Origin: Mariniflexile maritimum
Lineage (GTDB): Bacteria; Bacteroidota; Bacteroidia; Flavobacteriales; Flavobacteriaceae
DNA length: 64,000 nt
NCBI RefSeq assembly: GCF_009746565.1
Contig: NZ_WRPN01000008.1
Location: 116,561-180,560 of the forward strand
Reading direction: 5' to 3'
Shown: one piece after another, positions 1-64,000 of the stretch
Layout: each line of letters opens with the position of its first letter
Numbering within the stretch: the first letter of the stretch is position 1
Translations under genes and position numbers: made by a program
Notes under the pieces: model-generated
Told to the model about the DNA's origin: nothing
Seen by the model: only the letters and a program-made list of their open reading frames with translations
Database searches by the model: none

Positions 1-323
1 AGTTTCAAGGTGTCCGATGCTGGTTTGCCTAATTCTGTAACTATGTCATTTCTGTTTTTATCCATTTTTTCTAAAAGGATGTCTGAGTTTTGATGATAAC
101 GCTGTCTAATTTCCTGGAACGCACGTTGTTGTTGGTTCGACAGGTTTAATGCTTCCTTAAAATAACGGCCTAGGTGTTTGGTTGGCGAAGCCTTTTCGTT
201 GTTGTTTTGCGATTTATAATTGGTAATTTCATTTTTTCTGTATAAAATCGTTCCAACAATGCTTAGGTTCAGTAGTACCAAAAGCCCTATGATTCCTAAT
301 AATATTTTAATGTTTTTTTGCAT
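1..323 (-). CDS. Spy/CpxP-like periplasmic protein (partial)
   Basis: Open frame starting at ATG 321-323 and running off the left edge of the window, so only about 107 N-terminal residues are visible. It begins MQKNIKILLGIIGLLVLLNL, an uncleaved membrane anchor, followed by a charged helical region with LNLSNQQQRAFQEIRQRY. That resembles the LTxxQ helix of the Spy/CpxP/CnrX-like periplasmic sensor family. It starts 4 nt after the stop of the anti-sigma-like gene and is probably the third gene of a sigma / anti-sigma / sensor operon. The family assignment rests on the anchor, helical composition and context; the second LTxxQ motif would lie outside the window. Confidence 0.55.
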   Translation of the reverse strand, partial: MQKNIKILLGIIGLLVLLNLSIVGTILYRKNEITNYKSQNNNEKASPTKHLGRYFKEALNLSNQQQRAFQEIRQRYHQNSDILLEKMDKNRNDIVTELGKPASDTLK

Positions 324-327
324 TTGT

Positions 328-768
328 TCATTCTTTTTTTAACAATACGGTTTCCATTTTTTCTAGTTGTAGGTCGTTGAAGTGAAATTCCGAGCTGTAT
401 TTTAGCGCTGTAAAGGTCGCATTGGTGTTGCTGGCTAAGTTGCCAATGGCGAAACCGGTATATAAGGTTATTGCTATAATTGCTAGTGCCATAATGGGTT
501 TAAAAATGCTTGTTGCCCAAGTTGTGCCAATATAGGTGGCTTGTTTTTTGTTGTTTTGGAGTTTGTTACAAATTTTAGAAAATAACAACGGATTGTTTTC
601 TAATTGTTCCTTTTCATTGGTTAAATGGTAGGTTGCTTCCAGTTCATTTAATATGTTTTTATAGTTTTCTGAATGGTTTATAATAGTACTTACGCGTTCC
701 ATGTCTTTGGCAGGAAGTTGGTTGTTAAAATACTTCAACATCGTGTTATTTGATAATTTACCGTTCAT
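328..768 (-). CDS. membrane anti-sigma-factor-like protein
   Basis: 146-residue protein. The N-terminal 80 residues are cytoplasmic and helical (MNGKLSNNTMLKYFNNQLPA), like zinc-finger-type anti-sigma domains but without the HxxxCxxC motif. One transmembrane segment lies near residues 90-112 (IMALAIIAITLYTGFAIGNL), followed by a short periplasmic tail. It sits 34 nt downstream of an ECF sigma gene, the usual position of the cognate anti-sigma factor. Sequestration of that sigma factor is inferred from gene order and topology; no specific family signature was recognised. Confidence 0.6.
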   Translation of the reverse strand: MNGKLSNNTMLKYFNNQLPAKDMERVSTIINHSENYKNILNELEATYHLTNEKEQLENNPLLFSKICNKLQNNKKQATYIGTTWATSIFKPIMALAIIAITLYTGFAIGNLASNTNATFTALKYSSEFHFNDLQLEKMETVLLKKE

Positions 769-802
769 GGTTCATGCGTTTATATATTGGACACCGTTTA
801 GG

Positions 803-1384
803 TTATAAACTTGTGCCTTTTTTTATTTTTTTTAAAATATTTTTTTGGATGTTCATTTTAGCTCTGTGGATCAGGCCTTCAACCGAAGCTAATGACAGGT
901 CCATGATGGACGCAATGTCTTTATACGGAACGGCTTCGTAATTGTGAAGGATAAAGGCTGTTTTTTGGTTTTCGGGAAGTAAGTGAATGGCGTTTCTTAA
1001 TAGCGTAAGCCGTTGTTTTTTAAGGTCATCAAGGGCATCATCAACGGGGCTGTCTTCCATTTGTAAGGGGGATGAAGCACTGGAACTAAAAAGATTTTCA
1101 ATGCTTTTGAAAATAGCATGTTTTTTATGGTCTCTTATAAAATTGAGCGATTTGTTTACGGCAATTCGGTACAGCCACGTTGCTATTTTCGATTGAAATG
1201 TAAATTTATGGATGTTTTGATAGGCTTGTATAAACACTTCTTGGGTAATATCTTCCGCATCGTTTTTGTTGTGGGTAAAATGAAAACAAGTGTTTAGCAC
1301 CAACGACTGATATTTGTCAACAAAAATTTTAAAATACAGTTGGTTTTTATCAATGATACCAGAAATTAATTCCTCATCGGTCAT
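803..1384 (-). CDS. ECF-type RNA polymerase sigma factor
   Basis: 193-residue sigma-70 family protein of the extracytoplasmic-function class, with only regions 2 and 4. Region 2 covers about residues 20-90 (FTHNKNDAEDITQEVFIQAYQ, then TWLYRIAVNKSLNFIRD). Region 4 covers about 125-180 (LPENQKTAFILHNYEAVPYKDIASIMDLSLASVEGLIHRAK, a helix-turn-helix for the -35 element). It is the first gene of a minus-strand set followed by an anti-sigma-like protein and a Spy/CpxP-like protein, which suggests an envelope-stress or metal-responsive switch. The inducing signal cannot be read from sequence. Confidence 0.9.
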   Translation of the reverse strand: MTDEELISGIIDKNQLYFKIFVDKYQSLVLNTCFHFTHNKNDAEDITQEVFIQAYQNIHKFTFQSKIATWLYRIAVNKSLNFIRDHKKHAIFKSIENLFSSSASSPLQMEDSPVDDALDDLKKQRLTLLRNAIHLLPENQKTAFILHNYEAVPYKDIASIMDLSLASVEGLIHRAKMNIQKNILKKIKKGTSL

Positions 1385-1543
1385 TTATTTTTTGTTGAAA
1401 TCGTTCATATAGCTTATACACAGGTTCGGTTAAAAACTTTTGGGAGCCGTGGGTTTTTAAGTTTGGTGTAAAGCTTTCTGTTTTTTTTTAATTGACTGAA
1501 AAATGATGCTATTTTTTTTTATGGATTAAAAAGCAGCGATACC

Positions 1544-1939
1544 TTAATTATTCTCAATATCACTAATATGATGCTCCAGTGCTTTTACTGAAATTTGAAT
1601 TTCCATAATTAACAGTGCCAACGATATAATCAATAAAATAAGGGCTGTACCAAACACCCAAACCGCTAGGGTATGTTGTTGGATGTAAATTAAAAACATG
1701 GTCAAAACACAAAGTAATAAACTGGAAATACCAAAAATTTGCATGCTTCGTGTTAGGTACAGGCGTTGTTTTATATTTATTATCTGCGCAATTAAAACCT
1801 TGTCTTTGTTTTTTTTGTATTTATTGTGTAAATCCCTTATAACGGCGGCATAGGCTAAAAACCGATTGGTATATGCCAGCATAATTAATGAGATTGCCGA
1901 AAATAACAAGGCTGGCGTGGTAAGTGTTAATTCTTCCAT
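1544..1939 (-). CDS. DUF2721 family membrane protein
   Basis: 131-residue integral membrane protein. It opens with TTPALLFSAISLIMLAYTNRFLAYAAVIRDLH, matching the start of the DUF2721 family (PALLF...ISLxMLAYTNRFL...IR). Three hydrophobic segments lie near residues 8-30, 68-90 and 95-115, with a basic cytoplasmic loop KYKKNKDKV between the first two. Function is unknown for the family. It sits between two sigma-factor modules but is separated from each (159 nt to the sigma gene on the left, 73 nt to the barrel gene on the right), so it may be a single-gene unit. Confidence 0.75.
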   Translation of the reverse strand: MEELTLTTPALLFSAISLIMLAYTNRFLAYAAVIRDLHNKYKKNKDKVLIAQIINIKQRLYLTRSMQIFGISSLLLCVLTMFLIYIQQHTLAVWVFGTALILLIISLALLIMEIQISVKALEHHISDIENN

Positions 1940-2012
1940 GTATTTAAAAGTTTACTCAAATTTAGTAACTTTAAATTTTAAGAAGACATATTTTATGCCA
2001 AATTATTTTCTA

Positions 2013-2909
2013 TTATAAATCAATTAGGTAACCTATGGATATATTAAAAAAACCGGTTTTGTTTAACTGGGGTTCCGTTTCAACACGAGAAGGGAGGTTA
2101 AAGTTATAGCCTAATTCAAAATCCCACGATTTGGTTACTAAGGTAAGCGGGATGTTGACTTGTGTGTTTAGTAAATCGAAAATATCGTTATAAATATATT
2201 CTACTGTGGTTATATCGCCAATAGTGTTTAGCTGCTCTAAAGCGGTAGTTTGTTGTGCTATTACAAAACTAATTTGTGGTCTTAGTTTTAATAAATAATC
2301 CTTTTTTTTTGCTAAAGTTAAATTGGCGTAGCTTCGTGATACCATTTGAAACGATTGATCTGTGCCGAATAAATAGGAAGTTGCCAGTTTTGTGCCTAGT
2401 GTTCGTTTTTTATTCCGTATGCCTAAACTTAAATCTATAGAGTTTGTAAATGTATCCCAACCATTGGCATAGAAATATCTGGTATATCCCACGTTGTAAT
2501 TAAAAATATTTTTTTTGCCAATGGTGTTGTAATAGCCTAGAGAAATATTGGTAAAATCCCAATTTGGACTAAAGGTTTCATAATAAATTCCAGAAACGCT
2601 TATGTTAAAACCTGAAGCAGTATAATAAGATAGTTGTGGCACTATATTAAATTGATCGATTCCAGAATCGCGACCCGTAAAAAAGGTATTGCTGTTAAAA
2701 GATACATTGGTGTATATAAAATTATTGGAGTTGAATGAATTTAAAATATCATTCATAAATTGTTGGTCGTTGAAAAAGAGTTCGTCAAGAAGCAAATCTA
2801 TATCATCTTCTTTGGGCTCTTGGGCATATAAATTAACAGGGGTTGCCGCTGTTACCAGCAGCAACCAAAGTGCTAAAATTTGTTTGTTATACAAGAGTTT
2901 CGTTTTCAT
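2013..2909 (-). CDS. putative outer-membrane beta-barrel protein
   Basis: 298 residues with an N-terminal signal peptide (ILALWLLLVTAATPVNLYAQ, cleavage after YAQ). An acidic stretch (EPKEDDIDLLLDELF) is followed by many alternating aromatic/polar strands such as NFIYTNVSFNSNTFF and IFNYNVGYTRYFYANG, ending in hydrophobic IGYLIDL. This pattern fits a beta-barrel of about 10-12 strands in the outer membrane. No named family was recognised. It is 17 nt downstream of the LTxxQ-like gene and likely the last gene of the sigma operon starting at 4637, so it may be a target of that sigma factor. Confidence 0.6.
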   Translation of the reverse strand: MKTKLLYNKQILALWLLLVTAATPVNLYAQEPKEDDIDLLLDELFFNDQQFMNDILNSFNSNNFIYTNVSFNSNTFFTGRDSGIDQFNIVPQLSYYTASGFNISVSGIYYETFSPNWDFTNISLGYYNTIGKKNIFNYNVGYTRYFYANGWDTFTNSIDLSLGIRNKKRTLGTKLATSYLFGTDQSFQMVSRSYANLTLAKKKDYLLKLRPQISFVIAQQTTALEQLNTIGDITTVEYIYNDIFDLLNTQVNIPLTLVTKSWDFELGYNFNLPSRVETEPQLNKTGFFNISIGYLIDL

Positions 2910-2926
2910 CTTTACAAGATAAGATT

Positions 2927-3463
2927 TTAACTTCCTCCTTTTCCATTACCTTTTCCGCCACCATTTCCAGTACGGGTTCCATCGTTATTTCTGGTTTTGT
3001 CTCCATTGTCTCCATTGCCTCCAAAGCCTTCACCATTTCTCATTTCACCTTGGCCAGATTGTTGTCGGGTTTGTTGCATGTGTTCTTGTAGCATTTGTCT
3101 TTGTTCTTGAGTGCACGATTCTCTAAACTGGTCTCTTAATTGTCGTAATTGGCGTTCTTGACTTTGAACCATTTGGTTTTGAGCATCGGTGAAGGTTTCT
3201 CGCAAACGCAATCTAATTTGTTCTTTGGTTTGGGTTTTGTCTTGCAAAATAGCTAACTGTTCGGCTGTTAAAGAGGCTTTGAGCAGTTCGCGGTTTTTTA
3301 ACATTAATTGGCGCTGTGTTTGCAACATGTCTTTTTGTTTAACGGTTAGTTGGTTCATAATAGCAGTGTAATCATCTTCTTGGGCAAAAAGAGTACTTCC
3401 TGTTGTTAAAAGCATTACTATACCAAATAATGCGATGACTGTTTTTAAGGATGTTGTTTTCAT
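2927..3463 (-). CDS. secreted LTxxQ-like (Spy/CpxP-type) helical protein
   Basis: Start chosen at MKTTSLKTVIALFG (an in-frame ATG 12 nt upstream at 3475 is the alternative); the signal peptide ends at LFAQ. The mature protein is almost entirely Gln/Arg-rich helix and contains SLTAEQLAILQ and CTQEQRQMLQ, two LTxxQ-type motifs spaced as in the Spy/CpxP periplasmic chaperone family. The C-terminal 35 residues are Gly/Asn-rich and probably disordered (GNGDNGDKTRNND). It lies downstream of a sigma/anti-sigma pair, mirroring the module at 1-1384. A role as periplasmic chaperone or sensor is inferred. Confidence 0.55.
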   Translation of the reverse strand: MKTTSLKTVIALFGIVMLLTTGSTLFAQEDDYTAIMNQLTVKQKDMLQTQRQLMLKNRELLKASLTAEQLAILQDKTQTKEQIRLRLRETFTDAQNQMVQSQERQLRQLRDQFRESCTQEQRQMLQEHMQQTRQQSGQGEMRNGEGFGGNGDNGDKTRNNDGTRTGNGGGKGNGKGGS

Positions 3464-3532
3464 GATGTATGACATTAAATTATTAAATCTGTTCTACTCA
3501 CTTAGAACCCGAAACTTTAAAATAGTTTGAAA

Positions 3533-4036
3533 TTATAACACAATATTTTCAATTAAGCTTTTATCGAGGTAATTGTTTATTAACGAGTCTTCTATTAAAA
3601 CAGAATTTATGAAAATATTTTCCAATTGTTGTTCGGATAATTCGGTTTCAATTACCACATTATTAACTATGTAATTATCTAAATAGGCATCTATGTCTGA
3701 GTCTGGCACCAATAATGATGATGTTAAGAAATCATTTTCATTAAAATAAGACCTCACGGTTTTAACAGCTTCAGTATTTGTAATCTGTTCGGTGGTTTTT
3801 GTGCTGTTTTTCCGCAAATAAAAAGTAAGTCCAATGGCAAGCAAAAAACTGGCTGCCAAAGGATATGCAACCATTGGCCTTAACCAAAAGATGGTTTGTT
3901 TTGGTTTTTCTGGTTTTATGACTTTATTAAGAATATTTTCCTTGGATTTAGCAAAGAAATCTTCAGGAATATCCATTCCAAGCTTATCTTTATGAAGTTT
4001 TGAAATGTTGTTTTTATGTTGATTTGAATTTTCCAT
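3533..4036 (-). CDS. anti-sigma-like single-pass membrane protein
   Basis: 167-residue protein. About 60 cytoplasmic residues (KLGMDIPEDFFAKSKENILNKV) are followed by one transmembrane helix near 64-83 (VAYPLAASFLLAIGLTFYLRK). The acidic C-terminal part contains three repeats of the type 'xID/EDSLIxNYLD...'; compare DSDIDAYLDNYIVNNVVI with DSLINNYLDKSLIENIV. It is 55 nt downstream of an ECF sigma gene, which suggests the cognate anti-sigma factor. There is no zinc-finger anti-sigma motif, so the assignment is contextual. Confidence 0.55.
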   Translation of the reverse strand: MENSNQHKNNISKLHKDKLGMDIPEDFFAKSKENILNKVIKPEKPKQTIFWLRPMVAYPLAASFLLAIGLTFYLRKNSTKTTEQITNTEAVKTVRSYFNENDFLTSSLLVPDSDIDAYLDNYIVNNVVIETELSEQQLENIFINSVLIEDSLINNYLDKSLIENIVL

Positions 4037-4091
4037 AGTGTTTTTTAAAATATTGATTTCAGTTAGACCTTAAATTCGTTACAAAGTTTGT

Positions 4092-4637
4092 TTAGCATTG
4101 GGCCAATATTTTTTCTTCAATGGCTTTTACGGCGTTGTAATAAGACGATTTTAAGGTGTTTTCACTAATGTTTAAAATCTCCGATATTTGATGAAAACTT
4201 AAATCGTCAAAGTATTTCATTTGAAAAACCATTTTTTGTTTGTCTGTGAGTTCAGATATGGCTTTGTTCAATTTTAATTGTAGTTCATTGCCATTAAAAA
4301 AAATGTCTTGGGTTAAGTTTTTGATATAGGCGTTTGAATCTTGTTCAATGGATACTGAACTTTTAACCTTGTTTTTTTCTAAAAAGCGAATGGATTCATT
4401 GTAGGCTATTCTATACATCCAGGTATGTAGCGCGCTTTTTTCTTCAAAGTTGTGTATGCCATTAAAAATTCGGATGAAGGTTTCTTGTAGTACATCGTTA
4501 GCGTTATCATGGGTAACCACTATTTTCCGAATATGCCAATATAAGCGCTCTTGATAACGATCAAGCAAATCCTTAAAGGCTTTATTTTTGAACTTTGGAT
4601 TTTTAAGTTTTTTTATAAGTTCAACATCTTGATTCAC
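4092..4637 (-). CDS. ECF-type RNA polymerase sigma factor
   Basis: 181-residue sigma-70 family protein. Region 2 lies at about residues 22-90 (DVLQETFIRIFNGIHNF, TWMYRIAYNESIRFLEKN). Region 4 lies at about 122-175 (ELTDKQKMVFQMKYFDDLSFHQISEILNISENTLKSSYYNA). It heads a minus-strand group with the anti-sigma-like gene at 3533, the LTxxQ-like secreted protein and the beta-barrel protein. It is divergent from the DUF2851 gene, with a 105-nt intergenic region between them that would hold both promoters. Confidence 0.9.
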   Translation of the reverse strand: MNQDVELIKKLKNPKFKNKAFKDLLDRYQERLYWHIRKIVVTHDNANDVLQETFIRIFNGIHNFEEKSALHTWMYRIAYNESIRFLEKNKVKSSVSIEQDSNAYIKNLTQDIFFNGNELQLKLNKAISELTDKQKMVFQMKYFDDLSFHQISEILNISENTLKSSYYNAVKAIEEKILAQC

Positions 4638-4742
4638 AATTCGATGATTTTATAACTTAGACCCTTCTTTTATAGAATAGTTTGTTTTAAAATACAAAAA
4701 AATATTTACTTAAATTGCATTGTATTTTTTTACTTTAGTTGC

Positions 4743-6023
4743 ATGCAAGAAGATTTTTTACACTACATCTGGAAACATAAAAAATTTCAAATAACAAATT
4801 TAAAAACAACCCAAGGGGAAGCTGTTTGTGTGCATGGTGTAGGGCAACATAACCTGCATGCGGGCCCCGATTTTTTTAATGCCCAACTTTCCATTGGCAA
4901 CCAATTGTGGGCGGGCAACGTGGAAATTCACATAAAATCGTCCGATTGGTACTTGCATAACCACGAACAGGACAAAGCTTACGACAACGTTATTTTGCAC
5001 GTGGTCTGGGAACACGATACCGAGGTGTTTAGAAAAGATAATACCACCATCCCTACTTTACGGTTACAGGATTTTGTAAGTAAAAATATTTTAGATAATT
5101 ATTTAAAACTGATTTCTAAAAACAGTAAATGGATTAATTGTGAAAACGATTTTGCAAGCGTTGATGCTTTTGCTTTCGATAACTGGCTGGAGCGTTTGTA
5201 TTTTGAGCGTTTGGAACGAAAAGCCGATGCCATAGACCTGCTTCTGGAAAAAACAAAGAACAATTGGGAAGCGGTTTTGTTTATGTTGTTGGCCAAAAAC
5301 TTTGGGCTGAAGGTAAACGGCGATTCGTTTTTTAGCATCGCACAATCCGTTGATTTTTCTTTGGTACGGAAATCACAATCCAATCAGCTAACCTTAGAGG
5401 CCTTGTTGTTTGGGCAGGCAGGTTTGTTGGAAGAAGATATAGAAGATGCTTATTACCTAAGCTGCACCAAAGAATACCGGTTTTTGAAGCAAAAGTTTCA
5501 TTTAGATAATAGTAGCATAATGACGCCACAATTTTTTAGGTTGCGTCCGCCAAATTTCCCTACCATTAGGCTTTCTCAATTAGCAAGTCTGTACTGCAAC
5601 AATCAAAATTTATTTTCAAAAATTTTAGAGCTTCACGCGCTGAACGATTTTTATGAACTTCTTAATGTATCGGCCTCAAGTTATTGGGACAGCCATTTTT
5701 CGTTTGGAAAAGTTTCAAAGCCATCAGCAAAAAGGCTAACCAAGGCGTTTATAGATTTATTGCTTGTCAATACCATTTTGCCCATTAAATTTAGTTATGC
5801 AAAAAAAACCGGCCATGACGTTGATGCCAGCATCCTAAAAATTTCAAATGAAATCGCTTCAGAAAAAAACAGTATTATTGATGCGTTCAACCATTTAAAA
5901 AAGGTATCGAAATCGGCAATGCAATCGCAGGCACTTCTTCAGCTTAAAACGGCCTATTGTAATAACAACAACTGTTTGCAATGCGCCATTGGCAATAAGC
6001 TTATCACCGGACAACCGTTATAA
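4743..6023 (+). CDS. DUF2851 family protein
   Basis: 426-residue cytoplasmic protein matching the DUF2851 family typical of Bacteroidota. The N-terminus MQEDFLHYIWKHKKF and the block GVGQHNLHAGPDFFNAQLSI...WAGNVEIHIKSSDWYLHNHEQDKAYDNVILHVVW are the most conserved parts. This region looks like a nuclease-type beta fold, but no catalytic motif is certain. The C-terminus has Cys residues (CNNNNCLQCAIGNKLI) that could bind metal. Function is unknown. It starts immediately after a T-rich stretch, with only a short untranslated leader. Confidence 0.85.
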   Translation: MQEDFLHYIWKHKKFQITNLKTTQGEAVCVHGVGQHNLHAGPDFFNAQLSIGNQLWAGNVEIHIKSSDWYLHNHEQDKAYDNVILHVVWEHDTEVFRKDNTTIPTLRLQDFVSKNILDNYLKLISKNSKWINCENDFASVDAFAFDNWLERLYFERLERKADAIDLLLEKTKNNWEAVLFMLLAKNFGLKVNGDSFFSIAQSVDFSLVRKSQSNQLTLEALLFGQAGLLEEDIEDAYYLSCTKEYRFLKQKFHLDNSSIMTPQFFRLRPPNFPTIRLSQLASLYCNNQNLFSKILELHALNDFYELLNVSASSYWDSHFSFGKVSKPSAKRLTKAFIDLLLVNTILPIKFSYAKKTGHDVDASILKISNEIASEKNSIIDAFNHLKKVSKSAMQSQALLQLKTAYCNNNNCLQCAIGNKLITGQPL

Positions 6024-6103
6024 AAACCATCATCACCTCGTAACCCCGTAAACTTTAAACCCGCAAACTTTTAAACCTAATAACAAATTACTAAATTGCA
6101 GGC

Positions 6104-6331
6104 ATGAACAGCATTTACAAACCCTTATTGTTTTTTCAAAAACATGGTTATTTTGTTTGTCAGCGCATTGCCGAACGTTTGGGCATTCGTGCAAAAGTTG
6201 TACGCATAACTTTTATGTACTTAACCTTTGTAACCTTGGGTTTTGGTTTTGCCCTCTATTTGTTCATGGCTTTTTGGATGCGCATTAAAGATTTGATTTA
6301 TACCAAGCGGTCTTCGGTCTTCGATTTATAG
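6104..6331 (+). CDS. PspC-domain-like small membrane protein
   Basis: 75 residues. The pattern VCQRIAERLGIRAKVVRITFMYLTFVTLGFGFALYLFMAFWM resembles the PspC domain: a short amphipathic segment with G(I/L)(R/D)..VVR and then one hydrophobic helix. PspC-domain proteins are membrane proteins linked to phage-shock or envelope stress in other bacteria; here there is no pspA nearby. It follows the DUF2851 gene by 80 nt and may be cotranscribed with it. It is short for a full PspC protein, so it may be a minimal version. Confidence 0.65.
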   Translation: MNSIYKPLLFFQKHGYFVCQRIAERLGIRAKVVRITFMYLTFVTLGFGFALYLFMAFWMRIKDLIYTKRSSVFDL

Positions 6332-6542
6332 TTATACCAATTTATTTTCATATTTTTTTTAGGACTAAATTTTTTACGGGCATATTTTATTTGTAGTTAC
6401 CGGCATTACGGAAAAAATTGCCTGAATCATTTTTTTTTGTAGGTTTAAGGCACTTAAATATTGAATTAGGGGAAAATGTTTATATTTTTTTACGATATTC
6501 GCCGTATTGATATTTTTTTTCAATCTTAAATTATAAAATTTT

Positions 6543-8213
6543 ATGTCGCAAACAAACGAGTCCTGGGGCTCACGTATCGGTCTCATTTTGGCAATGGCTG
6601 GAAATGCTGTTGGATTAGGTAACTTCCTCAGATTTCCCGTACAAGCTGTTCAAAACGGGGGCGGTGCATTTATTATTCCTTATTTAGTGTGTTTTCTGTT
6701 AATGGGTATTCCTTTATTGTTTATCGAGTGGTCCTCTGGTAGGTTTGGCGGTAAATTTGGCAATCACAGTACGCCTTACATCCTCGACTCCATGGTCAAG
6801 GGACGTGTTTTAAAATACATTGGGGTCTTCGGTATTTTTACCAATATAGCAGTTGTTTCCTATTATGCTTACATCGAATCCTGGACCATGTCTTATGTGT
6901 ACCACTCCTTAACCGGAACTTTTTCTGGGATGTCGCAAAGCGAAGTGGCCGGTTTTTTCGATTCTTATATTGATATAGCACATAGCACAACCGGCATCCC
7001 GTACGAAGCGGTTTTATTTTATATCTTATGTTTAACCATAAACGTTTATATTCTTTCAAAAGGACTAAAGGGTGTTGAAAAAGTGGCGAAGATAGGCATG
7101 CCATTATTGATTTTATTTGGTATTATTTTGGCAGCAAGAGGTTACACATTGGGTACAAGTGGCGCTTCTGAAACCTTTCCAGATGCCAACGCTTGGGACG
7201 GACTAAACTTTTTATGGACACCACAATACAGTTCGCTGCTCGACTTAAAGGTTTGGATGGCCGCAGCGGGCCAAATATTCTTTACCCTCTCCGTTGGTAT
7301 GGGTACCATCCACTGTTATGCGGCCTACTTAAAATCAAAGGATGATGTGGCCTTAAATGCTGTTTCTGCAGGTTTTATGAACGAGTTTGTTGAAGTGGTT
7401 TTAGGAAGTGCCATCGTTATTCCAATCGCTGCTGGTTATTTAGGTCTAGACTGGGTTTTAAACAATGCCGGTTTTGGTATGGCATTTCAAACCATGCCCT
7501 ATCTATTTCAGCAATGGGGGCCATTTTTAGCGGCCATGGCTGGTTTTATGTGGTTTGGCCTCTTGTTTTTTGCGGGCATTACCAGTTCCTTGGCCATGGG
7601 AACACCTTGGATGGGCTTTATGCGCGACGAGTTTGGGTGGAGCAGTAATAAAGGAGCCTGGACCTTTGGGGCATTGGCGCTTATAATGGGCTTGCCCACG
7701 GTGTTTTTTTACCAACAAGGTGTTTTTGATGAATACGATTATTGGGCAGGAACCGTAAGTTTGGTGGTTTTTGCCATGATGGAAACCATCTTGTTTTCAT
7801 GGATATTCGGAATGAAAAAGGGTTGGAAGGAAATTACCGATGGTGCCGATATTGTTGTGCCGCGTATCTACAAGTTCATCATTAAATTTATTACGCCCGT
7901 CATGCTGATCGTGGTGTTTTTAGGATCGGTTTTTGCACCAAAGGATAACGATTGGTCAGGAAATTTTAAAAGCTTGTTTTCTGGTGATGGTTGGGCCTTG
8001 TCGAATGCATCTATTATTAAAACCATCTCACAATCTGGTTTAAAGGAACAGCTTGCCGTAGCCACCGACCCAATGGTGATTGAAAGTTTAAACGACAAAA
8101 TGTTTTATATAAACATGGCTAGAATAATGTTGATGGGATTGTTTATATTTATTTCATTATTAGTATATTTAGCATTTAATAAACGAAGAAAAGAAGGGAG
8201 GGCCACATTATGA
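6543..8213 (+). CDS. sodium-dependent transporter, NSS/SNF family
   Basis: 556-residue multi-pass inner-membrane symporter of the neurotransmitter:sodium symporter family (LeuT/MhsT-type). The first helix region WGSRIGLILAMAGNAVGLGNFLRFP carries the family sodium- and substrate-binding signature (unwound TM1, GNAVGLGNFLRFP). Further conserved blocks are GGGAFIIPYL and, in mid-protein, AAAGQIFFTLSVGMGTIHCYAAYL. About 12 hydrophobic segments are visible. It probably imports amino acids with sodium; the substrate cannot be told. Its stop overlaps the start of a 47-residue membrane protein (ATGA), which indicates translational coupling to a small partner subunit. Confidence 0.92.
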   Translation: MSQTNESWGSRIGLILAMAGNAVGLGNFLRFPVQAVQNGGGAFIIPYLVCFLLMGIPLLFIEWSSGRFGGKFGNHSTPYILDSMVKGRVLKYIGVFGIFTNIAVVSYYAYIESWTMSYVYHSLTGTFSGMSQSEVAGFFDSYIDIAHSTTGIPYEAVLFYILCLTINVYILSKGLKGVEKVAKIGMPLLILFGIILAARGYTLGTSGASETFPDANAWDGLNFLWTPQYSSLLDLKVWMAAAGQIFFTLSVGMGTIHCYAAYLKSKDDVALNAVSAGFMNEFVEVVLGSAIVIPIAAGYLGLDWVLNNAGFGMAFQTMPYLFQQWGPFLAAMAGFMWFGLLFFAGITSSLAMGTPWMGFMRDEFGWSSNKGAWTFGALALIMGLPTVFFYQQGVFDEYDYWAGTVSLVVFAMMETILFSWIFGMKKGWKEITDGADIVVPRIYKFIIKFITPVMLIVVFLGSVFAPKDNDWSGNFKSLFSGDGWALSNASIIKTISQSGLKEQLAVATDPMVIESLNDKMFYINMARIMLMGLFIFISLLVYLAFNKRRKEGRATL

Positions 8214-8353
8214 ATACCGAAGCATTAATTATGTTAATAGGCGCACAAGGCGTTGTAATTTCCTTAATGTGTTACTTTTTCTATAGAGTTTTAACAACAC
8301 CGCCTAACCCAGAGCCAGATTCCTATTCTGAGAATGACGATGTAGTAAGATGA
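8210..8353 (+). CDS. putative small subunit of the NSS transporter (47 aa)
   Basis: Short ORF beginning at the ATG that overlaps the TGA of the upstream transporter (ATGA, 4 nt). The product starts MNTEALIMLIGAQGVVISLM, one transmembrane helix with an extracytoplasmic N-terminus, followed by a Pro/acidic tail (TTPPNPEPDS). Size, topology and overlap match the MetS-type small subunits known to be needed by bacterial MetP-type NSS transporters such as Corynebacterium MetPS. No sequence identity to MetS can be shown by eye, so the role is inferred from position and shape. Confidence 0.65.
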   Translation: MNTEALIMLIGAQGVVISLMCYFFYRVLTTPPNPEPDSYSENDDVVR

Positions 8354-8360
8354 CCATACA

Positions 8361-9260
8361 TTGAAATCCAATGTTAAAATATCCCGTTTCACGTTTTCGA
8401 GAAGTCAACGAAACGGGATATTTTTATTAATTGTGCTCATCCTCTTTTTGCAAGGTATCTATTTCTTGGCGACCGCATTTTTTTGGGTGCCTTCAAAAGA
8501 CTTGTCCATAAATAAAGCTGAATTGGCGAGATTCCAAAAGGAAATAGATACTCTTAAATGGGCCGAAATCGCATTGCGAAAACCAAAAACGTATCCCTTC
8601 AACCCGAATTATATAAGCGATTTTAAGGGTGCTGCCTTAGGAATGACCAATGAGGAAATTGATAGGTTGTTGGCCTTTAGAAAGCAAAACAAATGGATCA
8701 ATTCCGCTCAACAATTTCAAGAAGTTACTAAAATTTCCGATTCCTTATTAAACGCCATTTCGCCCTACTTTAAGTTTCCCGATTGGGTAACACATCCAAC
8801 TAAAAAGGAGTATGCCGCTACCTATACTTTTAATAATGCACCGAAAAGTTTTCAGCAAAAACAAGATTTGAATACGGCAACGGCACAACAGCTCCAAAAA
8901 ATTAACGGGGTGGGCGCCGTACTTTCTGAACGGATACTAAAATTGCGGAATAAATTTAGTGGTGGATTTATCGATGTGGCACAACTTCAAGATGTGTATG
9001 GGTTAACGCCCGAGGTCATAGAACGCATCAGCGCAGAGTTTGCCGTAAAAACACCTCGTAACGTTCAAAAAATACTATTGAACAGGGCATCGGTTGATGA
9101 GTTGGTAACCATTCAGCATATCGATTACAATTTGGCCCATCAAATTATCGAGCAGCGCCAATTGCGTGATGGCTTTAAATCTTTAGATGAATTAAAAAAA
9201 GTTAAGGACTTTCCAGTAAATAAAATCGATATAATTAAATTATATTTGTCGCTTGACTGA
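8361..9260 (+). CDS. helix-hairpin-helix (ComEA-type) domain protein
   Basis: 299 residues, with a TTG start at 8361 just after the preceding stop. The N-terminus has a transmembrane segment (RNGIFLLIVLILFLQGIYFLATAFF). Then come three helix-hairpin-helix-like units: about residues 70-130 (FNPNYISDFKGAALGMTNEEIDRLLAFRK), 170-230 (DLNTATAQQLQKINGVGAVLSERILKLRNKFSGGF, the clearest, with the NxA..L..(I/L).GVG..(L/I).ERI pattern) and 235-298 (LNRASVDELVTI). Such domains bind DNA non-specifically in ComEA, but in Bacteroidota this membrane-anchored architecture has no established role. No competence genes are adjacent. Confidence 0.85.
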   Translation: MKSNVKISRFTFSRSQRNGIFLLIVLILFLQGIYFLATAFFWVPSKDLSINKAELARFQKEIDTLKWAEIALRKPKTYPFNPNYISDFKGAALGMTNEEIDRLLAFRKQNKWINSAQQFQEVTKISDSLLNAISPYFKFPDWVTHPTKKEYAATYTFNNAPKSFQQKQDLNTATAQQLQKINGVGAVLSERILKLRNKFSGGFIDVAQLQDVYGLTPEVIERISAEFAVKTPRNVQKILLNRASVDELVTIQHIDYNLAHQIIEQRQLRDGFKSLDELKKVKDFPVNKIDIIKLYLSLD

Positions 9261-9274
9261 AAAAGAAAGCATAA

Positions 9275-10441
9275 ATGAATAGTATGTACTTCACGGAAGA
9301 GCATCAACTTTTTAGAAAAAGTTTACAGGATTTTTTACAAAAAGAAGTGGTTCCACACATTGAAACTTGGGAAAAAGCGGGTAAAATAGATCGGTTTATT
9401 TGGAAGAAATTTGGCGACATGGGCTTTTTTGGTATCAACTATCCCGAAGCTTATGGTGGTTTAAATTTAGATTTATTTTATACCGTTATCCTGCTCGAGG
9501 AACTTCAAAAAGTAAACTCGGGCGGGTTTGCTGCCGCTATTTGGGCACATGTTTATTTGGCCATGACCCATCTTAATGCAGAAGGCAGCGAAACTATCAA
9601 ACAAAATTACCTAAAACCAAGCATTACAGGCGATAAAATTGGGTGCTTGTGCATTACCGAGCCTTTTGGCGGTAGCGATGTAGCGGGCATGCGTACCACA
9701 GCGGTTAAGCATGGCGACCATTACCTTATTAATGGCTCCAAAACGTTTATTACCAATGGGGTTTATAGCGATTATTTGGTTGTTGCTGCAAAAACGACCC
9801 CCGAATTGGGCAATAGGGGCATTAGTATTTTTTTAATTGATAGGAGCGCAGAAGGCGTTTCGGCAACCAAATTGAACAAGTTGGGTTGGCACGCTTCCGA
9901 TACGGGTGAAATCGCGTTTGATAATGTAAAGATTCCTGTTGAAAACCTTATGGGCGAAGAAAATAATGGCTTTCCGTACATTATGCAGCATTTTGCTTTT
10001 GAACGCTTGATAATGGGCATCAATGCCCATGCCAGAGCAGAATTCGCATTGGAATATGCCTTAAAATACATGTCTGAACGAAGCGCGTTCGGTAAAACCA
10101 TCAACAAGTTTCAAGCATTGCGCCATACCATAGCCGATTTATATACCGAAATGGAAATGTGTAAGGCCTTTAATTATTCAATAGCTTACCGATTGAACAA
10201 AGGCGAGTATGTAGTGAAGGAAGCTACCATGTCGAAATTAAAATCGACCAAAATGGCCGATGAGGTTATTTACCAATGTTTGCAGTTTTTGGGTGGCTAT
10301 GGCTATATGGAAGAATATCCCATGGCCCGTTTGATGCGCGACAGTAGGTTAGGCCCCATTGGTGGCGGCACCTCGGAGATTTTACGTGAAATTTTGGCAA
10401 AAATAATCATCGATAAAAAAGATTATAAACCGGTTACTTGA
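9275..10441 (+). CDS. acyl-CoA dehydrogenase
   Basis: 388-residue FAD-dependent acyl-CoA dehydrogenase. The FAD/substrate block CITEPFGGSDVAGMRT is present at about residues 126-141, and the family C-terminal block GGYGYMEEYPMARLMRDSRL...GGTSEILREI near 347-375. The usual short/medium-chain catalytic Glu (YEGTSE) is replaced by Gly (IGGGTSE). A Glu occurs instead at about residue 243 in FAFERLIMG, the position used by long-chain and isovaleryl-CoA dehydrogenases. This suggests a long-chain or branched-chain type acting in beta-oxidation or branched-chain amino-acid degradation. No partner ETF or thiolase genes are close by. Confidence 0.93.
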   Translation: MNSMYFTEEHQLFRKSLQDFLQKEVVPHIETWEKAGKIDRFIWKKFGDMGFFGINYPEAYGGLNLDLFYTVILLEELQKVNSGGFAAAIWAHVYLAMTHLNAEGSETIKQNYLKPSITGDKIGCLCITEPFGGSDVAGMRTTAVKHGDHYLINGSKTFITNGVYSDYLVVAAKTTPELGNRGISIFLIDRSAEGVSATKLNKLGWHASDTGEIAFDNVKIPVENLMGEENNGFPYIMQHFAFERLIMGINAHARAEFALEYALKYMSERSAFGKTINKFQALRHTIADLYTEMEMCKAFNYSIAYRLNKGEYVVKEATMSKLKSTKMADEVIYQCLQFLGGYGYMEEYPMARLMRDSRLGPIGGGTSEILREILAKIIIDKKDYKPVT

Positions 10442-10557
10442 ATAATTCAGAAATTAGAAATAGAGAGATTTTTGCGAGAATAAGCGTCGATTAAAAACTA
10501 TAAATTACCAATGTGAAAATAATTTTGAATTGAGAATTCAGAATTCAGAATTATTTT

Positions 10558-10565
10558 TATATTTG
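10558..10565 (+). promoter_or_regulatory. -7 box of rpsU (TATATTTG)
   Basis: TATATTTG matches the Bacteroidota -7 consensus TAnnTTTG and lies 37 nt upstream of the rpsU start codon. No well-spaced TTG -33 element is present at 19-21 nt upstream; the nearest is 25 nt away. A short GAATTCA tandem repeat precedes the box. Confidence 0.6.
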
Positions 10566-10586
10566 CACACTGAAAATCTAAAAGAG

Positions 10587-10593
10587 AGGAGGT
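10587..10593 (+). promoter_or_regulatory. strong Shine-Dalgarno of rpsU (AGGAGGT)
   Basis: AGGAGGT is a perfect complement of the 16S anti-Shine-Dalgarno and sits about 10 nt before ATG 10603. Most genes in this window have no such site, as expected for Bacteroidota, whose ribosomes hide the anti-SD with help from bS21. A strong SD on the bS21 gene itself fits the known autoregulatory scheme in Flavobacterium: when bS21 is scarce the anti-SD is exposed and this mRNA is favoured. Confidence 0.85.
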
Positions 10594-10602
10594 TAAGACA
10601 CT

Positions 10603-10797
10603 ATGTTAATAATACCCATAAAAGAAGGAGAAAATATAGATAGAGCGCTAAAGCGTTTTAAAAGAAAGTTTGATAAAACAGGCGTTAAGCGTCAGTTACA
10701 AAATCGCAAACAATTTACAAAGCCATCTGTTGAACGTAGAGCGCAAATACAAAAAGCACAATATATTCAAGGTTTAAGAGACGCAGAAGATATTTAA
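10603..10797 (+). CDS. rpsU: 30S ribosomal protein bS21
   Basis: 64-residue basic protein matching bS21 throughout: PIKEGENIDRALKRFKRKFDKTGVKRQLQNRKQF is the family core, and the Arg/Lys-rich C-terminal part ERRAQIQKAQYIQGLRD is typical of Bacteroidota. It binds the small subunit near the 3' end of 16S rRNA and in this phylum helps occlude the anti-Shine-Dalgarno. It is a monocistronic unit with its own -7 box, a strong SD and an intrinsic terminator directly after the stop. Length is normal. Confidence 0.97.
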   Translation: MLIIPIKEGENIDRALKRFKRKFDKTGVKRQLQNRKQFTKPSVERRAQIQKAQYIQGLRDAEDI

Positions 10798-10817
10798 TGT
10801 TCTGTAATCCATAAACA

Positions 10818-10850
10818 AAATCCCGCACCATGCGGGATTTTTTGTTTTTC
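10818..10850 (+). terminator. intrinsic terminator of rpsU
   Basis: A 10-bp perfect stem (AAATCCCGCA / TGCGGGATTT, 3-nt loop CCA) at 10818-10840 is followed by a T-rich stretch, starting 21 nt after the rpsU stop. It sits between convergent genes, so it may also serve the minus-strand pseudouridine synthase gene. Confidence 0.9.
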
Positions 10851-10859
10851 ACGCAGCCT

Positions 10860-11621
10860 TTAGGGCCTTTTTCTTCTTGGGGCTTGGGGCTTAAATTCTT
10901 TGGTGGAGTCGTGTATCAACCGGTTTAGCTCGTTAAATTCCTCATCGGTAAGTTCTCTATACTTGCCAACGGGCATATCCAACGGAATATTCATAATACG
11001 AACGCGCTTTAGTGTAACAACCTCGTAGGTTAGGTATTCGCACATCCGGCGAATTTGCCTGTTAAGGCCTTGGGTAAGTATGATTTTGAATGTGGAAGGG
11101 CCTAATTTTTCAACGACACATTTTTTGGTGGTTTTGTTTAATTCGGTTAGCGGAATACCACCGCGCATCCGTTCTATAAACGTTTGCGAAATGGGCTTAT
11201 CAACCGTAACAATATATTCTTTTTCATGGTTGTTGCTGGCACGCAGTATTTTGTTTACAATATCGCCGTCATCGGTTAAAAGAATGAGGCCTTCACTGGG
11301 TTTGTCCAGTCTTCCAATTGGGAAAATACGTTTAGGATAGTTTATAAAATCGATAATGTTGTCTTTTTCAACGTTCGTATCGGTGGTACAAACAATGCCA
11401 ACAGGCTTATTGAACGCTAGGTAAACAAATTTTTCCTTGGTTTTGGCTACGGCTTTACCATCAACTTCAACCACATCGTTTGGCGCTATTTTGGTGCCCA
11501 TTTCGGGTATAACGCCGTTTATGGTAACTCTGCCTGCTTCAATAAGTTTGTCGGCTTCCCTTCGCGAGCAATAACCAACTTCACTTAAAAATTTATTTAT
11601 GCGTTTTAACTCTGTTTCCAT
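10860..11621 (-). CDS. rluF: 23S rRNA pseudouridine synthase, RluF-like
   Basis: 253 residues. An N-terminal S4 RNA-binding domain (about 6-60: RINKFLSEVGYCSRREADKLIEAGRVTING) is followed by an RsuA/RluB/E/F-type catalytic domain with the active-site Asp in PIGRLDKPSEGLILLTDDGD. The block FNKPVGIVCTTD and the later LNRQIRRMCEYL are family signatures. The insert MRGGIPLTELNKTTKKC and overall length fit RluF (U2604 of 23S rRNA in E. coli) better than RsuA or RluB. The C-terminal tail is basic (PQAPRRKRP). Exact target uridine is inferred from similarity. Confidence 0.85.
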   Translation of the reverse strand: METELKRINKFLSEVGYCSRREADKLIEAGRVTINGVIPEMGTKIAPNDVVEVDGKAVAKTKEKFVYLAFNKPVGIVCTTDTNVEKDNIIDFINYPKRIFPIGRLDKPSEGLILLTDDGDIVNKILRASNNHEKEYIVTVDKPISQTFIERMRGGIPLTELNKTTKKCVVEKLGPSTFKIILTQGLNRQIRRMCEYLTYEVVTLKRVRIMNIPLDMPVGKYRELTDEEFNELNRLIHDSTKEFKPQAPRRKRP

Positions 11622-11640
11622 ACCTCAAAAGTACAATAAA

Positions 11641-12465
11641 TTAGGGGTTTAAAAATTCCAGAATGTGATGGTAAACCGTGTCGTTTTTTAATCCGTGGCC
11701 AAACCCTACTGTTTTTATAAGCTTCGAGTTTTTATAATATTTGTTGATATGCAACGCGTCGCGGTACGAAATGATGCGATCTTTTTTATCGTGAATGATA
11801 AGTCCTTCTGCATTTAGGTTTTTTGAGAAATTCTCGACGGTGTAGAATTCGGGGAGGTACCCAAAATGTTTTAGGTAATAGGCGTTGATGGCTTTAACCA
11901 CGCGTTTGTTGTAGCCCATAATTTTGATGTAATTGTCTATAACTTCATCAAAATTTGAAGGGGCACCCAGTAACACCAATTTTTTAATGGGCAGTTGATG
12001 GTTGTTGATGGCCAGGGCAGAGGCGGTACCACCAATGGAATGGCCAATCACCATTTGTGGGTTAAACTGTTTGATTACCAAATTGATACATTCTGAATAC
12101 AGCACCGCATTGAAAAGTTTGCTTCCCGAATTGCCGTGTGCGGGCGCATCAACCGCAATAATTTGATAATCTTCAGCCTTTAGGATTTCTATCAAGTCCT
12201 TCCATCTAAAGGCATTGCTTTCCCAACCATGAACCAGTAAAACGGTGCTTTTTTTTCCCTGCCAATGGTATGTTTTTAAAGGAATGGTTTGGTAGGTGAT
12301 GGTTTTTTGGATGGCCGTTTTTAAATACGCTGTTTCTTCGTCGTTTAACTTGCCTTTTCGAGGTGTTGAAAATATTTTTACAGCTTGTTTTGCGGCATAA
12401 TGTGGTAGCGGGTAGCTAATGGCATTGATTAGGTTTCCAATGGTTTTTATAAGCGTGTTGTTCAT
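11641..12465 (-). CDS. alpha/beta hydrolase
   Basis: 274-residue cytoplasmic alpha/beta-hydrolase fold protein. The oxyanion/HG motif is in STVLLVHGWESNAFRW (about residue 75), the nucleophile elbow is VIGHSIGGTA (GxSxG, about residue 140), an Asp is in IIHDKKDRIISY, and the catalytic His is likely in VGFGHGLKND near the C-terminus. Substrate unknown: it could be an esterase or thioesterase. It precedes the RluF-like gene by 19 nt and follows the cupin gene by 5 nt, so it is probably part of the same minus-strand transcript. Confidence 0.85.
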   Translation of the reverse strand: MNNTLIKTIGNLINAISYPLPHYAAKQAVKIFSTPRKGKLNDEETAYLKTAIQKTITYQTIPLKTYHWQGKKSTVLLVHGWESNAFRWKDLIEILKAEDYQIIAVDAPAHGNSGSKLFNAVLYSECINLVIKQFNPQMVIGHSIGGTASALAINNHQLPIKKLVLLGAPSNFDEVIDNYIKIMGYNKRVVKAINAYYLKHFGYLPEFYTVENFSKNLNAEGLIIHDKKDRIISYRDALHINKYYKNSKLIKTVGFGHGLKNDTVYHHILEFLNP

Positions 12466-12470
12466 TTAAT

Positions 12471-12848
12471 TTATTCTCTGTTTACTAAATCCATGGAAAA
12501 GGCCGGTGTACAAATAGCAAGATATTCACAAGCCTCGGCAAACGGATTTGAATACTGAACACGGGTGTTGCTGTTTATTTTTATCGATTGGCCCGCTTCT
12601 AAAACCAAGGTTTCGTTTTCAATAATAAATTGTTTTTTGCCTTTTATGATGAAGGTGTATTCATCAAATTCAGGTGTTTGAAAGGGTTCGCTCCAACCCG
12701 CCGGAGCTATCATGTGGGCGATGCTTAGTTGCGAATCGCCATTTGTTGCCATTCCAAAATGTTCTTTAATAACTTTGCCATCGCTTGTTGGAACTACAAA
12801 GGGTTTGTTCTGTATGGTGTATTTTTTATTTGTCATGAATTTAATCAT
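12471..12848 (-). CDS. cupin-domain protein
   Basis: 125-residue single-domain cupin. The first motif region is APAGWSEPFQTPEFDEYTFIIKGKKQFII and the second is LEAGQSIKINSNTRVQYSNPF. The canonical metal-binding histidines of motif 1 (HxH) are replaced by Ser/Glu-type residues, so it may not bind metal in the usual way. The start at 12848 (MIKFMTNKK) has an alternative ATG at residue 5. It is 5 nt from the hydrolase gene and 24 nt from the YitT gene. No specific function can be assigned. Confidence 0.75.
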   Translation of the reverse strand: MIKFMTNKKYTIQNKPFVVPTSDGKVIKEHFGMATNGDSQLSIAHMIAPAGWSEPFQTPEFDEYTFIIKGKKQFIIENETLVLEAGQSIKINSNTRVQYSNPFAEACEYLAICTPAFSMDLVNRE

Positions 12849-12872
12849 TCATTTTTAATTATTCATTTTTCA

Positions 12873-13844
12873 TTATTTAAGGGGTTTTTTCTTGATCATC
12901 CCTCCCTTTAAATCTTTAACTATGCCCATAATAATGAAGGCATTTCTATCAATTTTATCGATTTCGGTTTGTAGTTTGGCCAGTTCTAAACGGGTAACTA
13001 CGGTGTAAATGATGTCTTTGTCATAGCTTTCGCCGTTTTTGCCGTAGCCGCCCTTACCGGCATAAATGGTACAGGCGCGACGTAAATTTTCGGTAAGCAT
13101 AACTCGAATGGCCTCGTGTTGGGTTGAAATGATGGTAACGCCCACATATTCTTCAACACCATCAACCACAAAATCGACCGTTTTTGCAGCGGCTAAATAT
13201 GTTAGAATGGCATAAAGGGCCGTTTCCATGGAAAGGATATAGGCACCAACCGAAAATATTAATATATTGATTAACAGCAGAATATCGCCAATAGTCAAGG
13301 ATAGTTTCTTACTTAAATAAATGGCCAGAACCTCGGTGCCATCAATAACGCTTCCACCTCGCATGGACATCCCAATTCCTAGGCCCAAAAAGAATCCTCC
13401 AAACACAGAAATTAACAGCTTATCGTCGGTAACAGTTGGATATTCAACAAAATGTACCACAAACGCTAAAAACGAAATGGCGGCAATACTGCGAAACGCA
13501 AACTTAATGTTGATGATTCTTGAAGCCAAAATGATAAACGGTACGTTTACGAGTATTAAAAAATAACTTAAATCGAAGCCGGTTACGTTTTGTAGCAAAA
13601 GTGAAATACCTGTGGCGCCACCATCAATAAAACGATTGGGCAATAAGAAGCCCTTTAAACCAAAACCTGCCGAAAATACACCTATTATAATAAATATATA
13701 TTCTTTTATGCCATGCGAAACTTCTACTTGAAACCTCCTAACCAAAGGTACTATTTGTTTTTTGCTTACAGGTTTGTTGGCTTGTTTATTTTGAAGCCGT
13801 TTGCGGGCAATAGAAACTAATAATTTTGATAAAAATGGATGCAT
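12873..13844 (-). CDS. YitT family membrane protein
   Basis: 323 residues. About 50 basic cytoplasmic residues are followed by five or six transmembrane segments (IIIGVFSAGFGLKGFLLPNRFIDGGATGISLLLQ, the signature of YitT_membrane/DUF161). A C-terminal DUF2179 soluble domain spans about residues 225-315 (TIYAGKGGYGKNGESYDKDIIYTVVTRLELAKLQTEI). Family members are of unknown transport function. It is the first gene of a probable four-gene minus-strand unit with the cupin, hydrolase and RluF-like genes. Confidence 0.88.
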   Translation of the reverse strand: MHPFLSKLLVSIARKRLQNKQANKPVSKKQIVPLVRRFQVEVSHGIKEYIFIIIGVFSAGFGLKGFLLPNRFIDGGATGISLLLQNVTGFDLSYFLILVNVPFIILASRIINIKFAFRSIAAISFLAFVVHFVEYPTVTDDKLLISVFGGFFLGLGIGMSMRGGSVIDGTEVLAIYLSKKLSLTIGDILLLINILIFSVGAYILSMETALYAILTYLAAAKTVDFVVDGVEEYVGVTIISTQHEAIRVMLTENLRRACTIYAGKGGYGKNGESYDKDIIYTVVTRLELAKLQTEIDKIDRNAFIIMGIVKDLKGGMIKKKPLK

Positions 13845-13955
13845 TGAATAGTTTTAGGGTCGTGTTAGGTTTGTTGTTGAGTTGTTGATTTGTTTGTTGT
13901 TAAGTTGTTTGTTGTTGAGTTGTTGAGTTGTTAAGTTGTTAAGGCATTGATGTAA
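13845..13955. other. low-complexity GTT-rich intergenic DNA
   Basis: Short tandem runs of GTTGTTGAGTT/GTTGTTAAGTT precede the 59-bp repeat array. No ORF or RNA gene was seen. It lies upstream of the YitT gene and may contain its promoter. Confidence 0.5.
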
Positions 13956-14160
13956 AACGTTGCGACTGAATAACTCAATAACCTAATAACCATTTTTCTT
14001 TTTTTAGGATATTTAACGTTGCGACTGAATAACTTAATAACCCAATAACCATTTTTCTTTTTTTAGGATATTTAACGTTGCGACCGAATAACTTAATAAC
14101 CCAATAACCATTTTTCTTTTTTAAGGATATTTAACGTTGCGACTGAATAACTTAATAACT
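13956..14160. repeat. 59-bp tandem repeat, about 3.5 copies
   Basis: Units beginning AACGTTGCGACTGAATAAC start at 13956, 14015, 14074 and 14133, a constant period of 59 bp. Copies differ at only a few positions (ACTC/ACTT, GACT/GACC, TTTAGG/TTAAGG). The last copy is truncated and runs into the stop codon of the HerA-like gene. There are no unique spacers between copies, so this is not a CRISPR array. Confidence 0.9.
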
Positions 14161-15703
14161 ATTTCTTCATCACCTTGGTTAAAATACCAAAAACACTGCG
14201 AATAAAAGTAGCACTTGTAAGCACTTTTATTACGGGGTTCATGGCGGTACTTGTTCGTCTGGAACTGGACGTGGTACTTTGTTTTTCGGTGGCTTTTTTA
14301 AGTGCTTCCTGTTCTTTCCTTGCTTTTTCCTTGGCTTCTTCGGCTTCTGCTTTGTCTATTTTATCGTTAAGCATTTCATAAGCACTTTCCCTGTCTATGG
14401 TTTCGTTGTATTTTTTTACCAGTTTCGATTTTGAGAGCAGGCTGCTCAATTCGGTATCGGTCAATACATCCATTCTACTCATGGGCGCACGCATCATGGT
14501 GGCGGCGAGCGGGGTTGGGCGCCCTTTCTCGTCGAGTGCCGAAACCAGGGCCTCACCAATACCAAGAGAGGTTAAAACCTCTTCGGTATTGTAATAATCG
14601 GAATCGGGGTAATTTTGTGCCGTTAGCTTAATGGCTTTTCGGTCGTTGGCAGTAAAGGCCCTTAACGCGTGCTGGATTTTTAGACCTAACTGACTTAAAA
14701 CAGCCTCGGGCACATCGGTTGGGTTTTGGGTTACAAAATACAGGCCAACACCTTTACTGCGAATTAGTTTTACGATACTTTCTATTTGGTTTAAAAGTGC
14801 TTTCGATGCTTCATTAAAAATTAAATGCGCTTCATCAATAAACAAGATGAGTTCCGGCCTGTCGCTATCGCCTTGTTCAGGAAAGGTTGAATAAATTTCG
14901 GCCAACAAACTTAGCATAAAGGTTGAAAACAGTTTTGGCCTATCTTGTATATCCGTTAAGCGGAGGATGTTGATGTAGCCCTTGCCATTTTCGTCAATGC
15001 GCAATAAATCCTGAACGTCAAAGGAAGTTTCCCCAAAAAACAAATCGGCACCTTGTTGTTCCAGCTCTACCACTTTTCGTAAAATGGAACCTGTTGAAGC
15101 TGTTGAAATATGGCCATACGCATCGCCAAATTCGGCTTTTCCCTCTTGGGTGGCGTATTGCAGCATTTTCTTAAAGTCCTTCAAGTCCAGTAGCGGCAAC
15201 TTTTGGTCGTCGCAATATTTAAAGATAACGGCCACCACCCCCGATTGGGCTTCAGAGAGATCCAGAATGCGCGATAATAGTACAGGGCCAAATTCGCTTA
15301 CCGTGGCGCGAAGACGTACCCCGTTTTGTTCCGATAGGGTCAATATTTCCACAGGAAATCCTTTGGCTTCAAATGGTATGCCTATTTTCGCATGGCGTTC
15401 ATCAATTTTCGGGTGTCCAGCTCCGGGTTGTGCCAAACCACTTAAATCGCCCTTAATATCCATAAGCAACACAGGAATGCCCTTATCGCTTAAATTTTCG
15501 GCCAAAACCTGCAGCGATTTTGTTTTTCCCGTACCCGTAGCACCAGCAATTAAGCCATGGCGATTCATGGTTTTTAATGGTATTTTAACCAAAGCATTGG
15601 TAATGGTTTCGCCGTTTAACATGGCAGCTCCAACGGGTATAAAGTCGCCTTTACAGGTGTTTCCTTCGGTTATGTAGTTGAAAAAAGTGTCGTTCATACT
15701 CAT
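14159..15703 (-). CDS. HerA-like ATPase (DUF853 family)
   Basis: Start set at MSMNDTFFNY (15703); the open frame extends 42 codons upstream, but that part is hydrophobic and unlike the family. 514 residues. The block FIPVGAAMLNGE is followed by Walker A GATGTGKT (about residues 50-57), the conserved LMDIKGDLSGLAQPG, Walker B LILFIDEAHLIF (about 277) and the sensor-type VTQNPTDVP. The C-terminus has a Lys/Glu-rich coiled region and ends IRSVFGILTKVMKK. Related HerA/FtsK-type ATPases process or move DNA; this family has no nuclease partner here and its role is undefined. Confidence 0.85.
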   Translation of the reverse strand: MSMNDTFFNYITEGNTCKGDFIPVGAAMLNGETITNALVKIPLKTMNRHGLIAGATGTGKTKSLQVLAENLSDKGIPVLLMDIKGDLSGLAQPGAGHPKIDERHAKIGIPFEAKGFPVEILTLSEQNGVRLRATVSEFGPVLLSRILDLSEAQSGVVAVIFKYCDDQKLPLLDLKDFKKMLQYATQEGKAEFGDAYGHISTASTGSILRKVVELEQQGADLFFGETSFDVQDLLRIDENGKGYINILRLTDIQDRPKLFSTFMLSLLAEIYSTFPEQGDSDRPELILFIDEAHLIFNEASKALLNQIESIVKLIRSKGVGLYFVTQNPTDVPEAVLSQLGLKIQHALRAFTANDRKAIKLTAQNYPDSDYYNTEEVLTSLGIGEALVSALDEKGRPTPLAATMMRAPMSRMDVLTDTELSSLLSKSKLVKKYNETIDRESAYEMLNDKIDKAEAEEAKEKARKEQEALKKATEKQSTTSSSRRTSTAMNPVIKVLTSATFIRSVFGILTKVMKK

Positions 15704-15919
15704 TTTATATAAATTTCGATAAAAATACATGAAAAATAAACAAGAAAAAAATATGGTTTTAAATAAGAAAATGAGGCTATATGGTTTCCATTTCTTAGAA
15801 ATTGGAATGAATCCATAAGCAAGTTTCAAAAATGCAGAAATTGGCTTTTAAAGTTGGGTTTTCTGTTAAATGTTCAAAAATTCACAAATCAAAATTCCGA
15901 AATCGTAATTTTTAAAAAG

Positions 15920-15927
15920 TATCTTTG
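15920..15927 (+). promoter_or_regulatory. -7 box of queE (TATCTTTG)
   Basis: TATCTTTG matches TAnnTTTG and lies only 5 nt before ATG 15933, so transcription would start at or very near the start codon. No good TTG element is visible at the usual spacing. A near-leaderless queE mRNA is a possible reading. Confidence 0.5.
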
Positions 15928-15932
15928 CACCC

Positions 15933-16562
15933 ATGGATAAGCACATACAAAAATTAGTTGATTCAGGCACTATGCTGCCTTTAATGGAAGAGTTTTACAC
16001 CATACAGGGCGAAGGTTACCATAAAGGTACAGCGGCCTATTTTGTGCGCATTGGCGGTTGCGATGTGGGTTGCCACTGGTGCGATGTGAAGGAAAGCTGG
16101 AACGCCAACTTACACCCGCCAACGGACATTTCAAAAATAGTTGAAAATGCCAAAAAACACAGCAAAACCATTGTTGTTACTGGTGGCGAGCCCCTAACCT
16201 GGGATATGGGCCCTTTAACTACAATGCTTAAAGCGGAAGACTTGCAGACCCATATTGAAACCTCGGGGGCTTATAAACTTACGGGTGTTTGGGACTGGAT
16301 TTGTTTATCGCCAAAAAAAATGAAGCTACCTACCACGGAAATCTATCAAAAGGCCGATGAACTTAAAATGATTATTTTTAATAAGGACGATTTTCGCTTT
16401 GCGGAAGCGCAAGCCGCCAAAGTGTCTAAAAACTGTATTTTGTATTTACAGCCCGAGTGGAGCAAACGCGAGAAGATGATTCCTGAAATTGTAGATTATG
16501 TAATGAAAAACCCCCAATGGAAAGTGTCGCTTCAAACCCATAAGTATTTGAATATTCCTTAA
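15933..16562 (+). CDS. queE: 7-carboxy-7-deazaguanine synthase
   Basis: 209-residue radical-SAM enzyme of queuosine/preQ0 biosynthesis that converts carboxy-tetrahydropterin to 7-carboxy-7-deazaguanine. The N-terminus MEEFYTIQGEG is the QueE signature. The 4Fe-4S/SAM cluster motif is CDVGCHWC (CxxxCxxC), followed by VVTGGEPLTW (the GGE motif). The C-terminus ends SLQTHKYLNIP, as in most QueE proteins (the LQ.HK motif). Length is normal. No other queuosine genes are in the window. Confidence 0.95.
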   Translation: MDKHIQKLVDSGTMLPLMEEFYTIQGEGYHKGTAAYFVRIGGCDVGCHWCDVKESWNANLHPPTDISKIVENAKKHSKTIVVTGGEPLTWDMGPLTTMLKAEDLQTHIETSGAYKLTGVWDWICLSPKKMKLPTTEIYQKADELKMIIFNKDDFRFAEAQAAKVSKNCILYLQPEWSKREKMIPEIVDYVMKNPQWKVSLQTHKYLNIP

Positions 16563-16583
16563 ATTGCTTAAAATTTATACACT

Positions 16584-16718
16584 ATGAAAAAATTATTGCA
16601 AATTCTTGGAGCTGCTTGGGGCGCAAAAAAAATTGGTGGCGGTAAATGTGGCTGTATTGGAACCATCTTTGTTTTTATAATCCTATATTGGCTGTTGGGT
16701 TATGTTTTAAATACCTGA
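16584..16718 (+). CDS. small membrane protein (44 aa)
   Basis: ORF of 44 codons 21 nt after queE. The product is MKKLLQILGAAWGAKKIGGG, then a KCGCIG turn, then a hydrophobic helix (TIFVFIILYWLLGYVL). It has the composition of a single-pass inner-membrane micropeptide with a Gly/Cys-rich cytoplasmic face. The ATG, the contiguous membrane-helix pattern and the tight spacing support it being real, but no family was recognised. Confidence 0.45.
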   Translation: MKKLLQILGAAWGAKKIGGGKCGCIGTIFVFIILYWLLGYVLNT

Positions 16719-16925
16719 ATTTAAAAACCAGATTGCTACTATTTGCATGCCGCTTTATGTGGAAAATGTTGTTGCGAAAAGGCATCCATACGTTCCTATT
16801 TTTTGATGTGTTTTTTTTTTGAAGCAAGTAAAAATGCGATGGAGCAAAAAAAATAGTGTATTTTTATATACTTTGATTTTCAAAAACAAAAAACCATTTT
16901 GAAAACGCCATTGAAATTAAAAAAA

Positions 16926-17249
16926 ATGAAACTTTTGCGTTTTGGTCGCGATTTTAAACCGGACGAACAAGTTATTTTAAGAGATTACCTCGCCATTGAA
17001 CGCACCCGTTTGGCAAACGAACGCACGTTTTTATCCTATATTCGGTCGTCATTGTACCTGTTGTTGGCAAGCATCGCTTTTTTTCAATTAATTGATTTCC
17101 CAAACTTTGAGTACTTGGCCATTTTATCGTTGGTGTTCAGTATCGTGTTTCTTGTAATTGGTATCTATAGGTTTGTACTGCTTAAAAAAAGTTTAAAGCG
17201 CTTGTATTATTTTTCGGAGAAACGAAAAGAGGAAAATGGCAACGGCTAG
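16926..17249 (+). CDS. DUF202 family membrane protein
   Basis: Start set at ATG 16926 (MKLLRFGRDFKPD); the frame is open 27 nt further upstream from a TTG. 107 residues. The DUF202 signature is RDYLAIERTRLANERTFLSYIRSSLYLLLASIAFFQL, an amphipathic R..LAxxRTxLAxxRTxLAxxR segment followed by three hydrophobic helices. It ends in a basic tail (KRLYYFSEKRKEE). The family is of unknown function, in the inner membrane. Confidence 0.8.
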   Translation: MKLLRFGRDFKPDEQVILRDYLAIERTRLANERTFLSYIRSSLYLLLASIAFFQLIDFPNFEYLAILSLVFSIVFLVIGIYRFVLLKKSLKRLYYFSEKRKEENGNG

Positions 17250-17266
17250 CTCATTACGGTGCTTTT

Positions 17267-18499
17267 TTAGAAGCGGGATAGCTGTTCAAAATAATTTTTT
17301 ATCCACTTGCTCAACGCTTTGCCATGTATGTTTTTAGCCACCACCACACCGTTACCATCAAGAATAAAGTTAGCAGGTATGGTGCGAATACGGATGTTTT
17401 TTAAGAAATCGGCATCATCACCTTGCAAATCAGACGCTTGCAACCAACGATCTGCGCCATCACGTTTGGAAGCAGCTCTCCAAGTACTTTCATCACTTTC
17501 TAAGCCATAAGCAATAATTTGTAAACCGCTGTTACGATAGGCTTCCCAAATTGGCCCTAAAACATCTCGGTTTTCTATTCGGCAAGGACCGCACCACGAT
17601 GCCCATAAATCTATAATAGTGAGCCTCTTGCCCAAAACGTCTTTGATAAAAACCGTATCCTTTGTTAACAAAGGCAGCTTGATATTTGGAAATGCATCGC
17701 CTATTAAAACCGGTAATTTTGCGGGTTCACTTTGTTTGCAAAGCTGTTTTACCCAAGGATGTCCAGGTTGTTTACGCTTCCATTTATTACATTGGCGTAC
17801 CAAAAATTCGGGTATCCGTTCATAATCATTTTCCGGACTTACCCATCGTAGCGCCGTCAAAGAAGACATCAGGTTTTGTGTGCTATCGGCAAAGTTAATA
17901 AGCGCCTTTTGGTATTGTAAAATGGCATGCTCTTTAGCCATTAATTCATTCCCTTTTTCTACTTGCCAATGCTTTCCTTCAAGGTGGGTTTGGTAGGCTT
18001 TTAGGTTAATATCCCTTAAATTTAATAACGATTTGTTGGTTTTTGAAGGATTTTCAATGTAAAAATCTTTTTGAAACCCGTTCCGTGTGGACGTGATTTT
18101 TAAAGCTTCTCCAAACTGCCAAAAAATAGGCATGTAGTTTGAAATTGTGGGATTGTCCGTTTGAAAATAATTAGCAAATTTTCCGTGTTCCTGTAAAGCC
18201 AATTCTAACAGTAAAGGTTCTTTGGTTTTTGGTGCATTTACAAATTCAAAGGAACCATCTGGATTCACTACGGCAGAATCTACTACTTTTCCAAAATAGG
18301 AAGCCGCTACTTCCTGTAAGTTTTCAGGTTGGATAAGATATATTTTTAAGTTGTTTGACTCTATGCCCTCTAAACTGCCAGATATGTAAGCAGGGGCATT
18401 GCAAGCCATTAAAAAATAAGACATTAGGGTAAAACTAAGAAGGTTTTTTATAGAGATGGTTTCCATTTTTTGGTATCCTAGTTTATGTTTTTTATACAT
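17267..18499 (-). CDS. TlpA-like thioredoxin-fold lipoprotein
   Basis: 410 residues. The ATG overlaps the stop of the MarR gene (TAATG), which suggests translational coupling; METISIKN at residue 12 is an alternative start. The signal sequence ends in FLMAC (lipobox, Cys lipidated). An N-terminal DUF4369-like beta domain spans about 40-150 and a helical linker 150-265. The C-terminal thioredoxin-like domain carries TIIDLWASWCGPCRIENRDVLGP (WCxxC active site, about residue 300) and ends with RIRTIPANFILDGNGVVVAKN (cis-Pro). A periplasmic disulfide reductase is likely. Confidence 0.85.
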   Translation of the reverse strand: MYKKHKLGYQKMETISIKNLLSFTLMSYFLMACNAPAYISGSLEGIESNNLKIYLIQPENLQEVAASYFGKVVDSAVVNPDGSFEFVNAPKTKEPLLLELALQEHGKFANYFQTDNPTISNYMPIFWQFGEALKITSTRNGFQKDFYIENPSKTNKSLLNLRDINLKAYQTHLEGKHWQVEKGNELMAKEHAILQYQKALINFADSTQNLMSSLTALRWVSPENDYERIPEFLVRQCNKWKRKQPGHPWVKQLCKQSEPAKLPVLIGDAFPNIKLPLLTKDTVFIKDVLGKRLTIIDLWASWCGPCRIENRDVLGPIWEAYRNSGLQIIAYGLESDESTWRAASKRDGADRWLQASDLQGDDADFLKNIRIRTIPANFILDGNGVVVAKNIHGKALSKWIKNYFEQLSRF

Positions 18500-19110
18500 T
18501 AGCCAATTGCTTTTTCTTCATACTCTGGACAATCCAATCTAATCTCTTGATTTAATAATTCCTTTTGTAGCAAATCACAGTAATCCGACTCTTGTTGTTT
18601 TTCATAAAACTTGCATCCATAACAAGTCCGTTGTACGCTCAATATTCCGTTGCGATTTAATTTGTAAATCAATTGACTCAAAGTGCCGAATAGACTCTCT
18701 AATTCTGATTGCGAAAAGCTATCCACTTGTTTTTTTAACGGATTCGAGAAATCATAGGTTTGAGATATTATATCATTTCCCAAATCGGATAGAGAAATTG
18801 AATAACTGCGACTATCTGATGAGGAAAAGTCCTTTACAATGTATCCTCTCTTGTCCAAAACCCTAACGGCATCACTTACAGTTGGCTTGGTTACGTTAAA
18901 TTCTTTGGCAAGATGGCTTACGTTGCACAATTTTTGTTTGTGAAAAGCTATGAAAATGAGTATCTGAATTTGAATGGGACTTAGACCAACCAATTTAGCT
19001 TTTTCCCATAACAAGATTTTAAATACTTCCGAAACGCGTTCCATTCCTGCAACGATTTTACTCGAAATGTCTTTTTCTTGTTGTGCCGGATTAAATGTAC
19101 TATTCTTCAT
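18499..19110 (-). CDS. MarR-family regulator with C-terminal cysteine cluster
   Basis: 203 residues. A MarR winged helix lies at about 30-130, with the recognition helix in LAKEFNVTKPTVSDAVRVLDKRGYIVKDFSSSDSRSYSISLS. The C-terminal extension, unusual for MarR proteins, carries four Cys (CYGC near residue 163, a Cys about 13 residues later, and CPEY near the end). This suggests a bound metal or Fe-S cluster, or a thiol switch. A TTAGTT-A-TCCTAA motif overlaps its probable promoter, so autoregulation is likely. The downstream TlpA-like gene overlaps its stop by one base. Confidence 0.85.
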   Translation of the reverse strand: MKNSTFNPAQQEKDISSKIVAGMERVSEVFKILLWEKAKLVGLSPIQIQILIFIAFHKQKLCNVSHLAKEFNVTKPTVSDAVRVLDKRGYIVKDFSSSDSRSYSISLSDLGNDIISQTYDFSNPLKKQVDSFSQSELESLFGTLSQLIYKLNRNGILSVQRTCYGCKFYEKQQESDYCDLLQKELLNQEIRLDCPEYEEKAIG

Positions 19111-19139
19111 AAAAAGCCTGCCGAAATTTGATTGACAGG

Positions 19140-19157
19140 CAAAGTTAGTTATCCTAA
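19140..19157 (-). promoter_or_regulatory. promoter -7 box and operator of the MarR gene
   Basis: On the minus strand TAACTTTG (19140-19147) matches TAnnTTTG, 29 nt before the MarR start codon. Overlapping it is TTAGTT-A-TCCTAA (19145-19157), an imperfect copy of the palindrome found upstream of the next two genes. A TTG lies 22 nt further upstream. Binding of the MarR protein here would block the promoter. Confidence 0.55.
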
Positions 19158-19162
19158 TTAAA

Positions 19163-19426
19163 TTAATTACAATTTTCCATTTCTATTATATGATACCCTT
19201 TTTTTTCAATTGACAAAACTATTTCTTCCGTTGCTTGCTCAATGTGGCACAGACAACATTCATCTGCTGTTAATTGAGTAGCTTTAAAAGTTTTAGTTTT
19301 TAGGTAATCTTTTCCGAAATTAATAATGGTTTGTTCATTGGTTTCATAATCAGGAACGAGAATATCAAAATGCATAATATTGCCATCTTCTCTTTTTACA
19401 TAGGTGTCCCAAACTGCTACTTTCAT
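19163..19426 (-). CDS. DUF2024 family protein
   Basis: 87-residue small soluble protein matching DUF2024: MKVAVWDTYVKREDGNIMHFDILVPDYETNEQTI at the start, then a CCLCH motif (DECCLCHIEQ, about residues 56-62) that could bind metal, and KKGYHIIEMENCN at the end. Function is not established for the family. It lies between the thioredoxin-like gene and the MarR gene and has its own upstream operator-like palindrome, so it appears to be a member of the MarR regulon. Confidence 0.85.
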   Translation of the reverse strand: MKVAVWDTYVKREDGNIMHFDILVPDYETNEQTIINFGKDYLKTKTFKATQLTADECCLCHIEQATEEIVLSIEKKGYHIIEMENCN

Positions 19427-19441
19427 TTTTTGTTTTTATTA

Positions 19442-19475
19442 AGTTAGGATCCCTTGAATATTAGGAATCCTAACT
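19442..19475 (-). promoter_or_regulatory. operator upstream of the DUF2024 gene
   Basis: Contains the 13-mer TTAGGA-A-TCCTAA (19461-19473) as a perfect palindrome around one base. A further half site AGTTAGGAT (19442-19450) forms a 9-bp inverted repeat with ATCCTAACT (19467-19475). The 13-mer lies 35 nt before the DUF2024 start, the same distance as the motif before the MarR gene. Confidence 0.65.
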
Positions 19476-19488
19476 GTAAGTTTTAAAA

Positions 19489-19722
19489 TTAACCTTTTAC
19501 ATCTGCCATTGAAGCACCAAAGTTGATATGCAATGTATTACCATTGGGTGTAACTAAAGCTGGAACAGATTTTACTCCTGCTTTTTCTGCCTCTGAAATT
19601 CTGTTTCGGTCTTCTCCAATGTTTACGACTTCAACATTTTCAGCACCTACTAAATTTACGATATCGTGTTCTGCACTTATGCAAACCGGACATCCTGCGT
19701 GATAGAAAATTGATTTACTCAT
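19489..19722 (-). CDS. thioredoxin-like small protein (CPVC)
   Basis: 77-residue thioredoxin/glutaredoxin-fold protein. The active site is HAGCPVCISAE (CxxC near residues 11-14) and the cis-Pro is in AGVKSVPALVTPNG. There is no signal peptide, so it is cytoplasmic. Compact glutaredoxin-like proteins of this kind act as thiol-disulfide or metal-thiol relays. It is the first gene of a MarR-linked group and has the best promoter/operator combination of the three genes. Confidence 0.85.
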   Translation of the reverse strand: MSKSIFYHAGCPVCISAEHDIVNLVGAENVEVVNIGEDRNRISEAEKAGVKSVPALVTPNGNTLHINFGASMADVKG

Positions 19723-19757
19723 TTTAATATTTTTTAGATTAATGCATTATTGCAATA

Positions 19758-19788
19758 CAAATATAGTAAGGAATCCTAACTATACAAA
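19758..19788 (-). promoter_or_regulatory. promoter with embedded palindromic operator, thioredoxin-like gene
   Basis: Minus-strand TTTG (19785-19788), a 19-nt spacer, then TATATTTG (19758-19765) is a near-perfect Bacteroidota promoter. A 23-bp near-perfect palindrome centred on 19773 (arms TATAGTAAGGA and TCCTAACTATA, one mismatch) occupies 19762-19784, spanning the spacer and the first four bases of the -7 box. This geometry is expected for a repressor operator. The gene starts at 19722. Confidence 0.75.
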
Positions 19789-19851
19789 TTTTGAGTCAAA
19801 TTTTTTTAATGTGAAAGTTGATTTTTTTAATTGAGAGCTTGTTACAAAAAA

Positions 19852-19896
19852 CAAAAAAAGAGACTATTTCACGAGTTGTGAGACAGCCTCTTTTTA
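19852..19896 (-). terminator. intrinsic terminator after gatB::aspS
   Basis: AAAAGAG...CTCTTTT hairpin with loop GAGTT, stem about 17 bp with two mismatches, T-tracts on both sides, 40 nt beyond the gatB::aspS stop. On the minus strand it continues as T7-G-T6, the same tail as the related hairpin at 62009-62051. Confidence 0.8.
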
Positions 19897-19938
19897 AGCA
19901 TATTTTCTTTTAAAATGATATTGTAATGAATAAACAAC

Positions 19939-22900
19939 CTATTTTCTCATCACCCTCACATTCATTTCTTCCACTTTTTTATCGGAAAGTAGTGATGGTG
20001 CGCCAAATAATAAATCGTCGCTGGTGCCTGTTTTTGGGAAAGCCATCACTTCACGAATGGACACTTTTTTCTCTAAAATCATCATCAACCTATCAACACC
20101 CCATGCAATACCGCCATGTGGTGGTGCGCCATAATGGAAGGCTTTGTACATGGTACCCACGCTTTTAAGCATTTCTTCCTTGGTGTAGCCCATGTTTTTG
20201 TAGGTAGCTTCCAGAATTTCGGGCTTGTGCGCCCGTATCGAGCCACCGCCAATTTCGTAACCATTTAATATTAAATCGTATTGTTGGGCTATGATGCTGC
20301 CAATTTCTTCGTCATTACCGCGCATGTGCTTTTCAATATCGTAAACAGCGGGCATCGAGAAGGGGTTATGGGTAAAGGTCCATCGGCCTTCATCTGTTTT
20401 TTCAAACATGGGGAAATCAATCACCCAGGCAGGACGCAATTCTTTAGGGTTGATTAAATGCAGCATTTTGCCAAGTTCTTGTCGAACAGCGTCCAAAGCT
20501 TTGTTGGCAGTGGCATAATCGGCAGCCGAGAAAAACACAATGTCGCCTACTTGAGCATCCGTGGTTTTGATGATACCAGCAGCAATGTCTTCACCTAAAA
20601 ATTTAATGATGGGCGACTGTAAATCGTCCTCATTCACAATAATATAGGCCAAACCACCCAAACCGTGTTGTTGTGCAGTTGCCGTTAATTTTTCAATTTG
20701 TCCTTTTGATAAGCGCTTGTTGCCTTGTTCTTTTGCGGAAACTTTGATGCATTTTACTATACCACCTTCTTCAATAGGTTTGCTAAATACTTGAAAAGTT
20801 GTGTCTTTTACAATGTTGGTAATGTCTTGAAGTTTTAATCCGAAACGCAAATCGGGGCGGTCGCAACCATAAAAATTCATGGCATCTTGGTAGGTAATGA
20901 CTTCAAACGGACGCAAAATCCATTTGTTGCCATATATTTTTTCAACCACCTCATTGAACATTTTCGTGTTCAAATAGATAATTTGTTGCATGCTGGCGTA
21001 GGCCATTTCCATATCCAATTGTGTGAATTCGGGTTGGCGGTCGCCACGGGAATCTTCATCCCTAAAGCAACGTGCAATCTGGAAATATTTTTCGTAACCC
21101 GAAACCATCAACATTTGTTTAAACTGTTGTGGTGCCTGGGGTAGCGTGTAAAATGCCCCGGGTTGTTTGCGCGTTGGTACAATAAACTCGCGTGCGCCTT
21201 CATCGGTACCGGCACTTAAAATGGGCGTTTCGATTTCAAGGAAATTTTGCGCGTCCAAAATATCGCGAAGTAGTTTGATTACCTTATGGCGGTTTACAAT
21301 AACACGGCGCACATCATCGTTCCTGTGGTCTAAAAATTTATATTGGAAACGCACGTTTTCATTGGTTTTGGTAGCGCGTTTTATTTCAAAGGGCAAGGTT
21401 CTGGAAAGGTTTAAAATATCCAGTTCATAAGCTTCCAATTCAATAGTGCCTGTTCTTAAGGCGGTGTTGTAATCGTCTTCCTTACGTTGCACAATGGTAC
21501 CTGTAACGGTGATGACCGACTCGGGTTTCAACTTCACCAGGTCATCTAAATTGGGAAACGATTCCCTACTTAAACGCACTTGGAAAATTTCGGTGCTCGA
21601 ATCGCGTAGGTCGATAAATATCAATTCACCATGATCGCGTACACTCGATACCCAACCGGCAAAGGTTACTTTTTGTGAAATGCTGGTTTCGGAAATGGCG
21701 CTAATTAAGTGCGTTCGGTATTCCTCTTTTATAACGATTGGAATTTGAGGAAGCACTTCTTCCTGTATTTTTACAGTTGGTTGTTGGGTTGTGTGTTGTT
21801 TAGTTATAATTTCGTTTTTAACCGTCGGTGTTTGGTCGCCAGCGGCAAGCATCTCCAAAATTCCTTCACGAATCACTTTCCCTGAAGCACCTTTTCCTAT
21901 AATTTCAATCACTTTTCCTACCAGAATACCTGCTTTTCCTTGGTTTCCTGCTTTAACCTCAAGGGTTACGGCTTCGTTTTCTGAAATAACTTTTGCGATG
22001 GCTTCCTGTATTTTCTCTTCGGAAATGGTATTCGCTTCAAAATACGTTTTGTAATCAAATGCGGCATCGGCCAATAACAATTTTATGGCGTTCTGTGCCA
22101 GTACGGGCGTTACTTTTTCATCCTTAAATAAGCTGAAAACAGTGATGAAATCTGAAATATGCTTGATGTTTGTATAATCTTCGGGCTTGATGTTGTTGGT
22201 AAGGGTTTTTGCCACAAACGAGGGTTCTTTGATTGCGTTGTTAATGGCAACAAAAGTTTCAGAGCGCAACGAATCGGCCGTAAAAAACTTAGCATCTTGT
22301 GGCAGCACACCGCCTTTAATCAAAATAGATTCTACCGCAAACGGCAAGGTGCTTAAATCAACAGCAATGGATTCAACAACATCTTTAATGCTTACAAAGG
22401 GCAAATCTGGTTCGGAAATAAAACGGTAATCGGCCTCAAACTCCTTTTTGCGCATGGTTTTGGTTTGCTTTAGGTCGGCATCCCATAAAACCGTGGTTTG
22501 TTCGGGTCTAAATTCCTTATGTTCAATGTAGTAGTTAAGTTGTTTTTCAACTTCTTCCTTAAGTGCATCGACCATAAACTTAAACGAGTTCAGGTTTTTG
22601 ATTTCGGTACGTGGGTTTAAATCGTAGCTTCTTTTTTTGCGTAGCGATACCGAAACATCCGATTTAAACTCGCCTTTTTCAAGATTTGCCTCGGAAATTT
22701 TTAAATTCTGGACAATACGCTGAATGTACTGTGCATAAGTTGAAGCATCTTCAATATGCCGAATGCAGGGTTCGGTTACAATTTCAATTAAGGGTACGCC
22801 CGCTTTGTTAAAATCGACCAACGAAACGGTTTTTTCGTGCATTAATTTGGCGGCATCTTCCTCAATATGTACTTGGGTTAAATTAACGGTAAACTGGGTG

Positions 22901-23274
22901 CCATCGTTTCTAAAGCAGGCTACTTCGCCATCGGGAATAATGGGGTTGTGGTACTGCGTAATTTGAATGTTTTTTGGGTTGTCTGGATATTCATAATGCT
23001 TTCTGTCCCAAGAAATTACTTCGTTTTGGAACGAAGAGTTTACCGCTTTCCCAAAAAAGATGGCTTTTTTAATGGCTTCTTTGTTAATGGCAGGTAAAAC
23101 GCCCATTTGCCCAGTACACACCGAACAGATGTTTTGGTTGGGGGTTTCTATTTCTTGGTTTGGGCAAGAACAAAATAATTTGGTTTTTGTATTTAACCGT
23201 ACATGGGTTTCCAGCCCGATTACCAACTCTAAATCGTGCGCTTTTAATGCGGCGTCTAATTGTTCTAGGTTCAT
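19939..23274 (-). CDS. gatB-aspS: GatB::AspS fusion (amidotransferase subunit B + aspartyl-tRNA synthetase)
   Basis: 1111-residue single open frame. Residues 1 to about 500 are a complete GatB: LELVIGLETHVRLNTKTKLFCSC, the CPNQ...CSVC zinc-type cysteines, the FKSDVSVSLR block, and the GatB/YqeY tail ending GKVIREGILEML. A linker of about 30 polar residues follows. From about 530 there is a complete class II AspRS: OB-fold anticodon domain with VSSVRDHGELIFIDLRD, motif 2 FRDEDSRGDRQPEFTQLDMEM, the bacterial GAD insert, and motif 3 HGGIAWGVDRLMMIL. The His in RDHG is the residue associated with non-discriminating AspRS (discriminating enzymes usually have Leu). Its start overlaps the gatA stop (TAATG). 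The fusion would charge tRNA(Asn) with Asp and amidate it in one complex. Translation is continuous, with no frameshift. Confidence 0.95.
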   Translation of the reverse strand: MNLEQLDAALKAHDLELVIGLETHVRLNTKTKLFCSCPNQEIETPNQNICSVCTGQMGVLPAINKEAIKKAIFFGKAVNSSFQNEVISWDRKHYEYPDNPKNIQITQYHNPIIPDGEVACFRNDGTQFTVNLTQVHIEEDAAKLMHEKTVSLVDFNKAGVPLIEIVTEPCIRHIEDASTYAQYIQRIVQNLKISEANLEKGEFKSDVSVSLRKKRSYDLNPRTEIKNLNSFKFMVDALKEEVEKQLNYYIEHKEFRPEQTTVLWDADLKQTKTMRKKEFEADYRFISEPDLPFVSIKDVVESIAVDLSTLPFAVESILIKGGVLPQDAKFFTADSLRSETFVAINNAIKEPSFVAKTLTNNIKPEDYTNIKHISDFITVFSLFKDEKVTPVLAQNAIKLLLADAAFDYKTYFEANTISEEKIQEAIAKVISENEAVTLEVKAGNQGKAGILVGKVIEIIGKGASGKVIREGILEMLAAGDQTPTVKNEIITKQHTTQQPTVKIQEEVLPQIPIVIKEEYRTHLISAISETSISQKVTFAGWVSSVRDHGELIFIDLRDSSTEIFQVRLSRESFPNLDDLVKLKPESVITVTGTIVQRKEDDYNTALRTGTIELEAYELDILNLSRTLPFEIKRATKTNENVRFQYKFLDHRNDDVRRVIVNRHKVIKLLRDILDAQNFLEIETPILSAGTDEGAREFIVPTRKQPGAFYTLPQAPQQFKQMLMVSGYEKYFQIARCFRDEDSRGDRQPEFTQLDMEMAYASMQQIIYLNTKMFNEVVEKIYGNKWILRPFEVITYQDAMNFYGCDRPDLRFGLKLQDITNIVKDTTFQVFSKPIEEGGIVKCIKVSAKEQGNKRLSKGQIEKLTATAQQHGLGGLAYIIVNEDDLQSPIIKFLGEDIAAGIIKTTDAQVGDIVFFSAADYATANKALDAVRQELGKMLHLINPKELRPAWVIDFPMFEKTDEGRWTFTHNPFSMPAVYDIEKHMRGNDEEIGSIIAQQYDLILNGYEIGGGSIRAHKPEILEATYKNMGYTKEEMLKSVGTMYKAFHYGAPPHGGIAWGVDRLMMILEKKVSIREVMAFPKTGTSDDLLFGAPSLLSDKKVEEMNVRVMRK

Positions 23275-24674
23275 TATAGCGTGTTTTTTAAGAAGTTAGC
23301 AAACTTCAAAACAAGTTCGTCGTTATTTTTTGCGGCTGTAATTTGTAAGCCCGTTTCGGTGCCTTGTGGCGTGGTTAACGTAGGCAATTGCCCCAAACTA
23401 AAGCCTACCGTGTAGGCATCGGATAGGTACATGGCGTGCGGGTTTTTTAGGCTCTCGCCAATGTTTGGTGGGGTAATGGGGGTAACCGGCGACAAAATAA
23501 TATCGACCTCTTTAAAGTCTTTTTCAAAATTTTCAGAAATGGCATCGCGTATCGCTAAGCTTTTCAGGTAGATTTCATCTGAAAAACCTTGGGATAACAC
23601 TTGGTTGCCCCCAATAATACGGCGTTTGGTTTCTTCTGAAAAATTTTCAGAACGTGTGATGGCATACGATTCTTTTAGGTTTTTATCGTCAATGCGGTTG
23701 CCGTAGTTTGAGCCATCCAATCGTGATAGGTTGGAAGCCGTTTCGGCCATCGCCAAAGTGTAATACGTTGACACAAGTATATCCGAATTAAAAAAATCAA
23801 GTGCTTTTATGGCGATGCCTTGGGCTTTTATTTTTTCAATGGCCGTTAAAAAATCGGTTTTTATTTTTGGGTCGATTGCCTCATTCTCAATAAAATTCTT
23901 GAAATAACCAACGGTTTTGATGTTGGAGTGATTTGATAAACTGGCATCGTTTATTTCTGCGGAAGCATAAGTGGTTTGGTCTTTTACGTCTTTACCGCTC
24001 ATCACATTCAGCAAAATGCAAATATCTTCAACCGACTTGGCAATAGGCCCTACACAATCCGTTGATGAAGCATACGCCATCAATCCGTAGCGCGAAATAC
24101 GGCCGTAAGTGGGCTTTAATCCATACACCCGGTTGTAGCCGGCAGGTTGGCGTACCGAACCGCCCGTATCGCCACCAATGGAAAATACGGTATAATCTTT
24201 AGCAACATTTACCGCAGAACCGCCACTGGAACCGCCACCTACCAGATTATGGTTTATGGCGTTTTTAACGGCACCAAAAATGGTGTTTTCACTGGATGAA
24301 CCGTGGCCAAAACTATCGCAATTTTCTTTAACAATAGGAATGGCGCCGGCATCCAACAGTTTTTGGATGGCCGTTGCGGTGTAGGCCGATTTGTAATTTT
24401 TTAACATATTTGAACTTGCCGTGGCGGTAGTGCCCTGAAGCATAAACACGTCTTTAATACCAAACGGGATGCCTTCCAATAACCCTATAGCTTCACCGTT
24501 TTTAATTTTTGTGTCCACTTTGGCAGCCAATTCTAAAGCTACATGCTCCAATAAGGAATTTACGGTGTTGTTGGAGTTGGTTTTTAGTAAACTTAATTTT
24601 TCTTGAATCAATCCTGTACAAGAAATTTCTTTGTCCAATAATTGTTGATGTATTTTTCGTATTTGAGACGCCAT
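23274..24674 (-). CDS. gatA: Asp/Glu-tRNA amidotransferase subunit A
   Basis: 466-residue amidase-signature protein. The catalytic Lys is in PFGIKDVFML (about residue 75), the cis-Ser in GGGSSGGSAVNVA and the nucleophile Ser in GGDTGGSVRQPAGYNRVYGLKPTYGRISRYGLMAYASS. It releases ammonia from Gln or Asn for transfer by GatB. It is the second gene of gatC-gatA-(gatB::aspS), 2 nt after gatC, and its stop overlaps the next start. Length is slightly shorter than typical (about 480). Confidence 0.95.
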   Translation of the reverse strand: MASQIRKIHQQLLDKEISCTGLIQEKLSLLKTNSNNTVNSLLEHVALELAAKVDTKIKNGEAIGLLEGIPFGIKDVFMLQGTTATASSNMLKNYKSAYTATAIQKLLDAGAIPIVKENCDSFGHGSSSENTIFGAVKNAINHNLVGGGSSGGSAVNVAKDYTVFSIGGDTGGSVRQPAGYNRVYGLKPTYGRISRYGLMAYASSTDCVGPIAKSVEDICILLNVMSGKDVKDQTTYASAEINDASLSNHSNIKTVGYFKNFIENEAIDPKIKTDFLTAIEKIKAQGIAIKALDFFNSDILVSTYYTLAMAETASNLSRLDGSNYGNRIDDKNLKESYAITRSENFSEETKRRIIGGNQVLSQGFSDEIYLKSLAIRDAISENFEKDFKEVDIILSPVTPITPPNIGESLKNPHAMYLSDAYTVGFSLGQLPTLTTPQGTETGLQITAAKNNDELVLKFANFLKNTL

Positions 24675-24676
24675 AA

Positions 24677-24946
24677 TTATTCTTCTATAACTTTTGAGAC
24701 TACCAAATAGCCGTTTTTTTCCTTTGGAAAATTTTCCATGATTAGTTGTTTTTCCAATGAAGAACTTTCAATCACTACATCGTCCCTTAAATCGTTTAAC
24801 GATACGCTGCTATTATGATTTATATTAAAAGAATTATTATTTGTTGGTTGTGCATTTTTAATCACCTCAAATAATTTGTTCACCGCCTCACTGGGTTGTG
24901 CACCTTTAATACTGGACAATACGTCCACGGTCATAATTTTACTCAT
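24677..24946 (-). CDS. gatC: amidotransferase subunit GatC, divergent
   Basis: 89 residues. The C-terminal half matches GatC (LNDLRDDVVIESSSLEKQLIMENFPKEKNGYLVVSKVIEE; compare the family LRDD...NAP...GYF.VPKVI). The N-terminal helix (VLSSIKGAQPSEAVNKLFEVI) is unlike usual GatC, and the middle has an Asn-rich stretch at residues 36-45 with six AAT codons in ten. GatC stabilises GatA and links it to GatB. It is the first structural gene after the attenuator. The assignment is secured by the operon and the C-terminal motif. Confidence 0.8.
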   Translation of the reverse strand: MSKIMTVDVLSSIKGAQPSEAVNKLFEVIKNAQPTNNNSFNINHNSSVSLNDLRDDVVIESSSLEKQLIMENFPKEKNGYLVVSKVIEE

Positions 24947-24964
24947 TTTCTGTGTTTTTAAATT

Positions 24965-24997
24965 AAAAAAAGCCCCCCAGTTTTAGGAAGGCTTTTT
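24965..24997 (-). terminator. attenuator terminator upstream of gatC
   Basis: On the minus strand GCCTTCC (24986-24992) pairs with GGGGGGC (24972-24978) across a 7-nt loop; two pairs are G-U. The stem is extended by five A-T pairs and followed by seven Ts (24965-24971). It lies 19 nt upstream of the gatC start and 30 nt downstream of the stop of the Asn-rich leader ORF, so it would stop transcription before the operon. Confidence 0.85.
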
Positions 24998-25045
24998 ATA
25001 TTTTTTAAAACAATAACCTTCCTGTCCTAACAATTAGGATTATTG
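24985..25045 (-). promoter_or_regulatory. alternative antiterminator and pause hairpins (Asn attenuator)
   Basis: Two mutually exclusive foldings are visible on the minus strand. (1) The leader segment CAATAATCCTAA (25034-25045) pairs with TTAGGA (25025-25030) and TTATTG (25011-25016), with the eight bases 25017-25024 bulged out. (2) AGGAAGGTT (25015-25023) pairs with AGCCTTCCT (24985-24993), nine pairs with one G-U, which consumes the 5' arm of the terminator. A ribosome stalled on Asn codons would break (1) and allow (2). A ribosome at the leader stop would cover AGGAAGG and allow the terminator. Confidence 0.75.
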
Positions 25046-25071
25046 AAATTAGTATTGTTATTGTTGGCCAT
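25027..25071 (-). CDS. Asn-rich leader peptide (MANNNNTNFNNPNC)
   Basis: 14-codon ORF with ATG 25069-25071 and TAG 25027-25029. Eight of 14 residues are Asn (AAC and AAT codons), in three clusters. It lies about 15-20 nt after a TATATTTG promoter box and just before the alternative hairpins and terminator of the gatC operon. This is the arrangement of ribosome-mediated attenuation leaders (trp, his, leu), but with asparagine as the sensed amino acid. It would be translated normally when Asn-tRNA is plentiful. Confidence 0.85.
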   Translation of the reverse strand: MANNNNTNFNNPNC

Positions 25072-25089
25072 AAATTTTTTATTGCGTTT

Positions 25090-25097
25090 CAAATATA
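25090..25097 (-). promoter_or_regulatory. -7 box of the gatCAB-aspS operon
   Basis: Minus-strand TATATTTG fits TAnnTTTG and lies 18 nt before the leader ATG. The -33 position has GTGC rather than TTTG, so the promoter may be modest or need an activator. Confidence 0.6.
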
Positions 25098-25519
25098 TGC
25101 AGAATATATATGCTACGCACTATTTTTTCTAATATGCTGTTTTGTTTTATCAAATTGTTAAAAAATGTAAAGTTTAGTTATAGGTTTTTTAAATAATTGG
25201 TTGTTATTGTTAATTTCAAAATTTTTTTGGTTTAAATATTCTAAAGATAAACCAAGATCCAATAATCAAAATGGCATCTGGCTAGAATTTTTTTGAAGAT
25301 TTTAGCAACTTTTCTTACTATTAAAAAGAAAGGGCAACCCTAAAATCAAACCGCTAGCGCGTTGTTATATGTTTTGTAAATTGATACGTGATAAAAAATG
25401 TGACCAAATGCCGTTTAAGGCGCTTTTTAGACGATTTAAGGCACTTTTGAGTAATTAACAACTGTTGATAATTTTAACTCATATTCGATAAAAAACTTTT
25501 AAAAAGCCTATTCGTTTTG
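25098..25519. other. intergenic region between gatCAB-aspS and gyrB
   Basis: About 420 nt of very AT-rich DNA between divergent transcription units. I see no ORF, tRNA or strong hairpin. An imperfect direct repeat is present near 25410-25450 (TTTAAGGCGCTTTT / TTTAAGGCACTTTT). Confidence 0.4.
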
Positions 25520-25527
25520 TATCTTTG
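25520..25527 (+). promoter_or_regulatory. -7 box of gyrB (TATCTTTG)
   Basis: TATCTTTG matches TAnnTTTG, 71 nt upstream of the gyrB ATG. An AT-rich stretch lies upstream without an exact TTG at 19 nt. Confidence 0.6.
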
Positions 25528-25598
25528 TTCGTATTCAAAAACGATGCGCTAAGCATCTTTTTTTGTGTTAATAAATACAATAAACAATATTAATTAAT

Positions 25599-27548
25599 AT
25601 GAGCGAACCAAAAGAAGAATTTAACAAGCACAATTATTCAGCAGATAGTATTCAGGCCCTTGAAGGTATGGAACACGTGCGCATGCGTCCATCCATGTAC
25701 ATAGGCGACATCGGTACCCGAGGTTTGCATCATTTGGTGTACGAGGTAGTGGATAACTCCATCGACGAGGCGCTGGCTGGACATTGTAACAATATTACCG
25801 TAATCATTAATGAAGATAATTCCATTACCACTGAAGATGACGGTCGTGGTATTCCGGTAGATTTACATAAAAAAGAAGGTGTTTCCGCTCTGGAGGTTGT
25901 CATGACCAAAATTGGGGCCGGAGGTAAGTTCGATAAAGATTCCTATAAAGTTTCCGGTGGGTTGCATGGAGTAGGTGTAAGTTGTGTGAATGCATTGTCA
26001 GAACATTTAAGGGCCACCGTTTACCGCGATGGTAAAGTGTATGAGCAAGAATATGAACGTGGTAAAGCCATGTATCCCGTGAAGCAAATTGGCGAGTCCG
26101 ATAAACGCGGAACCACGGTAACCTTTAAACCAGATCCCACCATTTTTACGCAAACCTTAGAGTATAGTTATGATACTTTAGCGAGCAGAATGCGCGAATT
26201 GGCGTTCCTTAATAAAGGGATTACCATCCATCTGGTTGATAAGCGCAACAAAAAGGATGATGGCACTTTTGAAGGTGAAACGTTCCATTCCACAGAGGGT
26301 TTAAAAGAATTTATAAAATATTTAGATGGCAACCGAGAGCCTTTAATGAAAGATGTTATTGCTTTTGAAGGCGAAAAAAATGGCGTGCCCGTTGAAGTGG
26401 CCATGATTTATAATACCTCCTATGCCGAAAATTTACATTCGTATGTAAATAACATCAATACCCACGAAGGCGGAACGCATTTGGCAGGTTTCCGTCGTGG
26501 ATTGACCATGACCTTAAAGAAATATGCCGATGAATCGGGGTTGTTAAAAAACTTAAAGTTTGAAATCGCTGGCGATGATTTCCGTGAAGGATTAACGGCT
26601 ATCATTTCCGTAAAAGTGGCCGAACCTCAATTTGAAGGGCAAACAAAAACAAAATTGGGTAACCGCGAAGTATCCGCCTCAGTAAGTCAGGCCGTATCGG
26701 AAATGCTCACCGATTATCTAGAAGAACACCCCGACGATGCAAAAACCATTGTGCAAAAAGTGATGCTGGCCGCACAAGCGCGTCATGCAGCCCAAAAAGC
26801 ACGCGAAATGGTTCAGCGCAAAACCGTGATGAGTATTGGAGGCCTACCCGGAAAATTAAGCGATTGCTCTGAACAAGACCCCTCAAAATGTGAAGTGTTC
26901 CTAGTTGAGGGCGATTCGGCGGGCGGTACCGCAAAACAAGGTCGCGATAGGGCGTTTCAAGCCATTCTTCCATTGCGTGGAAAAATATTGAATGTTGAAA
27001 AAGCGATGACCCATAAAGTATTTGAAAACGAAGAGATTAAAAATATTTTTACAGCACTTGGGGTTACCATTGGCACTGAGGAAGATAGTAAAGCATTAAA
27101 CCTTTCAAAACTACGATACCATAAAGTAGTGATAATGTGTGATGCCGATATTGATGGTAGCCACATTGCCACCTTAATACTTACCTTCTTCTTTAGGTAT
27201 ATGCGCGAATTGATTGAAAACGGGCATATCTACATCGCTACGCCACCGTTGTATCTCGTAAAAAAAGGCCAGAAAAAAGCCTATGCATGGACCGATAAAG
27301 AGCGCGACGACATTGCCGAGGAATTTGGCGGCAGCGTAGCCATTCAGCGCTACAAAGGTCTTGGTGAAATGAATGCTGAACAACTTTGGGATACCACCAT
27401 GAACCCTGAATTTAGAACCATGCGCTTAGTACAAATAGACAATGGTACGGAAGCCGATAGGATTTTCTCGATGTTAATGGGTGATGAAGTACCGCCCCGT
27501 AGGGATTTTATTGAGAAAAATGCTATTTATGCTAATATTGACGCGTAA
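25599..27548 (+). CDS. gyrB: DNA gyrase subunit B
   Basis: 649-residue type IIA topoisomerase ATPase subunit. The GHKL ATP-binding motifs are EVVDNSIDEALAG, DDGRGIPVD and KVSGGLHGVGVSCVNALS. A transducer domain follows, then TOPRIM with EVFLVEGDSAGGTAKQGRDR and MCDADIDGSHI, and the C-terminal block RYKGLGEMNAEQLWDTTMNP. Length and domain order fit GyrB of Bacteroidota (ParE is shorter and differs in the C-terminal block). It is monocistronic, with a strong terminator about 95 nt downstream. Confidence 0.97.
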   Translation: MSEPKEEFNKHNYSADSIQALEGMEHVRMRPSMYIGDIGTRGLHHLVYEVVDNSIDEALAGHCNNITVIINEDNSITTEDDGRGIPVDLHKKEGVSALEVVMTKIGAGGKFDKDSYKVSGGLHGVGVSCVNALSEHLRATVYRDGKVYEQEYERGKAMYPVKQIGESDKRGTTVTFKPDPTIFTQTLEYSYDTLASRMRELAFLNKGITIHLVDKRNKKDDGTFEGETFHSTEGLKEFIKYLDGNREPLMKDVIAFEGEKNGVPVEVAMIYNTSYAENLHSYVNNINTHEGGTHLAGFRRGLTMTLKKYADESGLLKNLKFEIAGDDFREGLTAIISVKVAEPQFEGQTKTKLGNREVSASVSQAVSEMLTDYLEEHPDDAKTIVQKVMLAAQARHAAQKAREMVQRKTVMSIGGLPGKLSDCSEQDPSKCEVFLVEGDSAGGTAKQGRDRAFQAILPLRGKILNVEKAMTHKVFENEEIKNIFTALGVTIGTEEDSKALNLSKLRYHKVVIMCDADIDGSHIATLILTFFFRYMRELIENGHIYIATPPLYLVKKGQKKAYAWTDKERDDIAEEFGGSVAIQRYKGLGEMNAEQLWDTTMNPEFRTMRLVQIDNGTEADRIFSMLMGDEVPPRRDFIEKNAIYANIDA

Positions 27549-27642
27549 TCGTTTAACGATTATTATGTTATAAAGTTACTAAGTTATTAGGTTATTAAGC
27601 TTTCCGACCAACTAACCAATAACCTACATAACCCAATATCCG

Positions 27643-27679
27643 AAATAACCCTGAAGACCGTCTTCAGGGTTATTTTTTT
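27643..27679 (+). terminator. intrinsic terminator of gyrB
   Basis: A perfect 15-bp stem (27643-27657 with 27661-27675) around a CCG loop, followed by a run of T. The gene after it is on the same strand, so it isolates gyrB. Confidence 0.95.
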
Positions 27680-27742
27680 AGCATAAACATCGTTAAAACG
27701 CAAAAAATAACGACAAAATGTTTTTTCGTATGTTTTTTTGTA

Positions 27743-27750
27743 TATATTTG
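27743..27750 (+). promoter_or_regulatory. -7 box (TATATTTG) of the DUF6588-like gene
   Basis: TATATTTG 21 nt upstream of ATG 27772, within a T-rich region. No exact TTG is present at 19-21 nt upstream. Confidence 0.5.
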
Positions 27751-27771
27751 CTGTAACCAAATTTTATATAA

Positions 27772-28788
27772 ATGAAAAAGATATCCCTATTCCTATTATT
27801 TATTGTTGTAACACAATTATCAAAGGCTCAAGAATTAGAAAATATTTTACTGGCGGCAAGAGGCGATGCCAATAAGCTTACCGAGAGTTATTTAAACCCA
27901 GTTATGAAAGGCTTAACATTCGGTGTAAACAGTGGTTGGTACCATACGGCGGCAGTTCATAAAAAATTCGGTTTTGATATTTCAATAGGCTTAAATGCTT
28001 CCATGGCTCCCGAAAAAGATGAGCTAATAACGTTTGCCAACCTAGGGTTAACAAATATAACATCTTCATCTGCAACAAGTCCAACCTTAGTTGGTTCTGG
28101 AGATGGTGCAACCATGAACGTAAATGCCACCGTACAAGGTCAATCGGTTACGGCAACTTTCGATATGCCTTCAGGTGTAAAAGATGATTTGCCTTTAAGC
28201 GCGGTACCTTCACCGGCAGTTCAAGTAAGTGTAGGGTTGCCCTATAAGTTTGATGTGATGCTTCGTTTGGTGCCAGAAGTTGGTAGTGATGATGTAAAAG
28301 GGAAATTGTTGGGCATTGGCCTTAAAAAAGAAATAACCAGTATTTTTGGGCCATTAGACAAATTACCACTGCATGTTTCGGTATTAGCGGCCTATACCTC
28401 CATGGATGTAAACTATTACATGGATGGAACAGAAATTCCGGGAAGCAACCAAGATGCCGCACTTAAATTAAATGCATATACCGCCCAGGCAATAGCATCC
28501 TTAAATTTTCCTATTATAAATTTTTACGGAGGCATTGGTTATAGTGCAGGAAAATCGTCATTAAAAATGATGGGAACTTATGAACTGGAATACAATACCG
28601 GTCAACCGGCACCCAATGATACGATTTCCGAAACGATTACAGATCCATTAGATTTGGACTTTAAAACCAGCGGTATCAAGGCCACATTGGGAACCCGATT
28701 AAGTTTGGGATTCTTTAAAATTTTTGCCGATTATACCTTGCAGGAATATAACACCCTATCAGCGGGTATCGCATTTAGTTTCAGATAA
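27772..28788 (+). CDS. DUF6588-like outer-membrane protein
   Basis: 338 residues with a signal peptide ending LSKAQ. The N-terminal part ELENILLAARGDANKLTESYLNPVMKGLTFGVNSGWYHTA and the C-terminal strands (RLSLGFFKIFADYTLQEYNTLSAGIAFSFR, ending in Arg after Phe) suggest an outer-membrane beta-barrel. The start matches the DUF6588 family as I remember it. The mid-section is rich in strand-forming residues. Function unknown. It has its own promoter box and a terminator after it. Confidence 0.7.
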   Translation: MKKISLFLLFIVVTQLSKAQELENILLAARGDANKLTESYLNPVMKGLTFGVNSGWYHTAAVHKKFGFDISIGLNASMAPEKDELITFANLGLTNITSSSATSPTLVGSGDGATMNVNATVQGQSVTATFDMPSGVKDDLPLSAVPSPAVQVSVGLPYKFDVMLRLVPEVGSDDVKGKLLGIGLKKEITSIFGPLDKLPLHVSVLAAYTSMDVNYYMDGTEIPGSNQDAALKLNAYTAQAIASLNFPIINFYGGIGYSAGKSSLKMMGTYELEYNTGQPAPNDTISETITDPLDLDFKTSGIKATLGTRLSLGFFKIFADYTLQEYNTLSAGIAFSFR

Positions 28789-28853
28789 TAATTATAAATT
28801 TTTTTCATAGTAATAATTGTTTTAGTTTTAGTTAAATTAGTGTTTAGTTATTT

Positions 28854-28885
28854 AAAAAGTGCGAGATTAAATCTGGCACTTTTTT
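28854..28885 (+). terminator. intrinsic terminator after the DUF6588-like gene
   Basis: Stem AAAAAGTGC / GCACTTTTT around a 13-nt loop, ending in T6. It lies 66 nt after the stop and before mdh. Confidence 0.8.
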
Positions 28886-29029
28886 CATTTAAAACATATA
28901 AATTTGTAGTTTTGCCTGATTAAAATCATATAATGTGAACTTTAATAAGCCGAAATTCGCAACATAAAAAAAAAGAGGTGCTAAAAACGAGCTTCAATAT
29001 AAAAACAAAAACATTTTAAACATAAAAAC

Positions 29030-29950
29030 ATGAAAGTAACAGTAGTAGGTGCCGGAGCAGTAGGCGCAAGTTGTGCAGAGTATATTGCCATTAAAAATTT
29101 TGCTTCAGAAGTTGTTTTGTTGGACATTAAGGAAGGGTATGCCGAAGGTAAAGCCATGGATTTAATGCAAACAGCTTCATTAAATGCTTTTGATACCAAA
29201 ATTACAGGTATTACAAACGATTATAGCAAAACCGCCAATAGCGATGTGTGTGTGATTACCTCTGGTATTCCTCGTAAACCGGGAATGACCCGCGAAGAAT
29301 TGATTGGTATAAACGCAGGCATTGTTAAAGATGTTTCTTCAAATTTGATTAAATTTTCGCCAAACACCATCATCATTGTGGTAAGTAACCCTATGGATAC
29401 CATGGCTTACTTAGTGCATAAATCTACCAACTTACCAAAAAACAAAATCATTGGTATGGGTGGTGCTTTAGATTCTGCACGTTTTAAATATAGATTGGCA
29501 GAGGCTTTGGGCGGCCCCATTAGCGATGTAGATGGCATGGTAATTGGCGGCCATAGCGATACTGGCATGATTCCGTTAACACGTTTGGCTACTAGAAATG
29601 GTGTGCCTGTAACCGAATTTTTAAGCGAAGACCGGTTAAACCAAGTAAAGGAAGACACAAAAGTAGGTGGCGCGACCCTTACCAAATTGTTAGGTACTTC
29701 GGCTTGGTATGCACCTGGTGCAGCGGTTTCAGCCATGGTTCAGGCCATTGCTTGCGATACAAAAAAAGTGTTTCCTTGCTCTGTAATGTTAGAGGGCGAA
29801 TATGGTTTTAACGATATTTGTCTTGGTGTTCCGGTAATTTTAGGCAAAAACGGTATTGAAGAAATTGTATCCGTTAAATTGAACGATGCCGAAAAAGCCA
29901 ACATGCTTGAAAGTGCAGAAGGTGTTAAGGCGGTAAACGAATTGTTATAA
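29030..29950 (+). CDS. mdh: malate dehydrogenase
   Basis: 306-residue LDH-like NAD-dependent malate dehydrogenase of the citric acid cycle. The NAD-binding motif is VVGAGAVGASCAEYIA, substrate-binding Arg residues are in SGIPRKPGMTREEL, and the catalytic His is in MVIGGHSDTGMIPL. Length is normal. Promoter-like TAAATTTG and TAGTTTTG lie about 115-130 nt upstream, leaving a long untranslated leader. A hairpin follows the stop. Confidence 0.97.
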   Translation: MKVTVVGAGAVGASCAEYIAIKNFASEVVLLDIKEGYAEGKAMDLMQTASLNAFDTKITGITNDYSKTANSDVCVITSGIPRKPGMTREELIGINAGIVKDVSSNLIKFSPNTIIIVVSNPMDTMAYLVHKSTNLPKNKIIGMGGALDSARFKYRLAEALGGPISDVDGMVIGGHSDTGMIPLTRLATRNGVPVTEFLSEDRLNQVKEDTKVGGATLTKLLGTSAWYAPGAAVSAMVQAIACDTKKVFPCSVMLEGEYGFNDICLGVPVILGKNGIEEIVSVKLNDAEKANMLESAEGVKAVNELL

Positions 29951-29993
29951 AAAGTGCCTAAATTGCATTCAAGTTGCAAGTAAATGAATGTTA

Positions 29994-30038
29994 TAAGTGC
30001 CTAAGGTTGAAAGCGTAACTTCCAACTTTAGGCACTTT
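29994..30038 (+). terminator. probable terminator hairpin after mdh
   Basis: Long inverted repeat (TAAGTGCCTAAGGTTG with CAACTTTAGGCACTTTA) 43 nt after mdh. The following T-run is weak, so termination may be partial. Confidence 0.6.
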
Positions 30039-30115
30039 AAGTATTTTATGGCTTCAAATTCCCAAAACCTTAAAGTTGCCATTTTGGTGAACTTAAAAAG
30101 AAAACTTGTTAAAAA

Positions 30116-30146
30116 TTGTCAATTCATTACCTAAATCATATATTTG
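30116..30146 (+). promoter_or_regulatory. TTG-N20-TATATTTG promoter
   Basis: TTG at 30116-30118, a 20-nt spacer and TATATTTG at 30139-30146. The next ATG is at 30151, only 4 nt beyond the -7 box, so the transcript would be leaderless or nearly so. Confidence 0.6.
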
Positions 30147-30150
30147 GCAG

Positions 30151-30780
30151 ATGAAAGCAAGATGGTGCATTAGCGCTTTAATTTTTATTTTTTCCCTAAT
30201 AGGGGTTAGTAATTGGCAACAAGCTCCGGTTCCAAATCAGGAAATTGTTTTGCGTTTTACCGATGCCAAGGTTTCATCCCAAGAAACCCAACGTACCATT
30301 GCCATCATAAAAAAGCAGTTGTTAAGTATAGGCATTGCCACAATCCATGTGAAGAAGCAGGAAAATGGTAGTTTAAAAATCACTTATTTTAGCGAAACGG
30401 ATGTTGCCAACATCAAAAAAATACTTTCGGAAGAAAAAGATCTAGCGCATGGTTTTATTGCTTCCAATGAAGATGGTAATCCTATAAAATCACCTTCACC
30501 CAATCATCCAAAAAACTACAATCTGGATATTTTTGAAATACAGAAACAAGATACCGATTCTGGTTTTAGTGGCAAATACGCGGTTGTTTTCAAACAGGAT
30601 ACCAATCGGTTTTTCAATGTAACGCCAACCATTTCCTCAAATAAAATAGATTTTGCTGCTGAGGTAGCATCCGAAAAAAAATCTTATATTTTCTACAAAA
30701 ACACCGCCATAATTTTAGAAGACACCTCACATAAAATTCCTGAGGTTAGGGCGGGTCCTGCCGGTTATCCAACACTTTAA
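30151..30780 (+). CDS. hypothetical membrane-anchored protein upstream of secDF
   Basis: 209 residues from ATG 30151 (the frame is open from TTG 30106, but that part is not hydrophobic). The N-terminal signal anchor is RWCISALIFIFSLIGVSNW. The extracytoplasmic domain contains EIVLRFTDAKVSSQETQRTIAIIKKQLLSIGIATIHVKK, a beta-alpha-beta pattern resembling the P1-type domain of SecD. It ends in a HKIPEVRAGPAGYPTL tail. No named family. It lies 131 nt upstream of secDF, which has its own promoter. Confidence 0.6.
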   Translation: MKARWCISALIFIFSLIGVSNWQQAPVPNQEIVLRFTDAKVSSQETQRTIAIIKKQLLSIGIATIHVKKQENGSLKITYFSETDVANIKKILSEEKDLAHGFIASNEDGNPIKSPSPNHPKNYNLDIFEIQKQDTDSGFSGKYAVVFKQDTNRFFNVTPTISSNKIDFAAEVASEKKSYIFYKNTAIILEDTSHKIPEVRAGPAGYPTL

Positions 30781-30846
30781 AAAATACAGGTTTAAGGGTT
30801 TTAAAGTGTGTTTAAAACCTATAAAAATCATAAACTTAAAAAATAA

Positions 30847-30876
30847 TTGTCAAATCACTTGTAAATTTTATATTTG
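30847..30876 (+). promoter_or_regulatory. secDF promoter (TTG-N19-TATATTTG)
   Basis: Exact match to the Bacteroidota consensus: TTG 30847-30849, a 19-nt spacer, TATATTTG 30869-30876. The secDF ATG is 35 nt downstream. Confidence 0.8.
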
Positions 30877-30911
30877 CTCGATTTAAAATTTGACCAATAA
30901 ATAATTAAAAA

Positions 30912-33896
30912 ATGCAAAATAAAGGATTAGTAAAAATATTTGCAGTTTTGTTTGGTTTGGTAAGCATTTACCAGTTGTCATTCACATTCAAAGCCAATCA
31001 AATAGAGCGAAAAGCAGAGGAAATCGCTATCAATAAAATTTCCGAAAAAGAGCCAGATTATCGCGCACTTCGCAGTGCCGAGGAGGCCAAGTATCTAGAA
31101 TCGGTTGCAACCGATACCGTTTTCAACATTGGCATCGCAAAGTTTACATACAACGATGTGAAAACAAAAGCCATGAATTTAGGTTTGGACCTAAAGGGAG
31201 GTATCAATGTAATCCTGCAAGTTTCCGTAAAGGACATCTTGAAAGGTTTGGCAAACAACACCAAAAACCCAGTTTTCAACAAAGCGCTGGATGATGCCAC
31301 CGAGCTTCAAAAAAACAGTCAGAACACTTATTTAGAGGATTTCTTCATCGCTTTCGATAAAATAAAGGGTACTACCAAATTAGCTTCCCCAGATATTTTT
31401 TATACCAAAAATTTAGATGGCGATATTGAAGGTAGTATGACCGATGAACAAGTTAAAAAAGTAATAAGCACCAAAATAGATGAGTCTATCGTTTCTGCTT
31501 TTGAAGTATTGCGCAAACGTATCGACGAGTTTGGGGTAACTTCGCCAAACATCCAGCGATTAGGAACTTCTGGCAGAATTTTAGTGGAATTACCAGGGGT
31601 TAAGGATGTTGAGCGTGCTACAAAATTATTGCAAAGTACGGCTCAGTTAGAGTTTTGGGATGCTTATAAAGGCGAACAGTTTTTCGACTTTTTATCGCAA
31701 GCCAATGAAGTTTTAAAAGGCGTGGTTAAAACCAATACCGACACCGATAAAGTTGAAAGTCAGGATGAAGAACAAGCAAAAGACAGCACCATCGACAATC
31801 TTTTGGGCGAAGCGGCAACCGATTCTACAGCTACAAAAACCGTAAACCCTATTTTCGACCTTATTCGCGGACAAGGGTACCAAGGTGGGCCGGTTATTGC
31901 GCAATTTGAAATTAAAGATAGGGAAACCGTTCTAAATTATTTAAACCAACCCCAAGTTAGGGCGTTGCTACCTGCCGATATGCGCTATGTAAAATTTGCT
32001 TTCGGCAAACCGGAAAAAGATAGCGAAATCATTGATTTATACGGACTTGTAGGCAACAGGGACAACATTCCGCAATTAAGTGGAGCTGTTGTTACCGATG
32101 CGCGCAATGCTTTTGGACAAACAGGAAAACCAACGGTTTCTATGCAAATGAACGCGAAAGGCGCAAAAATTTGGGAAGAAATGACCGGAAAAGCCTATGC
32201 ACAAGGCAGCCAAATTGCGATTGTTTTAGATAATATCGTGTATTCTGCCCCAGGCGTTACCACTGGTGCCATTTCTGGTGGAAGCTCTGAAATTTCAGGA
32301 AACTTTACCTTAAACGAAGCGGTCGATTTGGCAAATGTATTGCGTGCCGGTAAATTGCCAGCGCATGCCGATATTATTTCAAGTGAAGTTGTTGGGCCAT
32401 CATTAGGTAAGGAAGCCATCCATAGCGGTACCGTTTCATTTATGATTGCCCTCGCTTTGGTTTTAATCTGGATGATTGTTTATTACGGAAAATCGGGTGG
32501 TTTTGCCGATATAGCCATGTTATTGAACATTCTTTTGATTTTCGGTATTTTATCGGGCCTTGGCGCTGTGTTAACATTGCCGGGTATTGCGGGTATCGTA
32601 TTAACTATTGGTATGTCGGTAGATGCGAACGTAATCATTTTTGAGCGTACCAAGGAAGAAATTGCCAAAGGTAAAGGCTTAAAAGAAGCCATTCAAGATG
32701 GTTTTAGTAACGCCTTGTCTTCAATTTTAGATGCAAACATCACAACGGGCTTAACCGCTTTAATATTGTTTGTTTTTGGTACAGGCCCTATTAAAGGCTT
32801 TGCAACAACCTTATTAATTGGTATTTTCACTTCCTTGTTTACCGCTATTTTTATCACCAGATTATTAATCGATTGGTATGTTAACAAAGGTGGCAAATTA
32901 GAGTTTACAACGCCTTTAACCAAAAATTTATTTAGAAACATCAATATTGAATTCTTGAAGAAACGCAAAATCGCTTATATTCTTTCGGGCATCCTTATTT
33001 TGATAAGCTTGGGGTCGTTATTTATCAATAGTTTGGACCAAGGTGTTGATTTTGTTGGAGGAAGGACCTACCAAGTGCGCTTTCCCCAAGATGTGAGTGC
33101 TTCTGAAATTTCGGCCACCTTGGTGGGTGCTTTTGGAAGTGCCGATGCAAAAACGTTTGGTGCGGACAATCAATTAAAAATTACTACTAAATATAAAGTA
33201 AACGAAACAGGTTCTGAGGTAGATGAAGCGATAAGAAAAACGTTATATACTTCTTTACAACCACATTTAAACGGTGTTTCTTATGAAGACTTTATCGCGC
33301 CCTCCGAAACTAAAACCGTTGGGTTGATGAAATCGTATAAAGTAAGCCCAACCATTGCCGATGATATTAAGCAAGAATCATTCTGGGCCGTTTTAGGGTC
33401 GTTAATCGTAGTATTCCTTTATATTTTGTTCCGTTTCAAAAAATGGCAATATTCGTTGGGTGCCGTTCTTGCGGTATTCCACGATGTACTTATTGTGTTG
33501 GGCGTATTTTCATTAACCTATAAGTTTATGCCATTTAGCATGGAAATCGATCAGGCCTTTATTGCGGCCATATTAACGGTAATTGGGTACTCATTAAATG
33601 ATACCGTAATTGTGTTCGATAGGGTAAGGGAATATTTTAATGAGCATACTTCTTGGAAATTCGATAAAATAGTGGATGTGTCGTTAAGCAGTACGCTGGG
33701 TAGAACCTTAAACACCTCGTCAACAACCTTGGTGGTATTGCTTGCCATTTTCATTTTTGGGGGCGATTCCATTAGAGGTTTCATGTTCGCATTAATTGTT
33801 GGTATTGTTGTGGGTACCTATTCCTCACTTTTTATTGCAACACCATTAATGTATGATACTATTGACAGAGCAGAAAAAAAGAAAATAAAAAGCTAA
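30912..33896 (+). CDS. secDF: protein translocase subunit SecDF (fused)
   Basis: 994 residues, SecD and SecF in one chain as usual in Bacteroidota. The SecD part has GLDLKGGINVILQV, the large periplasmic P1 domain and the six-helix region with IVLTIGMSVDANVIIFERTKEEIAKGKGLKEAIQDGF. The SecF part starts near residue 670 (RNINIEFLKKRKIAYILSG) and has GVDFVGGRTYQVRF and TVIGYSLNDTVIVFDRVREYF. It uses the proton-motive force to complete Sec-dependent protein export. Normal length, followed by a terminator. Confidence 0.97.
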   Translation: MQNKGLVKIFAVLFGLVSIYQLSFTFKANQIERKAEEIAINKISEKEPDYRALRSAEEAKYLESVATDTVFNIGIAKFTYNDVKTKAMNLGLDLKGGINVILQVSVKDILKGLANNTKNPVFNKALDDATELQKNSQNTYLEDFFIAFDKIKGTTKLASPDIFYTKNLDGDIEGSMTDEQVKKVISTKIDESIVSAFEVLRKRIDEFGVTSPNIQRLGTSGRILVELPGVKDVERATKLLQSTAQLEFWDAYKGEQFFDFLSQANEVLKGVVKTNTDTDKVESQDEEQAKDSTIDNLLGEAATDSTATKTVNPIFDLIRGQGYQGGPVIAQFEIKDRETVLNYLNQPQVRALLPADMRYVKFAFGKPEKDSEIIDLYGLVGNRDNIPQLSGAVVTDARNAFGQTGKPTVSMQMNAKGAKIWEEMTGKAYAQGSQIAIVLDNIVYSAPGVTTGAISGGSSEISGNFTLNEAVDLANVLRAGKLPAHADIISSEVVGPSLGKEAIHSGTVSFMIALALVLIWMIVYYGKSGGFADIAMLLNILLIFGILSGLGAVLTLPGIAGIVLTIGMSVDANVIIFERTKEEIAKGKGLKEAIQDGFSNALSSILDANITTGLTALILFVFGTGPIKGFATTLLIGIFTSLFTAIFITRLLIDWYVNKGGKLEFTTPLTKNLFRNINIEFLKKRKIAYILSGILILISLGSLFINSLDQGVDFVGGRTYQVRFPQDVSASEISATLVGAFGSADAKTFGADNQLKITTKYKVNETGSEVDEAIRKTLYTSLQPHLNGVSYEDFIAPSETKTVGLMKSYKVSPTIADDIKQESFWAVLGSLIVVFLYILFRFKKWQYSLGAVLAVFHDVLIVLGVFSLTYKFMPFSMEIDQAFIAAILTVIGYSLNDTVIVFDRVREYFNEHTSWKFDKIVDVSLSSTLGRTLNTSSTTLVVLLAIFIFGGDSIRGFMFALIVGIVVGTYSSLFIATPLMYDTIDRAEKKKIKS

Positions 33897-33918
33897 ACTA
33901 ACTCAAACTATTTTCTCT

Positions 33919-33957
33919 AAAGAGCCTATCGTTATAAGTCGGTAGGCTCTTTTTTTT
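33919..33957 (+). terminator. intrinsic terminator of secDF
   Basis: 10-bp stem AAAGAGCCTA / TAGGCTCTTT (33919-33928 with 33943-33952) and a T-rich tail, 23 nt after the stop. Confidence 0.9.
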
Positions 33958-34091
33958 ATAAAAATAGCCCAAAACAATCCCTAAAACGTATATACAACAA
34001 AGCCCTTAATTATATACATTTGTTACAAAATTACTACTTCAACTCTTTAAAAATTTAATACTGTTTTTCTTTGGAACCAAAACAATCCTGT

Positions 34092-35366
34092 ATGAAAAAA
34101 TTTCTTTTTGTATCGCGTTGGGGCGAGTCGCTGGATATTGCCAATACCATTAAAAAGGAAGGTCACGAGGTGAAACTATTTGTCGAGGATAAAGGCTGTA
34201 AAGAAATAGGCTTTGGTTTTGTGAACAAGGCAACGCACTGGGAAAAGCATATTGCATGGGCAGATATTATTATTTTTGATTATACGGGTTATGGAAAAAT
34301 AGCCACCCAGCTTCGGAGCGCTGGGAAACTGGTAGTAGGTGGTACTGAATACACCGACAGGTTAGAACTGGATAGGAATTACGGACAGGCCGAATTAAAA
34401 AAACACAAAATAAAAATCATTCCATCAAAAGAGTTTACTTCGTTTAACGATGCCATTACCTATATTGAAGCCAACCCAAATACTTATGTAGTAAAGCCCT
34501 GTGGCGAAACGCAGGAACTGAAACAACTGTTGTTTGTGGGAAGCGATGATGAAGGTTTGGACGTGATACGAATTTTAAGGGCCTACGAAAAGGCCTGGGG
34601 CAACGATTTTGGTAATTTTCAATTACAGCGTAAAGTAAAAGGCGTAGAGGTTTCTATTGCGGCGTTTTTTAATGGTCACGAATTTGTGTATCCTATAAAC
34701 ATTACTTTTGAACATAAAAAACTGTTTCCTAAAGAGTTGGGTGTTTCAACAGGCGAAATGGGCACCAGCATGTTCTGGACCAAAGATTCCCCCATTTTTG
34801 AAGCGACATTGTTAAAATTCCAAAGCACGCTTGCAAAGCACAACTTCATCGGTCATATCGATATTAACTGCATCGTAAACGGTAACGGCATCTTTCCGCT
34901 TGAGTTTACCTCGCGTTTTGGCTATCCTCAAATTTTCATTCAACGGGCAGGTATCAACGAACCCTTGGGCGAGCTTTTTTTAAAGTTGGCATCAAAAAAA
35001 ACATTCAGAATAAACGTAAAAAAAGGGTTTCAAGTGGGTGCTTATATTGTGGTACCACCGTTTCCTTATGATGATAAAAAAACCTTTAACCTTTTTTCAA
35101 AGGATGCTGTTGTGGTATTTAAAAAGAACGGAAAAGAAGGTGTGCACCCCATGCACTTAAAAAAGGTGAAGGATGAATGGCTCATTACGGGCAACACAGG
35201 CATTGCGGTACTGGTTACGGGTGTTGGCAATACCATGAAGGATGCCCAAAAAATGATGTACAACCGCATTAATAACGTTATTATCAATAATGGCTATTAC
35301 CGCACCGATATTGGCGACCGTTGGTCTGAGGACTCCGATAAATTATGGTCGTGGGGGTTATTGTAA
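34092..35366 (+). CDS. ATP-grasp (PurD-like) protein
   Basis: Start set at MKKFLFVSRWGESLD (ATG 34092); a TTG 21 nt upstream is in frame. 424 residues. An N-terminal Rossmann-type half is followed by an ATP-grasp fold with YVVKPCGETQELKQLLFV, FQLQRKVKGVEVSIAAFFNGHE and FIGHIDINCIVNGNGIFPLEFTSRFGYPQ. The arrangement resembles phosphoribosylamine-glycine ligase, but several purine-specific residues are not evident and the length matches PurD-like proteins of unknown substrate. A carboxylate-amine ligase is inferred. Confidence 0.8.
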   Translation: MKKFLFVSRWGESLDIANTIKKEGHEVKLFVEDKGCKEIGFGFVNKATHWEKHIAWADIIIFDYTGYGKIATQLRSAGKLVVGGTEYTDRLELDRNYGQAELKKHKIKIIPSKEFTSFNDAITYIEANPNTYVVKPCGETQELKQLLFVGSDDEGLDVIRILRAYEKAWGNDFGNFQLQRKVKGVEVSIAAFFNGHEFVYPINITFEHKKLFPKELGVSTGEMGTSMFWTKDSPIFEATLLKFQSTLAKHNFIGHIDINCIVNGNGIFPLEFTSRFGYPQIFIQRAGINEPLGELFLKLASKKTFRINVKKGFQVGAYIVVPPFPYDDKKTFNLFSKDAVVVFKKNGKEGVHPMHLKKVKDEWLITGNTGIAVLVTGVGNTMKDAQKMMYNRINNVIINNGYYRTDIGDRWSEDSDKLWSWGLL

Positions 35367-35385
35367 CACAAATTTTAGCTTAAAC

Positions 35386-35832
35386 ATGATTTTCAGGTTA
35401 ACCCATGATTGTGCACCGTTTTTCAAGTTGATGCCCCAAGATTGGCAAGCGGGCATCGTTCCTTTTTGGGACGATTATAAGGCTTCTACAAACTGTTATT
35501 TGCTTTTTGATGATAACAAGATAGTGGCAGGTGGCTTGGTGTTCTCAAAATGCCCACCAGATATGTTTTATGCCGAAAAAGAAGCTGCGTTCTACTTTAA
35601 TAACCAGTATTTGTATGTAGGTTTTATTTATGTTATTGAAGAACGAAGACAGCAAAATTTGGGCTCTATTTGGTTGGAAAATTTAAAGAAAACACATCCC
35701 AAACAAGCCTTTTGGTTAACCATTGAAGAGTTAAAACTAGATGTTTTTTACGTTAAGAACGGTTTTAAGGCTGTTGAATCGTTACAAAATAGCGGTGCAA
35801 CGGAGGTGGTTTATGTTTATAATCCTATTTGA
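35386..35832 (+). CDS. GNAT-family N-acetyltransferase-like protein
   Basis: 148 residues from ATG 35386 (MIFRLTHDC); the frame is open earlier but overlaps the previous gene, so the later ATG is preferred. GNAT features include NQYLYVGFIYVIEERRQQNLGSIWLENLKKTH (the RxxxxGS/A coenzyme-A-binding loop appears as RRQQNLGS) and a final FYVKNGFKAVESL (the FYxKxGF motif). Substrate unknown. It follows the PurD-like gene by 19 nt. Its 3' end overlaps that of the convergent DUF192 gene by 16 nt. Confidence 0.8.
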   Translation: MIFRLTHDCAPFFKLMPQDWQAGIVPFWDDYKASTNCYLLFDDNKIVAGGLVFSKCPPDMFYAEKEAAFYFNNQYLYVGFIYVIEERRQQNLGSIWLENLKKTHPKQAFWLTIEELKLDVFYVKNGFKAVESLQNSGATEVVYVYNPI

Positions 35833-36317
35833 TGATATTCAATTTTGTCTCCTACGGAAAGCCCCCAAGTATCAACCAAACCAGCATTTACTTCCAGTAC
35901 ATATTTTGCCGGGGCATTTGATGGCAAAGAATTTTCATCAAAAGGTTTGGCGTTTTTTTGAAAGCTCACTATGCTTTTGTTGGCACCTATAAAAATAATG
36001 TCCAAGGGAATTTTGGTGTTTTTCATATAGAAATAACGCTCGGTTACATCATCAAAAACAAATAGCATTGCTTGGTTTTTTGCCATCGAATCGCGGTACA
36101 TCAAACCGGTTTGGGTATCAAATTCGGTGTCGGCAATTTCAATATCCAGTTTTATTTCTGTTGAGTCGGCCACTTTAATAATGGTAAGCTCCCCTTCTTT
36201 TCTAAAGCTGATTTTAGTTTGTTCAATCGTTTTTTTATCTTCTTTACAGGCTACAAGACAGAGAGTTAAAAGCCCAAAAGCTACAACTAAAACATATTGA
36301 AATTGTTTAAGGTTCAT
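35817..36317 (-). CDS. DUF192 family lipoprotein
   Basis: 166 residues. The signal sequence LLTLCLVAC has a lipobox Cys. The DUF192 core is DIEIADTEFDTQTGLMYRDSMAKNQAMLFVFDDVTERYFYMKNTKIPLDIIFIGANKSIV (family pattern GLM.R.....ML F.F.......FWMKNT.IPLD). Small secreted proteins of unknown function. It lies 1 nt downstream of lgt and probably shares its transcript. Confidence 0.9.
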   Translation of the reverse strand: MNLKQFQYVLVVAFGLLTLCLVACKEDKKTIEQTKISFRKEGELTIIKVADSTEIKLDIEIADTEFDTQTGLMYRDSMAKNQAMLFVFDDVTERYFYMKNTKIPLDIIFIGANKSIVSFQKNAKPFDENSLPSNAPAKYVLEVNAGLVDTWGLSVGDKIEYHQIGL

Positions 36318-36318
36318 G

Positions 36319-37248
36319 TTATTTTACCGCCGTTTTTGGTTTATAAACAAACATAAAATACAAACCGATAATTATAAACGGAATGCTTAACCATTGTCCT
36401 GTATTGAGCCCGAACCAGTTTATGTACTCGTCGCCCTGGGGTTCTTTAACGTATTCTACAAAGAAACGGATGGTCCAAAGCAAGATTAAAAACAAGCCAA
36501 ATAAAAACCCTGTTTGATCTTTTTTAGTGGTTCTTGAATAGAAATACCATAAAATAAGGAACACGAAAATATAGCAGAACGATTCGTATAATTGTGCAGG
36601 ATGCCTGTATGGAACTGCGTCCAATAAATTTTGGAATTGCGGATTGTTGGTTACGGCATTATAGGCCTTTTGCACATCGTTAATGCCCGTTAACTGCATG
36701 ATTTGATGCTTGTAATATTCATCTTGAATGAAGCGAACGCCAAAAGAAGAATCGGTTACTTTGCCAATAATTTCCGAGTTTATAAAGTTGCCAATCCTAA
36801 TAAATACTGCTCCTGATGCTACTGAAATCACTACCCGGTCCAAAATCCAAAGCAGCGATTTGTATTGGTATTTTTTACGGTATAGGTACATGCCAATTAT
36901 AATGCCTATGGCGGCACCATGGCTTGCCAAACCTTGAAACCCAGTAAACTCAAATGTGGGATTGGTGCGGATGGGAAGAAAAATACTTAGAAAATCTTCC
37001 GTAATTAATTCAGATTGATAGAAAAGCACATGGCCTAACCTGGCGCCAATCATGGTGGCCAAAACGGTGTATATAAATAAAGGGTCCAAGTATTCCAACG
37101 ATACTTTTTCCTTTGTAAAAATCCGTTTCATAATGTACCAGCCCAAAACAAAGGCAACTACCCACATTAAACTGTAAAAGTGCAACTTAAAATTACCAAT
37201 AATGTCGATGCCTGTTATGGGGTTCCAATCAAATTTTAATAAGTACAT
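36319..37248 (-). CDS. lgt: prolipoprotein diacylglyceryl transferase
   Basis: 309-residue integral membrane enzyme that transfers diacylglycerol to the lipobox Cys of prolipoproteins. Seven hydrophobic segments are visible. Key blocks are LGHVLFYQSE, GLASHGAAIGIIIGMYLY, VFIRIGNFINSEIIGKVTD (the RxGNxxNxE motif) and YRHPAQLYESFCYI (the HPxQLYE motif). Several lipoproteins are encoded beside it (PPIase, DUF192, TlpA-like). Length is normal for Bacteroidota. Confidence 0.96.
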   Translation of the reverse strand: MYLLKFDWNPITGIDIIGNFKLHFYSLMWVVAFVLGWYIMKRIFTKEKVSLEYLDPLFIYTVLATMIGARLGHVLFYQSELITEDFLSIFLPIRTNPTFEFTGFQGLASHGAAIGIIIGMYLYRKKYQYKSLLWILDRVVISVASGAVFIRIGNFINSEIIGKVTDSSFGVRFIQDEYYKHQIMQLTGINDVQKAYNAVTNNPQFQNLLDAVPYRHPAQLYESFCYIFVFLILWYFYSRTTKKDQTGFLFGLFLILLWTIRFFVEYVKEPQGDEYINWFGLNTGQWLSIPFIIIGLYFMFVYKPKTAVK

Positions 37249-37304
37249 AGATTTTCAATTTTCGATGTAAATATACGTTTTTACAACGCGTTGTTTGTTA
37301 AAAA

Positions 37305-38429
37305 TTATTTAAGAAGTTCAACTATTTCAACTTCAAAAATAAGGTTGGTTTTTGGAGGAATATCTCGGTTGCCCGTTTCACCATAAGCCAGATGATAGGG
37401 GATGAACAGGGTTGCTTTATCGCCTACATGCAATTGTTGCAGACCTTCCTTAAAGCCGGCAATCATGCGGGCGTTGGGGCCAATATCTGCCGAAATGGGT
37501 TGGTACTGGTTTGCCGCTTTGCGTTGCAGGTTAACCATGTTTCCCGCTTCGGCCGTTTCCAGTTTACTGGTTTCCAGTAGCTTGCCGTCTTCAAAATAAA
37601 CGGCATAATGGGTTCGTACTTTCGAGTGTTCCTTTAATTTTGCTCCAGTGCCTTTTTCGGTAATGTTATACTTTAAACCCGATGGTAAGGTTACGGCGGC
37701 TTCCAGCTGTTTGTCGAATTTTTGTTTGTTAGCTTTTAAAATGGCTTCGGCTTTAGCTATTCTTTCTTTTTCAATTTCTTCAGCCTTTAAGAAATGGTCA
37801 ATGAAAATTTTTGGGGCGTTAAAGGCCTTGGCTTTTTTTCCTTTTCTAATGATGTTTAATTCCTTAACAACAACGGCCTCAAGCGGTTTGTTGTTGGCAT
37901 CGGTTTTAACATTGGAGATGCTGTCCTGCACATCAAGGCCTAATACGAGCTCTCCAAATACATTATAGTGGTTGTCTAAATGGGGTTTCGGCACTTCGGT
38001 AATAAAAAATTGGCTACCATTGGTATTGGGCCCTGAATTTGCCATCGATAAAATACCGGGTTTGTCGTGCTTTAAATCGGGGTGAAATTCATCGTTAAAA
38101 CGGTATCCTGGATTTCCTTCACCGGTGCCTAAAGGGTCGCCACCTTGAATCATAAAGCTATCAATAACCCTATGAAAGATGGTGCCGTTATAGAACTTTT
38201 TTTCTTTGTACATGCTGTCAACCAAGGTGTTCTCACCTTCGGCCAGGGCCACAAAATTGGCAACGGTTATGGGTGCTTTATCAAACGCCAATTTAGCCAA
38301 CATGGTGCCTTTGGTGGTTACAAATTCGGCATACAAGCCATCTTCCAAATCGGGATATTGTACTTTACAAGATGAAAAAACGGTTAAAACAACGAATAGG
38401 GCAGCGATGTAATTTCTAGATCGGTTCAT
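37305..38429 (-). CDS. cyclophilin-FKBP fusion peptidyl-prolyl isomerase lipoprotein
   Basis: 374 residues. A lipoprotein signal ends at FSSC. A cyclophilin-type domain spans about 30-195 (KKFYNGTIFHRVIDSFMIQGGDP, PNTNGSQFFITEVPKPHLDNHYNVFGELV). A charged helical linker spans about 195-245. A C-terminal FKBP-type domain spans about 255-374 (VRTHYAVYFEDGKLLETS, MIAGFKEGLQQLHVGDKATLFIPYHLAYGE, IPPKTNLIFEVEIVEL). Both domains keep typical active-site residues. A periplasmic folding factor is likely. It is 1 nt downstream of gldI. Confidence 0.93.
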   Translation of the reverse strand: MNRSRNYIAALFVVLTVFSSCKVQYPDLEDGLYAEFVTTKGTMLAKLAFDKAPITVANFVALAEGENTLVDSMYKEKKFYNGTIFHRVIDSFMIQGGDPLGTGEGNPGYRFNDEFHPDLKHDKPGILSMANSGPNTNGSQFFITEVPKPHLDNHYNVFGELVLGLDVQDSISNVKTDANNKPLEAVVVKELNIIRKGKKAKAFNAPKIFIDHFLKAEEIEKERIAKAEAILKANKQKFDKQLEAAVTLPSGLKYNITEKGTGAKLKEHSKVRTHYAVYFEDGKLLETSKLETAEAGNMVNLQRKAANQYQPISADIGPNARMIAGFKEGLQQLHVGDKATLFIPYHLAYGETGNRDIPPKTNLIFEVEIVELLK

Positions 38430-38430
38430 A

Positions 38431-38979
38431 TTAATTGTGTTCGTTTTCGGTAATGCTATATAAGGTTACATCGCAAATAAGCGGTGTGTTTCTGCCTATT
38501 TTGTTGCCATCGCCATAATATCCGTAGGCTTTTTGCGAAGGAAACAGAAACGTAACGGTCTCGCCTTCCTTCATCAGTTTTAAACCTTCTCGCAAACCTG
38601 AGAAAAGTTCTTCTTTATCGATGGTGTAGGTTTGGGTTTTAAGGTTTTCAGTAGTGTAAATTTCAGTGCCATTTAGGGCTTTTATGTTATAATTGTAGGT
38701 AACCACATCGCCAAATTTTGGGGTTTTTAAGGAATCGGCCTCAAGTTTTGTTTTATAGGCATACCAAAAGCCATTGGGCGAAGCTATGTATTTTAGATTT
38801 TTTTCTTGCTGAATAAGCTTTTTGATGTGGGCATGTTCCTTGGAATTCATTTTCTTGTTGCGTTCTACGGAAGCATCGATAAACGACCCCGACTTTACAC
38901 TAACCGGATGTCTGGCCTCTGGCGATTTGCAACTTATAAAAGCAAATAAAATGAGGCTAAGTAGGTAAAATTTATTCAT
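38431..38979 (-). CDS. gldI: gliding-motility-associated PPIase GldI
   Basis: 182-residue lipoprotein (signal ending AFISC) with one FKBP domain at about 85-178 (DVVTYNYNIKALNGTEIYTTENLKT, SGLREGLKLMKEGETVTFLFPSQKAYGYYGDGNKIGRNTPLICDVTLYSI). Size and FKBP placement match GldI of gliding Bacteroidota, a folding factor for motility and T9SS envelope proteins. It overlaps the DHH gene by 8 nt and precedes the cyclophilin-FKBP gene by 1 nt, forming one operon. Confidence 0.85.
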   Translation of the reverse strand: MNKFYLLSLILFAFISCKSPEARHPVSVKSGSFIDASVERNKKMNSKEHAHIKKLIQQEKNLKYIASPNGFWYAYKTKLEADSLKTPKFGDVVTYNYNIKALNGTEIYTTENLKTQTYTIDKEELFSGLREGLKLMKEGETVTFLFPSQKAYGYYGDGNKIGRNTPLICDVTLYSITENEHN

Positions 38980-39991
38980 TGTTCAAGGCTTTTTTATACT
39001 TGGGCAATATACTAATAAAATTTTCAACCGTATCTTTTAATGATAAAAAGCTCTTTCCGCCAGCAGCATTTATATGGCCGCCACCGTTAAAATGCGCTCT
39101 TGCCATATCGTTCACAGAAAAATGGCCTTTAGAGCGGAGTGAAATTTTAATGATGCCTTCTTGTTTGTCTTCAATAAAAATGGCGGCAAGAATCATGTTT
39201 TCTATAGATAACCCATAATTTACAATGCCTTCGGTGTCGCCTTTTTTATAGTCGTATCTATTTAATTCCTCTTGCGAAAGGGTGATGTAGGCGGTTCTAA
39301 GTTCGGGGATGATTTTCAAATTGGTGAGGGCACAACCCAATAGTTGTAAACTTTGGTAGCTATTGGCATCAAAAACCCGATTGTGTATTTCGGCATTATT
39401 GGCACCTTTTTCAATTAACTGGGCAATAATCTCATGGGTTTTATTGGTGGTTGAAGGAAACCTAAAGGAGCCCGTATCGGTCATAATGCCAACATACAAA
39501 CAGGTTGCAATAGGGGCATCAATTAGGTTGGCATCGCCCAACATGTTGATAAAATGATAGACCATTTCACAGGTTGAACTCATGGTAACATCGCTAAAAA
39601 CGTAAGTAGCGTAAGCATCGGGTGCTTGGTGGTGGTCGATCATTATTTTTATGGCCTTACTTTCAGCTAGCGCCGTTTCCATATTGCCGGTTCGGTGCAA
39701 TGCGTTAAAATCTAGGGTAAAAATAATGTCGGCAGCTTCAATTAAAGCTTCACATATTTTGGTTTGGGTATCGTGTTTTAGGATGGATTTTTCACCAGGA
39801 ATCCACTTTAAAAAGTTAGGATAGTCGTTGGGGCTAATAACATGAACTTGGTGGTTTCCTTTCAAAAGGTAATGATAAAGCCCAAGCGTTGAACCAATGG
39901 CATCGCCATCGGGATTTTTATGTGGTACAATAACAATTTGCTTTTTGGAAGCTAATAATTGTTTAATGTTTAATAGGTCTTGTGTATTCAT
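38972..39991 (-). CDS. DHH-family phosphoesterase (NrnA-like)
   Basis: 339 residues. The DHH domain has PHKNPDGDAIGSTLGLYHYL, IIFTLDFNALHRTGN and the motif IMIDHHQAPD (about residue 115). The DHHA1 domain ends with FNGGGHINAAGGKSF. These match NrnA-type nano-oligoribonucleases / pAp phosphatases, which degrade very short RNAs and 3'-phosphoadenosine 5'-phosphate. Which activity dominates cannot be judged. It heads the operon with gldI and the fused PPIase. Confidence 0.92.
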   Translation of the reverse strand: MNTQDLLNIKQLLASKKQIVIVPHKNPDGDAIGSTLGLYHYLLKGNHQVHVISPNDYPNFLKWIPGEKSILKHDTQTKICEALIEAADIIFTLDFNALHRTGNMETALAESKAIKIMIDHHQAPDAYATYVFSDVTMSSTCEMVYHFINMLGDANLIDAPIATCLYVGIMTDTGSFRFPSTTNKTHEIIAQLIEKGANNAEIHNRVFDANSYQSLQLLGCALTNLKIIPELRTAYITLSQEELNRYDYKKGDTEGIVNYGLSIENMILAAIFIEDKQEGIIKISLRSKGHFSVNDMARAHFNGGGHINAAGGKSFLSLKDTVENFISILPKYKKALNNE

Positions 39992-40028
39992 AGAGGACGA
40001 ATATACAATTTTTTAAAATTGGGTGGAC

Positions 40029-40058
40029 TTGTTTTTAAGGATAAATACCTTACTTTTG
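40029..40058 (+). promoter_or_regulatory. ndk promoter (TTG-N19-TACTTTTG)
   Basis: TTG 40029-40031, a 19-nt spacer and TACTTTTG 40051-40058, an exact TAnnTTTG match. The ndk ATG is 21 nt downstream. Confidence 0.8.
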
Positions 40059-40079
40059 TGGCAAACTTAAATTAGAAAG

Positions 40080-40499
40080 ATGGCGACAAACAGAACTTTC
40101 ACCATGTTAAAACCAGATGCTGTTGAAAAAGGGCATATTGGTGCAATATTAGAAAAAATAGCAGCCTCTGGCTTTCGGATTGTGGCCATGAAATTAACGC
40201 AAATGACCAAAACCGATGCCGAAACATTTTATGCGATACATCGTGAGCGTCCGTTTTTTCCAGATTTGGTAACCTACATGACCCGTGGCCCCATAGTTGC
40301 GGCCATTTTGGAAAAAGAAAATGCAGTTGAAGATTTTAGGGCATTAATTGGCGCAACCAATCCTGTTGATGCTGCCGATGGCACCATTAGAAAGCAGTTT
40401 GCCACTTCCATTAGTGAAAATGCGGTTCATGGAAGCGATAGCAATGACAATGCGGCTATTGAAGGCGCGTTTCATTTTTCGGGAAGGGAAGTGTTTTAA
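40080..40499 (+). CDS. ndk: nucleoside diphosphate kinase
   Basis: 139 residues. It begins with the conserved [22 protein letters not shown]. The P-loop-like region and FHRERPFF-type segment ([23 protein letters not shown]) are present, and the phosphohistidine is in [14 protein letters not shown]. It equilibrates NTP pools. Length is normal; monocistronic with its own promoter, divergent from the DHH gene. Confidence 0.97.
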
Positions 40500-40586
40500 G
40501 GCATTTTGGCTGTTCTTTTAAAAGTTTGATTAGTACAGTGTGCATGTCCTTTAGATACTGATTCGCTTGCAACATCATCTTTATCC

Positions 40587-40746
40587 CCGCTACCGTACGA
40601 ATCCTTTTGTGAGGCACACTCTAATTAACCGTCAAACATTCTAAAAACAATAACATTATTTTTTAACTGCATAAGCAAATTTTAAACTTTCACAAATTTA
40701 ATAGATTAGCTTCATAAAACCACACGAAGGATTCGTGCTGTAGCGG
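40587..40746. mobile_element. MITE-like element, copy 1 (160 bp)
   Basis: Bounded by terminal inverted repeats CCGCTACNGNACGAATCCTT (40587-40606 and 40727-40746, 18 of 20 matching). The interior is AT-rich and non-coding, with GTGAGGCACACTCTAATTAA and an AAACATTCTAAAAAC stretch. It shares almost its whole length with the element at 41212-41366 in the same orientation. No transposase ORF, so it is probably a non-autonomous element. Confidence 0.8.
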
Positions 40747-40754
40747 TGGGGGAT

Positions 40755-41120
40755 TTAAGTGAAAAAATAAGCAAAATAAGAATTTTTGGGCTTTAAAGGA
40801 ACACCCTTACCTATGTATTTGAAATCTCCTCCATTAATTTCCTTTCTGTAAACTTCAATTTCCTGATTAACTTTGTTAATTGAATCCCCTTCTTTTAAGG
40901 GTACTCCTTTGTAATCCTCCAAATAAAAATAAACTTCTTCTTTATCTCCGTAATATACTTTAGTGCCTCTAGTTCTTTCAATTTTACTAATAATAGCATT
41001 TATATCATCTTTATAAAAAGTAATCCATTTATTATAATCTTCTTGTTTTGAAATGTATGCAAACAAGAAAACGAAAATAAATGCAGGTATAACTCTTAAT
41101 AATATTTGTTTTCTCTTCAT
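40755..41120 (-). CDS. hypothetical membrane-anchored protein between two MITE-like repeats
   Basis: 121 residues. An N-terminal hydrophobic anchor (LLRVIPAFIFVFLFAYISKQ) precedes a charged soluble domain of about 95 residues with NAIISKIERTRGTKVYYGDKEEVYFYLEDYKGVPLKEGDSI and a duplicated GVPLK motif (residues about 73 and 106). No family recognised. It starts 91 nt from the second repeat and ends 8 nt from the first, so both flanks are repeat DNA. It is strongly AT-rich compared with neighbouring housekeeping genes. Confidence 0.55.
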   Translation of the reverse strand: MKRKQILLRVIPAFIFVFLFAYISKQEDYNKWITFYKDDINAIISKIERTRGTKVYYGDKEEVYFYLEDYKGVPLKEGDSINKVNQEIEVYRKEINGGDFKYIGKGVPLKPKNSYFAYFFT

Positions 41121-41211
41121 CTTTTAATTTAGCTTATTTATACATTCTGCCAGTGCCTGTATGCAACTGAAAAAAATTGTATTCTCCGTTAACTTGTACA
41201 TTTGCTCACAA

Positions 41212-41366
41212 CTACCGCACGAATCCTTTTGTGAGGCACACTCTAATTAACCGTCAAACATTCTAAAAACAATAACATTATTTTTTATCTGCATTAGCAA
41301 ATTTTAAACTTTTACAAATTTAATAGATTAGCTTCATAAAACCATACGGAAGGATTCGTGCGGTAG
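41212..41366. mobile_element. MITE-like element, copy 2 (155 bp)
   Basis: Perfect 17-bp terminal inverted repeats CTACCGCACGAATCCTT (41212-41228, 41350-41366). The interior is nearly identical to the copy at 40587-40746. Direct orientation relative to copy 1, with one gene between. Confidence 0.8.
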
Positions 41367-41409
41367 CGGGTGCAGCACTATTAAAATTATTCATTGTAAT
41401 GATGGATTG

Positions 41410-42789
41410 TTATTTTGAAAATCCGGTAAAAATTCCTGAACCGGGATATTGTGCATCGTTCATCCATAGCACTCTTTTTCCTTTTAAGGCGGTAAAGTAA
41501 ACGTCGTAGGTTTTTGGTTTGCCTTCAATATCTGAAAAACTTAATTGCCAGTTATTTATGGATTTGAAGGTTCCAGCTCCTTTTGCCTGTGCTACATTCG
41601 TGCTGCCACCGTAGGAGTTTGCGGCCGCTAATTGCCACTTGTAGGTTTGCCCAGTTCCAAATTCAAACGATTGGGAAGATGAATATGTACTCATACCAGC
41701 ACTATTTCCTGTGTAAATATTTGTATAATACGTGTTACTTGAAAAGTTGGTACTCCATTTTCCCGTATTATCAATATCTGAAGCTGCAACAGCGAATTTG
41801 TTTCTGTCAGACATATTGTCTAAACTTTTCAATACATCAGGATCACTGTCCCATTGAATTTTTTCAGGATCGAACTTAAATTGTTGAATGAATGAATTTT
41901 TATCTGGCACTATAACTTCTGTCCAACCCGCACTTTTCTTAAAAAATACAATAAAGACTGCCTTTTGAGTACTATTATCAATAGCATTCCCCATTCCTAA
42001 ATAAGGGCGATTATAAGTGCTAATGTATGCGGTTTTGAAATTTTGCAAATTACTGTAACGCGGTGATACTAAAATATCCCAGGCTGCACGGGTCTGAGGA
42101 TCAGGGTCTGCAGGGAAAATAGTGCCTTCTTTCGGATAGTGTAATAACACTTTTATGTTCCCTTTGGTTACTTCTACCCAATCTGGCTGTTCGGTACTTG
42201 TCCACCCATCATCAAAATTAGTTGTGGTAAATGAAAATCCACTATCCATTGGCTTATGATTTGTAATGACAATTTCTTCTGTAACAGAATTTTGATCTTT
42301 TAATTCTGGCGTTCTCAATTCTAATGAACCGATAAGGTTTTCAAAGTCTTGTAAATAACGTTGATTCGGAGTAATTGCTACAACGCTTAAGCATACATCA
42401 TAACCCGAAAAAGTAGTAAGAACTACCATGGTTTCTTTACCATTAAAAATAAATTTACCGGCACCAGATTTTATTTTCCACCCTTCAGCTTCACTTATGT
42501 CTATTCCCATTGGTGGGTCGTTGGTTTTGTATTGCTCTACAATCAAAGTTTTCCACTCACTATCAAAATCGGCCTCAATATCTCCTTTGCTTGTAGTGCT
42601 TTTATACAGACCCGTTTGGCACCAGCTTTTGTCTTTTTTATTAACAAAAGTATAGCTAACAACCCCTTCTTTGATTTCTTGTTTCCAACCTTTTGGCGGG
42701 GTGTAGGTGAACAGATCAAAAGTTTGTTTCTGGGCAAACACTTGCACAATTGAAAGGCTTAGAAAATAGACTAGAAATATATTTTTCAT
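41410..42789 (-). CDS. secreted protein of unknown function (459 aa)
   Basis: Signal peptide ending VQVFAQ. A first domain (about 20-150) begins TFDLFTYTPPKGWKQEIKEGVVSYTFVNKKDKSWCQTGLY, and a second of similar kind begins near 180 (FTTTNFDDGWTSTEQPDWVEVTKGNIKVLLHYPKE). The C-terminus has a Ser/Tyr/Thr-rich stretch (TYSSSQSFEFGTGQTYKWQLAAA). The two domains share the sequence feel of a '...GW...V.KG...V.LHYP' unit, suggesting an internal duplication. No family was recognised. It is the last gene of a minus-strand run of exported proteins starting at 46383. Confidence 0.7.
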   Translation of the reverse strand: MKNIFLVYFLSLSIVQVFAQKQTFDLFTYTPPKGWKQEIKEGVVSYTFVNKKDKSWCQTGLYKSTTSKGDIEADFDSEWKTLIVEQYKTNDPPMGIDISEAEGWKIKSGAGKFIFNGKETMVVLTTFSGYDVCLSVVAITPNQRYLQDFENLIGSLELRTPELKDQNSVTEEIVITNHKPMDSGFSFTTTNFDDGWTSTEQPDWVEVTKGNIKVLLHYPKEGTIFPADPDPQTRAAWDILVSPRYSNLQNFKTAYISTYNRPYLGMGNAIDNSTQKAVFIVFFKKSAGWTEVIVPDKNSFIQQFKFDPEKIQWDSDPDVLKSLDNMSDRNKFAVAASDIDNTGKWSTNFSSNTYYTNIYTGNSAGMSTYSSSQSFEFGTGQTYKWQLAAANSYGGSTNVAQAKGAGTFKSINNWQLSFSDIEGKPKTYDVYFTALKGKRVLWMNDAQYPGSGIFTGFSK

Positions 42790-42808
42790 AAATCATAACA
42801 TTACATTT

Positions 42809-44740
42809 TTAATATACTGGCACATTAGAAAAAGTACATTTCATTTCACCAGAAAACCCATCAGTAAATGTTTGCTGTTCTGCATCTCCTTTGGTAACTG
42901 GTTTTAAGCCTTCTATCATAATTCCCATGGTAAAATACCCACTTGCTTTTCCATTTTCTACTTTTTCTATAACGAATTTGCAATTTTGGGAAGGGGCTGG
43001 TAAATGCCTTGCCAAAGTATTATCTACATAAGAAGCCATGGTGCCGTTAGCAACTATGGGTGAAAATCGATAGATGTATGGTTTCTGTGCATTGCCATAA
43101 AATAACACCGCATCGTTGGCTGTAATTTCTGCGAACTGTTTACTACCATATAAAGGTTGTTTTTGAGCTATTTCCGTAAAATTAAATGTTTCTGGTTTTA
43201 GTGAATTGTTAACGGACTTTAGTTGTATTTTGAAATAATTTTCTTTGCTATTACCTTCTTCTTTACTAGCTGTAAACGTGAATCTGTTATCTCCTGTTTT
43301 CATTATTTGTGCAAAGGGAAGATTGACGTTTAAGATTTTACTTTGCAATTTTACAGTTGCCTCACCTGATATGGCAGACACATCTGTATTAGTAGCAGTA
43401 TTTTTTACAGCACTTCCCATTTTTGGGTCGGTAGCAGTTGATACCCCTGATGGAGCCTTATAGTTGTCTGCTTCCGTTTTAAATATAAATTCTACCCTTC
43501 TATTTTGTGCTTTCCCTTCTGCACTTTTATTCTCTGCAATGGGTTGGGTTTCACCACGCCCTTCTGTTTCCAATTTACTTTCATCAATTTTAAATTGACT
43601 GACTAAAATATTTTTTACCGTTTCTGCTCTTTGTTCTGAAAGTTTTAAATTAGAAGCATCATCGCCATCGGCATCAGTATGCCCCACAATTTTTACAGGG
43701 CTTGTTACTTCTTTCAATATTTTACTCACATCTAGCAATGCTCCCATACTTTCAGGTTTTAGTTTAGATGTTCCGGTAAAGAATAATAAATTACTGACTA
43801 TTTTCCCTTCTTCAAATTTTGCACGAGTATCAGGAATATCTTTTGCAATTCGAATATTGCTTATGTAAGCATCAAATCCACCTGTACTATAGAATGAAAA
43901 GCCTAATTGGTTTGGAAGAAACTCTTCATTAATTGCTTGTAGGTCGTATAATTTTCTATCATTCCACCACATTCTAAAACGCTTTCCTTGTACACACATA
44001 CTAATATGTACAGGCGTGGTATTGCTGTAAGGAAGACTTTCGGTCATTGCATCCGACAATTTTTTATCACCTGCATAGAGACTGGCTCTACTCATATTGG
44101 CACCACTTAAAATGGCCGAAAAATTTAAGGCAGGTTTTTTGCCACTTTGCAAGATGGCTTCATCGGTCACTAGAAGACCTCCTGTATTAATTAAGTTGAT
44201 GTCAATTCGGGGGTCATACGAATTTTTCACAAGTAATAAATCAAATTCAATGGTAAAATTAGTTCCCCAACTTTGCTTTTTACTTCGTATAAAATGATTG
44301 GCACTTGTAGAAGCCATTTTTACCCAGTTTCCTTCAAGCCCTTCAATATTAACAACCTCAGCAGAAGCAGATGTGATCCACCCAAGAGGCGTTTCGCCCA
44401 TATTATCTTTTTCAAAATTGTCAAAATATAATATGGTAGCACCCGGTATAAAATCGAATTTGCTATAAATTTTTAGATTGGATGAGGAAGTGGCTCCTGC
44501 CTGTGTTCCTGTAACAGCTTCACTTTTTTCGCTTGAATCGTCATTCGACTTCTTTTTTAACTTAATGGGCGATTTTGCCTCCATTAAACTATCCAAGGAA
44601 GTATCAATTGTTCTGTCTTCTTTGGCTTCTATTTTCTGCTCTGTTTTTGTGATTATTTTGTCTTTAAGTTTTTTTAAAAGCTGTCCGTAAGAAAGCTGAC
44701 AAATCACCATCATCCCGATAAGTAATAGATATTTTTTCAT
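42809..44740 (-). CDS. OmpA-family protein with N-terminal lectin-like domain
   Basis: 643 residues, signal peptide ending LSYGQ. A Lys-rich helical region lies at 20-70. A LamG/concanavalin-like segment spans about 95-300 (ILYFDNFEKDNMGETPLGWITSASAE, WGTNFTIEFDLLLVKNSYDPRIDINLIN). A peptidoglycan-binding OmpA C-like domain spans about 310-415 (ILKEVTSPVKIVGHTDADGDDASNLKLSEQRAETVKNIL, ...RRVEFIF). A further C-terminal beta-rich domain follows. It would link a surface or periplasmic domain to the cell wall. The domain order, with OmpA in the middle, is unusual. Confidence 0.8.
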   Translation of the reverse strand: MKKYLLLIGMMVICQLSYGQLLKKLKDKIITKTEQKIEAKEDRTIDTSLDSLMEAKSPIKLKKKSNDDSSEKSEAVTGTQAGATSSSNLKIYSKFDFIPGATILYFDNFEKDNMGETPLGWITSASAEVVNIEGLEGNWVKMASTSANHFIRSKKQSWGTNFTIEFDLLLVKNSYDPRIDINLINTGGLLVTDEAILQSGKKPALNFSAILSGANMSRASLYAGDKKLSDAMTESLPYSNTTPVHISMCVQGKRFRMWWNDRKLYDLQAINEEFLPNQLGFSFYSTGGFDAYISNIRIAKDIPDTRAKFEEGKIVSNLLFFTGTSKLKPESMGALLDVSKILKEVTSPVKIVGHTDADGDDASNLKLSEQRAETVKNILVSQFKIDESKLETEGRGETQPIAENKSAEGKAQNRRVEFIFKTEADNYKAPSGVSTATDPKMGSAVKNTATNTDVSAISGEATVKLQSKILNVNLPFAQIMKTGDNRFTFTASKEEGNSKENYFKIQLKSVNNSLKPETFNFTEIAQKQPLYGSKQFAEITANDAVLFYGNAQKPYIYRFSPIVANGTMASYVDNTLARHLPAPSQNCKFVIEKVENGKASGYFTMGIMIEGLKPVTKGDAEQQTFTDGFSGEMKCTFSNVPVY

Positions 44741-44778
44741 GGGTTTATAATTTGAATTATTGTTTTAAAATTGTTTGG

Positions 44779-45282
44779 TTAAAAATTATTCCAAGCACCA
44801 CCAGTATCTAAATCATAGCCATATTTATTTGAAACCGTTTGCAGGCCACTTTTGCCAGTATTGAAATAAGTCCAACCAATTCGCATTGGCTGGAGGGTTA
44901 CGGTTGTGGTCATTACCCCATTGCAACCCATCGCTTCTGTACAGTCCAACACCTTTATTCTTTCCATTTTGATGGTGTATAGGGTAGCGGTGGTTCCAGA
45001 TTGCATCACCGATACTTGACCAGAGGTTAATAATTCATTACCTAACTTGGCTTTTTTAAAATCGGCAGCAGAACCACCAATATTCATGGTGAAATTTACC
45101 TGTGAATTGTTTTTGCCACCCGATGCTATGGTTAATGCCTGAATCCATTTTTCGAAGCCACGGGTTACGGCATCACCTTTAATAGGCATGCCCGATGTAT
45201 TGATTACATTAATATATACATCCGTTTTTTGCGCTAAAGCCATTATAGGCAGCATCATTAAAGTTAAAAGTAGTTTTTTCAT
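44779..45282 (-). CDS. Hcp-like protein with Sec signal peptide
   Basis: 167 residues. Signal peptide MKKLLLTLMMLPIMALAQ. The mature protein begins KTDVYINVINTSGMPIKGDAVTRGFEKWIQALTIASGG, which resembles the start of Hcp, the type VI secretion tube protein (xKIxxIxGxxxxxGHxxWIxxxSxxxG). It continues with VNFTMNIGGSAADFKKAKLGNELLTSGQ (compare the KxxDxxSPxLxxAxxxG region). Two Cys (CTEAMGC) are present. True Hcp is cytoplasmic, so a Sec-exported version would work outside a T6SS. No other T6SS genes are in the window. Confidence 0.65.
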   Translation of the reverse strand: MKKLLLTLMMLPIMALAQKTDVYINVINTSGMPIKGDAVTRGFEKWIQALTIASGGKNNSQVNFTMNIGGSAADFKKAKLGNELLTSGQVSVMQSGTTATLYTIKMERIKVLDCTEAMGCNGVMTTTVTLQPMRIGWTYFNTGKSGLQTVSNKYGYDLDTGGAWNNF

Positions 45283-45333
45283 TTTTTATTGTTATTAGGT
45301 TATTTGTTGCTTATTGATAGCTGAATTTGCCAA

Positions 45334-46383
45334 TTAAATTTTTTTAGGTATTGGTTTGGTTGTATTTGGGGATGTTTTATTCACTTGTGAAGCAATGTTT
45401 GGTTCTTTTCCTAACATACTTCGTAGTTTTTCAAAATCCAGGGCCTTTTTTATACCAGCAATGTTTTCATCAAAAACCGAATTGCCCTGTTCAATTTTAA
45501 TTTGAATTTGAAAAAACTGGGGCGTTGATAATTTCTTGTTTTTTTGGTAATACGAAAGATTAGGTTTTACCGCAATAAATGAACCTGGGGTGTTTTCTTC
45601 TACAAATCCATTAAAACGTTCTTCATCATTCCACATACAAATGGCGGTTTCGCTTAAATAATCCTCTGGTTGTTTTAGATATTCGTTAATACGGTCATTA
45701 TAAACTTTATATTCACTTGCGTCGCCACCATTTGCAACAATGGCTTTTTCAAGTTTCTTTTTTGTGAGAAGCAAATACTCTTTTCTACTTACATCCATAT
45801 AGGGTAATGTGTCATTATAGGTAATGAGCCAACTGTATTGCATAATCTTGTTTTTACTGTACTGCTGCCCCTCAACTTCTTCCATATAATACACCCCATC
45901 TTTTTTTTCTAGTCTTTTTTCAAGTTTTAGATAGCCTCTTAAATCGCTATCAGGAATTTCAGCAGCGTATAATCTCAAGTTATATAGGGCGTTTGCGGTA
46001 ATCTGGCAGGTAGTTGGTGTGGAAACATCAATATAATATTTGGTTTTATCGCTACTGTTCTTATCACAGAGATACCTAAGTATGTACAGGTGGTATTGAT
46101 AAGGATCTGCCATCCAATTTTTGCCTTCTCCGGGGTATTTTCCAAACACGGTACTATAAGCTATTTGGCAACCTTTTGGTTGATAGTTATCTGAAACCAA
46201 TTGATGTAAATTGTTCAAAACTGCTTTTTCCTTTATCAAATCGCTAGCGTTAATATTTGAAATGGAGCCTTGTGGCCCTTTTTTCCAAGTACCAGGTAAT
46301 TTGGCAAGTGCTTCTGGGGAGCAATTTTGGGAGAATGTTGAAACAGAAAAAACGATTACGGAAAGCAATACTATGTATTTCAT
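45334..46383 (-). CDS. secreted protein of unknown function (349 aa)
   Basis: Signal peptide ending VSTFSQ. The mature part starts NCSPEALAKLPGTWKKGPQGSISNI and has four Cys in the first half (including YLCDKNSSDK and TPTTCQITANALYNLRLYAAE). It contains a charged helical middle (RLEKKDGVYYMEEVEGQQYSKNKI) and a Pro-rich C-terminus. No family recognised. It is 51 nt upstream of the Hcp-like gene and 5 nt downstream of the TPR protein gene, so it belongs to the same transcript. Confidence 0.65.
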   Translation of the reverse strand: MKYIVLLSVIVFSVSTFSQNCSPEALAKLPGTWKKGPQGSISNINASDLIKEKAVLNNLHQLVSDNYQPKGCQIAYSTVFGKYPGEGKNWMADPYQYHLYILRYLCDKNSSDKTKYYIDVSTPTTCQITANALYNLRLYAAEIPDSDLRGYLKLEKRLEKKDGVYYMEEVEGQQYSKNKIMQYSWLITYNDTLPYMDVSRKEYLLLTKKKLEKAIVANGGDASEYKVYNDRINEYLKQPEDYLSETAICMWNDEERFNGFVEENTPGSFIAVKPNLSYYQKNKKLSTPQFFQIQIKIEQGNSVFDENIAGIKKALDFEKLRSMLGKEPNIASQVNKTSPNTTKPIPKKI

Positions 46384-46388
46384 GATTT

Positions 46389-48554
46389 TTATTTTTTTTC
46401 TAAAATTCCGGTAAGTCCCACTGAGCTTTTCCCGCTTATAAGACTGATTTGCCCTTTAACGCCAGCTTCCAATTGTAAATCTTTGATGGCGCCCACATCA
46501 CTGGCACTTCCGTCCTTGGTTTGAACGCCCACATTTACACCTGCCGCTTCACTGCCATCATTAATGACATTGGTGCCAACACTAACGCCAGCGGCTCCCT
46601 TTAGAATGACGTCTGTAATGCCCGAACGGTCTATTTCAACAGCAATTGAACCACCAACTGCAGCTTCAGCTTTTATGGGACCTAGATTTTTTTCCCCAAA
46701 TGCTACGCCTGCACCAACTTCAACAGTACAATTCATAAACTGTTCGCTAAACGTGTTTTTGTTCATATCTTGCTTGAGCCCCAGTTTCACAAATTTTAAA
46801 TCTAAGGTTGAAGTTATGCGGCTACAATCTGTACGAATGGTACCAACCGGTGTAGAGAGCTCGCTATGGTACATACAATGCACATCATCAAATTCCTGTA
46901 GTTTAGGACTTCCCGTTGCATCTTTTACCTTCACTTGGTCGCAAGAGCCGCCTATATTCTTAAAATACACGCGTTGTCCGCTAATTACGGAAAGCCACTG
47001 GATTTTTACATTTATCTTGATAACTTCAAATACTTCAGGCCATTGGGTGTATTGATAATAATAAACATAATCATTGATTTTTCTTTTCAGGTGTTTTAGA
47101 TAGCTATTATAAGATTCATCCAACAGGGCATTTGCAGAAGCCAGAAAGTTATTGCGAACAGCGTTTTGATCTGCACAATGTGCTTCATAAGGGTTTGATT
47201 TTCCTTCACCAAAAAGATCCTTGAATTCCTCATTTATTTTTGCTTCATCATGCTCTAGCTTGGTTTCCAATTCTTCAATTTGCTTTAAACTATTTAACAA
47301 AGCTTCATTGTTGGTTTTATACGAAAAATAGTCGCTTCCATCTTTGTCTTGCACTAGGTAACTTAACTTTGCCATTGCTTTAAAGGCTAATTTGGGGTAT
47401 GGAGAAATGTATCCTCCCTGCTTGGATGCAGCCATGATGCTATTCATTCTATCCTCTGTAATACTTCCCATTTCGGTTTCCAGTTGGCTTGCCTTCAATT
47501 TCAAAACACTTATTTCTTTGCTACATATTTCATTGAATTTGTCCCATTTTTCTTCAAGTTTGGCGCTAAAATCGACCTTTATTGGTCTTTGTGGCCATGT
47601 AAATTTATCCAACCCAAGTGCGTCTTGAGGCATGCTTTCATTCCAGGGAATATCGTCTGGCGTTAATTTATATCCCAACTTTTCTAGCTTATTGGCTTTT
47701 TCCATGCTATACCCTCCTTTAACACTTCGTTTTACTGCTTCTATCGCTCCTTTGGAATTGCCTTTACTTTCTTCAATCGCACTCTTCGATAAATTTGCCT
47801 GCGGATGGTAACCATATATCCGGATGGTGCTATCCAGATACGTTTCTGCTTTAGCCATTTCACCCAGTCCAAACCATGCCTGACCTATATTATTAAGTAT
47901 CGTGCTGTTTTTAGGAAATTGGTTATTTAGGTTGTTAAGAACGGGTATGGCCAATTCTTCAGCACCACACATGGTTAACATAGCGGCATAATTATTAAGC
48001 ATATTTGGGTCTTCCGAATTTTCAATACAGGCCTGCCCCATTAGGTAGAGGGCTAAAGCGGGTTTGCCCATTAGCCACAAGCCTGCTGCTGTATTACCAA
48101 CTGGTGTGTTTGATGGATATTCAGCTTTTAAATACTTATAAATTTCTTCCCCTTTACTTCGTACTTCTGGCGATAAACGCGACATTATTTTTTCATGGGT
48201 CGTTGATAGGTACTTTTCAATTGTTGCTGAAGTTAATGGAGCTTTTGAAATACTGCTTATTCTTGCAGCATCTTTTACGGGAACGATGCGGTTAGCTTCT
48301 TCCCAGGCTTGTTTTAGTTGTTTATCAGAAACGCCCGATACCGTTTTTTGCAATGCTTTTATATTGGGCATTTTTATACCCATGCTATCCATCATTTTTT
48401 TATCTTCTTCGCTTATTTCATCCATCCCTTGCTGCATTTCCTTCATCATATCCTGCATCTCTTTTTGGGTAGGAGGTTTTTCAGTTGGTTTTTTTTGCCC
48501 AAATGAACAGATCGCTAAAAGCATAAAGCTAATTATGATATACATATTTTTCAT
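46389..48554 (-). CDS. secreted TPR protein with beta-rich C-terminus
   Basis: Start set at MKNMYIIISFMLLAICSFGQ (48554); the frame is open upstream from a TTG at 48590. About 721 residues, signal peptide ending FGQ. A Met/Glu-rich segment (MQDMMKEMQQGMDEISEEDKKMMDSMG) is followed by TPR-like helices (ADxxMLNNYAAMLTMCGAEELAIPVLNNL; NSTILNNIGQAWFGLGEMAKAETYLD). A long coiled region follows. The C-terminal part is Gly/Val-rich and strand-forming (GVAFGEKNLGPIKAEAAVGGSIAV). A scaffold or surface role is inferred. Confidence 0.7.
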   Translation of the reverse strand: MKNMYIIISFMLLAICSFGQKKPTEKPPTQKEMQDMMKEMQQGMDEISEEDKKMMDSMGIKMPNIKALQKTVSGVSDKQLKQAWEEANRIVPVKDAARISSISKAPLTSATIEKYLSTTHEKIMSRLSPEVRSKGEEIYKYLKAEYPSNTPVGNTAAGLWLMGKPALALYLMGQACIENSEDPNMLNNYAAMLTMCGAEELAIPVLNNLNNQFPKNSTILNNIGQAWFGLGEMAKAETYLDSTIRIYGYHPQANLSKSAIEESKGNSKGAIEAVKRSVKGGYSMEKANKLEKLGYKLTPDDIPWNESMPQDALGLDKFTWPQRPIKVDFSAKLEEKWDKFNEICSKEISVLKLKASQLETEMGSITEDRMNSIMAASKQGGYISPYPKLAFKAMAKLSYLVQDKDGSDYFSYKTNNEALLNSLKQIEELETKLEHDEAKINEEFKDLFGEGKSNPYEAHCADQNAVRNNFLASANALLDESYNSYLKHLKRKINDYVYYYQYTQWPEVFEVIKINVKIQWLSVISGQRVYFKNIGGSCDQVKVKDATGSPKLQEFDDVHCMYHSELSTPVGTIRTDCSRITSTLDLKFVKLGLKQDMNKNTFSEQFMNCTVEVGAGVAFGEKNLGPIKAEAAVGGSIAVEIDRSGITDVILKGAAGVSVGTNVINDGSEAAGVNVGVQTKDGSASDVGAIKDLQLEAGVKGQISLISGKSSVGLTGILEKK

Positions 48555-48586
48555 GTTATTGGGTTTGTATTTAATCAATTCAAATC

Positions 48587-50230
48587 TCAACGCTTTATAA
48601 ATTTGGTTATCGAACTTTTTCCTTCAATAGTGGTTTGTAAAAAATACATGCCTTGTTTTAAATATTCTATATCAATTTGATTTGATGGATTATTCTGCTT
48701 AATTATTATTTTGCCCATCATATCCATAATGGTTATACCGCTAATGGTATGATTTGATGGATTTCTTATAGTTAATAGGTTTTTTGCTGGATTTGGATAA
48801 ATAGAAATGGGGTAATTTACAGCAATTGGGTCTTCTATGGAAAGTGCTTCAGTTGCTAATGCCCAAAGTTCTCTTCCATTGGGGCCATTATTTGCCGTAA
48901 AGTAAAGGGTGTTGCCAACAGTGGTTAAATTTGCTGGGGAAGAACTTTCTGTAAGGTATCTTATATTATATCCAATGGTGCCTTCAGGTGTGCCATCTGT
49001 CCTGAACAGTTCCAAGCCAATAGTATAACTTGTAGCTGCGAAATACACGAAGCCATTTAAGAAAGTAAATTCATTTGGTTCGGCATAAACAACACTCGAT
49101 GCTGGATCCTTTAACATCTTGGTTCCAGATTCCGTACCATCACTTTTCCATACTTCGATACCATTAGGGCCATCGTTCGCCTGAAAGTAAAGTGTACCAT
49201 TACAATTACTCAATGCGGTTGGATTGGAAGAATTAATACCAACCTTAAGGTCCTTAACCATTACTGTCCCTGCTTCGGTACCATCACTTTTCCATAATTC
49301 ATAGCCATGGATGCCATCTTGAGCGGTAAAAAACAAGGCACCATTGACTTCTTTTAAATTCAAAGGAATCGAGCTGTAAGCTGTAGATCCGTTGTTTCCG
49401 GGATAAATGTCCTTCACCATGGCCGTACCGGATTCCGTACCATCACTTTTCCATAATTCCAATCCATTAACCCCATCGTTAGCTCTAAATAATACAATAC
49501 CATCAACATTCGTAAAATATGAATTGGAAGGCAGTCCATTGCTTGCACCAGGATTTATGTTTTTTACCAATAAAGTACCAGCTTCTGTCCCATTGCTTTT
49601 CCATAGTTCATAGCCATTCGCCGCGTCAAATGCCCCAAAAAATAGCATGCCATCAATATTTGCCATATTAAAGGGGTAGGATGATTCTGCACCTTGATTG
49701 ATGTCCTTTACCATAAAAGTACCAGCTTCCGTGCCATTGCTTTTCCATAATTCGTAGCCATTAATACCATCATCAGCCATAAAATATACTTCATTGACAA
49801 TGCTTATTATTTCGGCCAATTGATTAGAATTATTATCAATGGTACTTGGATTGATGTTTTTTACCATAACCGTTCCAGCAGCTGTACCATCACTTTTCCA
49901 TAGTTCGGGGCCGTTGATACCATCATTCGCTCTAAAAAACAATGTGCCATTAGCATTGGTTAATCGATCGACGTTTGAACTACCAATTCCCGGGTTAATG
50001 TCTTTTACTAAAACCGTTCCCGCCGTTGTGCCATCACTTTTCCAAAGTTCTAACCCCGTTGAAGCATCGAACACAGTAAAAAACAGGGTGTTGTTTACCG
50101 CCGTTAATTTAGAGGGATTTGATGAGGCAGTGCCTAGGTTAATATCTTTAACCATATAAGGTGTTTGCGAAAACAACAACAAACCACTGAATATGAAAAG
50201 AAATGCCATAATGTTTAATTTTGCTGTCAT
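48587..50230 (-). CDS. ELWxxDGT-repeat T9SS-secreted protein
   Basis: 547 residues, signal peptide ending LLLFSQ. Ten or so repeats of a unit of about 45 residues centred on ELWKSDGTxAGTxxVKDIxPG (for example near residues 58, 105, 155, 200 and 255), a beta-propeller-like family. The C-terminal type A T9SS sorting domain begins near 470 (YPISIYPNPAKNLLTIRN) and ends GMYFLQTTIEGKSSITKFIKR. It is exported by Sec and then T9SS to the surface. The adjacent TPR protein gene begins 33 nt downstream. Confidence 0.9.
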   Translation of the reverse strand: MTAKLNIMAFLFIFSGLLLFSQTPYMVKDINLGTASSNPSKLTAVNNTLFFTVFDASTGLELWKSDGTTAGTVLVKDINPGIGSSNVDRLTNANGTLFFRANDGINGPELWKSDGTAAGTVMVKNINPSTIDNNSNQLAEIISIVNEVYFMADDGINGYELWKSNGTEAGTFMVKDINQGAESSYPFNMANIDGMLFFGAFDAANGYELWKSNGTEAGTLLVKNINPGASNGLPSNSYFTNVDGIVLFRANDGVNGLELWKSDGTESGTAMVKDIYPGNNGSTAYSSIPLNLKEVNGALFFTAQDGIHGYELWKSDGTEAGTVMVKDLKVGINSSNPTALSNCNGTLYFQANDGPNGIEVWKSDGTESGTKMLKDPASSVVYAEPNEFTFLNGFVYFAATSYTIGLELFRTDGTPEGTIGYNIRYLTESSSPANLTTVGNTLYFTANNGPNGRELWALATEALSIEDPIAVNYPISIYPNPAKNLLTIRNPSNHTISGITIMDMMGKIIIKQNNPSNQIDIEYLKQGMYFLQTTIEGKSSITKFIKR

Positions 50231-50309
50231 AATTTGATGAATTTGGTTGATTGTATTTTTTCCGTTTTATCTCTATTTTAAGAATACCGTTTAAATGATA
50301 ATGCGTGTT

Positions 50310-51029
50310 TTATAATCTCTTTTTCCACAACAAAAAGCAATCGGAACACTTTTCAATGGATGCGGTTATCCCATTTAAAGAGCCATCAATCGAGCAAACC
50401 ATTCTGCGATATTCACCATTCAAAAAACCAGTTGCATTTTGAAAATTAATGGTTTTACTCCCTAGTGTTGGGTGATAGTTTCCGTTTTGGTCTTTCACTT
50501 CAAGTGTAAGTGAAATGCCTTCAATTCTCCAGGCATCTGCAAAGAAATTGGGGTCATAAATAATTTCGAAAACTAATCCACTGTTTTGTATGTTAGATAA
50601 ATAATTTTTTGATGTATTGCCGTTATTAATGGGACCAAGTCCCATTTCAGTATTTGAATTAATTTTCATTTCATTTTTAAGTTGACGGACTTCAAAAAGA
50701 CCGAAGTCTTCCCAACGGTCGCCTTTACTCTCATCATAATTTTTTTGATACAAACTAAACGATACTTTTGAAGGAAATTCCTTGTTGTCATTTCCCGTAA
50801 GGATATGTATTCTGGCCGATGTAATTCTATATATAGGCAAATTGGGAGCTGTTTTTTGTACATTATTTACTTGAGTTGGTGCTGGTGCCGGAGCAGGAGC
50901 AGGAGCTGGATCAGACATCGTTTTTAAAGTTTGAGTTCTTTTTACGGGTTTTTCATAAAGCGTTGATTGAGCGTTCATATTACCTGTAATGAAAAAAACG
51001 AGTACTGAAATAGTTAGTAATTTTTTCAT
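50310..51029 (-). CDS. secreted protein with Pro-Ala repeat
   Basis: 239 residues, signal peptide ending GNMNAQ. A PAPAPAPAPAP linker (about residues 42-52) precedes a beta-rich domain (IYRITSARIHILTGNDNKEFPSKVSFSLYQKNYD, WEDFGLFEVRQLKNEMKINS). Cys residues near the C-terminus (MVCSID, KCSDCFLLW) may form disulfides. No family recognised. It may be the first gene of the minus-strand secreted run and is divergent from the histidine kinase gene across 183 nt. Confidence 0.65.
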   Translation of the reverse strand: MKKLLTISVLVFFITGNMNAQSTLYEKPVKRTQTLKTMSDPAPAPAPAPAPTQVNNVQKTAPNLPIYRITSARIHILTGNDNKEFPSKVSFSLYQKNYDESKGDRWEDFGLFEVRQLKNEMKINSNTEMGLGPINNGNTSKNYLSNIQNSGLVFEIIYDPNFFADAWRIEGISLTLEVKDQNGNYHPTLGSKTINFQNATGFLNGEYRRMVCSIDGSLNGITASIEKCSDCFLLWKKRL

Positions 51030-51212
51030 GATTTTTAAGTTTTGAAATTTTTTGCATGTACTGATGAGGTAAAGGTCTGGTTAAAAGCAAGTTCAAACAA
51101 TCCCTTAAAAACAGGATTTTTATATAAGTTGAAAAATCATGGTAAAAGAGGATGTTTTTTATTATAATATTGTTGTTCTTTTGTTTAGTAGAAAATAATT
51201 CAAAATTAAAAT

Positions 51213-53144
51213 ATGAGAAGGGCTCTATTTTTAGTTCTATTACTTATAGCCTCTTTATTGGCCAGTGCTCAGGTTAAAAAGCGAGATAGTTTATTTAAAC
51301 TGCTTTCTGAATCTAAAAAAGACACGAGTAGAGTTATGCTATTGTTGCGAATTGCCGATACTTATGAAACTAATAATCAGGATTCTTCTGTTTATTACTT
51401 AACAAAATCCAAAAACCTGTCTGAAGAATTAAATTTTAAAATGGGGCTATATCATTATTATGAAAATAGCGCCATCGTTTCATTTACAAAGGGCGATTAT
51501 GATTTGGCTATGAAACAAAGTAATAAAGCCTTAGAGGAAGCCAAAGAATTAAAGGATTCAAATTTAATTGTCAATATGCTTAATAATACAGGAATTGTAT
51601 ATAGTTATTTAGGTCAGTTTGACAAACAACTTGATTATACTTTACAGGCGTTGAAGCTTTCAGAAAAACTAAACAAAAAAGAGAAACTAGCCTCTTTGTA
51701 TCATAGCGTTGGGAACGCATATTATAATTTAAACCAATTCAACAAAGCGATAGATTACTGGCTTTTGGCTGTTAAACTTCATAAACAACCTGGAACTAAA
51801 ATTTATTTAAACAGATTATACGCCTCGTTGGGCCAGGGTTATACGGAATTAAAGGTAAACGATAGTGCTCTTCATTATTATAAACTGGCAATATCAGAAT
51901 CCGTAAAAAGCAATGACACGTATGCAGAGGCAGCTATATACGGCTTTATGGTTAACCTTTATGCAGACCTTGGTAATTATAAAGAAATGCTAACTGTTGC
52001 CGAAAAATCCTTGGTGTTGTCTAAAAAATTACAAAGCAATCAAATTTTGGCAAGTTCCTTATACAATGTAGCGTATGCTAATTATTTTAATGACAATAAT
52101 ATTTCTGCTAAGAAAAACTTAGATGAAGCATTGGTTCTTGCTATTAATGATTCATTAACCGACGAATTAAAAAACATTTATTCCATTTATTCCTTTATTG
52201 CCGCCAGAGATGGCGATTTTAAAAAATCATTATGGGCAAAAAGTAAATATGATTCCATTCAGGAATTTTTATTGAGTGATAGGATAATAAAAAACAGTTC
52301 AGATTTTGAGAAAAAATACGAGGTCGAGAAAAAGAATAAACAACTGTTACTTCAAGAAGCAACATTGGCGAAACGTGCATTTTTAATCAAATCACTTATA
52401 GGGTCAACTATGACTTTGTTGGTTATTTTTTTATCAGTTTATTTTTATTATAAAGGCAAACAAAAATTGCAGGCACAGAAAATACGCGAGTTGGAAAAGG
52501 AAAAGCAATTGGCCGCAACCGAAGCCGTGTTAAAAGGCGAAGCGCAGGAACGCAGCCGATTGGCAAAAGACTTACATGATGGTTTAGGTGGCATGCTTTC
52601 AGGTATTAAATATTCATTTCAAACTATGAAAGGAAACTTAATTATGACGCCTGAAAATCAACAGGCCTTTGAACGCAGTATGGATATGCTGGACAGTTCT
52701 ATAAAAGAAATGAGACGGGTGGCACATAACATGATGCCAGAATCGTTGGTGAGATTTGGGTTGGATACGGCCCTAAAGGATTACTGCACCAGTGTAAGCA
52801 AAAGTGGCGCTTTACAGGTAAGTTACCAGTCCATTGGCTTAGCTAATTATACGTTTGACCAAACCATGGCAATTTCCATCTACAGAATCATCCAAGAGTT
52901 AATTGGCAATACCTTAAAACATGGGGCGGCAAAAAATGCCATTGTGCAGGTCACAAAATCCAATAATTTATTGGCCGTTACGGTAGAAGATGATGGCAAG
53001 GGTTTTGATACCAATATGATTGAGCTTTCAAAAGGAATTGGCTATACAAACATTAAACATCGTGTCGATTTTTTAAAAGGAAAACTTGATATTAATTCGG
53101 AAGAAGGAAACGGCACATCCGTTCATATTGAATTTGAAATTTGA
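51213..53144 (+). CDS. TPR-domain sensor histidine kinase
   Basis: 643 residues. Signal peptide (LLLIASLLASAQ), then TPR repeats over about residues 25-360 (for example NMLNNTGIVYSYLGQFDKQLDYTLQALKLSEKL). One transmembrane helix lies near 395-415 (LIGSTMTLLVIFLSVYFYY). A coiled-coil is followed by the HisKA_3 phosphoacceptor SRLAKDLHDGLGG and a HATPase_c domain (ELIGNTLKHGAAKNA, VEDDGKGFD, GIGYTNIKHRVDFLKG). It pairs with the response regulator that starts directly after its stop. A periplasmic TPR sensor could recognise a peptide or envelope signal. Confidence 0.92.
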   Translation: MRRALFLVLLLIASLLASAQVKKRDSLFKLLSESKKDTSRVMLLLRIADTYETNNQDSSVYYLTKSKNLSEELNFKMGLYHYYENSAIVSFTKGDYDLAMKQSNKALEEAKELKDSNLIVNMLNNTGIVYSYLGQFDKQLDYTLQALKLSEKLNKKEKLASLYHSVGNAYYNLNQFNKAIDYWLLAVKLHKQPGTKIYLNRLYASLGQGYTELKVNDSALHYYKLAISESVKSNDTYAEAAIYGFMVNLYADLGNYKEMLTVAEKSLVLSKKLQSNQILASSLYNVAYANYFNDNNISAKKNLDEALVLAINDSLTDELKNIYSIYSFIAARDGDFKKSLWAKSKYDSIQEFLLSDRIIKNSSDFEKKYEVEKKNKQLLLQEATLAKRAFLIKSLIGSTMTLLVIFLSVYFYYKGKQKLQAQKIRELEKEKQLAATEAVLKGEAQERSRLAKDLHDGLGGMLSGIKYSFQTMKGNLIMTPENQQAFERSMDMLDSSIKEMRRVAHNMMPESLVRFGLDTALKDYCTSVSKSGALQVSYQSIGLANYTFDQTMAISIYRIIQELIGNTLKHGAAKNAIVQVTKSNNLLAVTVEDDGKGFDTNMIELSKGIGYTNIKHRVDFLKGKLDINSEEGNGTSVHIEFEI

Positions 53145-53762
53145 ATGAATACAAAAATTTTTATAGTTGACGACCATTATATGATTATAGAAGGAATCCG
53201 GTCCTTACTTCAATTTCAAAAAGGAATTGAGTGGATGGGGCATGCCATGAATGCTTCGTCGTGTATGGCCTTTTTGAAACAACACGAACCCGATGTAATA
53301 TTGATGGACATTAGCCTTCCTGATAAGAACGGAATCGATCTTTGCAAAGAAGTAAAAACAAAATACCCAGAGACGCATATTATAGGTCTTAGTTCGTTCA
53401 ATCAGCATAGCTTTATTCAAAAAATGCTCGACAATGGGGCATCGGGTTATGTATTAAAAAATGCAACACTCGAAGAATTGTTAAACGCCATAGAAAAGGT
53501 CGTTCATGGTAAAATATTTTTAAGCCCTGAAGCTGAATTAACTTTAGAAAAAAATGAAAACCCAATCATTCCAGTTATAACACGACGGGAAAAAGAAGTA
53601 TTATTGCTTATCGCCAATGGCATGACAAATAATGATATTGCCCTAAAGCTATTTATTAGCACAACAACAGTTGAAACACATCGAAAAAACCTATTGACCA
53701 AATTTGAAGTTAAAAACACGGCTTCCTTAATTAGAATGGCTACACAACTTCAGTTGATTTAA
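53145..53762 (+). CDS. NarL/LuxR-type response regulator
   Basis: 205 residues. The receiver domain (1-120) has the phosphoacceptor Asp at about 55 (DVILMDISLPD), acidic pocket D9/D10 and Lys in GYVLKNATLEELLNAI. The LuxR-type HTH (about 140-200) contains TRREKEVLLLIANGMTNNDIALKLFISTTTVETHRKNLL. Its ATG follows the kinase TGA with no gap, so the pair is cotranscribed. Its targets are not known; the divergent run of secreted proteins is a plausible candidate. Confidence 0.94.
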   Translation: MNTKIFIVDDHYMIIEGIRSLLQFQKGIEWMGHAMNASSCMAFLKQHEPDVILMDISLPDKNGIDLCKEVKTKYPETHIIGLSSFNQHSFIQKMLDNGASGYVLKNATLEELLNAIEKVVHGKIFLSPEAELTLEKNENPIIPVITRREKEVLLLIANGMTNNDIALKLFISTTTVETHRKNLLTKFEVKNTASLIRMATQLQLI

Positions 53763-53840
53763 GGAATTATCTGTTGTTTTTTATTTCAAGAATAAATGAT
53801 GCAAACTTAGGCCCAGTTTAATACAGTCATTCCAAAATGC

Positions 53841-54700
53841 CTACTTATTTTGTTTTCGATATTTCATTGGCGTTACACCATATTTGTTTTTGAAGGTTTT
53901 GAGGAAGTGCTTCATGTCTGAAAATCCTGTCGTAAAGGCAACTTCCTTTATTAAAAGTTGACTACTAATAATTAGTTGTGCAGCTCTTTTTATTCTGATG
54001 TCCCTAATGAACTCTACAGGCGTATATCCGGTTAGGCCCTTAATTTTATTGCCAAACGTGGTTCGGTTTAAGCCAACGCTCAAGCCTAATTCTTCTACTG
54101 AAAAATTGTTGTTATCTATATTCTGTTCTATTTTAAACATGACCTTTTTCATTATTTCTTCATCTTGGTCTGTAACTAAATAGGGCATAGGTGCAAAATT
54201 TTTGAATTCATTTTTATCTAAAATACAAAAAATAGTTCGTAATCGTTCCCTTTGATTTATCAGGTTTTCAATTCGAGCCATGAAGTAAGAGACACTAAAT
54301 GGTTTGGTAATATAATCATCAGCGCCAAATGATAGTCCTTCAAGTTTACTTTCTATATCAGCTTTTGCCGTAAGGAGAATTATGGGTATATGGCTTATTT
54401 CAACGTTATTTCTAATTGTTTTTATAATTAATAAATTGTGTCTCTCCCTGCTCATTGGTGTTTATAAGGTTAACGCCACCATAAAAAGTTCCTACCCAAA
54501 TACGATTGTTTTTATCTTGAAAAATGGAATAGATATCATTACTTGTTATGCTATATGGGTTTAATTCATCACTTTTATAATGAATCACTTTATAAGTTAG
54601 CGGCTTATCTTGTGGTATTAATTTATAAAGTCCGTCTCCACGCGTACCAATCCATACGTTTAATAGCTTATAAATATTAAATGTTTTAGGATAACTGGCC
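53841..54700 (-). pseudogene. remnant of a hybrid two-component system regulator (HTCS)
   Basis: Two parts remain in different frames. (1) About 54421-54700: LLNVWIGTRGDGLYKLIPQ...SITSNDIYSIFQDKNNRIWVGTFYGGVNLIN, two 'two-component regulator propeller' repeats, ending at TAG 54421. (2) 53841-54455: the second half of a receiver domain (ISHIPIILLTAKADIESKLEGLSFGADDYITKP) and a complete AraC HTH (FSVEELGLSVGLNRTTFGNKIKGLTGY, VAFTTGFSDMKHFLKTFKNKYGVTPMKYR). The rest of the propeller, the transmembrane helix, the kinase and the first half of the receiver are missing. This is a large internal deletion, so the gene is broken. Confidence 0.85.
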
Positions 54701-54857
54701 TATTAACTTTAACATGGTTAATTTTTTAAGATTCTTATTTGAAATCATCAATTGTTTAGGTGTTACGTTTTTTGATTGCAATAGTTCTAAACATGGTTTT
54801 AGAATCTTGAATTCGTGTCTTTTTATCAAAATGTATTATAATGACCAAAATAGTTTT

Positions 54858-54889
54858 TTGTTGTTTGACACTTTTTTTTGTTATTTGAC
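54858..54889 (+). promoter_or_regulatory. 12-bp direct repeat upstream of the pectinesterase
   Basis: TTGTTGTTTGAC (54858-54869) and TTGTTATTTGAC (54878-54889) recur with a 20-bp period, two helical turns, about 25-55 nt upstream of the -7 box. Direct repeats of this spacing fit a tandem-binding activator such as an AraC-type HTCS dimer. The neighbouring HTCS gene is broken. Confidence 0.5.
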
Positions 54890-54913
54890 CATATAATTAA
54901 TGAATTTAAACTT

Positions 54914-54921
54914 TATATTTG
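54914..54921 (+). promoter_or_regulatory. -7 box (TATATTTG) of the first pectinesterase
   Basis: TATATTTG, 61 nt upstream of ATG 54983. No TTG at 19-21 nt; the nearest TTTG is 26 nt upstream, so activation may be needed. Confidence 0.5.
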
Positions 54922-54982
54922 TAATCGATTGCATTGAGTATTAAATTTAACTAAGCCATATAAAACAAAACTACTTCGTATT

Positions 54983-57697
54983 ATGAAATCATTTAAAAGC
55001 TTTGGCCTTTTGTTTATTGGTCTTTTGGTTTCCTATTTTTCATTTGCACAAAACTTTAGTCCAGATATTGTTGTGGACATTAATGGAACTGGCGATTTTA
55101 CAACGCTTCAGGCCGCTTTTGATGCTGCTCCTGCAGGTACACCTACAATAATTTATGTAAAACGAGGTCTTTACGATCAAGAAAAGTTAATTGTTCCTCC
55201 TAATAAAACAAATATTACGTTAATAGGGGAAAGTAGGGAAGAAACCATTATTTCTTATAACATTTATAATTGTAATGATGGTGGCGACGGACTTTGTCCA
55301 GATAACAAAGTAGCGCTTTGGTCAAGCAATAGTGAACTTGTACGAACAGCTGCGACGCTAACCATTCAAGCCAACAATTTTAGGGCTGAAAATATAACCA
55401 TCCAAAATACGGCAGGTAATGTAGGTCAGGCACAAGCCATCACAATTCAGTCAGATAGAAATGTGTTTGTTAACTGCGATATATTAGCATATCAAGACAC
55501 CATTTATTTTTGGATGGCCGAAACCTCGCGTGCCTATTTTGATACTTGTGTTATTGAAGGCAGAACAGATTACATCTATGGTCGTGGTGTGGCTTTTTTT
55601 AACGCATGTGAAATTAGAAGCTTTGGTGGTGGCTGGATTACAGCTCCCTCCACTACAATCAATCAAACTTATGGCTTTGTGTTTTATAAATGTAATTTAA
55701 CTTTTAAGACTAATGGCACCACAGATGACAGTGCACTAATTAGATTAGGCCGTCCATGGCATGAATACCCTAAAGTAGCATGGTTATATTGTAATATGAC
55801 TGAAAAAATCCATCCAGAGGGTTGGGGCGATAAATGGAATATGTCCTATTCTGATACGAGTACAGATCTTCATTTATATGAATGGATGAATACTGGTGCC
55901 GGCGCGAATATGAGCGGTAGAGCGAATTGGGCAGGATTAAGAGCCATGGTCGATCAAAATGAAGCCGATTTATACGAGCCAGAAATTGTATTGGCAGGTT
56001 CAGATAATTGGGATCCTACAGCAATAGCACCAACAGTAACGGTATATAATTGGGATGGTGGCGCCGCTAACAACGCATGGTTGGAGGCCAATAACTGGAA
56101 TCCTGATGGCGTTCCTGCAGTTTCGGAAGTTGCAAATGTTAATGGCAGCGTGATTTTAAACGCTAATGGAGGCAATTTTACGGCCGATTTAAATTTAGTA
56201 AATGGCGCAACTATTGATGTTTCAGCAAATAGTTCAGCAACTTTATTAACACTTAACCAATCAATCCTATCTTCTGCTGCTAGTGTGTCATTATCAGGCA
56301 CTATTAAAACCAAAGGAGAAGCGACAATTGATGCTTCGGGTAATCTTGATATTGCGGCTGCTATTATTGGTGTGCACCAAATAACTAAAACAGGCTCTGG
56401 TATATGTCAATTCAACAATACTAATACGGGTTTTACTGGAGATGTGGTTGTTGATGCAGGAGATTTACAAGCCAAAGTAGAAAGCGCATTGGGAGGTTCT
56501 GGAAAAATAACAGTAAAAACGAATGGTAAGTTAACCATCGATGTTAGTAATGCCATTGATGTCAATACGGCATTATATACAGAAGGAACGGCGCAATTGG
56601 TTCTAAATCAAGATATAACAATTAGTGAATGGTATATTAACGGTATTTTACAACCTATTGGTCAATATGATGCTGCTACAAATTCTTCAACCATTAGCGG
56701 TCCGGGTAAAATAATCATAGGAAGACCAAGTGAGTTTACTTTTCTTGGAGGTGTTTGGGATAACGCTAGTAATTATTCACCGGCTTTATTGCCTGAAGCA
56801 GGAGAAAAGGTGATTGTAGATGCTGTAACCATTGAAGCGCAAGGTAATTTGTTTTCTGGCGATATGTACGTTCAAAACGCCGGAAGCATTCGTTTAAGAA
56901 ACAACACAAGCAATTCAAAATGCTTAGGGCCTGTTACCATGTTTCAAGGTACCAATATTTCTTATGCTACAAGCAGTCCGGGATTTTACTTCGTTGCTGA
57001 TATTATCTTAGAAGGCGATATTTCACTCTTAATGAATAGTTCCAATGTTGCTGGTAGTGTTATGGAGTTACCAGGAACGTTTTCCGGTAATTATAAAGTA
57101 ATTGTTCGTAATACAAGAAATATAGCGAATACTGCCACGGCAAATTTGGGTGGTGATAATAGAAATTTTACAGGAATTTGGGATTTAACGCTTCCTGCTG
57201 CAAATGCAGGCGGTTTGTGCGCTATTAACGGTTTGGTTGAAAACGCTTTTGGAAACGGATTGATTGATTTGGCTGTTAATAACAAAGCTATTTTTAATCA
57301 CGCCAAATGTGCGGGCGATGTTTTAAAAATGAATATAACAGGCTCCGCTTCAGCAGTCTTAAATGTTGCAGTTACAGTTAAAGCATTTACTTTGAACGGA
57401 ACCCAATTAGGAAACGGTACATATAACGCTTCAACACACCCTGGTCTGCTTTCTGGAACAGGTTCAATTACGGTTGACTCTAGTTTAAGTGTGGATGATA
57501 AAGTTTTTTTAGAATATAATAGGTTGAGGGTAAAGGGCAACCTTGAAAACCTTGAGATTTATAACATGATGGGGCAGCGTGTGCGTCAAACGAATGCTAC
57601 CCAAGAAATAGATTTAAAATGGTTGAAATCGGGTATCTATATTGTTCGTTTTAAAGTAGATGGAAAAACGGGGGCTATTAAGTTTTATAAAAATTAG
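54983..57697 (+). CDS. T9SS-secreted pectinesterase (CE8)
   Basis: 904 residues, signal peptide ending YFSFAQ. The pectin methylesterase beta-helix (about 25-345) has VDINGTGDFTTLQAAFDAAP, catalytic AYQDTIYF (Gln and Asp), TDYIYGRGVAFF (second Asp) and RLGRPWHEYPKVAW (Arg). It demethylates homogalacturonan. About residues 355-830 are two or three beta-rich modules starting at YNWDGGAANNAWLEANNWNPDG. The C-terminus is a T9SS sorting domain (LEIYNMMGQRVRQTN, GIYIVRFKVDGKTGAIKFYKN). Catalytic residues appear intact. Confidence 0.93.
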   Translation: MKSFKSFGLLFIGLLVSYFSFAQNFSPDIVVDINGTGDFTTLQAAFDAAPAGTPTIIYVKRGLYDQEKLIVPPNKTNITLIGESREETIISYNIYNCNDGGDGLCPDNKVALWSSNSELVRTAATLTIQANNFRAENITIQNTAGNVGQAQAITIQSDRNVFVNCDILAYQDTIYFWMAETSRAYFDTCVIEGRTDYIYGRGVAFFNACEIRSFGGGWITAPSTTINQTYGFVFYKCNLTFKTNGTTDDSALIRLGRPWHEYPKVAWLYCNMTEKIHPEGWGDKWNMSYSDTSTDLHLYEWMNTGAGANMSGRANWAGLRAMVDQNEADLYEPEIVLAGSDNWDPTAIAPTVTVYNWDGGAANNAWLEANNWNPDGVPAVSEVANVNGSVILNANGGNFTADLNLVNGATIDVSANSSATLLTLNQSILSSAASVSLSGTIKTKGEATIDASGNLDIAAAIIGVHQITKTGSGICQFNNTNTGFTGDVVVDAGDLQAKVESALGGSGKITVKTNGKLTIDVSNAIDVNTALYTEGTAQLVLNQDITISEWYINGILQPIGQYDAATNSSTISGPGKIIIGRPSEFTFLGGVWDNASNYSPALLPEAGEKVIVDAVTIEAQGNLFSGDMYVQNAGSIRLRNNTSNSKCLGPVTMFQGTNISYATSSPGFYFVADIILEGDISLLMNSSNVAGSVMELPGTFSGNYKVIVRNTRNIANTATANLGGDNRNFTGIWDLTLPAANAGGLCAINGLVENAFGNGLIDLAVNNKAIFNHAKCAGDVLKMNITGSASAVLNVAVTVKAFTLNGTQLGNGTYNASTHPGLLSGTGSITVDSSLSVDDKVFLEYNRLRVKGNLENLEIYNMMGQRVRQTNATQEIDLKWLKSGIYIVRFKVDGKTGAIKFYKN

Positions 57698-57766
57698 AAT
57701 TATAAATTAAGTAAGTAGAGAGGACGTGTGTCTCTCTATATGCTCATAGTTCATTAAACTAAAAAA

Positions 57767-57952
57767 ATGAAATCATTGATGAACTCTGCAAATGCACAAG
57801 CAGCAATTACTTTAACCGCTATTGGCGATTCAACAATGCCTGATTATGATGAAAATACCACAGATAAATGAGGTTGGGACATAATGTTTCAGCATTTTTT
57901 TACTTCTGATTTATTGAACAATAACAACGAAACTAAATTAATTATTAACTAA
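57767..57952 (+). pseudogene. fragment of an SGNH (rhamnogalacturonan acetylesterase-like) esterase
   Basis: From ATG 57767 the frame reads ...AITLTAIGDSTMPDYDENTTDK, then an in-frame TGA (57869-57871), then GWDIMFQHFFTSDLLNNNNE, ending at TAA 57952. LTAIGDSTM is block I (GDS nucleophile) of SGNH hydrolases, and DKxGWxxMFQxFF follows it in rhamnogalacturonan acetylesterases (CE12). Only this N-terminal part remains, with a nonsense codon, so the gene is dead. It lies between two pectinesterases, which fits a former pectin locus. Confidence 0.75.
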
Positions 57953-57963
57953 ATTATGGAATT

Positions 57964-60900
57964 ATGAATAGAGTTTTACAAATTAGGAAGCATTGGTCTT
58001 TTTTTGCTTTTTTTATTGTTTTTTTTGGAACAAGTTTGCCATTAGTTGCACAAACCACACTTGCAGAGTGGACATTCGATTATGCCTACACTCAAGCCGG
58101 TTCAGGCCCCTACAACTACACTCCAAATGCAACAGCAAGAGCTGCAGCCGATGGATTGGACGTTAATGCCAATTCCGGTGATGTATTTTACCCTAACAAT
58201 GCTGATGGCACCCTAACAGATTACCAAATGTCAATGGTTCCCAATGTTGGTGGTCAAATTAAAAATGTGTTTCAAAACACCACAACCTACCATAACTCGG
58301 CGCGCATGCAAGGTGTTGTTGCTCCATTGGATTTTACAAACCCTGCCAATCATGCCAATTACTTTCAATTTTCATTTCCAACTACCGGCTATAAAGAAAT
58401 TAAATTGGACCTTTCGTTCACAACCCAAAATAGTGAGACGGATTATCTTGCTGTTTATTACTCTGTGGATGGCGGAACGAGTTGGGCATTGGCTGGTCAA
58501 ACAACCGGAAACTGTTGTTGGTGGACGCTTAAAACGGCCCAACTAAATATTGTTGCCAAAAATAAAAGCAATGTTTTGGTGCGTTTATTTGGGGTTCAGG
58601 GCGGTGCAACAACTGGCAGTTATTTTTATGTAAATGCCTTTAAGGTAAGCGGCACTTCTACTACATTACCAACCAATACAGCATCTACAATTAATTGGGC
58701 GTTCAATTTGGGTACTGCCGGACAAACGGCAACCTATACAGATGCCAGTTATTACAAACCAGATAATGTTTCGGCTGGCAGTAATTATTCTTATTTGGGC
58801 ACAAAAACAGGAAGTAATCCTACGGTTACTTATACTTCCTTTAAAAATATAACGAATGCCAATACACCAACGGGTGCCAATAGTAACAACTTAATTGGTT
58901 TTGAATTTACGCCACTCACAGGGTTGGATTTTGTGCCTACAAACATATCTTTTGATTGCCAAAGGTTTGGAACAAGCTCTGGATTGATAGACATTTATTG
59001 GAAATCTTCAAATGGCACCTCTACCCTTATCAAAAAAGATGTAAAACCTGCCAGGGATGGCGATGCAGTTAGTGAAGCTGCCGATACCAATACCTTTTCA
59101 ATGGATGTTACTGGGTTATCAATTCCTGCATTGGGTGGTAAATCTACTTTGGAAATAAATATCCATAGCCTTGGAAGCGGTAAGGATGTTGGTCTATCAA
59201 ACATTTCAATTATAGGTTACTTAAATGGAACCATTGCCGATGTGGCACAATACACGGTTACAACGGCTGCTTCTCCATCGGTTGGTGGCGCAATAGTTTC
59301 CGATAATCCTGCAACTGTTGATGATGGCACGGTTGTAAACCTAACGGCAAATGCCAACTTTGGGTATGAATTTGCTGAATGGCAAGATGGTTTGGGCGCT
59401 ACGGTTTCCACCAATAACCCTTTCCAAATTACAGTATCCAATAATGTAAGTTATACGGCTGTATTCAATCAATTAACTACTTATGCCCTAGATGTTGCGG
59501 TAGAAGGCGGTGCCAATACCTATATGGTAAATATTTCTCCCGCAGGAAATATGGTTAACGGTTCTAGAATGTATGTTGAAGGAACAAACGTTACCCTAAC
59601 TGCCAGCGGCAATCCTATTCTAAATTTCTCAAACTGGGGAACTGGCGAAACCAATAATGAACTTATTGTTACAATGAACGGCAATAAATCTGTTACAGCT
59701 GCATATAATGCGGCCGACTATATTGTTGGGTGGGATTTTTATGATGACGTGGTTACCGTAGATTTTTCATCAAATGTTGTGAATGATGCTATTGGTTTGG
59801 TATTACGGGATGCTGCCGGTGCAACTGCTGGGGGTTTAAATTTTTCTAAATTATCGGGCAACATCTGGTATGGCAAAAATTGCCGCATTAATTGGAAACA
59901 ATTAGCGGATAAATTCTACTATCAAATTAAAATGAACGCCTCAGATTTTACAAACATCAGTGTGCAAGCTGCTATGCTAACCAGCTATTCAGGATATGCT
60001 ACCCAAAAATGTGAATACTCATTGGACGGTATTAATTTTACCGAAATAGGGACATACAACACTTCAACCATCAATACATGGGTTGATGGCTTGTTCAACC
60101 TACCTGCTGATGCCAATAATCAAGCAGAGGTTTATATCAGATGGATTCCAGATTATACGTCATCGGTGCTAGGAAGTGGTAACGACGGAACGTCAATTTC
60201 CGACATATATGTGTATGGTACACCAAGTATATTTAATGATGGCATGGCTCCGGTTCTTACCAGTTCTGTCCCTTCCAACAACGCTGCGGGTGCTTCCGCA
60301 ACAGGAAAAATCGTGCTTAATTTTGATGAACGTATTAAAATTGCTAATAACACAACGGCAACGCTTAATGGTAAAAATTTAACACCTGTAGTATTTGGCA
60401 AATCTGTATCGTTTAATTATTCAGGGCTAGACTATAATACAACCTATAGTTTTGATCTAGCCGGCAATGTCATTTCAGATTTGGCCGATAATATGCTTAC
60501 TGATGCTATTTCAATATCCTTTACAACGCTTAACAAACCAACGGTAACCAAAAGAGCTTATGACTTTATTGTAGGCGTAGATGGCGATTTTGCTGCTGCC
60601 TTAGCCGCTGCCGATGCAGCAAAAAATAGTGGCAATAGATTTTATATATTCTTCCCTAATGGCGATTACGATTTAGGAACAACCACAGGAGATGCAACGC
60701 AACAAACATTTATCAGTTTGCCTAATATTTCATTTATCGGGCAAAGTACGGAAGGGGTAACACTTTTCAATAATCCTACGCAAGCTCAAGAAGGAATAGA
60801 TAAAACACCTACTATTAACTTCACAAGTGGCGCTAATAATATTTATATGCAAGATCTTACCTTGCTGAATAAAATGGATTATCGCTTGGGAATCCCTGAA

Positions 60901-61992
60901 AAACGTGCCGTAGCTTTACGTCATCAAGGTGATAAAAATATTTTCAAAAATGTAAGATTGTTAAGTAATCAGGACACCTATTATACAGGTGCAGGAAGAA
61001 CGTATTGGGAAAATGGCGAAATACACGGAACGGTTGATTACATTTTTGGCGACGGCGATATTTTCTTTAACGATTGCCTTATGTATATGGAAAACAGAGC
61101 ATCTGGCGGCGGCGGTATAGTAACTGCTGCAGCTACAAGTTCAAATTGGGGTTATGTTTTTAGTAATTGTACCATTGATGGCAACATCCAACAAAATGGC
61201 ATTTATCAATTAGGAAGGCCTTGGAATGCTGCTCCTAAAGTAGCTTATATTAATACCACTATGAATATTTTGCCAACTGCAGGTGCTTGGGGAGACCCCA
61301 TGAATGTAGTGCCCTTCAGGTTTGCAGAATACAATAGTTTAACTTCCTCGGGTATTGAAGTCGATTTAAGCCAAAGACGTACCAATTACACCAAAGATGC
61401 CACATCAGTAACTTTAGACCCAACTTTAAATGAAGTAGAAGCAGCTCAATATACTATTGAAAACGTATTAGGAGGTAATGATTCTTGGCAACCCACTTTA
61501 TTCACAGAACAGGCATCTGTTCCTGTAATATCAAAATCAGGCGCAACACTAAATTGGGATAATGATGATTATGTATTAGGATGGGCTGTATTTAAAAATA
61601 ATGTGTTTGAAGATTTTGTTACTAACAATAATTATACAATTCCAGGAGGAACTTCTACAGGTATTTATACTATTAGAGCCGCTAATGCTATGGGAGGTTT
61701 AGGGCTTTCTTCAAATCAAGTGGATGTGAGTTTAAGTGTTAAGGAAAATAATGTACTGGGCGTTAAAGTTTATCCAAACCCAGTGCTTAATGATGAGGTT
61801 TTTGTTTCAATCCCAACGGTATCACCAAATACAACGATGGCACTTTTTGCGTTAGATGGAAGACTCATTTTAAAAGGAAACATAAAAAGCAGTAAAACAA
61901 CTATTAACATGTCTAAAATTCCTTCTGGAGTATATTTATTGAAAGTTGATTCGGAAAAAGGGACGCAAGTATCCAAAATAATTAAAAACTAA
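57964..61992 (+). CDS. multidomain T9SS-secreted pectinesterase
   Basis: 1342 residues, signal peptide ending LPLVAQ. Modules in order: two carbohydrate-binding-like beta domains (about 30-230 and 235-415); InlB-B-type repeats near 420-580 (YTVTTAASPSVGGAIVSDNPATVDDGT...YEFAEWQDGLG); another beta domain; a Big_5/SbsA Ig-like domain near 760-855 (APVLTSSVPSNNAAGASATGKIVLNFDERI). The CE8 pectinesterase spans about 860-1180 with SNQDTYYTG, GTVDYIFGDGDIFF and QLGRPWNAAPKVAY. A T9SS sorting domain follows (VKVYPNPVLNDEVF, to the end). Catalytic Asp/Gln/Arg are retained. Confidence 0.93.
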   Translation: MNRVLQIRKHWSFFAFFIVFFGTSLPLVAQTTLAEWTFDYAYTQAGSGPYNYTPNATARAAADGLDVNANSGDVFYPNNADGTLTDYQMSMVPNVGGQIKNVFQNTTTYHNSARMQGVVAPLDFTNPANHANYFQFSFPTTGYKEIKLDLSFTTQNSETDYLAVYYSVDGGTSWALAGQTTGNCCWWTLKTAQLNIVAKNKSNVLVRLFGVQGGATTGSYFYVNAFKVSGTSTTLPTNTASTINWAFNLGTAGQTATYTDASYYKPDNVSAGSNYSYLGTKTGSNPTVTYTSFKNITNANTPTGANSNNLIGFEFTPLTGLDFVPTNISFDCQRFGTSSGLIDIYWKSSNGTSTLIKKDVKPARDGDAVSEAADTNTFSMDVTGLSIPALGGKSTLEINIHSLGSGKDVGLSNISIIGYLNGTIADVAQYTVTTAASPSVGGAIVSDNPATVDDGTVVNLTANANFGYEFAEWQDGLGATVSTNNPFQITVSNNVSYTAVFNQLTTYALDVAVEGGANTYMVNISPAGNMVNGSRMYVEGTNVTLTASGNPILNFSNWGTGETNNELIVTMNGNKSVTAAYNAADYIVGWDFYDDVVTVDFSSNVVNDAIGLVLRDAAGATAGGLNFSKLSGNIWYGKNCRINWKQLADKFYYQIKMNASDFTNISVQAAMLTSYSGYATQKCEYSLDGINFTEIGTYNTSTINTWVDGLFNLPADANNQAEVYIRWIPDYTSSVLGSGNDGTSISDIYVYGTPSIFNDGMAPVLTSSVPSNNAAGASATGKIVLNFDERIKIANNTTATLNGKNLTPVVFGKSVSFNYSGLDYNTTYSFDLAGNVISDLADNMLTDAISISFTTLNKPTVTKRAYDFIVGVDGDFAAALAAADAAKNSGNRFYIFFPNGDYDLGTTTGDATQQTFISLPNISFIGQSTEGVTLFNNPTQAQEGIDKTPTINFTSGANNIYMQDLTLLNKMDYRLGIPEKRAVALRHQGDKNIFKNVRLLSNQDTYYTGAGRTYWENGEIHGTVDYIFGDGDIFFNDCLMYMENRASGGGGIVTAAATSSNWGYVFSNCTIDGNIQQNGIYQLGRPWNAAPKVAYINTTMNILPTAGAWGDPMNVVPFRFAEYNSLTSSGIEVDLSQRRTNYTKDATSVTLDPTLNEVEAAQYTIENVLGGNDSWQPTLFTEQASVPVISKSGATLNWDNDDYVLGWAVFKNNVFEDFVTNNNYTIPGGTSTGIYTIRAANAMGGLGLSSNQVDVSLSVKENNVLGVKVYPNPVLNDEVFVSIPTVSPNTTMALFALDGRLILKGNIKSSKTTINMSKIPSGVYLLKVDSEKGTQVSKIIKN

Positions 61993-62008
61993 ATCAATTA
62001 TTTGAAAT

Positions 62009-62051
62009 AAAAAGAGGCTATTTCACGAGTTGTGAAATAGCCTCTTTTTTT
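62009..62051 (+). terminator. intrinsic terminator after the second pectinesterase
   Basis: A perfect 17-bp stem (62010-62026 with 62032-62048), loop GAGTT, T7-G-T6 tail, 17 nt after the stop. Closely related to the hairpin at 19852-19896. Confidence 0.9.
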
Positions 62052-62340
62052 GTTTTTTGTTCGGACCCCTCTCGGAAAATTGGTTTCATAGAAGCAATTC
62101 TCAAGAGCTTATTTTAGTTATACGGCTTCTCGTTTTGTTACAAGTTTTCTAGTTAATATATCCCTGGAATTAGACAGTTTCATTTATCGTTTTGAAATGA
62201 TTTTTTCACCATTAATACCATGATGTTCCATAGAAAAATAGCTAATAACATTCATTAAAAAATAAGCCTAAAAACGCTAAAAAGCGTAAAATTTTCCCAT
62301 CGTGATCTGTTTTTGTATGGCATCTAGCAAATCTATAAAA
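62052..62340. other. intergenic region, no gene seen
   Basis: About 290 nt of AT-rich DNA between convergent genes. Only short inverted repeats (ACGCTAAAAAGCGT near 62274) were noticed; no ORF with coding character on either strand. Confidence 0.5.
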
Positions 62341-62379
62341 CAAAACCCTGCTCGTATATTACATACTTGCAGGGTTTTG
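62341..62379 (-). terminator. intrinsic terminator of the tail-collar gene
   Basis: 11-bp perfect stem CAAAACCCTGC / GCAGGGTTTTG (62341-62351 with 62369-62379), followed on the minus strand by a T-rich stretch. It lies 59 nt past the stop of the minus-strand gene. Confidence 0.85.
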
Positions 62380-62438
62380 TAGTTTAAGGTTGGCAATTAG
62401 TATTTTAATAATTGTATATAAATTTAGTTACAAAACAA

Positions 62439-64000
62439 TTATTGTCCAGCATAAATAAAATAGTTGCCCACAAATTGGGTAGGTTGCATGTTGTTGTGGG
62501 CCGAATTGCCTCCTTGTGCGCTAAAATTAATACCGGTATATGATGTATTACTACTATTATATCTATCCAAGGAAGAATTTGTTCCTTTGGTATAAGCTGA
62601 GAACACCTGACCACCATTGTCATAGTCATAACTTCCTCGTATGGTATGCGAATGTCCTGGATCTGAAAAATTATGGTTATGTGATGGCATTTCGCTCATA
62701 GTCAGCACATGCGTTTCCGCACCAACATTGGCTCCTATTACCCGGTTGGTAAGTCCACTTCCTTGCCCAATTCCCCCGGCAACACGCCCGCGTAAATCTG
62801 GAAGTTTGAAGGTACTGCCAGAACCTCCGTAACTGTACCCTACGATGCCAAACAATGTGGCATAGGTGGTAGTACTTACCAAGCGTCCGTCGCACACCAA
62901 CCAACCGTTATGGTCTGCTGTGCGTGCACTTATTTTCATATCGGCAACCATCGCACCGTTCACGGTTGTGGTAATAACATACGGGTTGGCAGCTGTACCC
63001 GTGCCAGATACTGTTATACTTGTGCTACCGTTAACTTTAGTTTCGCTTCCATCGGCTGCTGCTGGTATAATTGGTTTGTTTAAAATTTCTGCCACATTGC
63101 CAGTAGCGGCGTTCCAATCGGGTTTTACATTTACTTGTGCTCCTGCGGCAATGCCATCAAGTTTAGACTTATCTGCCGTGGTAAAATCGTTGGTAGATAA
63201 ACCTTTTGCCCCATCTTTGTCCACTTTATTAGCTAAAGCAGCTGTGTTATCGGAAATAGCAGTAGCTTGTTCCGAAGTAATGCCAACCTTAGCAGTATTT
63301 GCAACAATGGAATCCGCTTGCTCCGAAGTAATGCCCACTTTTGCGGTATTCGCAACGATGGCATCAGCCTGCTCCGAAGTAATGCCAACCTTAGCAGTAT
63401 TTGCAACAATGGCATCCGCTTGCTCCGAAGTGATGCCCACTTTAGCTGTGTTCGCAACAATGGCATCCGCTTGTTCCGAAGTAATGCCCACTTTGGCGGT
63501 GTTCGCAACAATGGCATCGGCTTGTTCTGAAGTAATGCCCACTTTAGCAGTGTTCGCAACAATGGCATCCGCTTGTTCCGAAGTAATGCCAACCTTAGCG
63601 GTATTCGCAACAATAGCATCCGCTTGCTCCGAAGTGATTCCTGTTTTGGCGGTATTTGCAACAATGGCATCCGCCTGCTCCGAAGTAATGCCCACTTTGG
63701 CGGTGTTCGCAACAATGGCATCGGCTTGTTCCGAAGTAATGCCCACTTTTGCGGTGTTTGCAACAATGGCATCCGCTTGCTCCGAAGTGATTCCTGTTTT
63801 AGCGGTGTTGGCTACAATGGCATCCGCTTGTTCAGAAGTAATACCAACCTTAGCGGTATTCGCAACGATGGCATCAGCCTGCTCCGAAGTAATGCCCACT
63901 TTGGCGGTGTTCGCAACAATGGCATCGGCTTGTTCCGAAGTAATGCCCACTTTTGCGGTGTTTGCAACAATGGCATCCGCTTGCTCCGAAGTGATTCCTG
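62439..64000 (-). CDS. phage-tail-collar-domain protein with 17-residue repeat stalk (partial)
   Basis: Minus-strand frame open from the right edge to the stop at 62439; the N-terminus is outside the window, and the GTG at 63950 is not the true start. At least 14 copies of a 17-residue unit (V/T)GITSEQADAIVANTAK occupy 63280-64000, ending in a diverged unit (VGITSEQATAISDNTAALANKVDKDG). Then comes a tail-fibre motif (GLSTNDFTTADKSKLDGIAAGAQVN). A C-terminal tail-collar domain (about the last 170 residues) has KLPDLRGRVAGGIGQGSGL and EMPSHNHNF and ends GNYFIYAGQ. The repeats predict a long trimeric coiled stalk tipped by a collar-like receptor-binding domain. Confidence 0.9.
   Translation of the reverse strand, partial: GITSEQADAIVANTAKVGITSEQADAIVANTAKVGITSEQADAIVANTAKVGITSEQADAIVANTAKTGITSEQADAIVANTAKVGITSEQADAIVANTAKVGITSEQADAIVANTAKTGITSEQADAIVANTAKVGITSEQADAIVANTAKVGITSEQADAIVANTAKVGITSEQADAIVANTAKVGITSEQADAIVANTAKVGITSEQADAIVANTAKVGITSEQADSIVANTAKVGITSEQATAISDNTAALANKVDKDGAKGLSTNDFTTADKSKLDGIAAGAQVNVKPDWNAATGNVAEILNKPIIPAAADGSETKVNGSTSITVSGTGTAANPYVITTTVNGAMVADMKISARTADHNGWLVCDGRLVSTTTYATLFGIVGYSYGGSGSTFKLPDLRGRVAGGIGQGSGLTNRVIGANVGAETHVLTMSEMPSHNHNFSDPGHSHTIRGSYDYDNGGQVFSAYTKGTNSSLDRYNSSNTSYTGINFSAQGGNSAHNNMQPTQFVGNYFIYAGQ

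Follow-up and report, generated by a model that had tools for sequence, protein, structure and literature searches.

Directly before gatC, on the minus strand of the analysed DNA (a 64-kb stretch of Mariniflexile maritimum, hereafter the window), lies a leader that is very probably a ribosome-mediated transcription attenuator, as comparison with relatives and folding models suggest; it would open the operon gatC-gatA-gatB::aspS when Asn-tRNA(Asn) is scarce, this operon being probably the main route of the cell to asparagine (Asn). A broader reading, which we consider likely, holds that a group of Flavobacteriaceae has dropped asparagine synthetase, makes Asn only on tRNA via GatB-AspRS and keeps this synthesis under the control of a ribosome counting Asn codons, in what would be the first leader-peptide attenuator for Asn or for a transamidation operon, independent of the T-box of Firmicutes.

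Architecture of the Leader

The leader and the operon behind it comprise the following elements.

25097-25090, minus strand: promoter-like -7 box TATATTTG (TAnnTTTG), from a pattern match
25071-25027, minus strand: leader ORF MANNNNTNFNNPNC, 8 Asn in 14 codons, with ATG at 25071 and UAG stop at 25029-25027, from ORF reading
25057-25065, minus strand: arm 1, the Asn codons AAC AAU AAC, pairing with 25009-25017 in the minimum-energy fold
25025-25039, minus strand: small hairpin UCCUAA/UUAGGA spanning the Pro codon and the stop (25034-25039/25025-25030), from folding
25015-25023, minus strand: arm 2 AGGAAGGUU, 5' arm of the antiterminator, from folding
25009-25017, minus strand: GUUAUUGUU, pairing partner of the Asn codons, from folding
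24985-24997, minus strand: arm 3, common to the antiterminator (24985-24993) and the terminator (24986-24997), from folding
24967-24978, minus strand: arm 4, 3' arm of the terminator, from folding and alignment
24971-24965, minus strand: T-run (T7) of the intrinsic terminator, from the sequence
24946-24677, minus strand: gatC, 89 aa, Pfam GatC 23.7 bits (cut-off 23)
24674-23274, minus strand: gatA, 466 aa, Pfam Amidase 364.9 bits
23274-19939, minus strand: gatB::aspS fusion, 1111 aa, from family models

TAnnTTTG is the -7 consensus of Bacteroidota, and both the box and the 14-codon ORF with its eight Asn codons, which a sequence-only reading of the same DNA had reported, are present in the window; the gap of 19 nt that it gave between terminator and gatC is 18 nt when counted from the T-run to the gatC ATG. 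MANNNNTNFNNPNC is the sole ATG ORF of 8-30 codons with at least 35% Asn on both strands of the window, and in 30 x 64 kb of order-1 random sequence a single ORF had at least 50% Asn.

The terminator folds as 12 bp (24986-24997/24967-24978) at -15.9 kcal/mol; its 7-bp core (24986-24992/24972-24978) and the T7 had been placed correctly, and A:U pairs lengthen the stem. Folding also reproduced the nine pairs claimed for the antiterminator (25015-25023/24985-24993), the fold containing them reaching -11.5 kcal/mol, and because arm 3 is used by both structures the two are predicted to exclude each other, as had been proposed. The GGAAGG of arm 2 begins 4 nt past the stop codon. A protector hairpin had been described as well, of which the inner stem (25034-25039/25025-25030) was recovered, but the outer stem (25040-25045/25011-25016) is the best fold only if the Asn codons upstream of it are omitted; in the whole-leader fold, the Asn codons 25065-25057 pair with 25017-25009 and UUUC 25048-25045 with 25021-25018. 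The notion that the protector wins by energy in untranslated RNA was not borne out by folding, and a protector role for this hairpin is plausible. Folding of the entire leader gives -27 kcal/mol (z = -3.40), a value equalled by 0/200 shuffles, and the 1:2 part of the window leader alone gives z = -1.40, with 16/200 shuffles equally good. Compared with synonymous leaders, the 1:2 part is mildly more stable across the 44 leaders described below (median z -0.93, z < -1 in 21/44), too weak a support for 1:2 to be retained as the main brake.

The Operon as a Probable Route to Asparagine

Family models support the operon identity gatC-gatA-(gatB::aspS) assigned earlier. Against the NCBIfam models gatC scores 24 bits, under the cut-off of 47.1, and gatA 423.8 bits, under the cut-off of 481.1; the fusion comprises GatB (residues 14-477) and a bacterial-type AspRS with a GAD domain (518-1111). 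The same genome encodes AsnRS, GlnRS, GluRS and a separate AspRS (582 aa, RDKG); the presence of GlnRS was the reason for not assigning GatCAB to Gln-tRNA formation. Neither AsnA nor a housekeeping AsnB was found in the genome. One AsnB-like protein (632 aa), which by eye has flippase-like, polymerase-like and glycosyltransferase-like neighbours (polysaccharide-type genes), exceeds the cut-off of the asparagine synthase model TIGR01536, and since it passes this general model it may contribute to Asn synthesis. With AsnRS encoded and no AsnA or housekeeping AsnB found, this operon probably serves as the (main) route of the cell to Asn. Compared with the earlier claim that it makes Asn-tRNA(Asn), its role is probably wider than tRNA charging.

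The motif RDHG, whose histidine matters for AspRS specificity, stands in the anticodon-binding part of the AspRS in 80/80 fusion loci (the best 80 matches), and also in 4wj3 and 4rmf (both named Asp/Asn) and in 4o2d (named Aspartate--tRNA ligase); RDLG is found in 6hhv (named Aspartate--tRNA(Asp) ligase) and in 1efw from T. thermophilus. By this one residue the fused AspRS is a candidate non-discriminating enzyme. The acceptor stem of tRNA-Asn, read by eye in the one tRNA-Asn given by a non-exhaustive pattern search, has U1-A72, the pair needed by bacterial GatCAB as a passage of PMC4206432 states.

In 149 genomes sampled evenly across the family, a full-length GatB::AspRS fusion was found in 23, AsnA in 10 and canonical AsnB in 109, where canonical denotes a best E < 1e-90, a cut that we set in the gap from 4e-99 to 1.1e-33. 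G124, whose contig stops within gatA past the leader, was tallied as fusion-less. AsnRS exceeds its cut-off in 148/149. AsnA or canonical AsnB is encoded in 0/23 fusion genomes versus 115/126 of the others (Fisher p = 4.6e-19, uncorrected for kinship): fusion and asparagine synthetase are mutually exclusive among the 149 genomes. Ten genomes (G022, G041, G055, G058, G089, G092, G098, G112, G116 and G136), in which neither a full fusion nor AsnA nor canonical AsnB was found, may be incomplete assemblies, Asn auxotrophs or users of another route.

Recurrence of the Leader among Relatives

Relatives were taken as the best 80 matches of the gatB::aspS protein among genome contigs, of which more exist. 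Three of them (L058, L059 and L087), whose contigs end before the gatC start, were left out, and the 77 with a readable gatC start plus the window gave 78 upstream regions. The leader, comprising Asn-rich ORF, terminator and antiterminator, is present in 44 of the 78 and absent in 34, and the features first read from a single sequence thus recur in related Flavobacteriaceae. It occurs in at least 11 named genera (Confluentibacter, Mariniflexile, Flaviramulus, Algibacter, Aestuariibaculum, Tamlana, Gaetbulibacter, Flavivirga, Seonamhaeicola, Polaribacter and Aestuariivivens); leader-less members are also found in Algibacter, Tamlana, Polaribacter and Flaviramulus, and among the matches listed, all 12 loci named Flavobacterium whose gatC start could be read are without the leader. 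L069, labelled Lentimicrobium, groups by its GatA with the Flavobacterium rows and may be a contig wrongly binned in a metagenome.

A covariance model built from the leaders gave 13 strong matches (at least 100 bits) in the 149 family genomes, 13/13 of them directly before gatC. Eleven fusion genomes are without a model match: ten are readable, all of them lacking the leader, and the contig of the eleventh ends too early. The genus of the window has four of six genomes matching the model (window included) and two that do not. The comparison with relatives that the sequence-only reading had called for came out in its favour. A scan of the phylum (395 genomes, 171 genera, stricter filters) gave a high score in the window's own genome only, and two weak matches. 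On a tree of the 78 GatA proteins the leader trait requires 9 changes against a shuffled mean of 25.7, 4 of the 9 being forced by starred branches in a bootstrap that had not settled; the trait is therefore clustered yet often lost or moved. The window sits in a supported GatA set of 19 rows with a leader in every row. Given its absence in 34/78 upstream regions, in the ten readable fusion genomes and in two of the six genomes of the genus, the leader is dispensable.

Hairpins of this kind are common, as is evident from 13 weak matches of the model (44-50 bits) in 12 other family genomes, which by eye are plain terminators except for one. The leader could be the ordinary terminator of a neighbouring gene next to a chance small ORF, and a same-strand ORF of at least 100 aa does end 129-351 nt before the leader in 15/43 relatives. 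This we regard as extremely unlikely: the neighbour in the window, gyrB-like by eye, lies on the opposite strand and points away, 28/43 relatives have no same-strand ORF of at least 100 aa within 1.7 kb upstream (some sequences being shorter), and ORF and hairpins are kept together in 44 copies.

The one exception among the weak matches, L115 1501-1620 (G043:C11:9733-9852), has a Trp-type leader MKNNNTHIGWWKLRNALSQ with a terminator that immediately precedes a TrpE-like gene (1628-3031; TIGR00564 428.7 bits, under the cut-off of 517.7), and resembles a trp attenuator of another family genome. Many of the 34 leaderless loci (including L133-L141 and L143) have a promoter-like AAACTTTCGTAATTTTGC or similar directly before gatC, and by eye the AAACTTTCGTAATTTTGC-type and leader-type stretches may be two alternative start regions for one operon. 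Variation was also observed between terminator and gatC, where L035 and L039 have an extra inverted repeat (GAGAC...GTCTC type) and L040 a similar one; in L042 the T-run of the leader ends 183 nt from gatC.

Signs of Translation and of Pairing

All 44 leaders have a start codon (43 ATG, 1 GTG), an in-frame UAG stop and 7-10 Asn among 14-15 codons. Codons -9 to -12 are Asn in 169/176 cases, in a mix of AAT and AAC. The ORF is 48 nt in 32 leaders and 45 nt in 12, and the distance from the stop to the end of the T-run takes nine lengths; the ORF varies by whole codons and the post-stop part by single bases. TAnnTTTG precedes the leader start by 10-19 nt in 43/44, versus 3/43 in the preceding 60 nt, the one exception being L042, with too little upstream DNA in its sequence, and arm 2 begins 3-5 nt after the stop in 44/44. 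Mean pairwise identity within the ORF is 0.83, and between stop and T-run 0.80, compared with 0.46, 0.57 and 0.53 in three flanks (40/44 rows; L035, L039, L040 and L042 were omitted for their long or displaced spacers).

Conservation of this kind might also be expected of a structured 5' UTR free of ribosomes, in which the apparent Asn codons are kept as one side of a helix and another ligand or the speed of RNA polymerase sets read-through. The Asn codons do pair with GUUAUUGUU, and the leaders use TTC in 42/44 and CCT in 43/44, whereas the window gatA and gatB::aspS use them for 17/71 Phe and 9/58 Pro codons, an excess that fits a constraint by pairing. We nevertheless hold this explanation to be improbable, since such an RNA would account neither for a start codon with an in-frame UAG in every copy, nor for an ORF of just two lengths ahead of a part with nine, nor for the regular spacing of promoter box, start, stop and arm 2. 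A third explanation is a functional Asn-rich micropeptide that acts in trans, the hairpins being secondary; the FNNP core of the peptide is conserved in nearly all leaders and would agree with it. Here too the evidence points elsewhere, as the conserved non-Asn codons (UUC, CCU) fall on paired bases and the last residue is highly variable (position -1 has 14 different codons in the 44 leaders), and we judge a micropeptide to be very unlikely.

The pairings themselves are well kept. In the terminator-state structure 93.6% of cells are paired (41-64% with partners slid), in the antiterminator 93.4% (31-67% with partners slid), in the arm 1 helix 93.4% (44 rows, with one of the nine pairs broken in 16) and in the small UCCUAA/UUAGGA hairpin 94.3%. 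Eight of the nine antiterminator pairs are intact in 43-44 of the 44 rows and the outermost in 19, for which reason covariation of the flanking base of arm 2 with arm 3 is not claimed. The loop-closing pair of the terminator shows 16 double changes. Most paired columns are nearly invariant, however, and when the 3' letters of the terminator-state structure were shuffled, the observed values were reached in 333/500 (percentage paired) and 359/500 (covariation score); for the antiterminator the corresponding figures are 8/500 and 6/500, to be read with the relatedness of the rows in mind.

Ribosome Position and the Proposed Switch

Each leader was folded to one base past the arm 3 core with a blocked segment representing the ribosome, whose footprint is the number of nucleotides covered downstream of the A-site codon, and a two-state criterion asked for an antiterminator probability of at least 0.8 (mean over Asn codons) and at most 0.2 at the stop. 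Ribosomes cover about 9-10 nt downstream. With a 9-nt footprint the antiterminator reached at least 0.80 (mean over Asn codons) and at most 0.11 at the stop in 44/44 leaders; with 12 nt, 43/44 leaders behaved as two-state switches, and with 6 nt only 12/44 did. The earlier expectation that a stalled ribosome favours the antiterminator is reproduced by the fold model at 9 nt in every leader, and at 6 nt in this minority. The model switches between a ribosome at the stop and one at the Asn codons because arm 2 lies 3-5 nt past the stop, and it bears out that arm 2 would be covered when the ribosome has reached the stop codon. In a snapshot without a ribosome, taken before arm 4 is made, the antiterminator is favoured (median 1.00, minimum 0.29); energy therefore does not explain termination of untranslated RNA, the fate of which would depend on folding kinetics.

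Folding thus predicts two outcomes. While the ribosome waits at one of the Asn codons, arm 2 would stay free to capture arm 3, permitting read-through; once it has reached the stop codon, it would cover arm 2, so that arm 3 pairs with arm 4 and transcription ends. Scarce Asn-tRNA(Asn) would in this way open gatC-gatA-gatB::aspS; the fused AspRS would form Asp-tRNA(Asn), which GatCAB would amidate to Asn-tRNA(Asn). The switch would be product feedback on the Asn supply, sensed as Asn-tRNA(Asn) from both the operon route and AsnRS. The direction originally suggested, with low Asn-tRNA(Asn) opening the operon and high closing it, is the likely one in view of the comparison and the fold model.

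If this is true, the molecule measured, Asn-tRNA(Asn), is the operon's own product in a direct feedback loop, and Asn joins the amino acids that are sensed via leader-peptide attenuation. It would also lend comparative support to leader-peptide attenuation in Bacteroidota, where translation often begins without Shine-Dalgarno sites. A GatCAB that is seemingly redundant next to AsnRS and GlnRS would gain a purpose as a replacement for asparagine synthetase, and the patchiness of the switch, even inside one genus, would offer natural pairs for gauging the worth of Asn feedback.

Comparison with Known Systems

The leader-peptide attenuators of trp, his, leu, thr and phe are known from Enterobacteria, and the pheST leader acts on a tRNA-charging operon. 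The leader described here shares with them a short ORF packed with codons for the regulated amino acid, as well as alternative hairpins and an intrinsic terminator ahead of the first gene, and by this architecture it may be counted among leader-peptide attenuators. It differs from them in its amino acid (Asn), in governing the tRNA-dependent Asn pathway and in its Bacteroidota host, and kinship with them is unsupported by the Rfam scores: over 20000-30000 no match reached its gathering score, and up to E = 1 there were three (Thr_leader, Phe_leader and rli42). Membership in Thr_leader (RF00506) or Phe_leader (RF01859) was rejected at 27.8 and 27.4 bits versus a gathering score of 55. The mechanism is apparently that of classical attenuation, and the amino acid, the target and the lineage appear to be new.

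T-box control of the tRNA-dependent Asn pathway was reportedly described in Clostridium acetobutylicum in a 2012 study. That system and the present leader govern the same pathway via the charging state of tRNA; the T-box acts by direct tRNA binding, independently of translation, whereas the leader is predicted to work through translation. A T-box identity of the leader was rejected, no T-box being among the Rfam matches up to E = 1 over 20000-30000. The statement that no attenuator on gatCAB has been described must accordingly be narrowed given the Clostridium case, and stands for leader peptides: neither an Asn leader peptide nor a gatCAB leader-peptide attenuator was found in the titles and abstract openings of the open-licence literature. 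In a 2008 survey, the relevant passage reports no T-boxes before amidotransferase genes in species without a Gln- or Asn-tRNA ligase (PMC2494555).

Within the same bacterial family, leader-peptide attenuation was proposed before amino-acid biosynthesis operons of Flavobacterium psychrophilum, with pheA, hisG, ftsY, acsA, alaS and rimP among the examples (PMC9723704). The examples named are other genes, the term gatC is absent from the main text of that article, whose Table S7 has 64 structured 5' regions, and the Flavobacterium loci compared here (12, among the matches listed) are without the leader. Also, short ORFs reminiscent of leader-peptide attenuation are mentioned in B. thetaiotaomicron in a passage of PMC7366714.

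With regard to the pathway, tRNA-dependent Asn synthesis alongside AsnRS is described in PMC4206432, in the sections on this subject, for Bdellovibrio, Deinococcus and Thermus, a type that resembles the present genome in having GatCAB, AsnRS and GlnRS, no AsnA or AsnB, and a tRNA-Asn with U1-A72. According to the same sections, a second AspRS occurs in 5/18 genomes with AsnRS, GlnRS and GatCAB and without Asn synthetase, all of them Deinococcus-Thermus; there the second AspRS is archaeal-type, whereas here it is bacterial-type and fused to GatB.
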